This document shows positions 1-47,502 of a DNA stretch of 47,502 nucleotides, piece by piece. Numbering within the stretch: the first letter of the stretch is position 1; the number at the start of each line of letters is the position of its first letter. The notes under the pieces are model-generated. The model ran no database searches, was not told the DNA's origin, and saw only the letters and a list, made by a program, of their open reading frames with translations. The DNA is taken from assembly GCA_030529855.1 (NCBI GenBank), contig JAUMWC010000014.1, forward strand, positions 1-47,502, given 5' to 3'. Source of the stretch: Gemella sp. Its GTDB lineage: Bacteria; Bacillota; Bacilli; Staphylococcales; Gemellaceae. The translations under genes were made by a program, and so were the position numbers.

Positions 1-299
1 CAGTAGAAATCAAGTACCCAGATGGTTCAACAGAACTAGTTGAAGTACCAGTAAACGTTACTCCATTAGTAAACAAAGGTGCAGGAGTTACACCAGCTCC
101 AACAAAAGCATCTGCACAAACAGCTGTTAAAGCTACAGCTAAAAAATCTTCAGCTAAATCAGCTAAGAAATCAGCGACAGCAGGAGCATTACCTAAGACT
201 TCAGCGACAACTGAAACTAACTCTGCTTTACCAGCAGGATTAGCGGCAGCACTTGCAGCAGCAGGATTAATGGCAGCTCGTCGTCGTAAAGAAAAATAA
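1..299 (+). CDS. C-terminal end of a cell-wall-anchored surface protein (partial)
   Basis: Only the last 98 codons are present (frame from base 3); the gene starts upstream of the window. The first residues (YPDGSTELVEVPVNV) match the end of a Rib/alpha-type tandem repeat, a fold used in long Gram-positive adhesins. An Ala/Lys/Ser-rich linker follows, then a sortase-type tail: LPKTS, a hydrophobic Ala/Leu/Gly segment (ALPAGLAAALAAAGLMAA) and the basic end RRRKEK. The motif reads LPKTS where LPXTG is usual, so Ser replaces the Gly next to the scissile bond. The rest of the tail is normal, so cell-wall anchoring by sortase is likely but not certain. Confidence 0.85.
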   Translation, partial: VEIKYPDGSTELVEVPVNVTPLVNKGAGVTPAPTKASAQTAVKATAKKSSAKSAKKSATAGALPKTSATTETNSALPAGLAAALAAAGLMAARRRKEK

Positions 300-338
300 T
301 TAACAATATTATTAAAGTAAACTGCACATACTAAATAG

Positions 339-366
339 GACTGAAGAACCTTAGTGTTCTTCAGTC
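339..366 (+). terminator. Stem-loop after the surface protein gene
   Basis: A perfect 11-bp stem (GACTGAAGAAC, 339-349, with GTTCTTCAGTC, 356-366) and a 6-nt loop lie about 40 bases past the stop codon. No T-run follows, so it could be a weak terminator or a 3' end stabiliser. The rest of 300-476 shows nothing else I can support. Confidence 0.5.
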
Positions 367-476
367 AAGCTATAAAGTTAGTTATATAAAAAATAAAACA
401 ATATTAAACATTATTAAACATAAAAATCCCTTTTAGAAATAATTTCTTGGAGTTGTTGACAAGGAGTTATAAATAA

Positions 477-506
477 AAAGACCATACCGCTGCTGGTATG
501 GTCTTT
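477..506 (-). terminator. Intrinsic terminator of the pseudouridine synthase gene
   Basis: A 12-bp stem (AAAGACCATACC, 477-488, with GGTATGGTCTTT, 495-506) sits directly after the stop codon of the minus-strand gene. On that strand it is followed by a T-rich run (bases 471-479). Confidence 0.85.
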
Positions 507-507
507 A

Positions 508-1341
508 TTATTTGAATAATTTATCTAATGATGATGTTACTGATATGTTTTTCCCTGTTGTAGGGTGGACTAACTCTATTTTCATTGCTCCTAGATACAT
601 ATTATCATACATACCGTAGTCTCTTGAGTATAATCTATCTCCTAGGATTGGACTTCTTAAATGAGCTAGGTGTACCCTTATTTGGTGCGTTCTACCTGTC
701 TCTAAAGAAATGGTTACTTTGTAAGCATCTTTTACTTCTTCACATTTTAGAATATTTGTTATTGCTTCTTTACCTCTAGGGGTAACTGCCATTTTATGTT
801 TGAATTTTGCATCACGTCCAATGTTTGTTACGATTGTTTGTTCTTTGACCCAATTTGGAACTAGAGCAGAGTAAATTCTTTTGATATCTCGTTTTTCTAA
901 CATATAGTCTAATTTAGATTTTATTAGGGCAGATTTAGCAAATACTACTAGTCCGCAAGTATCTACATCTAGTCTATGAATAGGCTCTAAATAGCTTTTT
1001 CCTTCAATAAGGTAGTTAACAAGTGTATCATCTTCTACATCTGTTTCATTAGGGTGAGTCTTCATTCCGTATGGCTTAGAAGCGATTAGTAAGTAGTCGT
1101 CTTCGTATTCAACTGTGATGTCTTGAGAAGTGTTGCTTATGTAGTTCGATTTTGCTAATTCTATTTCAATTTCTAAAACATCTCCAGCCTTAGCTTCTTT
1201 ATATAGATTAATACTTTCTCCATTTAGAAGAATACCTTCTTTTGCCATATTAAGTGTGTGTAAATTTTTCTTAGATACTAACAAGAAGTGTTCAAGGTAT
1301 TCTCTAATATTTTTGTAATCTTTATTTATAGTAAATTTCAT
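508..1341 (-). CDS. RluA-family pseudouridine synthase
   Basis: 277 aa. It converts specific uridines in ribosomal or transfer RNA to pseudouridine. The catalytic motif HRLD is at residues 122-125 (Asp125 is the expected nucleophile) within HRLDVDTCGL, and the second family block is ETGRTHQIRVHLAHL near residues 218-232. The N-terminal ~60 residues have the size and pattern of an S4-like RNA-binding domain (LLNGESINLYKEAKAGD). The length is normal for RluD-like enzymes of Firmicutes. The start is the ATG preceded by AAAGGA on the minus strand. It is convergent with the upstream surface protein gene and transcribed alone. Which uridine it targets cannot be told from sequence. Confidence 0.9.
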   Translation of the reverse strand: MKFTINKDYKNIREYLEHFLLVSKKNLHTLNMAKEGILLNGESINLYKEAKAGDVLEIEIELAKSNYISNTSQDITVEYEDDYLLIASKPYGMKTHPNETDVEDDTLVNYLIEGKSYLEPIHRLDVDTCGLVVFAKSALIKSKLDYMLEKRDIKRIYSALVPNWVKEQTIVTNIGRDAKFKHKMAVTPRGKEAITNILKCEEVKDAYKVTISLETGRTHQIRVHLAHLRSPILGDRLYSRDYGMYDNMYLGAMKIELVHPTTGKNISVTSSLDKLFK

Positions 1342-1416
1342 TTTATTGTGTCCTTTAATTATGTTATATATAATTGTAACATTTTAAAATTTTTTTGTAA
1401 ATTTTAATCAAAACTA

Positions 1417-1469
1417 TTGTCAAAAATAGTCGAAAGGTGTATAATCAAATAAAGTCAAAAAAGGTCAAA
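1417..1469 (+). promoter_or_regulatory. clpB promoter with two CtsR operator boxes
   Basis: The promoter has -35 TTGTCA (1417-1422), a 17-bp spacer and -10 TATAAT (1440-1445). A perfect CtsR heptad repeat, AGTCAAA-AAA-GGTCAAA, lies at 1453-1469 over the expected transcript start. A second, slightly degenerate box, TGTCAAA-AAT-AGTCGAA, lies at 1418-1434 and overlaps the -35. CtsR is the class III heat-shock repressor of Firmicutes, so repression at normal temperature and release on heat shock is expected. Confidence 0.88.
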
Positions 1470-1487
1470 TAAGAAGGAGTTGATTTT

Positions 1488-4067
1488 ATGAATGTAGAAA
1501 AAATGACAAATTCTATGAAGGAAATACTTGCTAAATCGCAAGAAAAAGCAAGACAGATTAAGAGCCAGGCAATTACTAGTGAGATATTTATATACGAGGC
1601 TATGAGCTCGGTCAACTTATTCTCTGATATAATTTCCAGATTAGGAATTGATTCGAAAGAAGTATTAAAAGACCTAGATTTAGAAATAAAAAAAATAAAT
1701 GCTGTGACTGGTCAAGGAATTGAGTATGGAACTAGTATAAGCAATGACTTGTATAGATTATTCCAAGAAGCAGAGAAATATAAAGAAAAATATGAGGACG
1801 CCTATTTATCGTTAGAACATTTAGTTTTATCGGCATATGAGACTAACGAAATAATAAAAAAACATATTAATAGTAAGGCTGACTTAAATAAATTAGAAGA
1901 ATTAATAATGAAAATAAGGGGAGGAAAAAAAGTTATGACACAAAACCCAGAAAACACTTATGAAGTATTAGAAAAATATGGACGTAACTTGGTAGAAGAT
2001 GTAAGAAGTGGTAAGATTGACCCAGTTATTGGGCGTGATGATGAGATTAGAAATGTGATAAGAATTTTATCTAGAAAGACTAAGAATAATCCAGTTCTTA
2101 TAGGAGAACCAGGGGTAGGGAAAACTGCTATTGTAGAAGCCTTAGCTCAGAGAATTGTTAGGGGAGATGTACCTGATGACTTGAAGAATAAAACTGTCTT
2201 TGAATTAGACTTAACTAGTTTGATTGCTGGTGCTAAATTCAGAGGGGAATTTGAAGAAAGATTACAGGCTGTTCTTAAAGAAATAAAAGAACATGATGGA
2301 AATATTATTCTATTTATTGATGAGATACATATGCTTGTTGGTGCAGGGAAAACTGACGGAGCGATGGATGCAGGTAATATCCTTAAACCTATGTTAGCAA
2401 GAGGAGAGCTACACTGTATAGGAGCAACTACGTTAAATGAATACCGTAACTATATAGAAAAAGACTCTGCACTAGAGAGACGTTTCCAAAAAGTGCTTGT
2501 AAAAGAACCGACAGTAGAAGATACAATTTCTATCCTTAGAGGTCTTAAAGAACGTTTTGAAGTATATCACGGAGTTAAGATATCAGATAGAGCTATAGTT
2601 GATGCTGCAGAATTATCTAATAGATATATCAGTGATAGATTTTTACCAGACAAGGCTATAGATCTTATCGACCAAGCTTGTGCGACTATCAAAACAGAAA
2701 ACTCTTCTAATCCTGAAGAATTAGATAGCATTAATAGAAAAATAATGCAATTAGAGATAGAAGAAAAAGCTCTTCAAAGCGAAAATGATGAAATTTCAGC
2801 TAAAAGACTAGCGGATGTAGAGAAAGAATTATCAGAACTTAGAGAAGAACAAGCAGGACTTCAACTGCAAGTTGACAAGGAAAAAGAGAAAATAGAACTT
2901 GTAAATAAATTAAGATTTGACATTGATAAAGCTAAAGTTGAGTTAGAACAAGCTGAAAATGAATATAATCTTGAAAAAGCATCAGAATTAAAATATTCAG
3001 TATTGCCGAAACTAGAGGCTGATCTAAAAGAAGTAGAAGAAAAATCTTCAAAAGATGATTACAAACTATTAAAACAAGAAGTTGGTGAAAATGAAATTGC
3101 TTATATAGTAGCTCAAATTACAGGAATACCTGTTAAGAGATTAGCTGAGAGCGAAAAAGAAAAACTTATCAATCTAGCCGCTTCTCTACACAAAAAAGTA
3201 GTAGGTCAAGATGAGGCTGTGCAAAGTGTAACTAATGCTATTATTCGTTCTAGAGCTGGGATATCAGACCCTAACAGACCTATAGGTTCATTCTTATTCC
3301 TAGGACCAACAGGGGTAGGTAAAACAGAACTAGCTAAGGCTTTAGCCCTAAATCTATTTGATGATGAGAAAAATATTATTAGAATAGATATGAGTGAGTA
3401 TATGGAGAAACACTCTGTGAGTAGATTAATTGGAGCACCTCCAGGATATGTAGGATATGAAGAAGGAGGACAACTTACAGAAGCTGTTAGAAGAAATCCT
3501 TATAGTATAATCCTATTAGATGAGATTGAGAAAGCTCATACTGATGTGTTTAATATCCTATTACAATTACTAGATGAAGGAAGACTTACTGATTCTAAAG
3601 GAGTAAATGTAGACTTTAAGAATACAATTATTATAATGACATCTAATATAGGTTCACTTGAGTTATTAGAAAATGCTAAAGATGGATTGATTGATGACGA
3701 TACTAGAAAACTGGTAACAGATAAGTTATATGCTTACTTCAAACCAGAGATCTTAAACCGTATGGATGATATAATTGTCTTTAGTCCACTAAGTAAGAAC
3801 AATATTGGAGCTATTGTAGAAAAATTATTAAACGATTTAGTTGAAAGATTAGATAAGCGTAATTTAAAACTTACTTATACAGAAAATGTAGTTAAGTGGA
3901 TAGCTGATGCAGGATATGATATTAAGTTTGGAGCAAGACCACTTAAACGATTTATCCAATCTAATATAGAGAATACTTTAGCCTTAGAAATAATCAAGAA
4001 AAATGTAGAAGAAAATACAGAATTAGCTCTTGATTATGATGGAGGAGAGTTGAAAATAAATATTTAA
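1488..4067 (+). CDS. clpB: ClpB-type AAA+ disaggregase
   Basis: 859 aa. It rescues aggregated proteins with DnaK by threading them through a hexameric ring in the cytoplasm. Order of domains: Clp N-domain (~1-145); first AAA+ with Walker A GEPGVGKT (206-213) and Walker B IDEIH (277-281); a long coiled-coil middle domain (~408-520); second AAA+ with Walker A GPTGVGKT (606-613) and the LLDEIEKAH Walker B; and a C-terminal D2-small domain. The full-length middle domain separates ClpB from ClpC, ClpE and ClpA. I see no obvious ClpP-binding loop, but did not check this exhaustively. RBS AAGGAG (1473-1478) is well spaced to the ATG. It is monocistronic and controlled by CtsR. Confidence 0.95.
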
Positions 4068-4073
4068 AGATCG

Positions 4074-4112
4074 AATCACAGTAGACATAAGTTTACTGTG
4101 ATTTTCTTTATT
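4074..4112 (+). terminator. clpB terminator
   Basis: A 13-bp stem with one G-U pair (4074-4086 with 4091-4103, loop ATAA) is followed by TTCTTTATTT. It starts six bases after the clpB stop codon. Confidence 0.88.
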
Positions 4113-4174
4113 TATATAAATTCTCTCACTACCTAATTTATGCTATAATATATTAGATATAGCAGGAGGAGTAT

Positions 4175-4729
4175 ATGTCAGAGATTGAATTAAGAATGGC
4201 TAGAGTTGACGATGCTGCTAGTCTATTAAATATATATGCTTATTATGTAAATGAAACAAATATAACATTTGAATACGATGTTCCAAGTATTGAAGAATTT
4301 GCGACTAGGATAAAAGAAATTTTAAAAAAATATCCTTATATTGTTGCTGAAAAAGATGGACATATCTTAGGTTATGCTTATGCTAATACTTTTAAGGGAC
4401 GAGCTGCTTATGACTGGACAGTGGAATGGTCAATTTATCTAGATAAAAATCATTCAGCTAAGGGTATAGGACAAAAATTATTTGATAAGCTTGTAGAAAT
4501 ATTAAAAGAACAAAATATAGTAACCATTGAAGGTTGCATAACTTACCCTAATGAAAAGAGTCTTGCCTTCCATAAGAAAAATGGATTTAAAGAAGTAGCT
4601 TACTTTAATAAGGTTGGTTACAAATTTGATAAATGGCACGATGTAGTGTGGTATGAAAAAGCCTTATCAGAACATCAAGATAAACCACAAGCAGTAAAGT
4701 GGATAAATGAAATAAATGTAAAATTTTAG
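4175..4729 (+). CDS. GNAT N-acetyltransferase, phosphinothricin-acetyltransferase-like
   Basis: 184 aa. The GNAT fold transfers an acetyl group from acetyl-CoA to an amine. The N-terminus (LRMARVDDAASLLNIY) and the conserved SIYLDKNHSAKGIGQKL stretch (acetyl-CoA loop, K-G-I-G-Q) resemble the Pat/Bar-like group, whose members often act on methionine sulfoximine or related compounds. The C-terminal half has NEKSLAFHKKNGFKEV, the usual GNAT motif B region. Substrate is not predictable. A -10 TATAAT lies at 4144-4149 and the RBS AGGAGGAG precedes the ATG. The next gene starts 8 bases downstream, so the two are probably co-transcribed. Confidence 0.85.
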   Translation: MSEIELRMARVDDAASLLNIYAYYVNETNITFEYDVPSIEEFATRIKEILKKYPYIVAEKDGHILGYAYANTFKGRAAYDWTVEWSIYLDKNHSAKGIGQKLFDKLVEILKEQNIVTIEGCITYPNEKSLAFHKKNGFKEVAYFNKVGYKFDKWHDVVWYEKALSEHQDKPQAVKWINEINVKF

Positions 4730-4737
4730 GAGAAAAG

Positions 4738-5310
4738 ATGAAAAAAGAAATTCAAGAAATAGTAAAAGAGTATTACACAGATTATGAAACGATACCTTAT
4801 ATCTCAGAGGATAGAGATTTCGCTGCTTGGAAAAAAGAAGTAAGCTTATCTAAATCAAAATTAGTACCTAAGAAAAATATGGAAAAAACAGAAGAAGGGT
4901 TAGTAGCAGGAGATATTATCTTGTTATGGCGTATAGCTTTTGGGACTTTTACTACTAATACAGTAGAATCAAATTACTTTCCTAAGTATTTTGAATATAC
5001 ATACGGAATAAATGGCGATGCTAATCTTAAAGAATTATTAGCGAATGAATATGTTTATATTAAATCATTTTATGAGTCATTAAATCACACACCAGCTACA
5101 GTACTGAAGAATGTATTAAAAACTAAAAAAGTTGTGGGTATTTCAAAAATGAAAAAAGATGATGTACATTCTGCTATTAAAGAAAATTTTAGCGAAGAAG
5201 AATTAGCAGAGTATATTGACGTAAGAGAGTATGCATTAACAGACAAAGGGGCTAAGGCATTAGATAATAACCAAGCAATAGTAGACAAACATCCTAAGAA
5301 AAAATACTAG
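4738..5310 (+). CDS. Small SAP-like / winged-helix-like protein of unknown function
   Basis: 190 aa, no signal peptide or membrane span. The middle (GLVAGDIILLWRIAFGTFTT, ~54-73) leads to PKYFEYTYGINGDANLKELL and then a SAP-like helix pair near residues 119-152 (TVLKNVLKTKKVVGISKMKK). It ends in a block with YALTDKG, like a winged-helix wing. SAP domains usually bind DNA. The same arrangement (LK..LK, VG..KxD, LT.KG..L.NN, VDxH) recurs in the island protein at 36,591-37,778, which I take as distant homology. It lies between the GNAT and racemase genes with tight spacing, so it is in that operon. Function unknown. Confidence 0.7.
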   Translation: MKKEIQEIVKEYYTDYETIPYISEDRDFAAWKKEVSLSKSKLVPKKNMEKTEEGLVAGDIILLWRIAFGTFTTNTVESNYFPKYFEYTYGINGDANLKELLANEYVYIKSFYESLNHTPATVLKNVLKTKKVVGISKMKKDDVHSAIKENFSEEELAEYIDVREYALTDKGAKALDNNQAIVDKHPKKKY

Positions 5311-5326
5311 ATAGGAGGTTAGATTT

Positions 5327-5977
5327 GTGAAGATTACTGTAATGGCAGGTACGCCTATTGATACTAAGTTTGGTGAAGACTTACTTAGAGAAAATGGAAT
5401 TACGGATATCATACCAATAGCAATATCAGAAAATCCAACTGAGCAGACATTATTCCAAACTAAGGATAAGAAAGAGAAAGAAAAAATAATATCTCAGCAT
5501 ATTAACAATGTAAAAAAAGACAGTAGTAATATTATCTTTGTATATTGTAATTCACTTAGTGCTTCTGTAGATTTTGATTACTTGGCAGAAGTACACGATG
5601 TTACTATAATTAGACCTTTAGATATTTATAAAGAACTTGCTAAAAATTATAATAAGGTAGCAATGTTAGCTGCTAATGCTCAAGGATTAGCTGGAATAGA
5701 AAAAGTAATAGTAGAATCTAATCCTAATCTACAGACAATAGGTATTACACTTTTAGAAATGGTTAAGGCAATTGAAGATAAGGAAGATCCTGAAAAGATA
5801 GCAGATGATTTTAATTTTAAAGAATTACTTGCTTATATAGAAGCCAATAATGTAGATGTGATTATTTTAGGATGTACGCATTTCCCTTACATAGAAAAAA
5901 TTATGTCTACTTATACGGATGTAGAAATTTTGAATCCTGCTATGAAGATGATAGATAAGATAAAAGAAAGGATATAA
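5327..5977 (+). CDS. Aspartate/glutamate racemase family protein
   Basis: 216 aa. The family interconverts L- and D-amino acids without a cofactor using two cysteines. Both are visible: Cys in [10 protein letters not shown] (near residue 67) and Cys in [11 protein letters not shown] (near residue 186). The CTHFP motif is typical of aspartate racemase and glutamate racemase. The sequence is shorter and different from a typical MurI, so I would not call it the cell-wall glutamate racemase; aspartate or another substrate is possible. The start is GTG at 5327, preceded by AGGAGG at suitable distance. The next gene starts 5 bases downstream. Confidence 0.8.
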
Positions 5978-5981
5978 TTTT

Positions 5982-7304
5982 ATGCAACAAATAAAATGTC
6001 CACACTGTAATGAATCTTTTACTATAGATGAGTCTAAGTACGAGAATATAGTTAGTCAAATAAGAAATGCAGAATTTGAGAAAGAAATTCATAATAAATT
6101 AGAAGAAGCTAGAAGTAACTATAATCAAGAGTTATTACTTTTTGAGGAAAGAACCAAAAATATTCAAGAGAATGCTTTGAATGAGAAAAATAAAGAAATT
6201 TTGGAATTGAAAGCTAAGTTGGAAGCTAGTGATAAGGATAAGGAACTAGAGATATTAAACGCTAAGAAGGAGCTAGAAGAAAAGTTATCTAAAAAAGAGA
6301 GAGAGCTAGCCGAAGTAGAATTAAAAAATAAAGAGATAAGTTTAGAAGTTAAACAAATTGAAGAGAAAAGTAAATTAAACTTAGAGATAGAACTTAATAA
6401 GATAATTAGTGAAAAAGATAAAGAATTAGATAAGTTAAAATCTGAATTATCATCTTTTGATATGCAAAAAGAACTTGAGCAAAAGTCTGTTCAAGAAAAA
6501 TATGAATTGTTGTTAAAACAAAAAGATGAAGAGGTAGCATTCTATAAAGATTTTAAGGCTAAGCAATCTACTAAGATGGTTGGTGAAAGTTTAGAACAAC
6601 ACTGTGAGAATGAATTTAATAAGTTAAGAATGACTGCTTTCCCAAGGGCGGAATTTGGTAAAGATAATGATGCTAGAAGCGGAAGTAAGGGTGACTACAT
6701 TTATAGAGAATATGATGAAGACGGTGTAGAAATTATTTCTATCATGTTCGAAATGAAGAATGAGAATGATACAACTAGCACTAAGAAAAAAAATGAACAC
6801 TTCTTTAAAGAGTTAGACAAGGACAGACGAGAGAAGAAATGTGAGTATGCAATACTGGTTTCTATGTTAGAAGCGGATAATGAATTTTATAATAATGGTA
6901 TTGTAGATGTATCTTATCAATATGAAAAAATGTATGTTGTAAGGCCACAGTTCTTCATTTCTATAATTTCTTTACTTAGAAATGCCGCTCTTAACTCATT
7001 AAAATATAAAAAAGAAGTAGCACTAATTAGGGAACAAAATATAGATATTACTAATTTTGAAGAAGATTTGAATAATTTTAAATCAGCTTTCGCGAGAAAT
7101 TATGAATTAGCTAGTAAGAAATTTAAGACAGCTATTGATGAAATTGATAAAACAATTAGTCATTTGCAAAAAACAAAAGATGCTTTATTATCATCAGAGA
7201 ATAATTTAAGGCTTGCTAATAACAAGGCTGAAGCAGTTACTGTTCAAAAATTAGTAAGAAAAAATCCTACTATGAAAGCTAAGTTTGATGAGTTGGAGAA
7301 ATAA
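5982..7304 (+). CDS. DUF2130 domain protein: zinc-ribbon, coiled coil, nuclease-like core
   Basis: 440 aa. The N-terminus has a single CPHC knuckle ([13 protein letters not shown]). Residues ~20-195 are a long Glu/Lys-rich coiled coil. The DUF2130 core follows: [20 protein letters not shown], then [10 protein letters not shown] ... [10 protein letters not shown]. The spacing of GDY and FEMK resembles the D...ExK active site of PD-(D/E)XK nucleases, but that is my inference. A second coiled coil fills the C-terminal third. It is the last gene of the cluster that starts with the GNAT gene, with a terminator 34 bases after its stop codon. The function of DUF2130 proteins is not established to my knowledge. 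Confidence 0.8.
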
Positions 7305-7337
7305 TTGATGTTTTAAAAACAGAAATTAAATTAGATT

Positions 7338-7372
7338 AAGTCAACTGGAAAAAGTTGGCTTTTTTCTTTTAT
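7338..7372 (+). terminator. Terminator after the DUF2130 gene
   Basis: The stem AAGTCAAC (7338-7345) pairs with GTTGGCTT (7354-7361, one G-U) and is followed by TTTTTCTTTT. It separates the cluster from the MBL hydrolase, which has its own -10 TATAAT at 7426-7431. Confidence 0.8.
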
Positions 7373-7460
7373 CTTTGGTATTGATAGCGGTTGTTTTAAT
7401 AGTGGAGTAAAATGAGATAGCGTGGTATAATTAAAGATATAACACAAGGAGAAAATGGTA

Positions 7461-8180
7461 ATGTTATATAAATTTTCAGATAGAGTATTTTATAGTAAAC
7501 ATAGATTCATGTATTTGGAACCTGCAATTGGTTATATAAAAGGTGATAACTTTTCAATTATGATAGATGCTGGAAATTCTAAGAATCAGATTGAAGGATT
7601 CTTTGCTGATTTGAGAGAGAATTCATTAGATGTGCCTAGTTATATTGTACTGACTCATTATCACTGGGATCATAGCTTTGGGGCATACTATACTGATATT
7701 CCATTGATTTCTAGTTTGAAGTCTAAGAAATATTTGCAAACAATGAAGGAGTGGGAGTGGTCTCATACTGCAATTGATGCTAGGGTTTCAGGTAGAAAAG
7801 AAACCAAGTTTTCTGCTGATATAATGAAAAAAGTATATCCTGAAGGTGAAGTGAATATAAAAATTCCTGATTTAACTAGATCAAATAATTTTAGTCTAGA
7901 CTTAGGAAATAATGAAGTATTTTTCTACATGAGTGATAATTCGCACTCAGATGATTCGATAATAATTCATGTTCCTAAAGAAAAAGTGATTTTTATAGGA
8001 GACAGTCATTCTAAATCATATGCAACAACACCTATGTCTTTTGATAAGCAAAAGTTGGGGGAGTACATAGAATTTATTAATTCTTTAGATTTTGAGTATG
8101 CTATTCCAGGTCATGGTAATTTATACAAAAAAGAGGAATTACTTAAGACTCTTGAAGAAGAATATTATAAATTAAATTAA
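7461..8180 (+). CDS. Metallo-beta-lactamase-fold hydrolase
   Basis: 239 aa. The metal site motifs are all present: THYHWDHSFGAY (HxHxDH-like, with Trp between), GDSHS and PGHG near the C-terminus. This gives a binuclear zinc hydrolase of unknown substrate. I choose the ATG at 7461 (MLYKFSDRV), because RBS AAGGAG (7446-7451) is 9 bases before it; the in-frame ATG at 7455 is only 3 bases from that RBS. It is followed after 13 bases by the NfeD gene, so it may be the first gene of the flotillin operon. Confidence 0.85.
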   Translation: MLYKFSDRVFYSKHRFMYLEPAIGYIKGDNFSIMIDAGNSKNQIEGFFADLRENSLDVPSYIVLTHYHWDHSFGAYYTDIPLISSLKSKKYLQTMKEWEWSHTAIDARVSGRKETKFSADIMKKVYPEGEVNIKIPDLTRSNNFSLDLGNNEVFFYMSDNSHSDDSIIIHVPKEKVIFIGDSHSKSYATTPMSFDKQKLGEYIEFINSLDFEYAIPGHGNLYKKEELLKTLEEEYYKLN

Positions 8181-8193
8181 GAGGAGGGATGTT

Positions 8194-8829
8194 ATGTTAA
8201 GTAACCCAGAGTATTTAATTTATATAGACTATATTCTACTATTATTATTAGCTTTTACTTCATGCCAACAATTATTTTCTAATAAGTTTAATTTGTATGG
8301 AGTTGTTTCAATAGTAAGTATTGCTATTTATTTTTCAATTCACTCAATAAATTCTACATTTAATATATTTGTATTAGTTGCATTTTTTGCTGCTATTTTA
8401 TTAATCATATTAGAGTTATTTGTTCCAGGTGGCATACTTGGGATATTGGGAATAGGAGCATTATTATATGCTATTACTAGTATAAATCAAACTAATCAAT
8501 ATATAAGTTTTGCAATTATCGTAACTTTAATAATATTTATAGTCCAAGCATTATTAAATATTTATGTATTTAAGAAGAAAATGCTATTTTTAAATAAATT
8601 AGTATTAGAGGACAGTCTGTCTACAGAGAAAGGATATATTGCTAATGAAAGTGATGAATCTCTAGTAGGAAAGGAATTACTTGCATATACTGATTTAAGA
8701 CCGGCAGGAACAGCTATTTGTAATAGACATAAGTATGATGTTGTTTCTGAAGGGGATTTTATTGAAAAAGGCAGTGAATTGATAGTTACAGAAGTAATAG
8801 GTATGAGAATAGTAGTTAGAAAAAAATAA
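8194..8829 (+). CDS. NfeD-like membrane protein (partner of flotillin)
   Basis: 211 aa. Several hydrophobic segments fill residues ~8-125, including the family signature [20 protein letters not shown] soluble OB-fold domain (~140-211; [21 protein letters not shown] ... [16 protein letters not shown]) follows, as in NfeD proteins. The N-terminal ClpP-like protease domain of long NfeD forms is absent, so this is the short form. NfeD genes nearly always sit beside flotillin or SPFH genes, as here (floA begins 16 bases later). The role is probably in membrane microdomain assembly, together with FloA. Confidence 0.88.
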
Positions 8830-8845
8830 AAAAGGAGTGTTAAAT

Positions 8846-9838
8846 ATGCCAGAACAAGCATTATTTGGTGGACTAACAGTTATAATAGTCCTAGTTATTT
8901 TATCGGTATTTTTTACATTCTTCCCATTAGGGCTATGGATTAGTGCTATAGCGGCGGGTGTAAAGGTATCTATTTTTACCTTAGTAGGTATGAGATTACG
9001 AAGAGTTATTCCTAGTAGAGTTGTTAATCCTATGATTAAAGCTCACAAAGCAGGATTAGATGTTACAATTAATCAACTAGAAAGTCACTATTTAGCTGGT
9101 GGGAATGTTGATAGAGTGATTAATGCTTTAATAGCTGCTCATAGAGCAAATATTGTAAGTTTAAGCTTTGAAAGATGTGCTGCGATTGATTTAGCAGGAC
9201 GTGATGTTCTTCAAGCTGTTCAAATGAGTGTTAATCCAAAAGTAATAGAAACTCCATATATTGCTGGGGTTGCTATTAACGGTATTGAAGTTAAGGCTAA
9301 AGCACGTATTACGGTTCGTGCTAATATCGAAAGACTTGTAGGGGGAGCAGGAGAAGATACAGTTATTGCTCGTGTAGGTGAAGGTATCGTATCGACAATT
9401 GGTTCTTCAGCGTCTCATACAGTAGTTTTAGAAAACCCTGATAGAATTTCTAAAACAATTTTAGAAAAAGGATTAGATGCAGGAACTGCTTTTGAAATCC
9501 TATCTATTGATATACTAGATGTAGATATCGGACAAAATATTGGTGCTAATCTACAAACAGAACAAGCAATTGCTGATAAAAATATAGCTCAAGCTAAAGC
9601 TGAACAAAGAAGAGCGATGGCTGTAGCCCAAGAACAAGAGATGAAAGCTCGTATTCAAGAAATGAGAGCCAAAGTAGTTGAAGCTGAAGCAGAGTTACCA
9701 TTAGCGATGGCTAAAGCTTTCCGTGAAGGAAATCTAGGAGTAATGGATTATATGAATTACAAAAACCTAGAAGCTGATACAGGAATGAGAGATTCTATTA
9801 AGAAAATGTCACAACCTGAAACAGAAGCAGGTAAGTAG
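8846..9838 (+). CDS. floA: Flotillin-like protein FloA
   Basis: 330 aa. FloA forms membrane foci that act as scaffolds in functional membrane microdomains. An N-terminal hydrophobic hairpin (~8-45) anchors the protein. An SPFH/band-7 domain follows ([15 protein letters not shown] ... [19 protein letters not shown]). A coiled coil rich in Ala/Glu ([19 protein letters not shown]) covers the C-terminal third. The start is ATG 8846 (MPEQALFGG). A GTG in frame at 8837 overlaps the RBS AAAGGAG (8831-8837) and cannot be the start. The length is typical of Bacillus and Staphylococcus FloA (YqfA). Confidence 0.93.
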
Positions 9839-9849
9839 GTGAGAGATTT

Positions 9850-10275
9850 ATGAATTTCTTATTCGTAGCCATTCCTGTTATAGTTGCAGTAGTTGGTATC
9901 ACATTCGTGATAGTGATGCTTGGTGATAGTAATAAACATGTCAAGAACATGGATACAGCTAGCCAATTAGAACTAGAAAGAAATAAAGAAGCTGCTCTTG
10001 AAGAAGTAAAAAAAATAAAAGCCCGTGGCTTTGTTCCAGAAGAATCTGTTGAAACTACAGAAGAAACTGAGATTGATTTAAATTCTAAGGTTAATACTCA
10101 GGCGGAAGAAATCGAGAAATTAAGAGCAGAATTAGAAGAATTGAAAAAAAATGCAAGAAATTCTGGAGTAGTTAATATTGTTTCGGAGAAAAAATCTATT
10201 ATTGAGTTTTCTAAAGAAAGTTTGGTAAGAGGTTTAGTAACAAAAGAGTACCTGCAGAAGAAGGATAGAAGGTGA
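9850..10275 (+). CDS. Small membrane-anchored coiled-coil protein in the flotillin operon
   Basis: 141 aa, not recognised. One N-terminal membrane span (FLFVAIPVIVAVVGITFVIVML) is followed by an acidic region and a coiled coil (~85-115). The C-terminus, IEFSKESLVRGLVTKEYLQKK, resembles that of the next gene (TFTKEQFVKDYIMAEILSK). It starts 11 bases after the floA stop and ends 4 bases before the next start, so it belongs to the operon. The position suggests that it may be a partner of FloA, inside the cell and tethered to the membrane. No function is known to me. Confidence 0.75.
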   Translation: MNFLFVAIPVIVAVVGITFVIVMLGDSNKHVKNMDTASQLELERNKEAALEEVKKIKARGFVPEESVETTEETEIDLNSKVNTQAEEIEKLRAELEELKKNARNSGVVNIVSEKKSIIEFSKESLVRGLVTKEYLQKKDRR

Positions 10276-10279
10276 TACT

Positions 10280-10579
10280 ATGTCTATATGGGGAGTGTTA
10301 GGTGTCTTATTTTTAATAATTCAGTTTGTATATGAGCGGTATGCGAAACAGAATGCTGATAAAGAAAGTGAAGATATTAAAGAGACTACATTAGACAGCG
10401 ATAGTGAAATTAAGGAAAATGTTTTACTTGAACAAACACCTATTGTTACTAAACAAGGAAGAAAAATACAGGATAGAGAAGCTGAAATTATAGGTGTTAA
10501 CAATACGTTTACTAAAGAGCAATTTGTTAAAGACTATATAATGGCAGAAATTTTATCTAAACCGAAAAGTAAAAAATAA
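10280..10579 (+). CDS. Second small membrane-anchored protein in the flotillin operon
   Basis: 99 aa, not recognised. A short N-terminal hydrophobic segment (WGVLGVLFLIIQFVY) is followed by a Lys/Glu-rich linker and the conserved-looking tail NTFTKEQFVKDYIMAEILSKP. This tail resembles that of the 141-aa upstream protein, so the two may share a docking site or be paralogs by their last ~25 residues. It is the last gene of the operon, followed immediately by a terminator. Confidence 0.72.
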   Translation: MSIWGVLGVLFLIIQFVYERYAKQNADKESEDIKETTLDSDSEIKENVLLEQTPIVTKQGRKIQDREAEIIGVNNTFTKEQFVKDYIMAEILSKPKSKK

Positions 10580-10620
10580 AATGGTACGAACTTCTTTTAA
10601 GGAGTTCGTATCATTTTTTG
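10580..10620 (+). terminator. Terminator of the NfeD-FloA operon
   Basis: A 15-bp stem (10580-10594 with 10601-10615, two G-U pairs) is followed by a T-run (ATTTTTTG). Confidence 0.88.
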
Positions 10621-10622
10621 TA

Positions 10623-10651
10623 TTGTCAACTTATAAATATAGTTATATAAT
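10623..10651 (+). promoter_or_regulatory. Promoter of pdp-deoC
   Basis: -35 TTGTCA (10623-10628), 17-bp spacer and -10 TATAAT (10646-10651), about 36 bases before the pdp start codon. No clear operator for a DeoR-type repressor is visible. Confidence 0.75.
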
Positions 10652-10687
10652 AGTAATATAGTTTATAAAAAATAATAAGGAGGAAAT

Positions 10688-11992
10688 ATGAGAGTAGTAG
10701 ATCTAATTGATAAAAAGAAAAATGGACAAAGTTTAACAAACGCAGAAATAGATTTTTTACTTGATGAGTATTTAGCGAATAATGTTCCTGATTATCAAAT
10801 GAGTGCATTTTTAATGTCAGTTTTCTTTAACGGTATGGCTGAAGAAGAATTAGCATATTTCACTTTGAAAATGAGAGATTCTGGAGATGTAATATCATTT
10901 CCTGATGTAGATAAATTCTTGGTAGATAAGCACTCTACTGGTGGAGTTGGAGACAAAGTAACAGTTATTTTAGGAGCTTTATTAGCTGCTTTAGGAATGG
11001 CAACAACAAAACTTTCTGGGAAAGGTTTAGGACACACTGGGGGAACTATTGACAAGTTTGAGTCTATAGAAAATTTTGAATTTTCTAACACTAGAGAAGA
11101 ATTGGTGAATATTGTTAATAAAACTGGAGTTGGAATTATGGGATATAGTGATAGTATAGTTCCACTTGATAAAAAGTTATATTCACTTCGTGATGTTACT
11201 GCAACTGTTAATAGCATACCTTTAATAGCAAGTAGTATTATGTCTAAAAAACTGGCTATCGAATCTAATATTATTATCTTAGACGTAAAGGTTGGTGACG
11301 GAGCCTTTATGAAAACTATAGACGAAGCTAGAGAATTATCTAGAACTATGGTTAATATAGGTAATAGTTTAGGAAGAAAAACAGTGGCTTTAATTACTAC
11401 TATGGAAGAACCACTAGGTAAAGAAGTAGGAAATAGTAATGAAATTATTGAAGGAATAGAAGCTCTAAAAGGACAATGGGCTGATGATGTTAAGGAAGTA
11501 GTATATTCTATAGCTTACTTAGCACTAAAAGAAAAAGGTGAAGTAACTACTTTTGAAGAAGCAAGTGCTCTGATTGATAAAGTTATCACAGATGGTTCTG
11601 CTTTAGCAATATTCAAAGAATTTGTTAAAGAAAGTGGTGGAAATCCTGAACTGGTAAATGACTACTCTTTATTAAGTGAACCTAAAAATAGTCTAGAAGT
11701 TAAGTCTACAACAACTGGATATGTAAGTCAGATTATGGCAGAAGAAATTGGAAAAGCTGCGATGATTATAGGAGCAGGTAGAGCTACTAAAGAAGATTTA
11801 ATTGATCATGCAGTAGGGGTAACTCTGCATAAAAAGGTTGGAGATTTTGTAGAAAAAGATGAAACTTTAGCAACTATTCACTACAATGATGAGAAAAATG
11901 TAGAGAAGAGTAAAGAAATGATTCTAGCTTCTTATGTAATTCAAGAAAATCAAGTAGAAGCTAAGAAAGTTGTATTAGAAATTATTGAGTAA
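10688..11992 (+). CDS. pdp: Pyrimidine-nucleoside phosphorylase
   Basis: 434 aa. It splits uridine, thymidine and deoxyuridine with phosphate into the base and (deoxy)ribose-1-phosphate. The phosphate-binding block DKHSTGGVGDK (~79-89) and the family signature region SGKGLGHTGGTIDKFES (~111-127) are present, as is KVGDGAFMKT. A biotinyl-like C-terminal domain ends with VTLHKKVGDFVEKDETL. The broad-specificity Firmicute type (Pdp) fits better than the enterobacterial DeoA. RBS AAGGAGG precedes the ATG. deoC follows after 13 bases, so both steps of deoxyribose salvage are in one operon. Confidence 0.93.
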   Translation: MRVVDLIDKKKNGQSLTNAEIDFLLDEYLANNVPDYQMSAFLMSVFFNGMAEEELAYFTLKMRDSGDVISFPDVDKFLVDKHSTGGVGDKVTVILGALLAALGMATTKLSGKGLGHTGGTIDKFESIENFEFSNTREELVNIVNKTGVGIMGYSDSIVPLDKKLYSLRDVTATVNSIPLIASSIMSKKLAIESNIIILDVKVGDGAFMKTIDEARELSRTMVNIGNSLGRKTVALITTMEEPLGKEVGNSNEIIEGIEALKGQWADDVKEVVYSIAYLALKEKGEVTTFEEASALIDKVITDGSALAIFKEFVKESGGNPELVNDYSLLSEPKNSLEVKSTTTGYVSQIMAEEIGKAAMIIGAGRATKEDLIDHAVGVTLHKKVGDFVEKDETLATIHYNDEKNVEKSKEMILASYVIQENQVEAKKVVLEIIE

Positions 11993-12005
11993 TTAGGAGA
12001 AAAAG

Positions 12006-12668
12006 ATGAAATTAAATAAATATATTGACCACACATTATTAAAAGCAACAGCAAGAAAAGAAGAAATAGAAACATTATGTAATGAAGCTAAAGAATATGA
12101 TTTCTTTAGTGTATGTGTAAATTCTTCATATGTTGAATTCTGTAAAGAACAATTAACAGGAACAGATGTTAAAGTTGCTGCAGTAGTAGGTTTCCCATTA
12201 GGAGCTATGAGCAAAGAAGCTAAGGTATTTGAAGCTAAAGATGCAATCGAAAAAGGTGCAAGTGAAATAGATATGGTATTAAATATTTCTAGATTACTTG
12301 ATGGAGATTATGAATATGTAGAGAATGAAATACGTGCGATAAAAGAAGCTATAGGTAACAATGTACTAAAAGTTATTTTAGAAAATTGCTATTTAGAAGA
12401 GAAAGATATTGTAAAAGCTTGTGAATTATCAGTTGCAGCAGGTGCTGATTTTGTTAAAACATCTACAGGATTTGGAACTGGTGGAGCTACTTTAGAAGAA
12501 GCTGAATTAATGAAAAAAGTAGTAGGAGATAATGCTAAAGTTAAAGCTAGTGGTGGAGTTCGTGATAAAGAAACAGCTCTAAAATATATTGAATTAGGTG
12601 TAGAAAGATTAGGAACTAGTTCAGGTATAGCTATAATGAAAGATGAAGTAAGTAACTCAGCTTACTAA
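12006..12668 (+). CDS. deoC: Deoxyribose-phosphate aldolase
   Basis: 220 aa. It splits 2-deoxyribose-5-phosphate into glyceraldehyde-3-phosphate and acetaldehyde. The Schiff-base lysine is in the FVKTSTGFGTGGATLE block, with the second key lysine in VKASGGVRD. The N-terminus (LNKYIDHTLLKATA) is typical. It lies directly after pdp and completes the conversion of deoxynucleosides to central metabolites; a phosphopentomutase is still needed and is not in the window. It is followed by a strong terminator. Confidence 0.95.
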   Translation: MKLNKYIDHTLLKATARKEEIETLCNEAKEYDFFSVCVNSSYVEFCKEQLTGTDVKVAAVVGFPLGAMSKEAKVFEAKDAIEKGASEIDMVLNISRLLDGDYEYVENEIRAIKEAIGNNVLKVILENCYLEEKDIVKACELSVAAGADFVKTSTGFGTGGATLEEAELMKKVVGDNAKVKASGGVRDKETALKYIELGVERLGTSSGIAIMKDEVSNSAY

Positions 12669-12682
12669 TAAAATATTCATGG

Positions 12683-12729
12683 AAATAAACATTTACTCTG
12701 GTTTCAGAGTAAATGTTTATTTAAATTTT
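12683..12729 (+). terminator. Terminator of pdp-deoC
   Basis: A perfect 18-bp stem (12683-12700 with 12705-12722) with loop GTTT is followed by AAATTTT. Confidence 0.9.
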
Positions 12730-12796
12730 GGTAAATTTACTAGTAGTAGTGTATAATAAGTAATGATTTTATTAATAAAGAATGGAGAACAAAAGT

Positions 12797-14128
12797 ATGT
12801 TATCTAAATCGTTTGAACAATTTAAGTTTAAAGATTTTGTAAATGAAGCAATAATAGATTTAAAATTTAAGAATCCAACTAAGATTCAAGAGAGAGTATT
12901 TTCACCTGTACTTAAAGGTAGAAATGTAGTGGCTAAATCTGAAACAGGAAGTGGAAAGAGTCACTCTTTTCTACTACCTATTTTTAGTAAAATAGATTCA
13001 GAAGTGAATAAAGTACAAGCAATAATCATGGCTCCAACAAGAGAGCTGTCTCGTCAGTTATATGAAATGGCTAATCATATCGCAGAATTCCACGAAAGTG
13101 AATTAAAAATAGGTCTGTTTATTGGTGGTCAAGACTTACAAAGAGATAAAGAAAAAGTAGTTAATGCACCACACATTATTATAGGGACACCTACACGTAT
13201 TTTAGAATTAGATAAATCTAGTTCTTTAAATATTAAAGATGTTGAGACTATAGTAGTTGATGAGTGTGATATGATGATTGACTTAGGATTTATGGAAGAT
13301 ATCGACAAAATTGCAAGACGTTCATCAGAAACTTCACAATTCTTAGTATTTTCTGCGACAATTCCTACTCAAATGTCACACTTCTTAAAAAAATATGTTA
13401 AAAATCCACAATATATTGAAGTTGATAATGCCAATAAAGGAAAGATTACATATTCGTTATTACATATTAAGAGCTCTAATAGATTAGAAAAATTACACGA
13501 TGTTACACAAGTTATAAATCCATATTTAGCGATTATTTTTGCTAATAAAAAGACTGAAGTTGAAGAAGTAAGTTCATATTTAATTAGCAAAGGTCTTAAT
13601 GTGGGGGTAATTCACGGAGATTTAACTCCACGTGAGCGTAAACAAATGCAAAAACGAATTGCTAACCTAGATTTCACTTATATAGTAGCTAGTGATTTAA
13701 TGAGTCGTGGAATCGATATTGAAGGTGTAAGTCATATAATTAACTATAATATTCCAAGTGACTTAGATTTCTTTGTACATAGAGCTGGAAGAACTGCACG
13801 TGCTGGTTTAGATGGAGATTGTATTACGATCTTTGATAATAAAGATGAAGAAAAATTACAACTTCTTGAAGCTAGAGGAATTAAGTTCGAGCACGTTGAT
13901 ATAAAAAATGGTGAGTTTGTTGAAATAAAAGATAGAAACAAACGTAATAATAGGGAAAAAGTGGTTGCTGATCATAATTTAACAGAAAAATTAAAATCTA
14001 AAGTTAAATCAAGCAACAAAGTAAAACCTGGATATAAGAAAAAACATAAATATAAAATGGATAAACTTAAGCAAAAAGAAAGAAGAAAATTTGCTAAACG
14101 TCAAAATAGAGCTAATAGATCGAAATAA
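12797..14128 (+). CDS. cshB: DEAD-box RNA helicase (CshB-like)
   Basis: 443 aa. An ATP-dependent RNA helicase, likely in ribosome assembly or cold growth. Motifs in order: Q motif (KNPTKIQERVF), I (AKSETGSGKS), Ia (APTRELSRQL), II (VDECDMM, so DECD rather than DEAD), III (SAT), and VI (HRAGRTARAG). The C-terminus is a basic tail rich in Lys and Arg that probably binds RNA. I prefer ATG 12797 (MLSKSFEQF) over the ATG at 12782, because GGAG (12784-12787) is 9 bases before 12797 and nothing resembling an RBS precedes 12782. A promoter with -10 TATAAT is at 12752-12757. The gene symbol is by analogy only. Confidence 0.85.
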   Translation: MLSKSFEQFKFKDFVNEAIIDLKFKNPTKIQERVFSPVLKGRNVVAKSETGSGKSHSFLLPIFSKIDSEVNKVQAIIMAPTRELSRQLYEMANHIAEFHESELKIGLFIGGQDLQRDKEKVVNAPHIIIGTPTRILELDKSSSLNIKDVETIVVDECDMMIDLGFMEDIDKIARRSSETSQFLVFSATIPTQMSHFLKKYVKNPQYIEVDNANKGKITYSLLHIKSSNRLEKLHDVTQVINPYLAIIFANKKTEVEEVSSYLISKGLNVGVIHGDLTPRERKQMQKRIANLDFTYIVASDLMSRGIDIEGVSHIINYNIPSDLDFFVHRAGRTARAGLDGDCITIFDNKDEEKLQLLEARGIKFEHVDIKNGEFVEIKDRNKRNNREKVVADHNLTEKLKSKVKSSNKVKPGYKKKHKYKMDKLKQKERRKFAKRQNRANRSK

Positions 14129-14157
14129 CTTTTTAATTATGAAAGAGGGTAATAATT

Positions 14158-15078
14158 ATGCTAAATGGAATATTACCAGTTTATAAAGATAGAGGAATGA
14201 CTAGTCATGATGTAGTATTTAAACTAAGAAAAATGCTACAGATGAAAAAAATTGGTCACTCTGGAACATTAGACCCTGATGTGGATGGAGTTTTGTTAAT
14301 ACTTTTAGGTTCAGCTACTAAAGTTAGTGATTATGCGATGGATCTTGGGAAATCATATAAGGCAGAAGTTTGTTTAGGAATGAAAACTACAACTGAGGAT
14401 ATTAGTGGGGAAATTCTAGAAGAGATTGATGTAGATAATATACCTATAGATAAGATTAAAGAAGTATGTTCTCAATTAGTAGGAAGAATAACTCAAATTC
14501 CCCCTATATATTCTGCTGTAAAAGTTAATGGTAAAAAATTGTATGAATATGCAAGAAGTGGTAACTTTGATGTAGAGCGTCCAAGTAGAGTTGTAGATAT
14601 CTATAGTATAAAAGTAGATGAAAATAGTATTATTCATAAGGATAATAAATTGTATTTTACAATTGATGTACATTGCGGAAAAGGAACGTATATTAGAACT
14701 ATAGCTACTCAAATAGGGGAAATGTTAGGTTTACCTAGCTGTATGAGTAGACTAACTAGAACAAGTAGTGGAAAAATAAGATCCGAAAACTGCTATACTT
14801 TAGAACAAATTGGCAATATGTCAGAAATAGAGAGAGAAAGTATCTTGCTGAGAAAGGAATTTGCATTAGAAGCCTATGAATTTTATGAACTTCCTAAGCA
14901 CAGGGCTAAACAAGTAATGAATGGTTTAAGATTTAGAAAAGACCAATTTTCAGATCTTGATTTTACTAATGAAATAGTATTTACTTTCGAGCAAGAGGCG
15001 ATAGCTGTATATTATTTAAAAAATAAAGATGATGATTTATTGTCTGTGAAAACAACTTTTCCTAAAGAAATAGTATAG
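14158..15078 (+). CDS. truB: tRNA pseudouridine-55 synthase
   Basis: 306 aa. It makes pseudouridine 55 in the T-loop of tRNAs. The catalytic block is GHSGTLDPDVDGVL (~38-51), where the Asp in LDP is the nucleophile. The later conserved block CGKGTYIRTIATQIG is also intact. A C-terminal domain of ~80 residues follows, as in Firmicute TruB. It precedes ribF by 15 bases, the classic truB-ribF-rpsO order. The start ATG follows AAAGAGGG. Confidence 0.94.
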   Translation: MLNGILPVYKDRGMTSHDVVFKLRKMLQMKKIGHSGTLDPDVDGVLLILLGSATKVSDYAMDLGKSYKAEVCLGMKTTTEDISGEILEEIDVDNIPIDKIKEVCSQLVGRITQIPPIYSAVKVNGKKLYEYARSGNFDVERPSRVVDIYSIKVDENSIIHKDNKLYFTIDVHCGKGTYIRTIATQIGEMLGLPSCMSRLTRTSSGKIRSENCYTLEQIGNMSEIERESILLRKEFALEAYEFYELPKHRAKQVMNGLRFRKDQFSDLDFTNEIVFTFEQEAIAVYYLKNKDDDLLSVKTTFPKEIV

Positions 15079-15093
15079 AAAGGAACTGGAGTT

Positions 15094-16044
15094 ATGAATG
15101 TTTTTGATATAGAAGATATTAATGAGATACAGGCGGACGATATCAATAGGGTAGTAGCTCTAGGTTTTTTTGATGGTCTTCACAGAGGTCATAAGGAAAT
15201 AATAAGTAGAGCAGTTGCGTACGCTAAAAAACAAGGCTTGAAGTCTTGTTTAATAACATTCGATATTAGTCCTAAGGAATTTTTTTCTAAAGAGAAAGTA
15301 AAACTACTGACTCCTAGAAAACAAAAGTTATCTATATTAAAAGATTTAGGTATTGATGAAGTCTATGTTATAAAATTTAATGATAAACTAAGTAAATTTT
15401 CTAGAGAAGAATTTATAGATAATGTATTATTAAAATTAAATATAAAATCTGCGTTTTGCGGAGAAGATTATTTATTTGGACATATGGGGAAAGGTACACC
15501 AACTTTTATTGAAGAATATACTAAAAATATAATTGAAGTAAATGTAGTAAACTTAATTAAAGCTGAAGATGATTTTAAAGTTTCTTCAAGTACTTTAAGA
15601 AATTTAATATATGATGGAAAAGTATCGGAATATAAAGAAAAATCAGGGAATTATTATAAAATTTCTGGTCATGTAATAAAAGGAAAACAACTGGGAAGAA
15701 CAATTTCTTTTCCGACAGCAAATTTAGAACTTGAAGAAGAATATGTTGTTCCAAAACAATTAGGTGTATATATTACGAAACTTAAAATAGGTGAGAACTA
15801 TTATAAAGGGATAACTAATATAGGAAAGAATCCAACAGTGTCTGACACAGAACATGTTAATATAGAAACACATATTCTAAATTTTGATAAAGATATTTAC
15901 GGAGAAAGAATAGAGTTAACTTTTTATGAGTATATAAGAAGTGAGAAAAAATTTTCCGGTTTAACAGAGTTGAAAGAACAATTAAAGAATGATAAAGAAA
16001 TAGCAGAAATGTATGATATTAATTTATCTATTGAAATTAATTAA
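15094..16044 (+). CDS. ribF: Bifunctional riboflavin kinase / FAD synthetase
   Basis: 316 aa. It phosphorylates riboflavin to FMN and adenylates FMN to FAD. The N-terminal adenylyltransferase has the nucleotidyl transferase motif GFFDGLHRGHKEII (~24-37) and the SSSTLRNLI block. The C-terminal kinase has GRTISFPTANLE (~204-215) with the Thr-Asn pair used for flavin and Mg-ATP binding. The length is normal. The promoter of rpsO lies inside its last codons (16031-16059). Confidence 0.94.
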   Translation: MNVFDIEDINEIQADDINRVVALGFFDGLHRGHKEIISRAVAYAKKQGLKSCLITFDISPKEFFSKEKVKLLTPRKQKLSILKDLGIDEVYVIKFNDKLSKFSREEFIDNVLLKLNIKSAFCGEDYLFGHMGKGTPTFIEEYTKNIIEVNVVNLIKAEDDFKVSSSTLRNLIYDGKVSEYKEKSGNYYKISGHVIKGKQLGRTISFPTANLELEEEYVVPKQLGVYITKLKIGENYYKGITNIGKNPTVSDTEHVNIETHILNFDKDIYGERIELTFYEYIRSEKKFSGLTELKEQLKNDKEIAEMYDINLSIEIN

Positions 16045-16103
16045 GAATTAATATATAATAATAATGTCCTTATTCTTGGTGTAGAAACTCTCCGGTTTTA
16101 CAC
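16031..16103 (+). promoter_or_regulatory. rpsO promoter and structured leader
   Basis: Promoter: -35 TTGAAA (16031-16036), 17-bp spacer, -10 TATAAT (16054-16059), overlapping the end of ribF. The leader folds a stem: GTGTAGAAAC (16079-16088) with GTTTTACAC (16095-16103), one bulged G, loop TCTCCG. S15 represses its own mRNA through leader structures in many bacteria. I infer a similar role here without matching a known class. Confidence 0.6.
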
Positions 16104-16142
16104 TCAGATTAATGGATGAAAAAACATTTATGGAGGTGCCAC

Positions 16143-16415
16143 ATGGCAGCAATTAGTCAAGAAAGAAAAAACGAAATTATCGCTCAATACCGTACTCACG
16201 AGTCTGATACAGGATCTCCAGAAGTACAAATCGCAGTTTTAACAGCTGAAATCGAAGCTTTAACTGCTCACTTAAACACACACAAGAAAGATCACGCTGG
16301 AAGACGTGGATTACTAAAAAAAGTTTTCCGTCGTCGTCACTTATTAGATTACCTAATTAGAAAAGACATCCAAAGATACCGTGAATTAATCAAGTCTCTA
16401 GGATTAAGAAGATAA
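16143..16415 (+). CDS. rpsO: 30S ribosomal protein S15
   Basis: 90 aa ([13 protein letters not shown]...). It binds 16S rRNA in the platform and is an early assembly protein. The conserved [15 protein letters not shown] and [18 protein letters not shown] blocks are present. The start is ATG 16143, preceded by GGAGGTG (16132-16138). An in-frame ATG at 16116 would add nine residues not found in S15 and lacks an RBS. The codon choice differs from the neighbours (more C-ending codons), as usual for a highly expressed gene. Confidence 0.97.
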
Positions 16416-16424
16416 TTTTTAATT

Positions 16425-16461
16425 GTTGTAGAAGACGTAAAAATCTTCTACAACTTTTTTT
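16425..16461 (+). terminator. rpsO terminator
   Basis: An 11-bp perfect stem (16425-16435 with 16444-16454) followed by seven T. Confidence 0.93.
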
Positions 16462-16470
16462 GAAAAAGTA

Positions 16471-16499
16471 TTGACAAGAAATGAAAAATGTTATATACT
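16471..16499 (+). promoter_or_regulatory. Promoter of tRNA-Arg
   Basis: Consensus -35 TTGACA (16471-16476), 17-bp spacer and -10 TATACT (16494-16499), ending 34 bases before the mature tRNA. Confidence 0.85.
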
Positions 16500-16533
16500 A
16501 ATAAAGTACTTGAGAGTACAGCTTATTTATTAA

Positions 16534-16607
<74 letters not shown>

Positions 16608-16612
16608 TCAGA

Positions 16613-16644
16613 AACCAAGAGATGATTCTCTTGGTTATTTTTTT
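16613..16644 (+). terminator. Terminator of tRNA-Arg
   Basis: A 10-bp perfect stem (AACCAAGAGA, 16613-16622, with TCTCTTGGTT, 16627-16636), followed by a seven-T run. Confidence 0.92.
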
Positions 16645-16671
16645 AAACAAAAGCTAAAATAGGAGATAGAT

Positions 16672-17634
16672 ATGGGAAAAGGTAATATATTAGGGATAGC
16701 TGTATCAGCACTATCTGTTTTGGTAATAGGTGGTTCGGTTTATTATTATAACGCTAATGTATCGAAATCTAGTGAAAAAATACAACAAACTACTGTAACA
16801 ACTACCACAGTAACAACAGAAAAGAAACTTGTATTGAATAAAGAGAATGTTAAAATTTCTACAGAAGTGAAAGATGAGAAGACTGCAGTTGTAACGATAG
16901 AAAACATTGCAGACAGAAATCTTGTTGATGTAGTAGTTGAAGGTACTTTTAAAGAAGGAAAAATTGCAGAAGTATTGATTCCAACTTTAAATAAAGGTGA
17001 TAAAAAGAAAATTGAACTGCCTTTAGATAATAAATTAAACGCTGTATCTATAAAAGAAAATCCAGAATTAACAGGGAATTTTAGAATGGTAGAGAGAGCG
17101 GAATTTACGGTGGCAGAAAATAAAGGGGAAATTCTTGTATCTACTCTGAAAGCTCAAGAGAAATCATTCTACATAGAAAAAATTAAATCTAGTACATTAG
17201 AACAAAGTACGAAAGATGATTTGATTAAAAAGGTAGAGAAATCAAATGATATTTTTGAGATAGAGAAATTATTAAAAGAAAATAAAATTATTGAAGAGTT
17301 AGCTTTATCTAGTGAGCATGTTGTGTTTAAAGATGGAGAGAGTGAAATGAAATTAGAAAGTAATTCTGTGAATGAGGAAACTACTACGTCTACTACAACT
17401 CAATCAACATCAAGTTCAACTTCTTCAGTTAGCGCTATGACAACAGGAGTAATTAGACAACCAGTTGTACAGTCAACTACATCTCAAGTGTATGGATACA
17501 TTCCGCAACAGACTACTAGAAGAATAACGACTCAAGCACCAGTTAGAACTACAGCCGTTACTACAGCAGCGGCTCCGACTACAGTAACAGTTCCAACTAC
17601 AGGAGCTACAGAAGGTGTAGTAGCAGGTGGATAA
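16672..17634 (+). CDS. Membrane-anchored protein with threonine-rich tail
   Basis: 320 aa, not recognised. The N-terminus has one hydrophobic span (ILGIAVSALSVLVIGGSVYYY, ~6-26), likely an uncleaved signal anchor with the bulk outside the cell. Residues ~50-130 look like a beta-rich, Ig-like or DUF4352-like fold (AVVTIENIADRNLVDVVVEG). A helical part follows (~150-205). The last ~90 residues are extremely rich in Thr, Ser and Val with alternating TT pairs, typical of an extended wall-spanning region. There is no LPXTG and no lipobox Cys. It has its own terminator and stands alone between tRNA-Arg and uvrA. Confidence 0.7.
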   Translation: MGKGNILGIAVSALSVLVIGGSVYYYNANVSKSSEKIQQTTVTTTTVTTEKKLVLNKENVKISTEVKDEKTAVVTIENIADRNLVDVVVEGTFKEGKIAEVLIPTLNKGDKKKIELPLDNKLNAVSIKENPELTGNFRMVERAEFTVAENKGEILVSTLKAQEKSFYIEKIKSSTLEQSTKDDLIKKVEKSNDIFEIEKLLKENKIIEELALSSEHVVFKDGESEMKLESNSVNEETTTSTTTQSTSSSTSSVSAMTTGVIRQPVVQSTTSQVYGYIPQQTTRRITTQAPVRTTAVTTAAAPTTVTVPTTGATEGVVAGG

Positions 17635-17668
17635 TAGCCTTAAATAAGCAAATATAATACGCAAATAG

Positions 17669-17693
17669 AGCACGATTTTTATCGTGCTTTTTT
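17669..17693 (+). terminator. Terminator before uvrA
   Basis: The stem AGCACGAT (17669-17676) pairs with ATCGTGCT (17681-17688), followed by a T-run. Confidence 0.88.
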
Positions 17694-17723
17694 ACTATAA
17701 TTATTAATATATATGGAGAAATT

Positions 17724-20552
17724 ATGAAAAATAAAAACATAGTAATAAAAGGTGCAAGGGAAAATAATTTAAAAAATATCGATTTAGAAATTCCAAGAGA
17801 CAGTTTTGTTGTTATAACAGGAGTTAGTGGAAGTGGTAAGAGTTCCTTAGCTTTCGATACCATTTATGCTGAAGGACAACGTCGTTATGTAGAAAGTTTA
17901 AGTGCATACGCAAGGCAATTTTTGGGGAATTTAGAGAAACCTGATGTGGATTCTATAGACGGACTATCTCCAGCTATATCAATCAATCAGAAAACAACTT
18001 CAAAAAATCCAAGATCTACTGTTGCAACAGTTACAGAAATATATGATTACCTTAGGTTATTGTATGCTAGAATAGGACAGGTATATTGCCCTAAACATAA
18101 TGAGAAAATAGAACCTTCTTCGGTTAGTCAAATAGTCGATTCTATTCTTTCAATGCCGGAACGTTCTAGAATACAAATTTTATCACCTGTAATCAAGGAA
18201 CAAAAAGGAACTCATAAAAAAGTTTTAGAAAAATTAGTAAAAGATGGATATGTCAGATTTAAAATTGATGGTGAAAATTATGAATCAGATGACTTACCTG
18301 AGTTAGATAAGAATAAAAAACACTCTATTAGTGTTATAGTGGATAGAATTATCATTAAAGAGGATATTAAATCTAGATTAGCCGATTCTATAGAAACTTC
18401 TTTAAAACTATCTAATAACGATATGGTAGAAGTTGAAGACATAAAAGAAAATACTATATCTTTATTTTCAACAAAGTATGCCTGTAAGCATTGTGACTAT
18501 TCTATCGGAGAAGTAGAACCAAGAATATTTTCTTTTAATAATCCTCAAGGAGCATGTACAAATTGTGATGGTTTAGGATCTCATGAAACTGTAGACATTA
18601 ACAAAGTTATAAATTTTGAACTTTCTTTAAATGAAAATGCTATAAATCTATTTTCTAGTGCGACTTCAGTATATTATCCATCGCTAATTGAATGTGTATG
18701 TAAGACTTATGGAATAGATATGAATGTTCCATTTAAAGATTTACCTAAAAAGCATCAAGATATAATATTTAATGGAAGTAAGGAAAAAGAAGTAGTTCAT
18801 AAGTTTGTTAGTGATGAAGGTATAAATAGAACAAGAGTAATTTATTTTGAAGGAGTTAGAGACATAGTGTATCGCAGATACACTAATGGAATGACTAGTA
18901 GTACTCGTGAAGCCATGGCTAAATATATAAAAGAAGATGTATGTAAATCTTGTAAGGGTAAAAGATTAAAACCAGAAATTCTTTCTATATTTGTAGGAAA
19001 TGAAAGTATAGCGGATGTAGTATCAAAATCAATAAAAGATGGATATGATTTCTTTAATAATATTCAATTAAGTGAAAAAGATGCTAAAATTGCAGAGCTA
19101 GTATTAAAAGAAATCAAATCAAGATTAGAGTTTTTAAATGATGTAGGATTAGATTATTTAACTTTAGACAGGGCATCAGGAACTTTATCTGGAGGAGAAG
19201 CGCAACGTATTAGATTAGCAACACAGATAGGTTCTAAACTTATGGGTGTCACTTATATCTTAGATGAACCATCAATTGGACTTCACCAAAGAGATAATGA
19301 AAAACTAATTAATACAATGAAAACCATGAGGGATTTAGGGAATACTGTTTTAGTTGTTGAACATGATGAAGATACTATGATGGAGTGTGATTACATTGTA
19401 GATATTGGGCCAAAAGCTGGTGAACACGGAGGACAAGTAGTTGCTAAAGGATCTCCTAAAGAAATTATGGACAATGAAAATTCGATTACGGGTAAATATT
19501 TATCAGGTAAAATGAAAATAGATGTTCCTAGTCAACGAAGAGAAGGTAATGGTAAATTTATTGAAATTATAAAAGCTCAGCAAAATAATTTGAAAAATGT
19601 TTCTGTTAAAGTCCCATTAGGAAAATTAGTTGGAGTTACAGGAGTATCAGGTAGTGGAAAGTCTACATTGGTAAATGAAATATTATTTAAATCTGCTAAG
19701 AACATTTTAAATAAAGAATCTTTTGATAGAACAGTAGTTAAAGATATCAAGGGAATAGAAGAAAATATCGATAAGATTATAGATATAGATCAAAGTCCGA
19801 TTGGAAGAACTCCAAGAAGTAATCCAGCTACATATATAGGTGTATTTGATGATATAAGAGATTTGTATGCTAGTACTAATGAAGCTAAACTTAGGGGATA
19901 CAAAAAAGGAAGATTTAGTTTTAATGTAAAAGGCGGAAGATGTGAAGCCTGTTCTGGAGATGGAATAATTAAGATTGAGATGCACTTTTTACCAGATGTA
20001 TATGTAGCTTGTGAACACTGTGAAGGTAAAAGATATAATAGAGAAACACTAGAAGTTACTTACAAAGGAAAAACAATTTCAGATGTTTTAGAGATGACCG
20101 TTAAAGATGCCTATGAATTTTTCTATAATGTCCCTAAAATAAAGAATAAGATAGAAACTTTAGTAAAAGTTGGACTTGATTACATAAGATTAGGTCAAAG
20201 TGCTACTACTTTGTCTGGTGGAGAAGCGCAACGTGTTAAATTAGCAAGTGAATTGTATAAAAAATCTACAGGAAAAACATTATATATTTTAGATGAACCT
20301 ACAACAGGATTGCATATTCATGATATAAGTAAATTAATTAAAATAATTGATACTTTAGTTGAGACTGGGAACAGTGTCTTGGTAATAGAACATAATTTAG
20401 ATGTAATAAAATGTTGTGATCACTTAATAGAGTTAGGTCCAGAAGGTGGAGTAAAGGGTGGAGAAATTTTAGCAGAATGCACACCAGAAGAACTGACAAA
20501 AGTGAAGAAAAGTTATACAGGACAATTTTTAAAGAAAATATTAGATAAATAG
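17724..20552 (+). CDS. uvrA: Excinuclease ABC subunit A
   Basis: 942 aa. The damage-sensing ATPase of nucleotide excision repair, which loads UvrB on DNA. Two ABC ATPase halves are complete: Walker A GVSGSGKSS (33-41) and, in the second half, GVSGSGKST; signatures LSGGEAQRIRLA and LSGGEAQRVKLA. Zinc modules are present (CKHC ... CTNCDG in the first half and CEAC ... CEHCEG in the second). The length is the family norm. uvrB is not adjacent. No SOS (LexA) box is evident just upstream, but I looked only by eye. Confidence 0.97.
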   Translation: MKNKNIVIKGARENNLKNIDLEIPRDSFVVITGVSGSGKSSLAFDTIYAEGQRRYVESLSAYARQFLGNLEKPDVDSIDGLSPAISINQKTTSKNPRSTVATVTEIYDYLRLLYARIGQVYCPKHNEKIEPSSVSQIVDSILSMPERSRIQILSPVIKEQKGTHKKVLEKLVKDGYVRFKIDGENYESDDLPELDKNKKHSISVIVDRIIIKEDIKSRLADSIETSLKLSNNDMVEVEDIKENTISLFSTKYACKHCDYSIGEVEPRIFSFNNPQGACTNCDGLGSHETVDINKVINFELSLNENAINLFSSATSVYYPSLIECVCKTYGIDMNVPFKDLPKKHQDIIFNGSKEKEVVHKFVSDEGINRTRVIYFEGVRDIVYRRYTNGMTSSTREAMAKYIKEDVCKSCKGKRLKPEILSIFVGNESIADVVSKSIKDGYDFFNNIQLSEKDAKIAELVLKEIKSRLEFLNDVGLDYLTLDRASGTLSGGEAQRIRLATQIGSKLMGVTYILDEPSIGLHQRDNEKLINTMKTMRDLGNTVLVVEHDEDTMMECDYIVDIGPKAGEHGGQVVAKGSPKEIMDNENSITGKYLSGKMKIDVPSQRREGNGKFIEIIKAQQNNLKNVSVKVPLGKLVGVTGVSGSGKSTLVNEILFKSAKNILNKESFDRTVVKDIKGIEENIDKIIDIDQSPIGRTPRSNPATYIGVFDDIRDLYASTNEAKLRGYKKGRFSFNVKGGRCEACSGDGIIKIEMHFLPDVYVACEHCEGKRYNRETLEVTYKGKTISDVLEMTVKDAYEFFYNVPKIKNKIETLVKVGLDYIRLGQSATTLSGGEAQRVKLASELYKKSTGKTLYILDEPTTGLHIHDISKLIKIIDTLVETGNSVLVIEHNLDVIKCCDHLIELGPEGGVKGGEILAECTPEELTKVKKSYTGQFLKKILDK

Positions 20553-20566
20553 TATGGTAATCAAAC

Positions 20567-20595
20567 TTGTATTTTTTCCTTAATAAGAGTATAAT
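20567..20595 (+). promoter_or_regulatory. Promoter of the Asp23-fakA operon
   Basis: -35 TTGTAT (20567-20572), 17-bp spacer and -10 TATAAT (20590-20595), 33 bases before the start codon. The RBS AGGAGG is well placed. Confidence 0.72.
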
Positions 20596-20627
20596 TGATA
20601 ATGAAATCTATAATTTAGGAGGATATT

Positions 20628-20990
20628 ATGGTTTTAGAAATAAAAAATAATTTTGGAACAATCTCTATAAATGATGATGTTATTTCTTCAGTAGCCGGTG
20701 GAGCAGCAGTTTCATGTTATGGAATTGTAGGAATGGCTAGTAAGAATCAAGTTAAAGATGGAATAACAGATATTTTAGGAAAAGAAAATTATTCAAAAGG
20801 AATAGTTGTAAATAGAGACGGAGAAAAATTAAGCATTGATATGTATATTATTGTTATGTACGGAACAAAAATTTCTGTAATTGCTAATAACGTACAGTCA
20901 GCTGTAAAATACCAAATTGAAAAAACATTAGGTGTTAGTGTAGATTCAATTAACATAAATATACAAGGAATTAAAGTTGTAGATAACTAG
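20628..20990 (+). CDS. Asp23/Gls24 family protein (YloU-like)
   Basis: 120 aa. A small cytoplasmic protein of the alkaline-shock-protein family. Family-typical stretches are DVISSVAGGAAVSCYGIVGM and YGTKISVIANNVQSAVK. In Bacillus this gene (yloU) also precedes the fatty-acid-kinase gene. Family members can localise at the membrane through partners; exact role unknown. It precedes fakA by 11 bases. Confidence 0.9.
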   Translation: MVLEIKNNFGTISINDDVISSVAGGAAVSCYGIVGMASKNQVKDGITDILGKENYSKGIVVNRDGEKLSIDMYIIVMYGTKISVIANNVQSAVKYQIEKTLGVSVDSININIQGIKVVDN

Positions 20991-21001
20991 GAGGAAGATC
21001 G

Positions 21002-22654
21002 TTGAAAAAAATAGATGGTATAATTTTTGCTCAAATGATAGACTTGGGGGCAAGAAATTTAACTAAGAATGCAGAAAAAATTAATGCACTGAATGTTTTC
21101 CCAGTACCGGATGGAGATACTGGAACAAATATGAATTTATCTATGACTTCGGGAGCGACTGAAGTAAGAAATAATCCAAATTCAAACATAGGTTTATTAG
21201 GGAAATCATTTTCTAAAGGTCTATTGATGGGAGCAAGAGGAAACTCTGGAGTTATCTTATCTCAACTTTTTAGAGGATTATCACAATATATAGAATCTAA
21301 AGAAGAAGTTACTGCTAAAGAATTTGCAGCAGCGGTTCAAAATGGGGTTTCTATTGCTTATAAAGCGGTTATGAAACCAGTAGAAGGAACTATTTTAACA
21401 GTTGCTAGAGAGTCTGCTGAACATGCTGTAGAAGTGGCTAAGAGCACGGATTCTGTACTTGAAGTAATGGAAGCACTGTTAGAAGGAGCTCAAAAATCAT
21501 TACAAGGAACACCAGAATTATTACCGATTTTAAAAGAAGTTGGAGTAGTGGACTCTGGTGGTCAAGGATTAGTTTGTGTTTATCAAGGATTTTTAGCTGC
21601 CTTAAAAGGTGAAGAAATCGAAGGACTTGACTCAGTTGAGACTGATATATTAAACATGGAGTTTGAAGATGACCATGCTAGCATGGACTTTATGTCTCCA
21701 GAAGATATCGTTCACGGTTTCTGTACTGAATTTACAGTAAGATTAGATAAGTCTAAAAAAGAATTCAACGAAGAGAAATTCAGAGAAGATTTAAGCCAAT
21801 TTGGTGATTCATTATTAGTAATTGCTGATGATGAGTATGCTAAAACTCACGTTCATACTGAAAGACCAGGGGATGTATTCAATTATGGTCAACAATATGG
21901 TGAATTAATTAAGATTAAATCTGAAAACATGAGAGAACAACACAGAGAAGTTCTTAGAAAAGAAGAAGCTAAAAAAGATCAAAAACCTAAAGAAAGAGTT
22001 AAGTATGCAAGTATTGCTGTTTCAATGGGAGAAGGATTAAGTGAGTTATTCAAATCATTAGGAGTATCTTATGTTGTAGAAGGTGGACAAACAATGAATC
22101 CATCTACAGAAGATATGGTTAAAGCCATAGAATCTGTAAATGCTGAAAATATCTACATTCTTCCTAATAACAAGAACATTCAGTTAGCTGCTAAACAAGC
22201 TGCTGATTTAGTTGAAGAAAATGTATTTGTTATTGAAAGTAAAACAGCACCACAAGGTGTTGCAGCAATGATGGTATTTAACGGAGATGCTTCACCAGAA
22301 GAAAACTTTGAAAATATGCAAAGCAGTTTAGTGACTGTTAAAACTTTAGAAATAACACACGCTGTAAGAGATACAAATATTCAAGGTGTTGAAATTAAAG
22401 CGTCTGAATTTATGGGGATTGCAGAAGGTAAGATTGTGTGCTCGCAAGCTGACATAAACGGAGTGATTACTGATTTATTTGATAAGTCTGTAGATGAAGA
22501 TTCAGAAATTTTAACTTTATATGTTGGAGTTGATGCTACTGAAGAAACAACAGGATTTATTACAGAATTAGTAGAATCTAAGTACCCAGATGTAGAGTTA
22601 GAAATAGTAGAATCTGGACAACCTGTATATCCATATATTGTAGGTGTAGAATAA
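21002..22654 (+). CDS. fakA: DAK2-domain protein, fatty acid kinase subunit A-like
   Basis: 550 aa. FakA phosphorylates fatty acids that are held by FakB proteins, for use in phospholipid synthesis. The N-terminal kinase domain has NVFPVPDGDTGTNMNLSM (~30-47; the two Asp bind Mg-ATP) and GARGNSGVILSQLFRG. The middle and C-terminal parts match the YloV architecture. The start is TTG at 21002, preceded by AGGAGGAAGA at proper distance; no ATG fits better. fakB is not in the window. A terminator follows at 22669. Confidence 0.9.
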   Translation: MKKIDGIIFAQMIDLGARNLTKNAEKINALNVFPVPDGDTGTNMNLSMTSGATEVRNNPNSNIGLLGKSFSKGLLMGARGNSGVILSQLFRGLSQYIESKEEVTAKEFAAAVQNGVSIAYKAVMKPVEGTILTVARESAEHAVEVAKSTDSVLEVMEALLEGAQKSLQGTPELLPILKEVGVVDSGGQGLVCVYQGFLAALKGEEIEGLDSVETDILNMEFEDDHASMDFMSPEDIVHGFCTEFTVRLDKSKKEFNEEKFREDLSQFGDSLLVIADDEYAKTHVHTERPGDVFNYGQQYGELIKIKSENMREQHREVLRKEEAKKDQKPKERVKYASIAVSMGEGLSELFKSLGVSYVVEGGQTMNPSTEDMVKAIESVNAENIYILPNNKNIQLAAKQAADLVEENVFVIESKTAPQGVAAMMVFNGDASPEENFENMQSSLVTVKTLEITHAVRDTNIQGVEIKASEFMGIAEGKIVCSQADINGVITDLFDKSVDEDSEILTLYVGVDATEETTGFITELVESKYPDVELEIVESGQPVYPYIVGVE

Positions 22655-22668
22655 TTTGTAATAAAAAT

Positions 22669-22698
22669 AGACTGTACTAAGTTACAGTCTTTTTATTT
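22669..22698 (+). terminator. Terminator after fakA
   Basis: The stem AGACTGTA (22669-22676) pairs with TACAGTCT (22683-22690), followed by TTTTATTT. Confidence 0.85.
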
Positions 22699-22714
22699 AA
22701 TTTGGAGGTGACTT

Positions 22715-23260
22715 ATGATAGTTGATATAATAATTTCTATTTTAATAATTTTTGGTATCTATAGAGGGTATAGAAAAGGATTTTTGAATCAATTATTTAG
22801 TTTATTAATGATTGTAGTAGGATATGTATTATCTTTTTTATTGGCAAGTAGAATAGCAATGTTTATACCTGGTTTTATAGATATTAATGATAATGTTATT
22901 GTTACAAATATAAGCGAAACTTTGACTAATTTGAATATCAATCAAGGGTTACATAAGATTATAATATTTTTTATTTTATTTTTTGCGATAAGATTAATAT
23001 TAAAGATGATATTTAATTCTGTAAAAGTAGTGACAAAAATTCCTGTGATAAGTACAATAAATAGAAGTTTAGGTGCTTTATTAGGATTTTTAGAGTTTTA
23101 TATAATAATATTTGTAATAGTATACTTATTGTATGTATTACCACTAGAATTTGAGTGGAAAACATATCTATATGAGTCTACTTTAGCTAGTTTAATTTTT
23201 GAAGAAACTCCTATTCTATCTAAGCAAATTTTAGAGGAATTTTTTAATTATAAATTTTAG
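22715..23260 (+). CDS. CvpA family membrane protein
   Basis: 181 aa with four predicted membrane spans. The family start MIVDIIISILIIFGIYRGYRKG, with a charged RGYRKG after the first span, is typical of CvpA/colicin V production proteins. In Firmicutes these often sit near mutS2; here it is alone, between terminators. Function is poorly known; secretion and envelope stress have been proposed. RBS GGAGGTG precedes the ATG. Confidence 0.85.
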   Translation: MIVDIIISILIIFGIYRGYRKGFLNQLFSLLMIVVGYVLSFLLASRIAMFIPGFIDINDNVIVTNISETLTNLNINQGLHKIIIFFILFFAIRLILKMIFNSVKVVTKIPVISTINRSLGALLGFLEFYIIIFVIVYLLYVLPLEFEWKTYLYESTLASLIFEETPILSKQILEEFFNYKF

Positions 23261-23264
23261 AAAC

Positions 23265-23304
23265 AAAAGACTTTGATCATCAATGACCAAAGTCTTTTTA
23301 TTAT
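23265..23304 (+). terminator. Terminator after cvpA
   Basis: The stem AAAAGACTTTG (23265-23275) pairs with CAAAGTCTTTT (23288-23298), followed by a T-rich run. Confidence 0.88.
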
Positions 23305-23410
23305 TTGAAAATAGTGGTATTTTGGGCTGATTAATAGTATAATATTGTAGTGAATTTATATAAAAATATAAATTGATTAATCATAATAAAAATATTGAAA
23401 GGTAACAATA

Positions 23411-25495
23411 ATGTTTCAAGATAAAAAAGTATTTAAAACTAATTTAGCAGGAAAAGAATTAGTAGTAGAAATTGGAGAAATGGCACGTCAAGCAAATGGT
23501 GCTGTATTAATTAAGTATGGAGAGACTGTAGTACTTACAACAGCAGTAGCTTCTAAAGAAGCGAAAGATGTAGATTTCTTCCCATTAACAGTAAACTATG
23601 AAGAAAAAATGTATTCAGTAGGGAAAATTCCTGGTGGATTTTTAAGAAGAGAAGGTAGAGCTGGAACAGAAGCAACTCTAGCAGCACGTTTAATAGATAG
23701 ACCAATAAGACCACTATTTGAAGATGGATTTAGAAATGAGGTTCAAGTAACATCAACAGTTCTTTCTGTAGAATATGATGCAGATCCAGTTATGGCAGCA
23801 ATGATAGCAAGTTCATTATCTTTATCTATTTCTAACATTCCATTTAAAGGACCTATAGCTGGAGTAACTGTAGGATATGTTGATGGAGAGTATGTAATTA
23901 ATCCTGATGTAGCTACTTTAGAAAAATCATTAATCGATTTAAAAGTAGCAGGGACAAAAGACGCTATTAACATGGTTGAAGCTGGAGCGAAAGAAGTTTC
24001 AGAAGAAATTATGTTAAATGCCATTATGTTTGGGCATGAAGAAATCAAACGTCTTATCGCTTTCCAACAATCAATTGTTGATGAAATCGGACAAGAAAAA
24101 ATGGAAGTTGTTTTAAAAACTATTGATGAAGAAATTTACAAAGAAGTATTTAATTTATCAATAGATAAAATGAAAGCAGCAATCTCTGTAAAAGATAAGC
24201 AAGAGAGAGAAGAAGCAATAACAACTGTTAAGAAAAAAGTTGTTGAGCACTTTGAGAATCAAGATCTTGAAGATTTAGAGAAAGCATTAAAAGAAGTTAA
24301 ATCTTCACTAGATAAAATTGTAAAAGATGAAGTAAGACGTGAAATAACTGAAGATAAAGTAAGACCGGATGGACGTGGATTAACTGAAATTAGACCATTA
24401 GCATCAAGAATAGATGTTTTACCAAGAACACACGGATCAGCATTATTTACTAGGGGACAAACTCAGTCATTAGGAGTTGTAACATTAGGAAATATCTCTG
24501 ATGAGCAAATCATAGATGACTTAACACAAGAAGAAAATAAGAGATTTATGTTACACTACAACTTCCCAGCATTTTCTGTAGGAGAAGTAGGATTTAGTCG
24601 TGCACCTGGACGTAGAGAAATTGGTCACGGTGCTTTAGGAGAGCGTGCTTTAGCACAAGTAATTCCATCTAAAGAAGTTTTCCCATATACAATTCGAGTT
24701 GTGTCAGAAATCCTAGAGTCAAATGGATCGAGTTCTCAAGCAACTATCTGTTCAGGATCTATGGCATTAATGGCAGCGGGTGTTCCAATTAAGGCTCAAG
24801 TTGCCGGTATAGCGATGGGATTAATCCAAAAAGATGAGCATTATACAATTCTTACAGATATTCAAGGATTAGAAGACCACCTAGGAGATATGGACTTTAA
24901 GGTGGCAGGAACAGAAGAAGGTATTACTGCACTTCAAATGGATATCAAAATTGAAGGTTTAAATGAGCAAATCTTAAAAGAGTCATTAGAGCAAGCAAGA
25001 ATAGGACGTTTAGAAATTTTAAAACACATGAATACAATAATTTCTGCTCCTAGAGAAGAGGTATCTGAACACGCTCCTAAGATTAAAATTATTAACATTA
25101 AACCAGAAAAGATTAAGGAAGTTATTGGTTCTGGTGGAAAGACTATTAATGAAATTATTGATAAGACAGGAGTTAAAATTGATATTGAACAAACTGGAGA
25201 AGTGTTCATAACATCTCCAGACTTAGAATCAATTAACAAAGCAATCGAAATTATCGAAACGATAGTAAGAGAAGCTGAAGTTGGAGAAATCTATTTAGCT
25301 ACTGTTAGAAGAATTGAGAAATTCGGAGCTTTTGTTGAATTATTCCCAGGTACGGATGCATTAGTACATATATCTAAGTTAGCGGATAAACGTGTAGAGA
25401 AAGTAGAAGATGTTGTTAAAGTTGGGGACACAATAAAAGTAAAAGTTATTAATATTGATGAAAAAGGTAGAGTTGATGCTACTGCTAATCTTTAA
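23411..25495 (+). CDS. pnp: Polyribonucleotide nucleotidyltransferase (PNPase)
   Basis: 694 aa. It degrades RNA from the 3' end by phosphorolysis in a trimeric ring. Two RNase PH domains (~1-230 and ~310-545, with GGFLRREGR and [19 protein letters not shown]), a KH domain ([20 protein letters not shown]) and an S1 domain ([19 protein letters not shown]) are present. The C-terminus stops right after the S1 fold, so the extra tail of some homologs is absent. Unlike in many bacteria it is separated from rpsO by about 7 kb. ylbG follows after 19 bases. Confidence 0.97.
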
Positions 25496-25514
25496 TTAAT
25501 AAGGAATAATAATT

Positions 25515-25760
25515 ATGGGATTATTTTCAAAAAAAAGAAGAGGCTTATATATATACTTTAAAAATGTTAGAGATATAAATAAGTTGGAAAACTATGGAAA
25601 TCTAATATCGTATTCCAAAAAACACAGATATTTATATGTATATGTTGATGAGGATAAGATTGATGAAACTATAGAAATTTTGAAAGAAAAGAAAAATGTT
25701 AGAAAGGTTGTGAAATCTGAACTAGTGGATTTAAGTTTAGATTTCACAATTACAGATTAA
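25515..25760 (+). CDS. ylbG: YlbG-like protein (DUF2129)
   Basis: 81 aa, cytoplasmic. It matches the small DUF2129 family in its length, the N-terminal RRGLYIYFKNVRDINKLENYG and the YVYVDEDKIDETIEILK block. In Bacillales it also precedes rsmD and coaD, which supports the call. Function unknown. RBS AAGGA. Confidence 0.85.
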   Translation: MGLFSKKRRGLYIYFKNVRDINKLENYGNLISYSKKHRYLYVYVDEDKIDETIEILKEKKNVRKVVKSELVDLSLDFTITD

Positions 25761-25781
25761 AGTACTGTCAAGAGGAGATAT

Positions 25782-26345
25782 ATGAGAGTAATATCTGGAA
25801 AATATAAATCAATAAAGTTAAATGCACTAGAAGGTTTAACAACTAGGCCTACAACGGATAAAGTAAAAGAAAACTTATTTAATATTATTTCATGTGATGG
25901 TTTAAAGGTATTGGATTTATTCGGTGGAAGTGGTGGATTAGGGATAGAAGCCAGTAGTAGAGGAGCTGAGCATGTGACTTTTATTGATGGAAGTGCAGCA
26001 GCTATAAAAACAATTCATGAAAATATTAAGAAATGTAAGATAGAAAAGGAATATTATTCTGTATATAGAAATGATTACTTGCGTGCTTTGAAAATTTTTG
26101 CGAAAAAAGAAGAAAAATTTGATTTGATATTCCTTGATCCACCATATAAAAAAGGAATAATCGACATAGCATTGGATAATCTAATTGAGCTTAATTTATT
26201 AAATGATGACGCTATGATTGTATGTGAATATTCTTCTGATGAACATATAAATTATACGAATGAAGCATTAGAAATATATAAAGAAAAACAGTATGGATAT
26301 ATAAATATCACTATACTTAATTATTGGGAGCAAAAGAGTGAATAA
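25782..26345 (+). CDS. rsmD: 16S rRNA (guanine966-N2)-methyltransferase
   Basis: 187 aa. It methylates G966 of 16S rRNA using SAM. The SAM motif VLDLFGGSGGLGIEASSRGA (~43-62) and the catalytic DPPYKKG motif are visible. The N-terminus MRVISGKYKSIKL is family typical. Its last 8 bases overlap the coaD start, so translation is probably coupled. Confidence 0.93.
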   Translation: MRVISGKYKSIKLNALEGLTTRPTTDKVKENLFNIISCDGLKVLDLFGGSGGLGIEASSRGAEHVTFIDGSAAAIKTIHENIKKCKIEKEYYSVYRNDYLRALKIFAKKEEKFDLIFLDPPYKKGIIDIALDNLIELNLLNDDAMIVCEYSSDEHINYTNEALEIYKEKQYGYINITILNYWEQKSE

Positions 26346-26835
26346 AAAAGTGGCAATAATACCAGGAAGTTTTGATCCTATAACTCTTGGTCATATGGAT
26401 ATAATAGAGAGAAGTAGCAAGATTTTTGATGAAGTTATTATTGCTATTTTAATAAATCCTGATAAAAAATATTTTTTTACAGTTGAAGAACGTGTTGAAA
26501 TGATACAAGAGATCATAGATTCGCTAGAAGGTATTGATAATATTAGAGTTGATAGTTTTTCTGGTTTACTTGTTAATTACGCTAGAGAAACAGGATCCAA
26601 TATTATTGTCAGGGGGCTACGAGCTGTATCTGACTTTGAATATGAGATGCAATTAACATCAATGAATAGAAGTCTAGATGATGAAATAGAGACGTTTTAT
26701 ATGATGACAAATACTAAGTATTCATTTATTAGCTCTAGTATAATAAAAGGTGTTTCAGGATTTGGAGCAGATCTAACAAAATTTGTTCCTAAGATTGTTG
26801 CTGATAAATTAGAAGAAAAATTAAAAGAGGTATAG
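26338..26835 (+). CDS. coaD: Phosphopantetheine adenylyltransferase
   Basis: 165 aa. The penultimate step of CoA synthesis: 4'-phosphopantetheine + ATP to dephospho-CoA. The nucleotidyltransferase motif GSFDPITLGH (with TxGH) and the late SFISSSIIKGVSGFGAD block are complete. The start is GTG 26338, overlapping the rsmD stop. Its operon also carries panF, so CoA synthesis and pantothenate uptake are linked. Confidence 0.95.
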   Translation: MNKKVAIIPGSFDPITLGHMDIIERSSKIFDEVIIAILINPDKKYFFTVEERVEMIQEIIDSLEGIDNIRVDSFSGLLVNYARETGSNIIVRGLRAVSDFEYEMQLTSMNRSLDDEIETFYMMTNTKYSFISSSIIKGVSGFGADLTKFVPKIVADKLEEKLKEV

Positions 26836-26836
26836 A

Positions 26837-27919
26837 GTGAAAAAAATAATTTTTACAGGTGGAGGTAGTGCTGGACATGTATCTGTAAATGTAGCACTTA
26901 TTCCGGAGTTTCAAAAAAATAGATTTGAAACAAAATATATAGGTAGTAAAAGTGGAATAGAGAAAGAAATGATTAGTAAGATAGATAATACTAACTATTA
27001 TTCCATAAGTTCAGGAAAATTAAGAAGATATTTTGATTGGCAGAATTTTACGGATCCATTTAGGGTAATAAAAGGTATAGTTGATTCATTATTAATTTTG
27101 AAGAAAGAAAAACCAGATTTAGTATTTTCAAAAGGTGGTTTTGTAAGTGTACCGGTATGTATAGCAGCTAGGTTATTGTCAATCCCTACGGTACTTCATG
27201 AATCGGATTTAACACCAGGTCTTGCTAATAAAATTAATATAAAGTTTTCAAATCATATATTTACAACATTTGAAGATACATTGAGATATTTACCAGCAGG
27301 TAAAGCTAGCCTAATTGGTGCTGTTGTAAGAAATGAAATTTATTCTGGGAATGCGGATAAAGCATATGAATTAACGAAATTTTCTAAAGACAAGCAGGTA
27401 ATCTTAGTCATGGGTGGATCTTTAGGGGCTAGATCTATTAATGAGTTTATTTGGAATAATATCGATGCCCTTACATCTAAATTTCAAATTGTTCACATAA
27501 CTGGAAAAGGACAGTTAAATAAAGAAATAAATAATAATTCTTATGTTCAATATGAGTTTATAAATGAAGAATTATTTGATATTTTTAAAATAACGGATTT
27601 CACAATTTCTAGAGCTGGATCAAATTCTATTTACGAATTTTTAGCATTAAACATACCGTCTATTTTAATTCCATTAGGAACAAATCAGAGTAGAGGGGAT
27701 CAACTGGAAAATGCAAAATATTTTAAGAGTAAAGGATTTGCTGAAATTATTTTAGAAGAAAATATAAGTGAACTGTCAGTAGACTATTTAGAAGAATTCA
27801 CTAAAAATTTACCAAAATATATTAATACTATGAAATTATATAAAGAAGAAAAGAAAGTTATTAATTCTAGTGAAGATTTTTATAATAAAATTATTAAGGT
27901 AAAAGAGGTGAATAACTAA
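26837..27919 (+). CDS. murG: MurG, lipid II-forming GlcNAc transferase
   Basis: 360 aa. It adds GlcNAc to lipid I on the inner face of the membrane. The glycine-rich loop GGGSAGHVSVN (~7-17) has the HVSVN form of staphylococcal and streptococcal MurG. The acceptor site block LHESDLTPGLANK and the donor block MGGSLGARSIN are present, as is SRAGSNSIYEFLALNIPSILIPL. The start is GTG 26837, one base after the coaD stop codon; a GAGGTATAGA run serves as RBS. It is usually in the dcw cluster, so its place here beside coaD is less common. Confidence 0.94.
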   Translation: MKKIIFTGGGSAGHVSVNVALIPEFQKNRFETKYIGSKSGIEKEMISKIDNTNYYSISSGKLRRYFDWQNFTDPFRVIKGIVDSLLILKKEKPDLVFSKGGFVSVPVCIAARLLSIPTVLHESDLTPGLANKINIKFSNHIFTTFEDTLRYLPAGKASLIGAVVRNEIYSGNADKAYELTKFSKDKQVILVMGGSLGARSINEFIWNNIDALTSKFQIVHITGKGQLNKEINNNSYVQYEFINEELFDIFKITDFTISRAGSNSIYEFLALNIPSILIPLGTNQSRGDQLENAKYFKSKGFAEIILEENISELSVDYLEEFTKNLPKYINTMKLYKEEKKVINSSEDFYNKIIKVKEVNN

Positions 27920-28528
27920 ATGAAACTTTTAACAAAATTAAAAATACTGATATTTTTAGCTATTACAGCAGTAGTTGTATTTTTCCCGAAAAATATGTTT
28001 GATTATATTATATCGGATATGTTTTACTCATTATTTGGAGAAACGTTCTTTAAATATTTTTTCAAAGCAATATCATATATATTACATGATAAGATATTAT
28101 TATTAATTATGGGAATATTGGGATTATTTTTATTCTATATTAAAGAATATAGAAAGAGTATATTAATCCTATCAACTGCATTTTTTGGAGCAAGTATTAC
28201 TCTAATCCTAAAAGAAGTAGTTGGACGAGTTAGACCATTAGCAGAAGAATTTTCTGGTGGTTCATTCCCTAGTGGTCATTCAACAGTAGTGGTGCTATTC
28301 TTTATGTCGCTATTATATGTAATTAATAAGAAATCTAAGTTGAAAATTATAGCTGCAATTTCAATAATATTAATTCCAATATCTAGATTATCTATAGGAG
28401 CACATTATCCAACGGATGTTCTTGGCGGTCTTCTATTAGGTAGCATTGTAGTTGATTTGATGATAGTATATAATGAGATATTTTATAAAATATTTAAAAA
28501 GGTAAGTGGATTAAATGAAAAGAAATAA
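27920..28528 (+). CDS. PAP2-family membrane phosphatase
   Basis: 202 aa with about six membrane spans. All three phosphatase motifs are visible: KEVVGRVRP (98-106), PSGH (117-120) and SRLSIGAHYPTD (~157-168). The likely substrate is a lipid phosphate, such as undecaprenyl pyrophosphate or phosphatidylglycerol phosphate. The location directly behind murG (it starts at the base after its stop) supports a role in recycling the undecaprenyl carrier, but this is inference. Confidence 0.88.
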   Translation: MKLLTKLKILIFLAITAVVVFFPKNMFDYIISDMFYSLFGETFFKYFFKAISYILHDKILLLIMGILGLFLFYIKEYRKSILILSTAFFGASITLILKEVVGRVRPLAEEFSGGSFPSGHSTVVVLFFMSLLYVINKKSKLKIIAAISIILIPISRLSIGAHYPTDVLGGLLLGSIVVDLMIVYNEIFYKIFKKVSGLNEKK

Positions 28529-28754
28529 GGATTATGTTTATGCTATTTGTTTAGTAGTTACACATTATATTTTATGGTATTATTTTGCATATGTTAAATA
28601 TGCAGATGTAGATTCTAAGGATTATAAATATATTTTAGGATTACCAGAGTGGTTTTTCTATAGCAGTGTTGTAGTTAGTATATTTGTAATATTTTTAGTT
28701 ATTATAGTTTGCAATATTATTTTTAATAAAGATATAAAAGAAGAGGAAAAGTAA
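28515..28754 (+). CDS. yhdT: YhdT-like small membrane protein (DUF997)
   Basis: 79 aa with two membrane spans (DYVYAICLVVTHYILWYYFA and WFFYSSVVVSIFVIFLVIIV) joined by a polar loop with GLPEWFFYS, a DUF997 hallmark. It overlaps the PAP2 gene by 14 bases and precedes the panF-like gene by 1 base. YhdT-type genes regularly sit just before panF, where they look like a small partner of the symporter. Confidence 0.82.
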   Translation: MKRNKDYVYAICLVVTHYILWYYFAYVKYADVDSKDYKYILGLPEWFFYSSVVVSIFVIFLVIIVCNIIFNKDIKEEEK

Positions 28755-28755
28755 T

Positions 28756-30198
28756 ATGAAGAATATAGAGAATATTAATACAATTATACTATTTTCAGCT
28801 ATATTTATTCTAATAATGGTTGTTCCTAGTATAATCAATAGATGGAAATCAAAAGAAGCAACAGGAAGCTTCTTTGAACGTTATTATTTAGCTGATAGGA
28901 AGATATCAGGAGTAGTATTAGCTATTACTTTAATGTCAACGTATGGATCGGCATCTACCTTTTTGGCTGGACCAGGTACAGCATATAAGCAGGGATTAGG
29001 ATGGGTTTTATTAGCTATAATTCAGGTGACTGCAGGATATTTTGTTCTATTGGTCTTAGCAAGAAGATTTCAAAAGGTTACAAAAGAAATAAATGCGGTA
29101 ACTATAACTGATTATATCAGATATAGGTATGAATCTAATGTATTAGCCAATATTACTAGTATTTCTATGATTGTCTTTCTACTAACTGCTATGTCGGGGC
29201 AGTGGATAGGTGGATCAAAATTATTATCAAGTTTATTAGGTATAGATTATAAAATTGCAATTGTAATAATTTCTGTAATTATATTAATAACGGTTGTTTT
29301 TGGAGGACTTAGAACTGTAGTATTAACAGATTTAATACAAGGTTTAATAATGATTTTTGCAACATTAGTACTATTCTTTTCGCTTATCAGTTATGGTGGC
29401 GGAATAGAGAAGATAATGTCTAGTCTTTATGTTCAAAATCCAAATTTACTTACACCGTTTGGAGCAACGGGAACTTTAACTCCTTTATATGTTTCATCTT
29501 TTTGGGTTTTAGTTGGAGTTGGATTAATTGGAATACCACATGTTGCAGTAAATTCTATGTTATACAAAAGCAATAGAAGTTTAAAGCAATCAATCATAAT
29601 AGGCACTATAGTAATATTTATTGTTATGTTTGGTGTGCATTTAATAGGAGTATTAGCAAGAGGAGTATTTCCAAATATTAAAGATTTTGATTCTGTAATA
29701 CCTATGATAACAATGGAGATACTTCCTTGGTATTTAGTAGCGGTAGTTTTAGCAGCACCTTTAGCTGCAATAATAACAACAGTAAATACACAATTTTTAC
29801 TGATATCTTCTAGTTTAATAAAAGATATATTATTAAATGTTACAAAGGTTCAGGAAAAGAAATTACCAATTTTTGTTTATGTAGTGAATATAGTAGTGGT
29901 TATAATAGTAGCTATATTGAGTATAAAGCCACCAGCGCTAATAGTAGAAATCAATTTATTTGCTTTCGGTGGTTTAGAAACAACATTCTTATGGCCGATA
30001 TTATTAGGGTTATATTGGAAAAATGCTGAAAAAATAGGAGCAATTTGTTCGATTATAGTAGGATTGACAAGTTATATTGTTTTTAAAACTATTTATAAAA
30101 TTACAAAGGTAGAACCTGTGGTTATATCATTGTCATTAGCATTAGTTGTATTTATATTAATTTCAGTATATATTAATAAAAGAAGAGAGAAGGAGTAA
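28756..30198 (+). CDS. panF: Sodium/pantothenate symporter
   Basis: 480 aa, about 13 membrane spans; SSS family. Family blocks visible: YYLADRKISGVVLAITLMST, GSASTFLAGPGTAYKQG and GGLRTVVLTDLIQGLIM, the SSS signature region. The YhdT gene in front makes the pantothenate assignment much more likely than proline or another solute. In the same run of genes as coaD, so it may feed CoA synthesis. The Na+ site residues were not checked individually. Confidence 0.85.
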   Translation: MKNIENINTIILFSAIFILIMVVPSIINRWKSKEATGSFFERYYLADRKISGVVLAITLMSTYGSASTFLAGPGTAYKQGLGWVLLAIIQVTAGYFVLLVLARRFQKVTKEINAVTITDYIRYRYESNVLANITSISMIVFLLTAMSGQWIGGSKLLSSLLGIDYKIAIVIISVIILITVVFGGLRTVVLTDLIQGLIMIFATLVLFFSLISYGGGIEKIMSSLYVQNPNLLTPFGATGTLTPLYVSSFWVLVGVGLIGIPHVAVNSMLYKSNRSLKQSIIIGTIVIFIVMFGVHLIGVLARGVFPNIKDFDSVIPMITMEILPWYLVAVVLAAPLAAIITTVNTQFLLISSSLIKDILLNVTKVQEKKLPIFVYVVNIVVVIIVAILSIKPPALIVEINLFAFGGLETTFLWPILLGLYWKNAEKIGAICSIIVGLTSYIVFKTIYKITKVEPVVISLSLALVVFILISVYINKRREKE

Positions 30199-30204
30199 AT
30201 TAAA

Positions 30205-30378
30205 ATGAAAAAAGTAAGAGTAACAAATACAAATGCAGAGAAATTTACTGTTAGTAACGTATTAACAGTAGGGAAAGAATATGAAGTTGTTAACGAAACA
30301 GAAGAATACATTTTTATAGAAGATAATACAGGAAATGTTGGTGGATTCTACAAAGAGTATTTTGAAGTTGTAGAATAA
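30205..30378 (+). CDS. Small conserved-looking protein, possibly DUF6501
   Basis: 57 aa (MKKVRVTNTNAEKFTV... ending YKEYFEVVE), too short for a common cutoff. It has a beta-strand pattern (FTVSNVLTVGKEYEVVN, EEYIFIEDNTGNVGGFYKEYF). I recall a similar small Bacillales family annotated DUF6501, but cannot confirm. RBS AAGGAG is 9 bases before the ATG. It is 6 bases after panF, so it is co-transcribed as the last gene before a strong terminator. Confidence 0.75.
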   Translation: MKKVRVTNTNAEKFTVSNVLTVGKEYEVVNETEEYIFIEDNTGNVGGFYKEYFEVVE

Positions 30379-30387
30379 ATTTTTATT

Positions 30388-30423
30388 AAATGACTACTGA
30401 CACTTTGTCAGTAGTCATTTTTT
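30388..30423 (+). terminator. Terminator of the coaD-panF operon
   Basis: A 15-bp perfect stem (30388-30402 with 30406-30420, loop CTT) runs into a T-run. Confidence 0.93.
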
Positions 30424-30448
30424 ATTATAATGATTATAGGAGTTTAAG

Positions 30449-31060
30449 ATGAGTAAATTTGATGAACAAATATTAGTTGTAGATAGAGAAATATTATTTA
30501 ATAATGAGAAAAATAATTTTAATGGATTTATTAGTCATGATGACAAAAGATTCAGTGAAATAGTTAGCATTTTTTCAAATGTAGAAGTGAAAAGAAGAGG
30601 GGATATGGAAGAAAACCCAGAATATAAGCAATTAATTGGGTATGCTATTGTTAAGGATAGAAGTACGAATGATGTACTAGTTTATACAAGATTAACTGGT
30701 GGAGGAGAATCTAGACTACACGGAAAAGCATCTGTTGGTGTAGGTGGTCATATGAATATGGTCGAAGATAAAACAATAGATGAAGTTATAAAAATAAATA
30801 TTTCTAGAGAATTAGAAGAAGAAATAGGTGTATCATTCGAAGAAAATCTAGATGAACTAGTGTGCTTAGGGTTAATAAACGATGATACTAATGAAGTAGG
30901 GAAAGTACACATAGGACTAGTTTATCAAGTATATGTTGATAGAGAAAAAGTAAAAGAAATCGAAGAAGATTCACTGAGAATAGAATGGCTAAGTTCAAAT
31001 ATTGCTAAGAATAAAGAAAATTATGAATCTTGGTCAGAGTTTTTAAAGCCAATAATGTAA
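30449..31060 (+). CDS. Nudix-domain phosphohydrolase-like protein
   Basis: 203 aa. The Nudix box is recognisable by REL-EEE-IGV with the first Glu seven residues before RE (EVIKINISRELEEEIGV). The Gly that opens the canonical box is Glu here. The strand YAIVKDRSTNDVLVYTRLTGGGESRLHGKASVGVGGHM matches a Nudix subgroup common in Firmicutes and often annotated as phosphoesterase. Substrate unknown. It stands alone between two terminators. Confidence 0.8.
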   Translation: MSKFDEQILVVDREILFNNEKNNFNGFISHDDKRFSEIVSIFSNVEVKRRGDMEENPEYKQLIGYAIVKDRSTNDVLVYTRLTGGGESRLHGKASVGVGGHMNMVEDKTIDEVIKINISRELEEEIGVSFEENLDELVCLGLINDDTNEVGKVHIGLVYQVYVDREKVKEIEEDSLRIEWLSSNIAKNKENYESWSEFLKPIM

Positions 31061-31062
31061 TA

Positions 31063-31092
31063 AAAAAGACTAGAAAATTCTAGTCTTTTTTA
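31063..31092. terminator. Bidirectional terminator between convergent genes
   Basis: AAAAAGACTAGAA (31063-31075) with TTCTAGTCTTTTT (31078-31090) gives T-runs on both strands. It serves both the Nudix gene (+) and the DUF1146 gene (-). Confidence 0.9.
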
Positions 31093-31299
31093 TATTAGAG
31101 AAGTAGATAATTCATAAATTTCTAATATTGCTTTATAGAACAAGTATCCAAGAACAAAAGAAAGGATGGTATTAAAAATAAGAATATCTCTACTATTAAT
31201 CTTTTTAAAGAATTTAGAGTAGTCAATTTTAAGTGTAATGTTATTTATAAATAGTATAAATACAAATAATAAGAATAATTTTATTAAATTCATTTTCAC
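31090..31299 (-). CDS. Small membrane protein, DUF1146-like
   Basis: 69 aa with two spans (LIKLFLLFVFILFINNITL and ILIFNTILSFVLGYLFYKAILEI). The layout, with a loop YSKFFKKINSRD between the spans, fits the DUF1146/YwzB family of Firmicutes, whose function is unknown. It starts 9 bases after corA in the same direction, so it is probably co-transcribed. Confidence 0.72.
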   Translation of the reverse strand: MKMNLIKLFLLFVFILFINNITLKIDYSKFFKKINSRDILIFNTILSFVLGYLFYKAILEIYELSTSLI

Positions 31300-31308
31300 C
31301 TCTGTGGT

Positions 31309-32259
31309 TTAAAACATATCAAACCAGCCTTTTTTCTTGAAAAACCAAAGCATACCACCAGCGATACATAACGTTAAAAATGCTATGATAAAGTAACCAT
31401 AGTCAGTTTCAAGTTCTGGCATATTTTTGAAGTTCATACCGTACCATCCAGCAACGAAGGTTAACGGAAGGAAAATAGTAGATATTATTGTTAGGGTCAT
31501 CATGATACTGTTGGTTTTAAATGAGTTATAGGTCATATAGTTTTCACGGATATCACTGGCTAATTCACGATTAGCTTCGATTATCTCCGTTTGTTGAACA
31601 AGTTCGTCATAGATATCGTGGAAATATTTTCTATCGTTCTCTGTCATTTCAACTCTACGTGAAACAAGGAATCTATGTATTAACTCTCTCATAGGCATTA
31701 GACCTCTTCGAAGTTTTAGAAGATTACTTCGAAGATCGAATACCTCATTCATTATTCTACTCCCCTTAGTATGAGCATCATTTTCTTCAAGTTCGTCAAG
31801 ACGAGTTTCTATTTTAGAAATTAAAGGTGTGTAACCTTCGACTATTTCAGAAATAAGCATGTGCATAATATGTAGTGGCGTATAATCAGGTCCTTTATCT
31901 AGAACTTTAGATACAATTTTATTAATATAGCGTATGTGAGATAAATGGAACGTAACAATATAATTTTTCCCTATAAACATATTAAGTGTTTCATAATCTG
32001 AATCTATATTTTTTAGCACATGTGATACTAAAAAAATTTGTTGTCGCGTAATTTCTATTTTTGGACGTTCTAATAGTGTTAGACAGTCTTCTATGTGTAA
32101 TTCGTGAAATCTAAAGAAAGTGGTAAGAAGTTCAATTTCTTCTCTTGTAGGGGAGCTAAAATCAACCCAATACCATTCAATATTATCATTTTTTACTTCA
32201 ACTAAAGGTAAGTCGTTAATAATATTTCCGCTTTTATCAAGAGCGATTACTTTTATCAT
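31309..32259 (-). CDS. corA: CorA-family magnesium transporter
   Basis: 316 aa. A homopentameric Mg2+ channel with a large cytoplasmic N-terminal funnel and two C-terminal spans. The pore signature GMNF is in AGWYGMNFKNMPE (~265-277), followed by the second span (YFIIAFLTLCIAGGMLWFF) and a basic tail. The acidic/coiled region (ETRLDELEENDAH) precedes the first span. The length is normal. No Mg riboswitch-like leader is evident, as the upstream gap to trmH is only 27 bases. Confidence 0.93.
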   Translation of the reverse strand: MIKVIALDKSGNIINDLPLVEVKNDNIEWYWVDFSSPTREEIELLTTFFRFHELHIEDCLTLLERPKIEITRQQIFLVSHVLKNIDSDYETLNMFIGKNYIVTFHLSHIRYINKIVSKVLDKGPDYTPLHIMHMLISEIVEGYTPLISKIETRLDELEENDAHTKGSRIMNEVFDLRSNLLKLRRGLMPMRELIHRFLVSRRVEMTENDRKYFHDIYDELVQQTEIIEANRELASDIRENYMTYNSFKTNSIMMTLTIISTIFLPLTFVAGWYGMNFKNMPELETDYGYFIIAFLTLCIAGGMLWFFKKKGWFDMF

Positions 32260-32286
32260 ATTACACCTCCATAAGATTTATTTATA

Positions 32287-33042
32287 TTATTTTAAAATAT
32301 TTTTTATATAGTGCATCATTATTCCGGCAGCTACAGCAACATTAAGACTTTCAGCTTGCCCTGGCATATTTATTTTTACTTTTCTATTTACTTTATTTAA
32401 AGTCTCAGTTGAAACACCATTCGCTTCGTTTCCAAGGATTATTGCACATTTAGATTTAATAGTTTGTATGTCTTCTAAAGATTCATTTGTATCTAATGAA
32501 GTAGCTAGTATATCAAAATTTTGAAGTGAATCTAAAAATAAAGGTAAATCGATATTATCAAAGCAATTAATATGAAAATTACTTCCTTGCATACTGCGCA
32601 TAACTTTTGGAGCATATAGGCTAGTAGTTCCCTTTGATAAAATAATTGCATCGAAGTTAAATGCATCTGCAGTTCGGACAATAGTTCCAAGATTTCCTGG
32701 ATCTTGTATTTTATCTAATACAAGTATATTATTATATTTAGAAATATCCAATTCTTTTTCTTCTATTTTACAAATTGCAAATATCCCTTGACTTGTTACT
32801 GTGTCTGAAAGCAATTTAGTAGCTTTTTCATCGATAGTGATTACTTCTATACCAGATATATCAAAGTTTATATTTTTATCAAATGATTCGGATTTAATTA
32901 TTAATTCTACAACTTTTGAATTAATAGCTTCTTCTAAGAGATGCAATCCTTCTATGATGTATTTTTGCTGTTTTTTTATATTTTTTATATCCTTTAATTT
33001 AGAAATATTTTTTATTCTAGGATTGTTAGTAGAGTAAATCAT
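32287..33042 (-). CDS. SpoU/TrmH-family RNA 2'-O-methyltransferase
   Basis: 251 aa. A SPOUT knot methyltransferase. The three SPOUT motifs are visible: QDPGNLGTIVRTADAF, the middle ILGNEANGVS and the C-terminal MPGQAESLNVAVAAGI. An N-terminal ~80 residue L30-like substrate-binding domain is present, so it resembles 23S rRNA methyltransferases of the RlmB/TsnR type. Target nucleotide not predictable. The mobile island begins just upstream of this gene (5' side), so its native promoter may have been changed by integration. Confidence 0.9.
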   Translation of the reverse strand: MIYSTNNPRIKNISKLKDIKNIKKQQKYIIEGLHLLEEAINSKVVELIIKSESFDKNINFDISGIEVITIDEKATKLLSDTVTSQGIFAICKIEEKELDISKYNNILVLDKIQDPGNLGTIVRTADAFNFDAIILSKGTTSLYAPKVMRSMQGSNFHINCFDNIDLPLFLDSLQNFDILATSLDTNESLEDIQTIKSKCAIILGNEANGVSTETLNKVNRKVKINMPGQAESLNVAVAAGIMMHYIKNILK

Positions 33043-33079
33043 TAAAAACTCCTAATTTAGTTTGAACTTTTTAATTATA

Positions 33080-33110
33080 ATGTGATATAATTATTTTAAT
33101 TATATCACAT
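33080..33110. promoter_or_regulatory. AT-rich palindrome at the chromosome/island boundary
   Basis: A perfect 14-bp inverted repeat (ATGTGATATAATTA, 33080-33093, with its complement at 33097-33110, loop TTT). Each arm carries TATAAT, so it gives a -10-like hexamer on both strands (33086-33091 plus, 33099-33104 minus). It could be the trmH promoter region, an operator, or part of the attachment site. Confidence 0.5.
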
Positions 33111-33162
33111 ATAGGATAAACCTTGTAGTATTAATGTTAATAAAGAGTTAAACCAAAAAAGT

Positions 33163-33267
33163 ATACGATTTTCATACGATTTGAAAAAAGTGTATAATTT
33201 AACTCATTATATTAAACGTTGATATTTCAAGGTTTTTATTATGTTTCATACGAAAATATGTACGAAA
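33163..33267. repeat. Clustered ATACGA repeats next to the integrase
   Basis: ATACGATTT occurs at 33163-33171 and 33174-33182 (11-nt period). ATACGAAA (33248-33255) and GTACGAAA (33260-33267) follow (12-nt period). Short direct repeats beside the integrase end are usual for arm- or core-type integrase binding sites, so one attachment site of the island probably lies within 33,110-33,286. The other end is not in the window, so the core cannot be defined. Confidence 0.45.
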
Positions 33268-33291
33268 AGGGCAAATTGCCCTTTTTTTATA
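33265..33291. terminator. Terminator at the 3' end of the integrase gene
   Basis: AAAAGGGC (33265-33272) with GCCCTTTT (33278-33285), loop AAATT. The T-run is long on the plus side and short on the minus side. It lies just beyond the integrase stop codon. Confidence 0.65.
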
Positions 33292-34423
33292 TGCTCATAT
33301 ATTCAGCAAATTGTATTGCTGTTTGTTGTTTTAATTTTTCTGTTACGTGGTTATAGATATTCATTGTAGTTTTAAAATCTGAATGTCCTAATCTTTTTTG
33401 TACAGCTTGAATACTAGCACCAGCTTCAAACATTAATGAACAATGGGTATGTCTAAAGCCGTGACAACTAATACTCTTAAGATTGAATTTTTTTTGTATT
33501 CGTCTTAATGTTGTGTTTATTGATGTTGAGCTTAAACGTCTATTATTTTTATTAACAAATACATAGTCATTGTTACGTACACCCATTTTAAATAGTAATT
33601 CTCTTTGTGCTATTTTATAAGAGTGTAGTTGTTGCATTGTAAGAGGGTCAACGTCTATGATACGTTTACTACTTTTAGTTTTAGGACTTTGTACTATTTG
33701 TGCATTATTTTCCCCTCTAGACACAGTTTTATTAATACTAATAGTGTTAGCTTTAAAATCAATGTCTTGCCAGTCTAATGCCAGTACCTCTCCAATTCTA
33801 GCCCCAGTAAAGCCTAATAATCTAAATATCATAAATAGAGTAGGCGAGTAATTTTCTTTTATTACTTCAAGAAAATATAATAACTCATCTTTAGTATAAT
33901 ATTTCTCAATTTCCTCTTTATCATCAGTTTCAATTCTAGGCTTTTTTATTTTATCCATAGGGTTACTATTCAGTAAATTAATATTTACAGCATATTCAAA
34001 GACCATATTTAATAATTTTATTAAGTCGTTTAAATAGTTTTTGCTGTATATATTCCCCCAGTCATTTACTATTTTTTGTAATTCTAGCATTGTTATTTTC
34101 TTTATATCGATATTACCGAGAATTGATAATATTGTTTTTGATATTGATAAATAAGAATTAAGTGAACTTTCTTTTATTGTATGTCTATGGTTATCTATCC
34201 AAATATCATATACTGCAGAAAAGGTATGTTTTTTATTGCGAACAAATAAAGAACCTTTTTCAAATTCTATTTTCTGTTTAGCTATGTATATTTCAGCTTC
34301 CTTTTTACTTTCAAACCCACGTTTTGTTTTTCTTACTTCCTTACCAGTAATAGGGTTAATCCCTAGATACAAGTTATTTATCATATATAGTTTTTTATTG
34401 TTTTTAGTATATTGTTTAATCAT
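33287..34423 (-). CDS. int: Tyrosine-type site-specific integrase
   Basis: 378 aa. It catalyses island integration and, with an excisionase, excision. The N-terminus is an AP2-like arm-binding domain (KKLYMINNLYLGINPITGKE), followed by a SAM-like core-binding domain. The catalytic set is complete: Arg209 (GARIGEVLAL), a Lys near 248-250, His321 and Arg324 (CHGFRHTHC), His347 (LGHSDFKTT) and Tyr357 (NIYNHV). It belongs to the Firmicute phage/ICE group. It reads leftward out of the island and is the last gene of that arm. The start follows GAAAGGAA on the minus strand. Confidence 0.93.
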   Translation of the reverse strand: MIKQYTKNNKKLYMINNLYLGINPITGKEVRKTKRGFESKKEAEIYIAKQKIEFEKGSLFVRNKKHTFSAVYDIWIDNHRHTIKESSLNSYLSISKTILSILGNIDIKKITMLELQKIVNDWGNIYSKNYLNDLIKLLNMVFEYAVNINLLNSNPMDKIKKPRIETDDKEEIEKYYTKDELLYFLEVIKENYSPTLFMIFRLLGFTGARIGEVLALDWQDIDFKANTISINKTVSRGENNAQIVQSPKTKSSKRIIDVDPLTMQQLHSYKIAQRELLFKMGVRNNDYVFVNKNNRRLSSTSINTTLRRIQKKFNLKSISCHGFRHTHCSLMFEAGASIQAVQKRLGHSDFKTTMNIYNHVTEKLKQQTAIQFAEYMSI

Positions 34424-34451
34424 TTTGTTTAATTCCTTTCAGTTATCTACC

Positions 34452-34485
34452 ACCACAGCAAGATATATTTGCAGGAATTAGAAAC
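34452..34485 (+). repeat. 34-nt repeat, copy 1, upstream of the integrase
   Basis: Matches 40410-40443 at 32 of 34 positions in the same orientation. The core (GCAAGATATATTTGC) has GCAA/TTGC arms. It is 29 bases before the integrase start codon on the minus strand, so it lies in the expected 5' leader or promoter. It is followed by a small hairpin GGCTA-TATAT-TAGCC (34490-34504). Confidence 0.7.
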
Positions 34486-34636
34486 ATAGGGCTATATATT
34501 AGCCGTTTAAATAATTAAATTGATAATTTGTATCACTCTAAAAAGTGAACGCTAATAAGGGGTTATATAGAAGCTCCCTAAGGCTTTAAATTTTATAGGG
34601 TAGGATGTTTGTACATAGTTAGTAAAATAAAAAATG

Positions 34637-34770
34637 TTGATTTTTGTTCACACTTATATTATACTAATAATAACAAAGATAACTTGCGAAGGATAAACGT
34701 TGTGTTCCCGAATGGGAGTAAGTCAATGGACGAGAATTCACATATGCCTGGGGTTATCTTATTTTTTTGT
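34637..34770 (+). ncRNA. Predicted small structured RNA convergent with the HEPN gene
   Basis: Promoter: -35 TTGATT (34637-34642), 17-bp spacer, -10 TATACT (34660-34665). The predicted RNA starts near 34,672. A long-range stem AAGATAAC (34676-34683) with GTTATCTT (34753-34760), extended by two G-U pairs, encloses about 69 nt with an inner TCCC-GAAT-GGGA hairpin, and ATTTTTTTG follows directly, as in an intrinsic terminator. The 3' end overlaps the last bases of the DUF3644 gene on the other strand. No protein-coding frame with an RBS is seen. The remainder of the 335-base gap 34,424-34,758 holds the repeat and the hairpin described above. Confidence 0.5.
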
Positions 34771-35739
34771 CTTATTTTTAAGGTTAGTTACAAAATTTAT
34801 AGGATCTTTTTCTATTTCTTCTACAAGAAAATCACAGAAGTTAGAAGAATAGCTATAACGATTACCTAACTTATAATGATAGCAAAATTTATTATTTTTC
34901 TTAATATCATAAAAACTGTTAAATAAGTTCAAGTCATTTGTAGTGAATGGCTTTTTTATTTTGTCTCCTGCTACCACTTTTGTTAATAGTATGTCTTTAG
35001 ATTTTAATTTCTTATTTACTATTTTGATTACTTCTTTAGTGGTATGTGGATAGAGTGCATGAGGGTCTTTTATCTCTCTTAATACATTTACAGTTGCATC
35101 AGCTGAACTATCTACTTTTACTAGCAAGTCGGCTTCCTCTTTACGTTTAGTTATATAAAATCTTGTTTCTACAGGTATTGCATAGTCTGAATTACTAGAG
35201 TGTATCTCTGATTCAATTTTTGCTTTCTCAGATAATAAACGTTCTGCCATTTGTGGAGAATATTTAGCTTTTATTTCCTCGCTATTTAATTGATCTATAC
35301 GAACTGATAAAGTAAGGAAATTTTGGGCGATTTGTTTAGTTATATCTATATTGTGGAATTCTTGCATTTTTAAAATATAGTTAGCAACACATGCTTGGAA
35401 TAATGGAGCATAGATATGTTCATAATCTTCTGTTATGAAGTGGGTACTAGTATTTCTTAACTCAATAATTTGAAGAAGATTTTTTCTTAATGAACCATGT
35501 TTATCAGGGAATATTTTTTCTACTGAATTCTCTAGTGAAATAGTTCTATCACTGTCTTTATAATATATAGAAACACCTTTATTTAGTAATTCAGCTTTCA
35601 GCATTAGTTCCCAAGCGTTACATATAAAGAAACTAAAACCCTCAATTCTATATTTAATTGTTGGTTTATTGTATATTTCTAAACCTAAGATAAAAGCTTC
35701 AATACTTTTATCAACCATTCTTTCTGATAAATTTTCCAT
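34759..35739 (-). CDS. DUF3644 protein with HEPN RNase motif (candidate anti-phage effector)
   Basis: 326 aa. The N-terminal block (KSIEAFILGLEIYNKPTIKY ... FSFFICNAWELMLKAELL) is characteristic of DUF3644. Residues 95-100 read RNTSTH, which fits the HEPN Rx4H active site; HEPN proteins are often RNases that act in toxin-antitoxin or abortive infection systems. A middle coiled coil follows, and the last ~90 residues (YPHTTKEVIKIVNKKL ... FTTNDLNLFNSFY) look like a helical winged-type binding domain. It sits between int and repressor, the usual accessory slot of PICIs. The promoter and a leader terminator lie upstream. An antitoxin is not obvious. The defence role is inference. Confidence 0.8.
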   Translation of the reverse strand: MENLSERMVDKSIEAFILGLEIYNKPTIKYRIEGFSFFICNAWELMLKAELLNKGVSIYYKDSDRTISLENSVEKIFPDKHGSLRKNLLQIIELRNTSTHFITEDYEHIYAPLFQACVANYILKMQEFHNIDITKQIAQNFLTLSVRIDQLNSEEIKAKYSPQMAERLLSEKAKIESEIHSSNSDYAIPVETRFYITKRKEEADLLVKVDSSADATVNVLREIKDPHALYPHTTKEVIKIVNKKLKSKDILLTKVVAGDKIKKPFTTNDLNLFNSFYDIKKNNKFCYHYKLGNRYSYSSNFCDFLVEEIEKDPINFVTNLKNKTKK

Positions 35740-35780
35740 TAATTATTTCCTTTCATTATTTTTTTCTTTGTATAAAAAAT

Positions 35781-35888
35781 AAAAAGACTGCAATAATATA
35801 CAGCCTTTTTATCCACAATTGTACTCCCGTAGAAGGTACAATGTTCTTCCTTGTATATTATTCTATATCGTTCGTTATATATTGTCAA
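35781..35888 (-). promoter_or_regulatory. Promoter and attenuator-like leader of the HEPN gene
   Basis: Minus strand: -35 TTGACA (35883-35888), 17-bp spacer, -10 TAGAAT (35860-35865). The transcript then passes a 7-bp hairpin (ATTGTAC arms, 35818-35824 and 35836-35842) and, 70-80 bases downstream, an intrinsic terminator: arms 35781-35790 and 35801-35810 with one mismatch, followed by ATTTTTTAT. The start codon is about 40 bases further. A terminator between promoter and gene suggests that expression depends on antitermination or read-through. Confidence 0.65.
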
Positions 35889-36006
35889 CATATATAAAGT
35901 ATTAATATATGCTAAAAATCATAGTTTAGATATTGTTAGCTAGTGTACAGCATTGTTATTTGCTGTTAGGGTAGGGTGTTGAAATAGGAGAAGAATATTT
36001 CAGCTA

Positions 36007-36117
36007 CTATTTGAAAAATAATGTATATAATTGAATAGCTAAAGTGATTGCTATAAGTATCAAAGTTATTTTTTGCAACGTATTAGTACTGTTAAAAAAG
36101 TCTTTAATTTTTTTCAT
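36007..36117 (-). CDS. 36-aa single-span membrane peptide
   Basis: MKKIKDFFNSTNTLQKITLI... ending QLYTLFFK; too short for usual cutoffs. A basic, polar N-terminus is followed by one hydrophobic span (ITLILIAITLAIQLYTLFF). RBS TTTGGAG is 9-12 bases before the ATG. It lies 36 bases after the 46-aa gene in the same direction. Size and layout resemble small membrane toxins or small membrane regulators, but I recognise no family. Confidence 0.6.
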   Translation of the reverse strand: MKKIKDFFNSTNTLQKITLILIAITLAIQLYTLFFK

Positions 36118-36153
36118 TTTATTATTTCTCCAAATCTTATATAAATTTTTTTA

Positions 36154-36294
36154 CTACTTCACAAACCAGTAGATTAACCCAGCAATAAGAATTAATCCTA
36201 TAGCAAATTCAATCTTTTCTTTTGTAGTTGTCTTTTCTTTTTTTACTTGAACTTTCAGAGTTCCGTTTTTCGTCTTAATTTCTTTGTTGTACAT
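36154..36294 (-). CDS. 46-aa single-span membrane peptide
   Basis: It starts MYNKEIKTKNGTLKVQV and ends with the span IEFAIGLILIAGLIYWFVK. The N-terminal half is basic and polar, with a beta-like stretch (GTLKVQV), and the C-terminal half is a membrane anchor, so it is tail-anchored. RBS AAAGGAA is 9 bases before the ATG. It sits between the SAP gene and the 36-aa gene. Function unknown. The upstream stretch 36,295-36,590 holds a degenerate copy of the 34-nt repeat core (36329-36345) and a TAGCC/GGCTA hairpin (36404-36417). Confidence 0.65.
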   Translation of the reverse strand: MYNKEIKTKNGTLKVQVKKEKTTTKEKIEFAIGLILIAGLIYWFVK

Positions 36295-36590
36295 AGTGTG
36301 TTCCTTTCATTGTTTGCTATTAATACGAGCAGAATATATTGCCCGTTGATAGTATTTGTTTTTTGTTAATTTTCATATTATAATTAAAGATGTATCATAC
36401 AATTAGCCTTTCGGCTAGAGTAGGTCACTTTTTAAAATTTATAAGAGCCGTTAACAAATTGATTAAAGCTGTTAGAACTTGCAAATAGAACAAGCTTTTA
36501 TCTTTTGTTAGCTGTTCTTTTTTTTTATCCTACTGCATTGTTATTTGATGTTAGTAGGAGAGAATTTTGTCTGTTGAGTAATTACTATTT

Positions 36591-37778
36591 TTATTGCATA
36601 AATAAAGATAAGATATATAAGATTATACAAATTATAAATGTCCACCCTAAACATCCAAAGCAGCCGGAAATTTTATTATTTAAATTAACAGGTTGAATTT
36701 TCTGTTCGTGTAGTTCTCGTTCAAAATCATTTTCATCAGTATTGTCAAAGTCGCTATCATCTTCATAGTTGTCTTCATAATCATCTTCATAATCATCCTC
36801 ATCATCTTCATAATCATCTTCATGGTTATCTTCATAATAATCATAATTTGTATAATCTGTTACACGGGGATTATTATTTGATAACGTTCTTTGAAATGCT
36901 TGATTAAATATAGTATCCTTAGTATCTTCATCATTATTCAAATAAGATAAAATTATTTCTTTTATTTCAGTAACGCTAAATATATAGTTCTTTTTGTTTT
37001 TGTACTTTTTACACTCTTCATTAATGGTAGTCAAATAGCTTTCATCATTTGATATTAATTTAGAGAGATTGACTATAAAATGATTTGGAACTTCTGTTTT
37101 ATCCACAAATTGTTCATATTTTGTTTGTTCACTATTGAAATAAGCAATTTCTAGTTCTGTTAAATAGCTATACAGTGCTTTAACGTAATAAGATATTGAT
37201 AATTCAAAATCGTTGTATTTCACGGCAACGTCACCTAATTTCCTATAAGAGTAGCAGTGAACGGATTTTGGAATTTCTTTATTTACTTCTAAAGTAACCT
37301 CTATATATTTACAAATAAGTTCTAAATCAGTTCTTTCAGGGTTATCTAATGCGAATTGATAAAGTGCGTTAGGATGAGAGTATTCTTGAAATAGATTATG
37401 CACATCAATAAGGTATTGAGTATTGTTAACAAGTTCCATTCCTTTTTCTGTAACAAGTTCTACTTTTTTTACATAATTTGAATATGTGTTTAAATCAGCT
37501 TTTTCTATAATTCTTTTTATTAATACGTCTTTGTTTCCACTAACTTTTAATTCGTTCTCTTTTAGAATTTCTTTTAATTGAGCTCCAGTTAATCGACTAA
37601 GTGAACTGGCTTCATCTTCTTTTGTTTCTATCAACTGATTTTTTAATAAATTTTTTATACTTTTTTTAGTATCTACTAAATATCTATCTCTCCAAAATAC
37701 TTGCTCTAAATTAGATGCTTGTGTTTTGTAATTAAGATAATGTAATACCAGTATGTCTATTCCTTTTAAATTATTCAC
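36591..37778 (-). CDS. SAP-domain protein with acidic linker and C-terminal membrane anchor
   Basis: 395 aa. The N-terminal ~55 residues look like a winged helix; a SAP domain follows (~62-96: LTGAQLKEILKENELKVSG, NKDVLIKRI), then VELVTEKGMEL. SAP domains normally bind DNA. The middle (~110-310) is helical and TPR-like in feel. Residues ~318-350 are a run of DDYEDDEDDYEDD-type acidic repeats. The last 18 residues (GWTFIICIILYILSLFMQ) form a membrane anchor. It therefore would tether a DNA-binding head to the membrane, which is unusual. The start is GTG 37778 after AGAGGAT. It is directly downstream of the repressor. Confidence 0.75.
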   Translation of the reverse strand: MNNLKGIDILVLHYLNYKTQASNLEQVFWRDRYLVDTKKSIKNLLKNQLIETKEDEASSLSRLTGAQLKEILKENELKVSGNKDVLIKRIIEKADLNTYSNYVKKVELVTEKGMELVNNTQYLIDVHNLFQEYSHPNALYQFALDNPERTDLELICKYIEVTLEVNKEIPKSVHCYSYRKLGDVAVKYNDFELSISYYVKALYSYLTELEIAYFNSEQTKYEQFVDKTEVPNHFIVNLSKLISNDESYLTTINEECKKYKNKKNYIFSVTEIKEIILSYLNNDEDTKDTIFNQAFQRTLSNNNPRVTDYTNYDYYEDNHEDDYEDDEDDYEDDYEDNYEDDSDFDNTDENDFERELHEQKIQPVNLNNKISGCFGCLGWTFIICIILYILSLFMQ

Positions 37779-37851
37779 TATGTTATATCCTCTTCTAAAT
37801 ATTAATTTTTTTTCTTTCTTTGTGTTTTTATATAGGATTTTGTTTATAGAT

Positions 37852-37872
37852 GATAGGATAAAACGTCCTATC
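37852..37872. promoter_or_regulatory. Inverted repeat between repressor and SAP gene
   Basis: GATAGGA (37852-37858) and TCCTATC (37866-37872) with a 7-nt spacer. No T-run follows on either strand, so an operator or mRNA structure is more likely than a terminator. Confidence 0.45.
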
Positions 37873-37957
37873 GTTAAGCATTGCTGACACGTTAAAAGAA
37901 CGGGTTAGGTTACTGATTAAGTGCGTTAGTTACTGCTATAATGTTAGTAATTATCCA

Positions 37958-38611
37958 TTAATCATTATTTATAATATCACTGTCAATATACATTTCACCC
38001 AAAGACTCTAGGATAGAGTTTATTATTTCTTTTTGTTCAGTATTTAGTTCATAACTATCTAGTATATTGCTATAAAAAGTAAGTAATTCAATACCGTGTT
38101 CACTTTTTATAAAATCTAATGACTGTACAAAATTTTCACCTAGTTTTTTCTTATCGTTGGAAATTGCAATTAATATCCTAGATTTTAAGTTTATTTCATT
38201 ATCGGCTATTGCAATTAATTTATCAATATCATTAACTGTAATTTCTTGTTCTTGAAGGTATCTAATCAAATTAAGAATAGTATTCATTATAACAATTCTA
38301 TTTTTTGATTTCTTTATTTCTTCAAGTTCTTCTTTATTTAGATTTTTATATTTATCATCTAATTGAAAATAATTTTCAGATATAAATTCTCCAACGCTAC
38401 CGTAAAGTAATTCATTTACACTCATATCCCCAAGCTTTGCTATTGCTTTTATACGTTCCTTGTTAGGGAGTGAACGACCGTTCTCCCAAAATTGTATATT
38501 ACTTTTTCCGGTATCAAATATCTTTCCGAATTCTTCAAGGGTATAGCCCTTATCTAGTCGTAGTTGCTTAATTCTAAGACCTACATTTTGTTTATTAACT
38601 TGTATTTTCAT
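37958..38611 (-). CDS. XRE-family repressor (CI/Stl-like)
   Basis: 217 aa. The N-terminal HTH (~10-65; GLRIKQLRLDKGYTLEEFGK, IFDTGKSNIQFWENG) is a clear XRE domain. The C-terminal ~150 residues are helical, with no peptidase Ser/Lys pair of LexA-type CI proteins that I can see, so it is unlikely to be cleaved by RecA. In PICIs the Stl repressor is released by helper phage proteins instead; this would fit. It is divergent from the Cro-like gene across a shared control region. Confidence 0.85.
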   Translation of the reverse strand: MKIQVNKQNVGLRIKQLRLDKGYTLEEFGKIFDTGKSNIQFWENGRSLPNKERIKAIAKLGDMSVNELLYGSVGEFISENYFQLDDKYKNLNKEELEEIKKSKNRIVIMNTILNLIRYLQEQEITVNDIDKLIAIADNEINLKSRILIAISNDKKKLGENFVQSLDFIKSEHGIELLTFYSNILDSYELNTEQKEIINSILESLGEMYIDSDIINND

Positions 38612-38654
38612 TATTAAATTACCTATTTTTCTAAAATCTTACAAAATTCATTAT

Positions 38655-38750
38655 ATTATAGAAAATAAAAAAAATCTACACAAAAGTACAATTATTTATT
38701 GACAATTTCATTTCTTATATGGTAATATATACTTGTACAACAAAAGTACA
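38655..38750. promoter_or_regulatory. Divergent control region (genetic switch)
   Basis: Rightward: -35 TTGACA (38699-38704), 18-bp spacer, -10 TAATAT (38723-38728). Leftward (minus): -35 TTGTGT (38678-38683), 17-bp spacer, -10 TATAAT (38655-38660). Two operator-like copies share ACAAAAGTACA: 38680-38690, over the leftward -35, and 38740-38750, just past the rightward -10. The latter is part of the dyad TGTAC-N7-GTACA (38734-38750). A CI/Cro competition switch is the natural reading. Confidence 0.75.
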
Positions 38751-38770
38751 CTAAAGAAGGAGGTGCTAGA

Positions 38771-38974
38771 ATGACTATAAATAAATTAGCAGGTTATAGA
38801 GCAAGTGCAGGGATTAAAACAAAAACAATGGCTGAGTTGTTAAATGTTGCCCCGCAGACTTATTTAAAAAAAGAAAAGAAACAAATAATATTTAAAGATA
38901 ATGAAAAAATTAAGGTGTTAGAATTTCTAAAACAATATTTTCCTACTGTAACGTTGGAAGAATTATTTTTTTAA
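38771..38974 (+). CDS. Cro-like HTH protein
   Basis: 67 aa. A small XRE-like protein: TKTMAELLNVAPQTYLKKEK is the HTH and it ends with the typical LEELFF. It is the first rightward gene and presumably counters the repressor. Strong RBS GGAGG 8 bases before the ATG. Confidence 0.8.
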   Translation: MTINKLAGYRASAGIKTKTMAELLNVAPQTYLKKEKKQIIFKDNEKIKVLEFLKQYFPTVTLEELFF

Positions 38975-38986
38975 TAACCTAGTACA

Positions 38987-39021
38987 CATAATGCCACAAT
39001 ATTAAATCTTACAGCATTATG
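38987..39021. promoter_or_regulatory. Inverted repeat after the Cro gene
   Basis: CATAATGC (38987-38994) and GCATTATG (39014-39021), spacer 19 nt. GTACA half sites flank it (38982-38986 and 39032-39036), so it may be a third operator. A -10 TATAAT for the next gene is at 39062-39067. Confidence 0.45.
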
Positions 39022-39111
39022 AAGCGATAATGTACAGGTGCCAGAAAAAAATAAGTATATGTATAATACACAGTCTTACAAAATAAAAAAATATTATAAA
39101 GGAGAAATTAT

Positions 39112-39432
39112 ATGTATATAACTTATGTTAATGTAGGAGACGGTGGAACAATAGTAGTTCCTTGCAGTCAAATAGAAATACAACGAGCTATTTTAAATTC
39201 AAAGAATAGTAAGGGGTATGTAGAAGAGTTTGAAGAATTATCGTCTATACATATTGAAGATATTCAAGAACTTACAGAGATTCAAATAATACCACTAAAT
39301 GAGAAACGTACTGTAGAAGTTCAGGGAGATTTTAAAGTAGAAGTTCGTGACTCTTTACAAAAAATAGTGACTATCGGGGAAAAAGAATTAAACAAGTTAC
39401 GTAGTATAGTGGAACCATATTTAGAACAATAA
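39112..39432 (+). CDS. Island early protein, unknown function (106 aa)
   Basis: 106 aa, not recognised, soluble and acidic. It begins MYITYVNVGDGGTIVVP with a beta pattern and ends with a helix (ELNKLRSIVEPYLEQ). RBS AAAGGAG is well spaced. It is the second gene of the rightward arm. A stem-loop whose T-run faces the opposite strand lies directly after it (39437-39478). Confidence 0.65.
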   Translation: MYITYVNVGDGGTIVVPCSQIEIQRAILNSKNSKGYVEEFEELSSIHIEDIQELTEIQIIPLNEKRTVEVQGDFKVEVRDSLQKIVTIGEKELNKLRSIVEPYLEQ

Positions 39433-39478
39433 AAAAAACTACCAACGTGTTAAGTTTGCAGACTGAACGTTGATAGTT
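39431..39478 (-). terminator. Reverse-facing intrinsic terminator in the early region
   Basis: Arms AACTACCAACGT (39437-39448) and ACGTTGATAGTT (39467-39478), one G-U or A-C position. The T-run is on the minus strand (A-run 39431-39438), where a -10 TATAAT exists at 39525-39530. No minus-strand gene is seen, so it may end a short antisense RNA. Confidence 0.5.
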
Positions 39479-39563
39479 AAGTTATATGATAGACATTTAG
39501 AAAAAATATCTATTTGTCTATTATATCTCAAAATACAATATTAATAAAGAGAGGTAATAGCCA

Positions 39564-39854
39564 ATGGCAAAGATTAAAACAGTAGAAATTAAGGAAGTAG
39601 AAAAGGAAACAATAAAAGAATATGATTTTTTAACTGAATTAGAAAGAGCTGATATTGCATTAGGAGAAATACACGATGCGTTAACTCTTGTAATTAATTT
39701 CTTTGAACAACAACACAGAGCAGACTTAAAAGACCCGTTATCTTGTTGGGATTTAGTAAATTTTACACAAAGATACAATACAGTTTTAAAAATGGCTAGA
39801 GATAAAGTAGATAATCTTAATGCCGATATTAAAGAAGTAGTAAAGGAGTTCTAA
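39564..39854 (+). CDS. Island early protein, unknown function (96 aa)
   Basis: 96 aa, mostly helical and acidic (KEVEKETIKEYDFLTELERADIA..., coiled-coil-like C-terminus DKVDNLNADIKEV). Not recognised. RBS AGAGAGG. It ends 2 bases before the next gene, so the two are co-translated. Confidence 0.65.
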   Translation: MAKIKTVEIKEVEKETIKEYDFLTELERADIALGEIHDALTLVINFFEQQHRADLKDPLSCWDLVNFTQRYNTVLKMARDKVDNLNADIKEVVKEF

Positions 39855-39856
39855 TA

Positions 39857-40087
39857 ATGGAGAAGTTAAGAGAATATCAAGCTGTTATTTACAATGTAGG
39901 ACACGCTATAAAACTACTAGAAGTAGGTGTAAGAGAATTAGGGGAGAATGGTGGCTTTAATAAATATGAATGTAAAATCATTGATGGACTAGTAGGAACT
40001 ACAATTTTAGTTAGTGAAAAACTAGAAAAGTTATCAGAAGAAATTGAACAGGAGTTGAGAAACAATGGAAGTAGTATTAAGCAGTAA
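39857..40087 (+). CDS. Island early protein, unknown function (76 aa)
   Basis: 76 aa, helical (VGHAIKLLEVGVRELGENG ... LEKLSEEIEQEL). Not recognised. The last 23 bases overlap the start of the HTH gene. Confidence 0.6.
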   Translation: MEKLREYQAVIYNVGHAIKLLEVGVRELGENGGFNKYECKIIDGLVGTTILVSEKLEKLSEEIEQELRNNGSSIKQ

Positions 40088-40331
40088 TTACCAAGAGAAA
40101 TTAAAAGAAGAATTAAGGGAGCTTATCAGACAGACAGCAAAAGAAGAAGCTGAAAGAATACAACCAGGTAAAAGGTTATATAATGCTACTGAATTAATGC
40201 AGTATCTAGGTTGTGGGCAACAGACCCTAAAAGAATTGCAAATAGCAGGACTTAAAGAAATGAAAGTAGGTAGGCAACGATTATTTGATATTGAAGAAGT
40301 TTATGAAGTGTTAAAAGCAAGAAGAAAATAA
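40065..40331 (+). CDS. AlpA/excisionase-like DNA-binding protein
   Basis: 88 aa. An N-terminal helix (QEKLKEELRELIRQTAKEEAE) is followed by a MerR-like HTH of the HTH_17 type: LYNATELMQYLGCGQQTLKE, GLKEMKVGRQRLFDIEEVYEVL. Such proteins act as excisionases or as AlpA-like activators of integrase genes in satellites. Either role fits here. RBS CAGGAG. It overlaps the previous gene. Confidence 0.75.
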   Translation: MEVVLSSNYQEKLKEELRELIRQTAKEEAERIQPGKRLYNATELMQYLGCGQQTLKELQIAGLKEMKVGRQRLFDIEEVYEVLKARRK

Positions 40332-40409
40332 GAGAGATAAAGAGCGTATAGTAATTGTACTAGTATCGCCACTAATAAGATTATTAGGCTAGTATAAAAA
40401 TAAAAATTA

Positions 40410-40443
40410 ACCACAGTAAGATGTATTTGCAGGAATTAGAAAC
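40410..40443 (+). repeat. 34-nt repeat, copy 2
   Basis: Copy of 34452-34485 with two mismatches. It lies 31 bases before the start of the 83-aa gene and at the end of a gap (40,332-40,474) that also holds an imperfect CTAGTAT direct repeat. Confidence 0.7.
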
Positions 40444-40474
40444 TTAATCTTAAACAACAAGGAGAATTAAAACA

Positions 40475-40726
40475 ATGAAAAAACAATTTGAAATCGCAAG
40501 AAATGTATACAAAACAACAAATTATTCAATTTTTAAAGTAGGGAAGAAGTCGGAGTCATACTGGGAAACATATGAAAATTTTATTGAAACGGCTAAAAAA
40601 ACTAAACAACTACCGCTAGTAGTGGTAAGTGAAGATTTTGAAATCATATCAGGATTTATTGCATTTGAAGTATGTGAAGCTCTAGGGCTACCAGTGCAAT
40701 TTGTAATTGATAAGGAAGAAATTTAA
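40475..40726 (+). CDS. Island protein, unknown function, weakly ParB-like (83 aa)
   Basis: 83 aa. The C-terminal half (LPLVVVSEDFEIISGFIAFEVCEALGLPVQFVI) recalls the start of ParB/Srx-type domains (pattern V.V..D.EI..G..A.E...LG.PV.), but the key basic residues are missing. RBS AAGGAGAA. Function unknown. Confidence 0.6.
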   Translation: MKKQFEIARNVYKTTNYSIFKVGKKSESYWETYENFIETAKKTKQLPLVVVSEDFEIISGFIAFEVCEALGLPVQFVIDKEEI

Positions 40727-40728
40727 AT

Positions 40729-40754
40729 AAAAATGCCCTACAAAAAGTAGGGCA
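40729..40754 (-). terminator. Reverse-facing intrinsic terminator
   Basis: TGCCCTAC (40734-40741), loop AAAAA, GTAGGGCA (40747-40754). The minus strand continues with TTTTTATTT, the plus strand with AAAAATG. A minus-strand promoter TTGAAA (40812-40817), 17 bp, TATATT (40789-40794) would produce an RNA of about 55-60 nt ending here. Confidence 0.5.
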
Positions 40755-40832
40755 AAAATGATTAATATACTTAAAAAACTATATAAATAATATAGCATAT
40801 TTTAGTAATATTTTCAATGAAAGGGTAAATTA

Positions 40833-41183
40833 ATGAGTTGCAGAAAATTAGATAATGAACCTAACAAAGATATAAGGTATTTACTTTTTAATATACCTAA
40901 TTTTAGAACTAAATTAGAGCAATTAGAGAGAAATAATAACAGTAAAGAAGAAATAGTCACAGAGATTAAGAGAGAACTCTCAAGGTGGCTTAATATTCTT
41001 AATACTGACGTTGCTGTTGATATTAAAGGAATTAGGGCGAGTATATTTGATTATAGAAAACAAATGTATAAAAGTTCTTACGGACTAGATAAAGTAGGAA
41101 TATTAGATTTAACTAAGGATAGATTGAACTACTGGCAAGGACTAGCACAAATGGTATTAAAAGAAAGAGAGGAGGGTTGCTAA
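40833..41183 (+). CDS. Island protein upstream of the primase, unknown (116 aa)
   Basis: 116 aa, basic/helical (LEQLERNNNSKEEIVTEIKRELSRWL...), no known motif. The start is ATG after AAAGGG. It overlaps the primase gene by one base (TAATG), so it is probably a replication or regulation accessory. Confidence 0.62.
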   Translation: MSCRKLDNEPNKDIRYLLFNIPNFRTKLEQLERNNNSKEEIVTEIKRELSRWLNILNTDVAVDIKGIRASIFDYRKQMYKSSYGLDKVGILDLTKDRLNYWQGLAQMVLKEREEGC

Positions 41184-43684
41184 TGGCAATATATAAACAA
41201 CTAGGGTTTAAAACTAAACAATTAACACTAGTAAAGGGAAATAAACCTTTATTTGAGATGTTACAAGATTATGATGTTGTAGATGATACAACCGACTTAC
41301 AAAAATATAAAGAGCAAACAGCAACATATATTATAGTTGGAGAAATGAAACCAAATGAGCAAGGGCAGTATATAAGAAGTAATGCTAATATTATCAGCCG
41401 TGACTATGCTTTTTTAGATTATGATAAGATAGATATTTCTAATGCTGATTTTATTAATCTAGTAGCCGATAAATTACAAGGATTTGAATACCTTTTATAT
41501 CCAACTATTAGGCATACAGAAGAAAAGCCAAGATATAGGCTAGTATTGCCCCTAGAACGTTCAGCAATTGAACAAGAGTATAAAAGTACTATTCAAAGTA
41601 TAGCTGACTGTATAGGGCTTAAAAATGATAGTTCTAGTGCTACATTTTCACAGTTACAGGGTACACCTGTAGTAAGAAAATCACAAGCTGATAATTATAA
41701 GATTATTCATATCACTGGGGAAAAATACCCAGTGAGTGAAGCTAAAGTTACTAAACGTAGGGAGAAGGTACAGAAAACAGCTAATATTTTAAATTCTAAT
41801 GATTTAAAGAGAATGTTTGAGTTATACCTTGAATTAGATGAGCCTAATTTAATAGATGATTATAATAACGCCTTATCAGTAATTCAAACAATAGTAAAAG
41901 AAGAAATTGCAGGAACTATTGATGTTGTTACAGCATCAGATTTTGTTACTTTACTAGCTTATGATAATGAAGCATATATCAAAGGAAATATTGATAAGTA
42001 CAATGCTGAGAAACAACAAGCAGTAGTTAACCCTAATTATATAAGGACAACCTACACGTTTAAAGATAGATTTAGGGCTTGTATTAGTGGAGTAGTAGAC
42101 AAGAATAAACGGAAAGTTTTTGCCCAGTTATGGAATAAAAACTATACTAATCCAGTAATTGATTTTACAGAAAATAAAAACTATTTTGATATTTTAGAAA
42201 ATAACCCAAATATTAACGTCATAGAGATGTTTCAAGATATAGGTTATAGATGGAGAGAAGAAAATTCTACTATAAGTGAAAAAAATGGAAAACTGTACAT
42301 TCCAGAAATGGATTTTGTTACGGTAACGCAGTTAATAAAACAGCATATTCCTTTTATCAAAGTCGGAGAAACCAAGGACACATCAACTCTTTATTATTAT
42401 GATTTTAAACAAGGGATATATGTTCATAGCATTTCAGAGATAGAAAGTTATATAAATGCTCTAGAATATAGATATAAACCTAGATATTATTCAGAAGTAA
42501 TAAATAAATTAAAAAATGAAAATGAAGTTGAATATGTTGAAGAAATGCCAGAATATTTAAAAAATTATATTCCAGTTAATAATGGCTTGTTTAATGTTAA
42601 TTCCCAAAAATTAGAGCCATTTAGCTATAAACATTATATAACAAGTAAGGAAGCTACAAATTATAATATTGAAGCAGAAAATCCAGTAGAATATTTTGAT
42701 GTAGATAAGTGGTTTAAGGCAATAGCTAATTATGACGATGAAATAGAATTGTTATTGTGGCAATTAGTTAACGAAGCAATCAACGGTAATAACACTCGTG
42801 AAAAAATAGCAATATTATTAGGTAGCGGTAAAAACGGTAAAGGTACTTTTCAAGCAATGTTAAGAAATCTGATAGGTAAAAAGAATGTATCAGCCTTAAA
42901 AATGCATCAGTTTTCTAATAAATTCGATAAAGCTAAATTATTAGGAGCTATATGTAATATAGGCGATGATATAGAAAACTCTTACCTTGACGAAGTGGGA
43001 GATTTGAAAACAATAGCAACAGGAGACCCACTTACAATCGATAGGAAAAATAAAGACCCACTAACTATAATTACAAAAGTTTTATTAATTTTTAGTGCAA
43101 ATGAAATACCAAAGACACGAGATAAAAGCGATGCTTTTTTAAATAGATTATTGATAATTCCTTTTAATGCTGATTTTAATGGCGAAGTACAAGATAAAAG
43201 TATTAAAGAAGAAAAATTAAAAAATCCTAAAGTTTTGGAATATATTTTGAAAAAAGCCATAGAAATGAAATTTGATAAGTTTATAGAACCAAAGGCAGTA
43301 AAAAAAGCACGTGCCGATTATAAAGCTGAAAACGATACGGTTAATGATTATATGAATAACTCTTATATAATTAGAGGTTTTCATAATTTAGATGTGGTAG
43401 CAACAGCATTTATAAATGCAGATTATAAAGCATATTGTGAAAAAGCCTTGAATACAAAACCTAGAGCGAATATAGCTAAGGATTTAGCTAGGAATTTGAA
43501 TTCAGAATTTAAAAAAGACGGGGTCAGTTATTATACAAAAAATGCTAGATATACTAAAGAACATCTAGAACAGTATAGTGATTTTGACAAAGAATATTAT
43601 CACGACGATAAAGAGGGTAACCCTAATTTTAATCACTATTTAAATGATATTCCTTCTATGAAATTAATACGTGAAAAAAGATAA
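41183..43684 (+). CDS. Primase-helicase replication protein (AEP-like plus SF3)
   Basis: 833 aa. The N-terminal ~200 residues resemble an archaeo-eukaryotic primase (ISRDYAFLDYDKID with DxD near 74-84; RHTEEKPRYRLVLPL; GTPVV). An SF3 helicase follows: Walker A GSGKNGKGT (547-555), Walker B IGDDIE (594-598) and motif C LLIFSANEIP (~637-643), with a winged-helix-type C-terminal part. It is the island initiator, acting on the iterons directly behind the gene. I choose ATG 41183 (MAIYKQLGF), inside the TAATG overlap with the preceding gene and after AGGAGGG; an earlier in-frame TTG at 41177 overlaps that RBS. Confidence 0.88.
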   Translation: MAIYKQLGFKTKQLTLVKGNKPLFEMLQDYDVVDDTTDLQKYKEQTATYIIVGEMKPNEQGQYIRSNANIISRDYAFLDYDKIDISNADFINLVADKLQGFEYLLYPTIRHTEEKPRYRLVLPLERSAIEQEYKSTIQSIADCIGLKNDSSSATFSQLQGTPVVRKSQADNYKIIHITGEKYPVSEAKVTKRREKVQKTANILNSNDLKRMFELYLELDEPNLIDDYNNALSVIQTIVKEEIAGTIDVVTASDFVTLLAYDNEAYIKGNIDKYNAEKQQAVVNPNYIRTTYTFKDRFRACISGVVDKNKRKVFAQLWNKNYTNPVIDFTENKNYFDILENNPNINVIEMFQDIGYRWREENSTISEKNGKLYIPEMDFVTVTQLIKQHIPFIKVGETKDTSTLYYYDFKQGIYVHSISEIESYINALEYRYKPRYYSEVINKLKNENEVEYVEEMPEYLKNYIPVNNGLFNVNSQKLEPFSYKHYITSKEATNYNIEAENPVEYFDVDKWFKAIANYDDEIELLLWQLVNEAINGNNTREKIAILLGSGKNGKGTFQAMLRNLIGKKNVSALKMHQFSNKFDKAKLLGAICNIGDDIENSYLDEVGDLKTIATGDPLTIDRKNKDPLTIITKVLLIFSANEIPKTRDKSDAFLNRLLIIPFNADFNGEVQDKSIKEEKLKNPKVLEYILKKAIEMKFDKFIEPKAVKKARADYKAENDTVNDYMNNSYIIRGFHNLDVVATAFINADYKAYCEKALNTKPRANIAKDLARNLNSEFKKDGVSYYTKNARYTKEHLEQYSDFDKEYYHDDKEGNPNFNHYLNDIPSMKLIREKR

Positions 43685-43686
43685 TT

Positions 43687-44007
43687 TTGTAGTAGTGTAG
43701 TAGTAGATGTAGTAATCAATTTTCATAAAGTACTACAAGAGTTATTACAGTAAGATTATGCGTTTAAACACTTTTTGTAGTAGTTGTAGTAGTAAAAATA
43801 ATAAAATTAGCTATATATAAAAATCATAATGTATTTAATTAAGATAAAAATTTATAAATATATAGAGAAATTTTAGAAGTACTACATACTACAACTACTA
43901 CAAAATAAAAGAAATGCAGTAATAACAAGGTTTTTACTGTTGTAGTTTTGATTTTATAAACTACTACAAGTGAATAGTTACTACTACAAATAAAGTTTCT
44001 GTAGTAA
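43687..44007. other. Bipartite replication origin with iterons
   Basis: Left cluster: TTGTAGTAGT-type units at 43687-43696, 43696-43706, 43708-43716, 43775-43784 and 43784-43793. AT-rich core about 43794-43878. Right cluster, in the opposite orientation: ACTACTACAA-type units at 43881-43886 (partial), 43888-43894 (partial), 43894-43903, 43960-43969 and 43980-43989; more partial or reversed copies occur at 43731, 43940 and 44000. SaPI-type origins likewise have iterons on both sides of an AT-rich stretch just 3' of the rep gene. The rest of the 498-base gap (43,685-44,182) holds control elements listed separately. Confidence 0.85.
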
Positions 44008-44062
44008 AAAAAGATTTAGAAATCATTCAAAAAATGCAAACTGCCCTTTTTAAAAATATAAA

Positions 44063-44101
44063 GTGCAAATATTGCACCATTGAACATAAAGAGAACATAA
44101 A
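44063..44101. promoter_or_regulatory. Dyad and tandem repeat between origin and regulators
   Basis: GTGCAA-ATA-TTGCAC dyad (44063-44077), followed by two GAACATAAA copies 11 bases apart (44082-44090, 44093-44101). The helical phase suggests protein binding sites. Confidence 0.45.
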
Positions 44102-44109
44102 AAAAAAAC

Positions 44110-44176
44110 AACACCCCTTGCAGAGATGTTGCTAATGTAATGTTGATAATACAATTATACATTAATGAGGGGTGTT
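44110..44176 (+). promoter_or_regulatory. Leader stem that could mask the RBS
   Basis: AACACCCCT (44110-44118) is complementary to AGGGGTGTT (44168-44176), which contains the likely RBS of the gene at 44183. If paired in the mRNA this would hide the RBS. About 49 nt lie between the arms. Confidence 0.5.
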
Positions 44177-44182
44177 TTAACA

Positions 44183-44407
44183 ATGGATTGGCAAGATATA
44201 GATAAACGTCTAGTAGAAAGTATAGATTTAGAATTTTATGAAAAATTAGATCCGATTGAAGAAATAGTATTTGATTTAAAATATATGAAGTTAATGCCAA
44301 CTTATCAAATATCATCAGAAACAAACTATTCAGAAAAAACAATAAGAAGAACAGCTAGTAGTATTCGTTCTAAATATATGGAGTATATCAATGTTAAAGA
44401 AGTATAG
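44183..44407 (+). CDS. Small sigma-like HTH regulator (74 aa)
   Basis: 74 aa (MDWQDIDKRL...). The helices LKYMKLMPTYQISSETNYSE, KTIRRTASSIRSKYMEYI resemble sigma-70 region 4, as in phage ArpU/RinA-type late activators. I choose ATG 44183, because GAGGGGTG is 8-9 bases in front; the in-frame ATG at 44165 lies inside the complementary leader and lacks an RBS. It overlaps the next gene by 17 bases. Confidence 0.7.
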   Translation: MDWQDIDKRLVESIDLEFYEKLDPIEEIVFDLKYMKLMPTYQISSETNYSEKTIRRTASSIRSKYMEYINVKEV

Positions 44408-45059
44408 AGAGATAAAGAGAACATTAGCGAAGCTCCATTATATCCGTGAACAAGATAAAGATTTTATATTATCTCAAGGTGTGTTTAACTATGGACAGAT
44501 AAAAGTGAAATCTAGTTTAAAAAATCATTTTGCCGATAGAGTAGATAAAATAATAGACACTACATTCTTAACACGTGCTAAATTGAAAGAATTAGCCCAT
44601 TTTAAGAGTGATTTAGAAGAACGGCTAACAAATTACCACAATGAAACATTTAAAGCTATAATAAGGCTCTATGTGTTTGATAATTTGAATATAAATAAAA
44701 TTGCTAAAAGATATAGGCTTAAATATCATACAGTAAACAATATAATTGATTTAGGACTAAAGCAGATATATAATCCGACAATACACAGAGATGAAGCAGA
44801 ATATGAGTCAGAGTTGGATATATTACTTTATAGCAGTACTCTAGATGATGATATTATCCAACAAGTAGAAAGCTATATAAACAAGCTAAATAAGTATGAT
44901 TATAATTGTTTGATTAATTGCTATAGGGATATGGCTTTGACAGTTCAAGAAGTGGCTACAATACATAATAAAAAGATATGGAACGTAGCTTTAAACATTG
45001 AGAGAATGAAAGATGAGTTAATACAATTAGTGCCAGTAGAAAAGAGATGTATATTCTAG
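44391..45059 (+). CDS. Sigma-like HTH regulator (222 aa)
   Basis: 222 aa. Two HTH-like regions: AIIRLYVFDNLNINKIAKRY, RLKYHTVNNIIDLGLKQI (~90-125), and LINCYRDMALTVQEVATIHNKKIWNVALNIERMKDEL (~170-210), as in sigma region 4. Position just before the terminase genes suggests that it activates packaging genes. Not assigned to a family with certainty. Confidence 0.68.
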   Translation: MLKKYREIKRTLAKLHYIREQDKDFILSQGVFNYGQIKVKSSLKNHFADRVDKIIDTTFLTRAKLKELAHFKSDLEERLTNYHNETFKAIIRLYVFDNLNINKIAKRYRLKYHTVNNIIDLGLKQIYNPTIHRDEAEYESELDILLYSSTLDDDIIQQVESYINKLNKYDYNCLINCYRDMALTVQEVATIHNKKIWNVALNIERMKDELIQLVPVEKRCIF

Positions 45060-45145
45060 TTAAAGTTTAAGGGAAATATTGTAAAATAGTTAGAGGTTAG
45101 CAAATAAATTTTATAGAGGATATTAAAAGAAGGGAGGTAATTAAA

Positions 45146-45646
45146 ATAAAACCATTAACATTAAAACAGAAACGTTTTGCAGATGAATATATAATAACAG
45201 GGAATGCTTATAAATCAGCAGTAAAAGCAGGATATAGTGAAAAATATGCTAAATCGGATTCTTCAAAATTACTGGAAAATACAGGAATAAAAATATATAT
45301 AGATAACAGGCTAGAAAAACTCCAAAAAACAACCATAGCAACACAAGAAGAAGTTCTTGAAAAATTAACAAGTATACTAAGGCAAGAAAGTATAGAGAAT
45401 GTTAAACAAATTAATCCGATAACAGGGCAAGTAATAGAGTATGAGAAAAAACCTAGTATATCGGATGTGTTGAATGCAGGTAAAGAATTATTAAAAAGAT
45501 ATTCAACTATCCCAGTAGATTTACAAATTGAAAAGTATAAAGCAGAAGTAGAGAAAATTAAACAACAAACGTCAGTAGATGATGAACAAGATTCTAAAAT
45601 TGCAGATTTTGCAAAAGCATTAAGGGAAAGATTTGCTAAAAAATAG
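45146..45646 (+). CDS. terS: Terminase small subunit with AUA start (TerS 1)
   Basis: 166 aa, complete and uninterrupted, but absent from standard ORF calls because it has no ATG, GTG or TTG start. The N-terminus KPLTLKQKRFADEYIITGN, AYKSAVKAGYSEKYAKSDSS matches the Terminase_2 HTH of phage small terminases, followed by a helical oligomerisation part and a short C-terminus. RBS AGGGAGG (45131-45137) is 8 bases before ATA (45146); the frame is open back to a TAG at 45098. The first standard start codon downstream would be near 45,467, far inside the domain. TerS recognises pac/cos DNA and directs packaging. Whether AUA works here is not known. Confidence 0.75.
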   Translation: MKPLTLKQKRFADEYIITGNAYKSAVKAGYSEKYAKSDSSKLLENTGIKIYIDNRLEKLQKTTIATQEEVLEKLTSILRQESIENVKQINPITGQVIEYEKKPSISDVLNAGKELLKRYSTIPVDLQIEKYKAEVEKIKQQTSVDDEQDSKIADFAKALRERFAKK

Positions 45647-45704
45647 ACAAGTATAGACAATTTTTTTAGATTTTATATAATATAAGTGAAAGGGGTGGCT
45701 ATAT

Positions 45705-46229
45705 ATGACAAAAGAGGATAAACTAATAAAAGAAATATCAAGTTATGCTTTAGATTTAATGAGTAATTGGAAACCAGCAAGGAACAGACAAAAAGCCTTT
45801 ATATTGGAGTATGTAGCCAACAATTTCACTAATGCCTCAAGGTGTGCTGTAAAAGCTGGATTTAGTGAGAAAAACGCTAGGAAAGTAGCCAGTAATATGT
45901 TAAACGGTGTAGGCAAATATCAGCATATATCACCAGTTATATATAAAATAGAGCAAGAATTTGATAAACGTAGTGCAGAGTTATCGGTAGCAAGTGCTAT
46001 AGAAATAAAGCAATTTTTAACGGCTGTAATGCGTGGAGAAATAAACGATATTAAATTAATAAATACTGGAGCAGGTAGACAAGAAGTAATACAAATACCA
46101 GCAGATTTATTAACTAGATTAGTAGCTTCTGATAAATTAGCAAAGGCTCTCGGAATGTATACTAAAAATGTTAATGCTGTAGTAGGTGGAGATATTGTCT
46201 TTGAGTTTGGAGAATGGGAAGAGGAGTAA
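45705..46229 (+). CDS. Second terminase small subunit-like protein (TerS 2)
   Basis: 174 aa. The N-terminal half, NRQKAFILEYVANNFTNASR, CAVKAGFSEKNARKVASNML, is a Terminase_2 HTH and aligns with TerS 1 (KRFADEY..., AVKAGYSEKYAK). The C-terminal half (EIKQFLTAVMRGEINDI, PADLLTRLVASDKLAKALGMY) is more like Terminase_2 members of lactococcal and streptococcal phages than TerS 1. It starts 58 bases after TerS 1. No large terminase follows. A broken copy of its 3' end lies at 46470-46520. Confidence 0.8.
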   Translation: MTKEDKLIKEISSYALDLMSNWKPARNRQKAFILEYVANNFTNASRCAVKAGFSEKNARKVASNMLNGVGKYQHISPVIYKIEQEFDKRSAELSVASAIEIKQFLTAVMRGEINDIKLINTGAGRQEVIQIPADLLTRLVASDKLAKALGMYTKNVNAVVGGDIVFEFGEWEEE

Positions 46230-46233
46230 TATT

Positions 46234-46458
46234 ATGAATGATAAATTAGAACTTAAAATATTAGAAGAATTTAACAAAGCTGTAGAAGAATATTTAAAAG
46301 TATTTGGTGATGATTCATTAGATAACGTAATAGAATTACCACACCCAATAACGTCAAGTCTAGAAAATTATGAAGATAGTACAAAAGAGTTATATCAAAG
46401 AATAGAAAATAATAAACCTTTTGACAACACTCCAACAGAAATAGATTTTATTTATTAA
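46234..46458 (+). CDS. Small acidic island protein, paralog of the gene at 46865 (74 aa)
   Basis: 74 aa (MNDKLELKILEEFNKAVEEYL...). EFNKAVEEYLKVFGDDSLDNV is nearly the same as a stretch in the 73-aa protein at 46865 (EFNSKYNEYINKFGDNSLEYV). The start is ATG 46234, 4 bases after the TerS 2 stop, with RBS AGAGGAG. An in-frame ATG at 46186, inside TerS 2, is unlikely. Function unknown. Confidence 0.68.
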   Translation: MNDKLELKILEEFNKAVEEYLKVFGDDSLDNVIELPHPITSSLENYEDSTKELYQRIENNKPFDNTPTEIDFIY

Positions 46459-46469
46459 ATGTTATTTCT

Positions 46470-46520
46470 GTTGTCAATGCAGTAGATAGGTGGATATTAG
46501 GAGAATGGGAAGATGATTGA
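46470..46520 (+). pseudogene. Remnant of a duplicated TerS 2 3' end
   Basis: Reads VVNAVDRWILGEWEDD and stop. The end of TerS 2 reads NVNAVVGGDIVFEFGEWEEE and stop, with shared nucleotides over most of the stretch (GTAGATAGGTGGATATT and GGAGAATGGGAAGA). It has lost a few codons and has no start. Confidence 0.65.
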
Positions 46521-46818
46521 AAAACTAGAAAAGTTAAAAATTAGATATTTAAATACAGAGCACTCTTATTGGAAGCAAGAAGACTGGATTAAGAAAGTAC
46601 ATAGCATTTTTACAGATATGCATTATAGAAAAGATATGACTTTAGAAGAACAGTATATATTTGAAGCCGAGTATTGTTTATTAACTCCAAACATTAGAGA
46701 AAGATACCGTGAGAAAATTAGCTTATCAGACGAGGAATTAAGAGTATTAATTTCTAAGAGAGTAAAAACAGCGAAAGAAAACACAAAAAAAACTTTAAAA
46801 TGGTATAACAATGTATAA
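46513..46818 (+). CDS. Island protein, unknown function (101 aa)
   Basis: 101 aa, helical, basic C-terminus (KRVKTAKENTKKTLKWY). Contains TEHSYWKQEDWIKKVH and EEQYIFEAEYCLLTPNIRERY. Not recognised. It starts inside the TerS 2 remnant, using its AGGAGAATGGGAAG as RBS, so the duplication supplied the translation signal. Confidence 0.6.
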   Translation: MIEKLEKLKIRYLNTEHSYWKQEDWIKKVHSIFTDMHYRKDMTLEEQYIFEAEYCLLTPNIRERYREKISLSDEELRVLISKRVKTAKENTKKTLKWYNNV

Positions 46819-46864
46819 ACACTTATCAAAATAGATAGATATTTCATTGCTAGGGAGCCGTAAT

Positions 46865-47086
46865 ATGGAAAAACTAGAAAAAGAATTTAATAGCAAATAT
46901 AACGAGTATATCAATAAGTTTGGTGATAATTCTTTAGAATACGTTAATTTTTATTGGTATTCACACTATGGTATAGATGAATATACCGAGCATTTAATAA
47001 TTAAAGATATTGAAATGTTGGATAATGCTTTAAAGAAAAATAAGGCATTAAATAACGTTAAGCCTATAGAGGGAATAATAAACTAG
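46865..47086 (+). CDS. Small acidic island protein, paralog of the gene at 46234 (73 aa)
   Basis: 73 aa (MEKLEKEFNSKYNEYINKFGD...). It shares the EFN...EY..FGD.SL..V core with the 74-aa gene, and both end with a KPI/TEI-like tail. I choose ATG 46865 after AGGGAG; the upstream in-frame TTG at 46847 has no RBS. Function unknown. Confidence 0.65.
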   Translation: MEKLEKEFNSKYNEYINKFGDNSLEYVNFYWYSHYGIDEYTEHLIIKDIEMLDNALKKNKALNNVKPIEGIIN

Positions 47087-47104
47087 TGGAATAAAGGTAG
47101 ATTA

Positions 47105-47437
47105 ATGAAAGATAATAAAATATATTCGTGGAAATTAAATAGTATAGAAGGTATCACGGAGGATAGAAACTTTGCGTTAATAACTTTTAAAAATGGACTT
47201 TGTGCTGTTGTAAACTTTGAGTTAAATGGCTTTATGGTTGAAGTATTATTAGAAACATTTTATAAATGGATGCATTTTCCAAATGAAGCTACAGAAAAAG
47301 AAAAAGAAACTATTAAAAATATCTTATCAAATCCAACGGGTTATGAAATTAGTAGTTCAGCAAGAAATTATTTAGAATATCCTGACTCTAAAGATGAATG
47401 GGATAAGATAAAGAAAGATTTTGGTTATACTTATTAA
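47105..47437 (+). CDS. Island protein, unknown function (110 aa)
   Basis: 110 aa. The N-terminal half has a beta pattern (IYSWKLNSIEGITEDRNFALITFKNGLCAVV), the C-terminal half is helical and charged (EATEKEKETIKNILSN, SKDEWDKIKKDFGY). Not recognised. RBS AAAGGTAG. It is the last island gene before the IS end. Confidence 0.6.
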   Translation: MKDNKIYSWKLNSIEGITEDRNFALITFKNGLCAVVNFELNGFMVEVLLETFYKWMHFPNEATEKEKETIKNILSNPTGYEISSSARNYLEYPDSKDEWDKIKKDFGYTY

Positions 47438-47449
47438 ACACTTAACATT

Positions 47450-47502
47450 TGTACTGCGCCCAAAAAGTTGGACAGTATTTAACTAAAGGATTTAGTTCTG
47501 AA
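47450..47502. mobile_element. Left end of an IS3-family (IS150-like) insertion sequence (partial)
   Basis: The stretch begins TGTACTGCGCCCAAAAAG and continues TTGGACAGT, a terminal repeat very like those of IS150-group elements, with TG at the outer end. A leader-type palindrome AACTAAA-GGA-TTTAGTT (47481-47497) follows. The transposase would lie outside the window. Confidence 0.65.

Follow-up and report, generated by a model that had tools for sequence, protein, structure and literature searches.

The small-terminase gene terS1 of a Gemella sp. contig (JAUMWC010000014.1, assembly GCA_030529855.1), all 47,502 nucleotides of which are called the window here, is very probably a functional gene of a phage satellite that is translated from an AUA codon. 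This reading follows from the start codons of its relatives, the selection acting on them, the strength of its Shine-Dalgarno (SD) sequence, and published precedents. Comparison of sequences indicates that a non-AUG start is a recurrent property of the TerS family, a related motif class of which begins mostly at UUG, AUC, AUA, or AUU. An AUU-started terS was already known from phage TP-J34; what is new here is that such starts recur across the family and that AUA and AUC are among them.

The terS1 frame extends over positions 45146–45646 of the forward strand and comprises ATA at 45146–45148, 166 sense codons in all, and the stop codon TAG at 45644–45646. The features of the gene and its start region are as follows.

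45098..45100, forward strand: in-frame stop codon TAG upstream of terS1, with no ATG, GTG, or TTG from there to codon 108
45131..45138, forward strand: Shine-Dalgarno sequence of terS1, AGGGAGGT, pairing with 16S rRNA at -17.4 kcal/mol
45146..45148, forward strand: ATA, the putative start codon of terS1, at the place homologous to the ATA, ATC, ATT, TTG, and ATG starts of relatives
45146..45646, forward strand: terS1, complete small terminase of the Terminase_2 family (Pfam, PHROG, and PDB-profile matches, AlphaFold model)

The original prediction had described a small-terminase frame that lacks a usual start codon and is intact to its stop, and both points proved correct. The frame is open from the upstream TAG, and its first in-frame usual codon is GTG 45467 (codon 108), with TTG 45470 next. 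A stop-free run of 166 codons has a probability of ~1e-7 by base composition, and the other two forward frames contain 22 and 19 stops; the open frame is not due to chance. The product matches Pfam Terminase_2 (PF03592; E = 7e-29, 101.7 bits against a cut-off of 26.1, residues 4–136), the PHROG terminase small subunit (PHROG 51; E = 6e-33), and the solved TerS chain 3zqp (E = 1e-34), and its profile matches to the structures 3zqp and 2cmp cover the DNA-binding and oligomerisation regions. By profile, TerS1 is thus a member of the Terminase_2 small subunits, predicted to bind a pac or cos site and to form a ring that acts with TerL. In an AlphaFold model, the N-terminal domain consists of four helices and is confidently predicted (pLDDT about 90), whereas the rest is less certain. 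Because the first helix of this model begins at residue 6, a start at ATA would yield a complete DNA-binding domain.

The SD core AGGGAGG (45131–45137) is separated from ATA by a spacer of exactly 8 nt, as had been noted originally, and of the 14 gene starts of the island that were compared, terS1 has the SD with the strongest pairing to 16S rRNA. RNA folding revealed no structure of note at the start (z = +1.4), and the region is essentially unstructured. Other candidate starts were considered and rejected. Initiation at GTG 45467 or TTG 45470 would leave 59 residues, with the DNA-binding domain gone entirely, and ATT 45140, the sole other nearby near-cognate codon, was set aside because it lies just 2 nt from GGAGG, too close for initiation. 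In the proposed mechanism, the unusually strong SD and the 8-nt spacer would place the ribosome at AUA, where the initiator fMet-tRNA would pair with A and U and be mismatched at the third base only, giving an N-terminus of fMet-Lys-Pro-Leu. Output would be expected to reach about 10–30% of that from an AUG start and to be sensitive to IF3, and the purpose of the arrangement may be to restrain TerS, and in phages also the terL that overlaps it, or to couple it to the growth state. We infer the initiation at AUA in this strain, the lowered dosage, and its purpose from these features.

The relatives with which terS1 was compared came from IMG/VR, GTDB genomes, named phages, and related whole genomes; the start codon was no selection criterion, and the set also took in one 14-base motif scan, which was unspecific. 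Among 186 distinct TerS, 27 have no usual start codon within reach, and all 27 have ATH (ATC in 11, ATA in nine, and ATT in seven) at the start position, against an ATH background in these genes of 8.5% per codon. An exact SD match was present in 21 of the 27, with the codon 7–9 nt behind GGAGG except in one gene (L223), where the scored register places it at 12. In many of the 27, the conserved leucine is preceded by a stop codon at a distance of only five or six codons, so that no alternative start is available. In another eight TerS, an SD precedes an ATH codon but not the usual codon that is also present. Since the sequences are akin, these counts do not represent independent events; on the protein tree of TerS, in which many forks are weak, at least 14 changes between usual and ATH starts are required.

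Purifying selection on these genes was assessed from synonymous and nonsynonymous changes, a comparison that the original prediction had proposed alongside that of start codons and that came out in favor of translation from AUA. Pairs of non-AUG TerS mostly gave dN/dS values of 0.004–0.2 at synonymous distances from 0.3 to more than 1, including an ATA–ATC pair (L297–L295, 0.06) and an ATA–ATA pair (L297–L298, 0.09). A few pairs reached 0.3–0.4, the top value coming from two nearly identical genes separated by very few changes. The pattern is unlike that of long-dead genes and, on these substitution rates, the non-AUG TerS are under strong purifying selection. As terS1 is too diverged from any relative for dN/dS, codon positions were used instead: its differences from its nearest relative (L002, in a prophage of a sister species) fall 32% at first, 24% at second, and 45% at third positions, i.e., third > first > second.

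The combination of an ATH codon with no usual start was particular to TerS in a control set of ORFs of at least 100 codons that follow an extended SD, drawn from all the loci fetched, being found in 15 of 45 TerS ORFs vs. none of 93 non-TerS ORFs. Mean SD pairing was also stronger for non-AUG TerS (-17.5 kcal/mol) than for AUG TerS (-14.2 kcal/mol; p = 4e-8), which fits a strong SD compensating for a weak start codon. TTG-started TerS were in between (-16.3 kcal/mol), their difference from non-AUG TerS not being significant (p = 0.06). Members with ATG, GTG, or TTG were scored at the codon with the best SD, and any bias therefore favors those members.

The interchange of start codons is most directly visible in a motif class of 51 distinct TerS that contain GGTGNTGGAAAAT, in which the start is TTG in 28, ATC in 11, ATA in eight, and ATG in only four. 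A series of the form GGTGATGGAAA-ATG/ATC/ATA-GCAAAA (AAA-ATG-, AAA-ATC-, and AAA-ATA-GCAAAA) contains homologous bases throughout and differs in the third base of the start codon. The terS1 gene of the window is without an exact motif of the GGTGNTGGAAAAT class, and it reads GGTAATTAAAATA in place of GGTGATGGAAAAT, the motif of the largest ATH class; its ATA still precedes the conserved Leu of L-T-x-K-Q by three codons, as in most relatives. A motif scan of IMG/VR, sorted by third base, returned 15 contigs with A, 22 with C, and three with G. Alignment identified a TerS in 29 of the 33 contigs newly fetched from it; the N-terminus of a TerS begins in three of the other four, but not in the last, a G match. 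Four to seven of the C contigs also have ATG or TTG at or just after the conserved leucine and are not forced cases. Upstream of TerS in L091, L203, L230, L495, and many other loci, GGTGATGGAAAAT is conserved beyond its SD complementarity, in its GGAAAAT part. It contains an out-of-frame ATG, and in TTG members a three-codon frame, ATG GAA AAT TGA, overlaps the TTG start.

Precedents for such initiation exist both in phages and in host genes. An AUU start was reported in 2014 for terS of the inducible phage TP-J34 (PMC3952083), and in Streptococcus thermophilus phages of the TP-J34 type this near-cognate codon lies behind AAGGAGGT. Like terS1, TP-J34 terS (orf28), O1205 ORF25, and Sfi11 gp172 (HE861935, U88974, and AF158600) are homologous Terminase_2 small subunits with no usual start. 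The TP-J34 group differs from terS1 in that its members start at AUU and are full phages with terL next door. The AUU start is treated in that paper as an oddity of one phage, and it is common to S. thermophilus phages of the Sfi11/2972 group. In Staphylococcus aureus, infC, ccpN, and citZ start at AUA and cvfC1 at AUU behind a strong extended SD; these near-cognate starts were proven by retapamulin ribosome profiling and reporters and yield about 10–30% of AUG output (PMC13009471). They share with terS1 the near-cognate start and extended SD, but they are host genes without a role in packaging, and terminases are not mentioned in the text of that paper. The terS1 gene can be placed among near-cognate-start genes with an extended SD on three grounds: it contains no usual codon that would give the conserved N-terminus, its strong SD is properly spaced from ATA, and its relatives have homologous near-cognate starts under purifying selection. 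In the open-access literature, no paper was found that treats non-AUG terS starts as a family trait, and TP-J34 was the only terminase described with an unusual start. By analogy with IF3 genes, infC of the same Gemella genome (L476, contig C37 near 9703–9912) appears to start at ATT in a layout like that of terS1. The ATT lies 8 nt after GGAGG (TAGGAGGTGCTGGTCATTAGT) in a frame that reads TAGGAGGTG-ctggtc-ATT-AGT, and a GTG inside the SD is also in frame.

The surroundings of terS1 include the following genes.

33287..34423, reverse strand: tyrosine integrase, left end of the island (Pfam, PHROG)
37958..38611, reverse strand: HTH repressor in the PICI rpr/Stl position (Pfam)
40065..40331, forward strand: small HTH or excisionase-like protein (PHROG)
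41177..43684, forward strand: primase/helicase-type replication protein (DUF5906, D5_N; Pfam, PHROG)
44391..45059, forward strand: gene upstream of terS1, weakly similar to phage transcriptional regulators (PHROG 36)
45705..46229, forward strand: terS2, a second, divergent small terminase with an ATG start (Pfam, PHROG)

By its gene content, the terS1 island is a predicted PICI-like phage satellite. Its gene order agrees with that of PICIs (PMC6092414): a divergent repressor separates the integrase and accessory genes on its left from the xis, pri/rep, and terS genes on its right. No terL, portal, or structural genes were found in the 14 kb between the integrase and position 47502, where the contig stops short of the island's right end, and queries with Javan226 TerL, PF03354, PF04466, and PF05133 gave no match in the draft genome. 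Likewise, the TerS of SaPIs and PICIs is encoded by a satellite without an adjacent terL, and it directs helper packaging to the satellite (PMC6092414). Unlike those systems, the window contains two different terS genes in tandem, one of them with an AUA start, and their packaging role is predicted from the genes. Between the integrase and the repressor lie genes for a DUF3644 and EC042_2821 restriction-like protein and a SAP-domain protein (34759–35739 and 36591–37778, both on the reverse strand), which are likely accessory and possibly anti-phage cargo. The TTG at 41177 that is listed as the start of the primase gene lies immediately next to GAGGAGGG, so the true start is probably a later codon. 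Adjacent pairs of TerS-like frames also occur elsewhere, in L231 and at G368:C16:15042-15689.

The presence of an intact, ATG-started terS2 adjoining terS1, and the fact that the exact terS1 gene is known in one copy only, would be compatible with the proposal, contained in the original prediction, that an ATG-to-ATA mutation recently silenced terS1 and left TerS2 as the working subunit. This explanation is nonetheless unlikely. A further 26 distinct TerS, intact and under purifying selection, have ATH at the corresponding position, and some of them belong to phages that were isolated on hosts; the terS1 SD is strong and its frame intact, and its nearest relative starts with TTG rather than ATG. 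TerS2, moreover, is a terS of another type. A second sister species (G005) has a prophage of a different type whose TerS is 49% identical to TerS2, and TerS1 is closest, at about 59%, to the TerS of the prophage in the first (G002); a terL-like gene follows terS in both prophages. We infer from these sequence matches that the satellite may be equipped for two helper types. An error of sequencing or assembly at 45148, the true codon being ATG, is still less probable. A single base would turn ATA into ATG, and the source is a draft assembly of 40 contigs, but ATG is such a minority in the homologous motif class (four of 51) that it is not the prior expectation at the terS1 start, and in TP-J34 and TP-EW resequencing excluded an error at the AUU codon (PMC3952083).

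Production of TerS by ribosomal frameshifting from a short upstream frame is scarcely credible. The proposal draws on the out-of-frame ATG of GGTGATGGAAAAT, which is located just after GGAGG in many relatives, yet this ATG is absent from the window, TP-778L, L284/L293, and the GGTGGTGG variants, and it is no more than the last part of the extended SD complement AAGGAGGTGAT. Its frame is -1 in TTG members and +1 in ATA and ATC members, so no single shift would fit all of them. The gene at 44391..45059 ends 87 nt before ATA and therefore cannot feed terS1 by a frameshift.

With translation of terS1 from AUA as the favored reading, it is plausible, by analogy with the S. aureus reporter data, that the codon keeps TerS low, as had been suggested originally. 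Possible as well, although falling somewhat short of probable, is a wider role, suggested by how seldom ATG occurs in the motif class: weak initiation at UUG, AUC, AUA, or AUU behind a near-perfect SD would be a selected, conserved control of TerS dosage in Gram-positive siphophages and their satellites, perhaps responsive to IF3 or growth state, and AUG would be avoided owing to the harm done by too much TerS. A family that combines a strong SD with a weak start codon provides a natural setting in which to test why TerS has to be kept at a restrained level, and non-AUG terS genes could serve as natural reporters of initiation fidelity (IF3) in phage-infected cells.

An ATH start, which relatives of terS1 in many phages of Gram-positive hosts share, is better regarded as a working, often mis-annotated way to begin TerS than as the mark of a broken gene. 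Gene finders limited to ATG, GTG, and TTG miss or truncate such terS genes, the part lost being the DNA-binding end, and non-AUG starts also affect the detection of satellites that carry terS. For 2972, P4761, phiGBSVK-E1 (ATA), and Javan355 (ATC), the annotated terS begins at an internal codon and lacks the DNA-binding end (records with mis-started terS: AY699705, KY705258, PP766232, and MK448738). The O1205 terS is annotated from the homologous ATT, and that of Sfi11 (AF158600) was deposited as 5'-incomplete. Interrupted TerS frames were encountered at two loci. At L506:1832-1856 the frame stops after about 29 residues, and at L513:764-788 it is broken early, with GIY-YIG-endonuclease-like sequence directly after FADEYII, a possible intron or intein-like insertion.

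Follow-up and report, generated by a model that had tools for sequence, protein, structure and literature searches.

Two small terminases of different phage ancestry, side by side in a Gemella PICI-type satellite, as a possible snapshot of helper switching

The layout and definition of Gram-positive PICIs have been described (PMC6092414), and in the pac-type SaPIs the small terminase subunit (TerS) of the island is known to interact with the large subunit (TerL) of the phage and to direct the packaging of island DNA (PMC5052747). Mutants in terS transfer poorly (PMC10530653). The packaging type of an island can also change; in SaPIbov4 and SaPIbov5, only the 3′ part of terS was kept when it did (PMC5052747). 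By what route a satellite passes from one helper phage to another is an open question. Here we describe a satellite that carries two TerS genes, TerS1 and TerS2, in a stretch of 47,502 nucleotides from Gemella sp. (hereafter, the window). The literature searched, which consisted largely of papers outside subscription, contains no description of a satellite with two TerS.

The element in the window is organized as a PICI. The genes of the integrase and of the master repressor run leftward, and from a divergent regulator onward the genes run rightward through the primase/rep module, with a predicted replication origin of iteron-like direct and inverted repeats beside it. The tyrosine integrase (33287-34423, minus strand; PF00589, 103.8 bits) is about 41% identical to integrases of streptococcal phages and satellites. 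The next ORF (34759-35739, minus strand) combines DUF3644 with an EC042_2821 endonuclease-like domain and strongly matches the candidate defence system PDC-S19 in PADLOC; judging from these matches, the satellite probably carries anti-phage cargo. An accessory SAP-domain protein (36591-37778, minus strand) precedes an Stl-like HTH repressor (37958-38611, minus strand; PF01381), which is positioned left of the small divergent regulator (38771-38974, plus strand), the latter having a 42% relative in a PICI of another genome, G105. The plus strand then encodes small early genes, among them that of an excisionase-like HTH_17 protein (40065-40331), whose match to PF12728 is weak and below the cut-off, and a fused primase-helicase (DUF5906/D5_N; 41177-43684), whose nearest database relatives belong to streptococcal satellite phages and for which no relatives were found in IMG/VR. 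Directly after the primase, at 43684-44010, TGTAGTAGT-type iteron-like repeats in both orientations surround an AT-rich stretch, and their position makes them a probable replication origin. Weak matches point to a sigma70-region-4-like/phrog_36 regulator (44165-44407, plus strand) and to a phrog_36-like regulator of 222 aa (44391-45059, plus strand); the latter, which stands before TerS1, provided no useful relatives as a marker of sister islands.

The two TerS genes follow on the plus strand, TerS1 at 45146-45646 and TerS2 at 45705-46229, and after them four small accessory ORFs of no known function (46234-46458, 46513-46818, 46865-47086 and 47105-47437, plus strand). Two of these, at 46234-46458 and 46865-47086, both match phrog_8665 weakly and may be paralogous. 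Pfam and PHROG scans of most ORFs, and of the whole right end to attR, revealed no phage structural or lytic genes, and no known helper-interference genes were recognised in the element. From att to att, the element measures approximately 17.0 kb without its insertion sequence (IS), by arithmetic from both ends, and has a 25-bp core at both ends; we count this size within the class of about 15 kb between att sites. Taken together, these features leave us highly confident that this is a PICI-type satellite with two real TerS, in agreement with the first-pass annotation, which had taken it for a SaPI-like satellite.

The window comprises the whole of its contig (C29), which terminates inside an IS. 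On its left, the element is delimited by the integrase and by the insertion site, which lies between a gene for a TrmH-type methylase and, in relatives, a rhodanese-like gene; the attL core, TGATATAATTATTTTAATTATATCA, is found at 33083-33107. A search for the rhodanese-like gene in the same genome led to a separate contig, C14, with approximately 2.75 kb more DNA up to an IS end at the contig end. This contig (locus L111) thus carries the other end of the IS and the right end of the element, including the same 25 bp at attR (L111 2936-2960). In the window, the IS starts at 47450 and runs to the contig end at 47502. It is preceded there by AAACACTTAACATT, and on C14 its opposite end is followed by CATTTTGTTAGGTGTTTTTATT. 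Comparison of these flanks places the left arm of a terminator and a CATT at the IS junction (47436-47449, plus strand), and the CATT common to both flanks reads as a 4-bp target duplication. When the flanks are rejoined they form a perfect hairpin with a 12-bp stem, followed by a run of T; that is, the IS sits in the loop of the terminator behind the last gene (47105-47437). Because the flanks share CATT and rejoin as a hairpin, one simple IS insertion explains the gap, and nothing else need be missing.

The roughly 2.7 kb of C14 that lead from the IS to attR contain about 1 kb without coding sequence, a toxin-antitoxin pair of the DUF6290/ParE type (L111 4036-4589, minus strand) and, at the island's right end, a DUF3800 gene (L111 3142-3964, minus strand) preceded by a DUF3800-I RNA (Rfam RF02969, 91.7 bits). 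The stretch of about 1 kb without clear genes (L111 4590-5614) includes three direct repeats of 34 nt as well as GAAGCGGA words that recur in both orientations, and it could be home to a packaging site or an RNA. That no TerL, portal or capsid genes come after the two TerS had been claimed from a window in which this is invisible, since it ends in the IS; the claim nevertheless holds, as a scan of the distal 2.7 kb up to attR detected none of the three. A TerL beyond the IS is ruled out by the DNA up to attR and by the IS flanks. Searches across the assembled genome found no Terminase_3 TerL and nothing related to the TerL of either of the two nearest annotated phages; phrog_2, an unnamed profile that matches most controls, was not relied on as a TerL probe. 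Given that its own genome is without a Terminase_3 TerL, a helper of this kind would need to arrive from elsewhere.

The presence of two different TerS in tandem at 45146-46229 was likewise confirmed. Both proteins exceed the curated cut-off of PF03592 (Terminase_2; 26.1 bits), TerS1 with 101.9 bits and TerS2 with 39.1 bits, and the two share 33% identity over about 100 aa, as members of separate families. Both also match phrog_51 ('terminase small subunit') and, in a search of solved structures, the TerS of SF6 (SPP1-like). AlphaFold2 models of the two (pLDDT 79-81) have the same order of parts, namely HTH helices, a long helix, a helix, a beta hairpin, a helix and a loose tail, and the comparison with known TerS structures proposed in the first-pass annotation gave the SF6-type protein 3zqq (G1P) as the top Foldseek match for both models. 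The predicted fold of each therefore includes an HTH DNA-binding domain and an oligomerisation core with a beta hairpin. Neither TerS has an adjacent cognate TerL of the kind seen in phages, as is expected for the TerS of a satellite. Profiles and predicted folds thus identify both as real small terminases. The possibility that one of the two is not a terminase is ruled out by the PF03592, phrog_51 and structure matches; in sum, neither a TerL or capsid gene beyond the IS nor a non-terminase in the tandem was found.

Prophages of the genus were searched for matching TerS, as had been suggested, and each of the two has a counterpart. The nearest relative of TerS1 is the prophage TerS of genome G001, with 59% identity, and the full-length relatives of TerS2 include the prophage TerS of genome G003 (49%) and the IMG/VR locus L121 (53%); a single-query search of IMG/VR for TerS2 relatives returned none. 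Both genomes belong to the genus of the host but to two other species, and in both prophages TerS stands directly before TerL, which is followed by portal-size genes. In a maximum-likelihood tree, the two TerS families split at 100/100, with TerS1 as sister to G001 (98/95) and TerS2 grouped with G003 and L121 (93/95). The prophages of G001 and G003 each have a Terminase_3 TerL, and the two are only about 25% identical over their first half; between the annotated phages Javan226 and Javan249, TerL identity is 20%. Because the two TerS have separate tree positions and the TerLs are dissimilar, we conclude that the satellite very probably tapped two phage packaging lineages as sources of its TerS, with no gene duplication. 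Duplication of one TerS is ruled out by the tree.

Identities were also compared part by part, as a test for divergence in which the DNA-binding part differs and the TerL-binding part is kept. TerS1 is 62% identical to the G001 protein in the HTH, 69% in the core and 30% in the tail. The HTH of TerS2 is 54-58% identical to the group of G003 and Javan249 and 33% to Javan85, while its core is 69% identical to Javan85 and 50-53% to the G003/Javan249 group. TerS2 thus looks mosaic in these alignments, which makes the exchange of TerS by recombination plausible here. A separate observation concerns the G003 prophage itself (L092 17695-19489; L093, G003:C1 about 562700-584000), which contains several near-identical repeats of a block of head genes, each encoding a fusion of a Mu-F-like head protein with an ADP-ribosyltransferase domain, then an ORF of about 139 aa and scaffold/capsid-like genes; these repeats look like an array of the polymorphic-toxin type inside a phage head module.

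TerS2 begins with an ATG and has a ribosome-binding site. In TerS1, the position of the relatives' ATG is occupied by ATA (45146-45148), seven bases after the ribosome-binding site GGGAGGT (45132-45138), and the protein can be aligned from this first codon. From a stop at 45098 until 45467, the TerS1 frame contains no ATG, GTG or TTG; that is, TerS1 lacks a canonical start after its ribosome-binding site. The remainder of the gene is intact, with an open frame, all domains, a well-placed ribosome-binding site and no other lesion. The ATA is either a weak but real AUA start, a recent silencing or a one-base assembly error. The gap before TerS2 includes the best-scoring promoter-like site of the region (TAGACA-16-TATAAT, 11/12; 45654-45681, plus strand). 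A promoter of its own for TerS2 was nevertheless not upheld, since promoter-like sites in this region are not above chance.

To assess how rare such pairs are, PF03592 was searched at three levels, in the order (157 genomes), the class (398) and a single genus within that class, probably Streptococcus (284), amounting to roughly 770 different genomes, some of them common to several searches. Adjacent separate PF03592 genes occur at only two places among these genomes, this island and G105:C16, a count that covers PF03592 and would miss pairs of other TerS families; a few other neighbouring PF03592 rows look like fragments of one broken gene. In collections that under-represent satellites, about 100 loci from viruses or phages have a gene resembling TerS1 or TerS2; all of these loci have a TerL and none has two TerS. 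The PICI that holds the G105:C16 pair (L096) has no TerL, its integrase is related to that of this island, and its two TerS are sisters in the tree. The upstream copy (L096 9463-9702, minus strand) is HTH only, about 80 aa ending in a TAG stop, and lies directly before the intact TerS.

We propose that the tandem is a snapshot of helper switching by turnover of TerS. A PICI of this type would package itself by lending its own TerS to the TerL of a helper phage. TerS genes would have been captured from two phage lineages of the host genus, on separate occasions, and kept side by side. TerS2, which is intact and has an ATG and its own ribosome-binding site, would be today's working adaptor, for helpers of the kind represented by the G003 prophage and Javan249; TerS1, of the kind found in the G001 prophage and Javan226, would be the leftover of a former helper, its ATG now ATA and its product made weakly or not at all. 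By analogy with the SaPIs, we infer a TerS-TerL hand-over by TerS2, and by TerS1 if it is made; which TerS is active at present, and in what order the two were acquired, is likewise inferred. We give turnover, rather than stable dual use, about an even chance. Four things put it ahead of a stable design for two helpers: TerS1 starts with ATA, the upstream copy in G105 is damaged, pairs are rare, and SaPIbov4/5 set a precedent for the loss of terS when the packaging type changes. Against it, TerS1 has no further lesion, and its ATA could stem from a mistake in the assembly or act as a real, if weak, start; moreover, only two pairs are known, one of them sister copies from a duplication, so that the pattern rests on little.

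If both TerS were instead made, each would recognise a packaging site on the island and engage the TerL of its own lineage, and the satellite could leave with either helper. Neither protein is shortened or lacks a domain, and prophages of the genus contain a close counterpart of each, accompanied by its own TerL; the two TerLs differ so much that one TerS might not serve both, and TerS1 has an intact frame and a well-placed ribosome-binding site. However, TerS1 is without a canonical start, and pairs are nearly absent elsewhere, although dual use should benefit many satellites. Two active TerS for two helper classes with very different TerLs, one TerS being kept low by an AUA start, is a tentative reading, which we think possible but less likely than turnover. 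The earlier idea that the pair redirects two kinds of helper machinery thus stands as to origin, in that the TerS cluster with two phage lineages of very different TerLs; as to present dual use, it is weakened by the TerS1 start and the truncated upstream G105 copy. It had been proposed, too, that one TerS is a decoy; TerS1, or its HTH part, would then occupy the pac site of the helper or poison mixed TerS rings while the other TerS packages the island. SaPIs do attack helper packaging via TerS, Ppi being a protein that binds phage TerS (PMC5052747), and the G105 pair includes an HTH-only copy. Here, though, neither TerS is shortened or has lost a domain, HTH, oligomerisation core and tail being kept in both, and the start codon of TerS1 argues against strong expression; a decoy role is possible but improbable. 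Finally, recombination between IS copies can delete DNA, and as the window ends inside an IS, the element might be a decayed prophage in which the IS replaced or hides TerL and head genes. We consider this very improbable: the IS flanks rejoin through their common CATT to a perfect terminator hairpin, for which a single insertion suffices; attR follows about 2.7 kb on, with only the toxin-antitoxin pair, DUF3800 and non-coding DNA between; the expected kinds of TerL are absent from the genome; and the primase is of the satellite type. Since prophages of the same genus offer a close counterpart of each TerS, together with its TerL, the choice of helper can be tested gene by gene. If both TerS work, the satellite is built for two helpers; if only one does, helper switching, as we propose with turnover, has been caught in the act.

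Compared with the pac-type SaPIs and Gram-positive PICIs, for example SaPIbov1, the island has in common an integrase, a divergent repressor, a primase, an origin and its own TerS, as well as the absence of TerL and structural genes, a size in the class of about 15 kb and cargo at the ends. Published examples have at most one TerS, whereas this island has two, from different phage lineages, and none of the SaPI genes cpmAB, ppi and ptiABM was recognised in it. The closest relatives of its primase are those of the streptococcal satellite phages Javan98, Javan409 and Javan475, which have the same gene order from integrase to primase; the integrase is about 41% identical to others of this group. 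The three records, in contrast, have no annotated TerS, and their primase region consists of two CDSs rather than the one ORF seen here. The G105:C16 PICI (L096), from the same order, is alike in its two adjacent terS, its lack of a TerL and its related integrase and regulators; unlike those of this island, its copies are sisters that arose by duplication, the upstream one ending after the HTH. The cos SaPIs SaPIbov4 and SaPIbov5, lastly, resemble this island in having exchanged their packaging module and kept a remnant of an older terS, but they went from TerS to a cos site, whereas here a second TerS was added.
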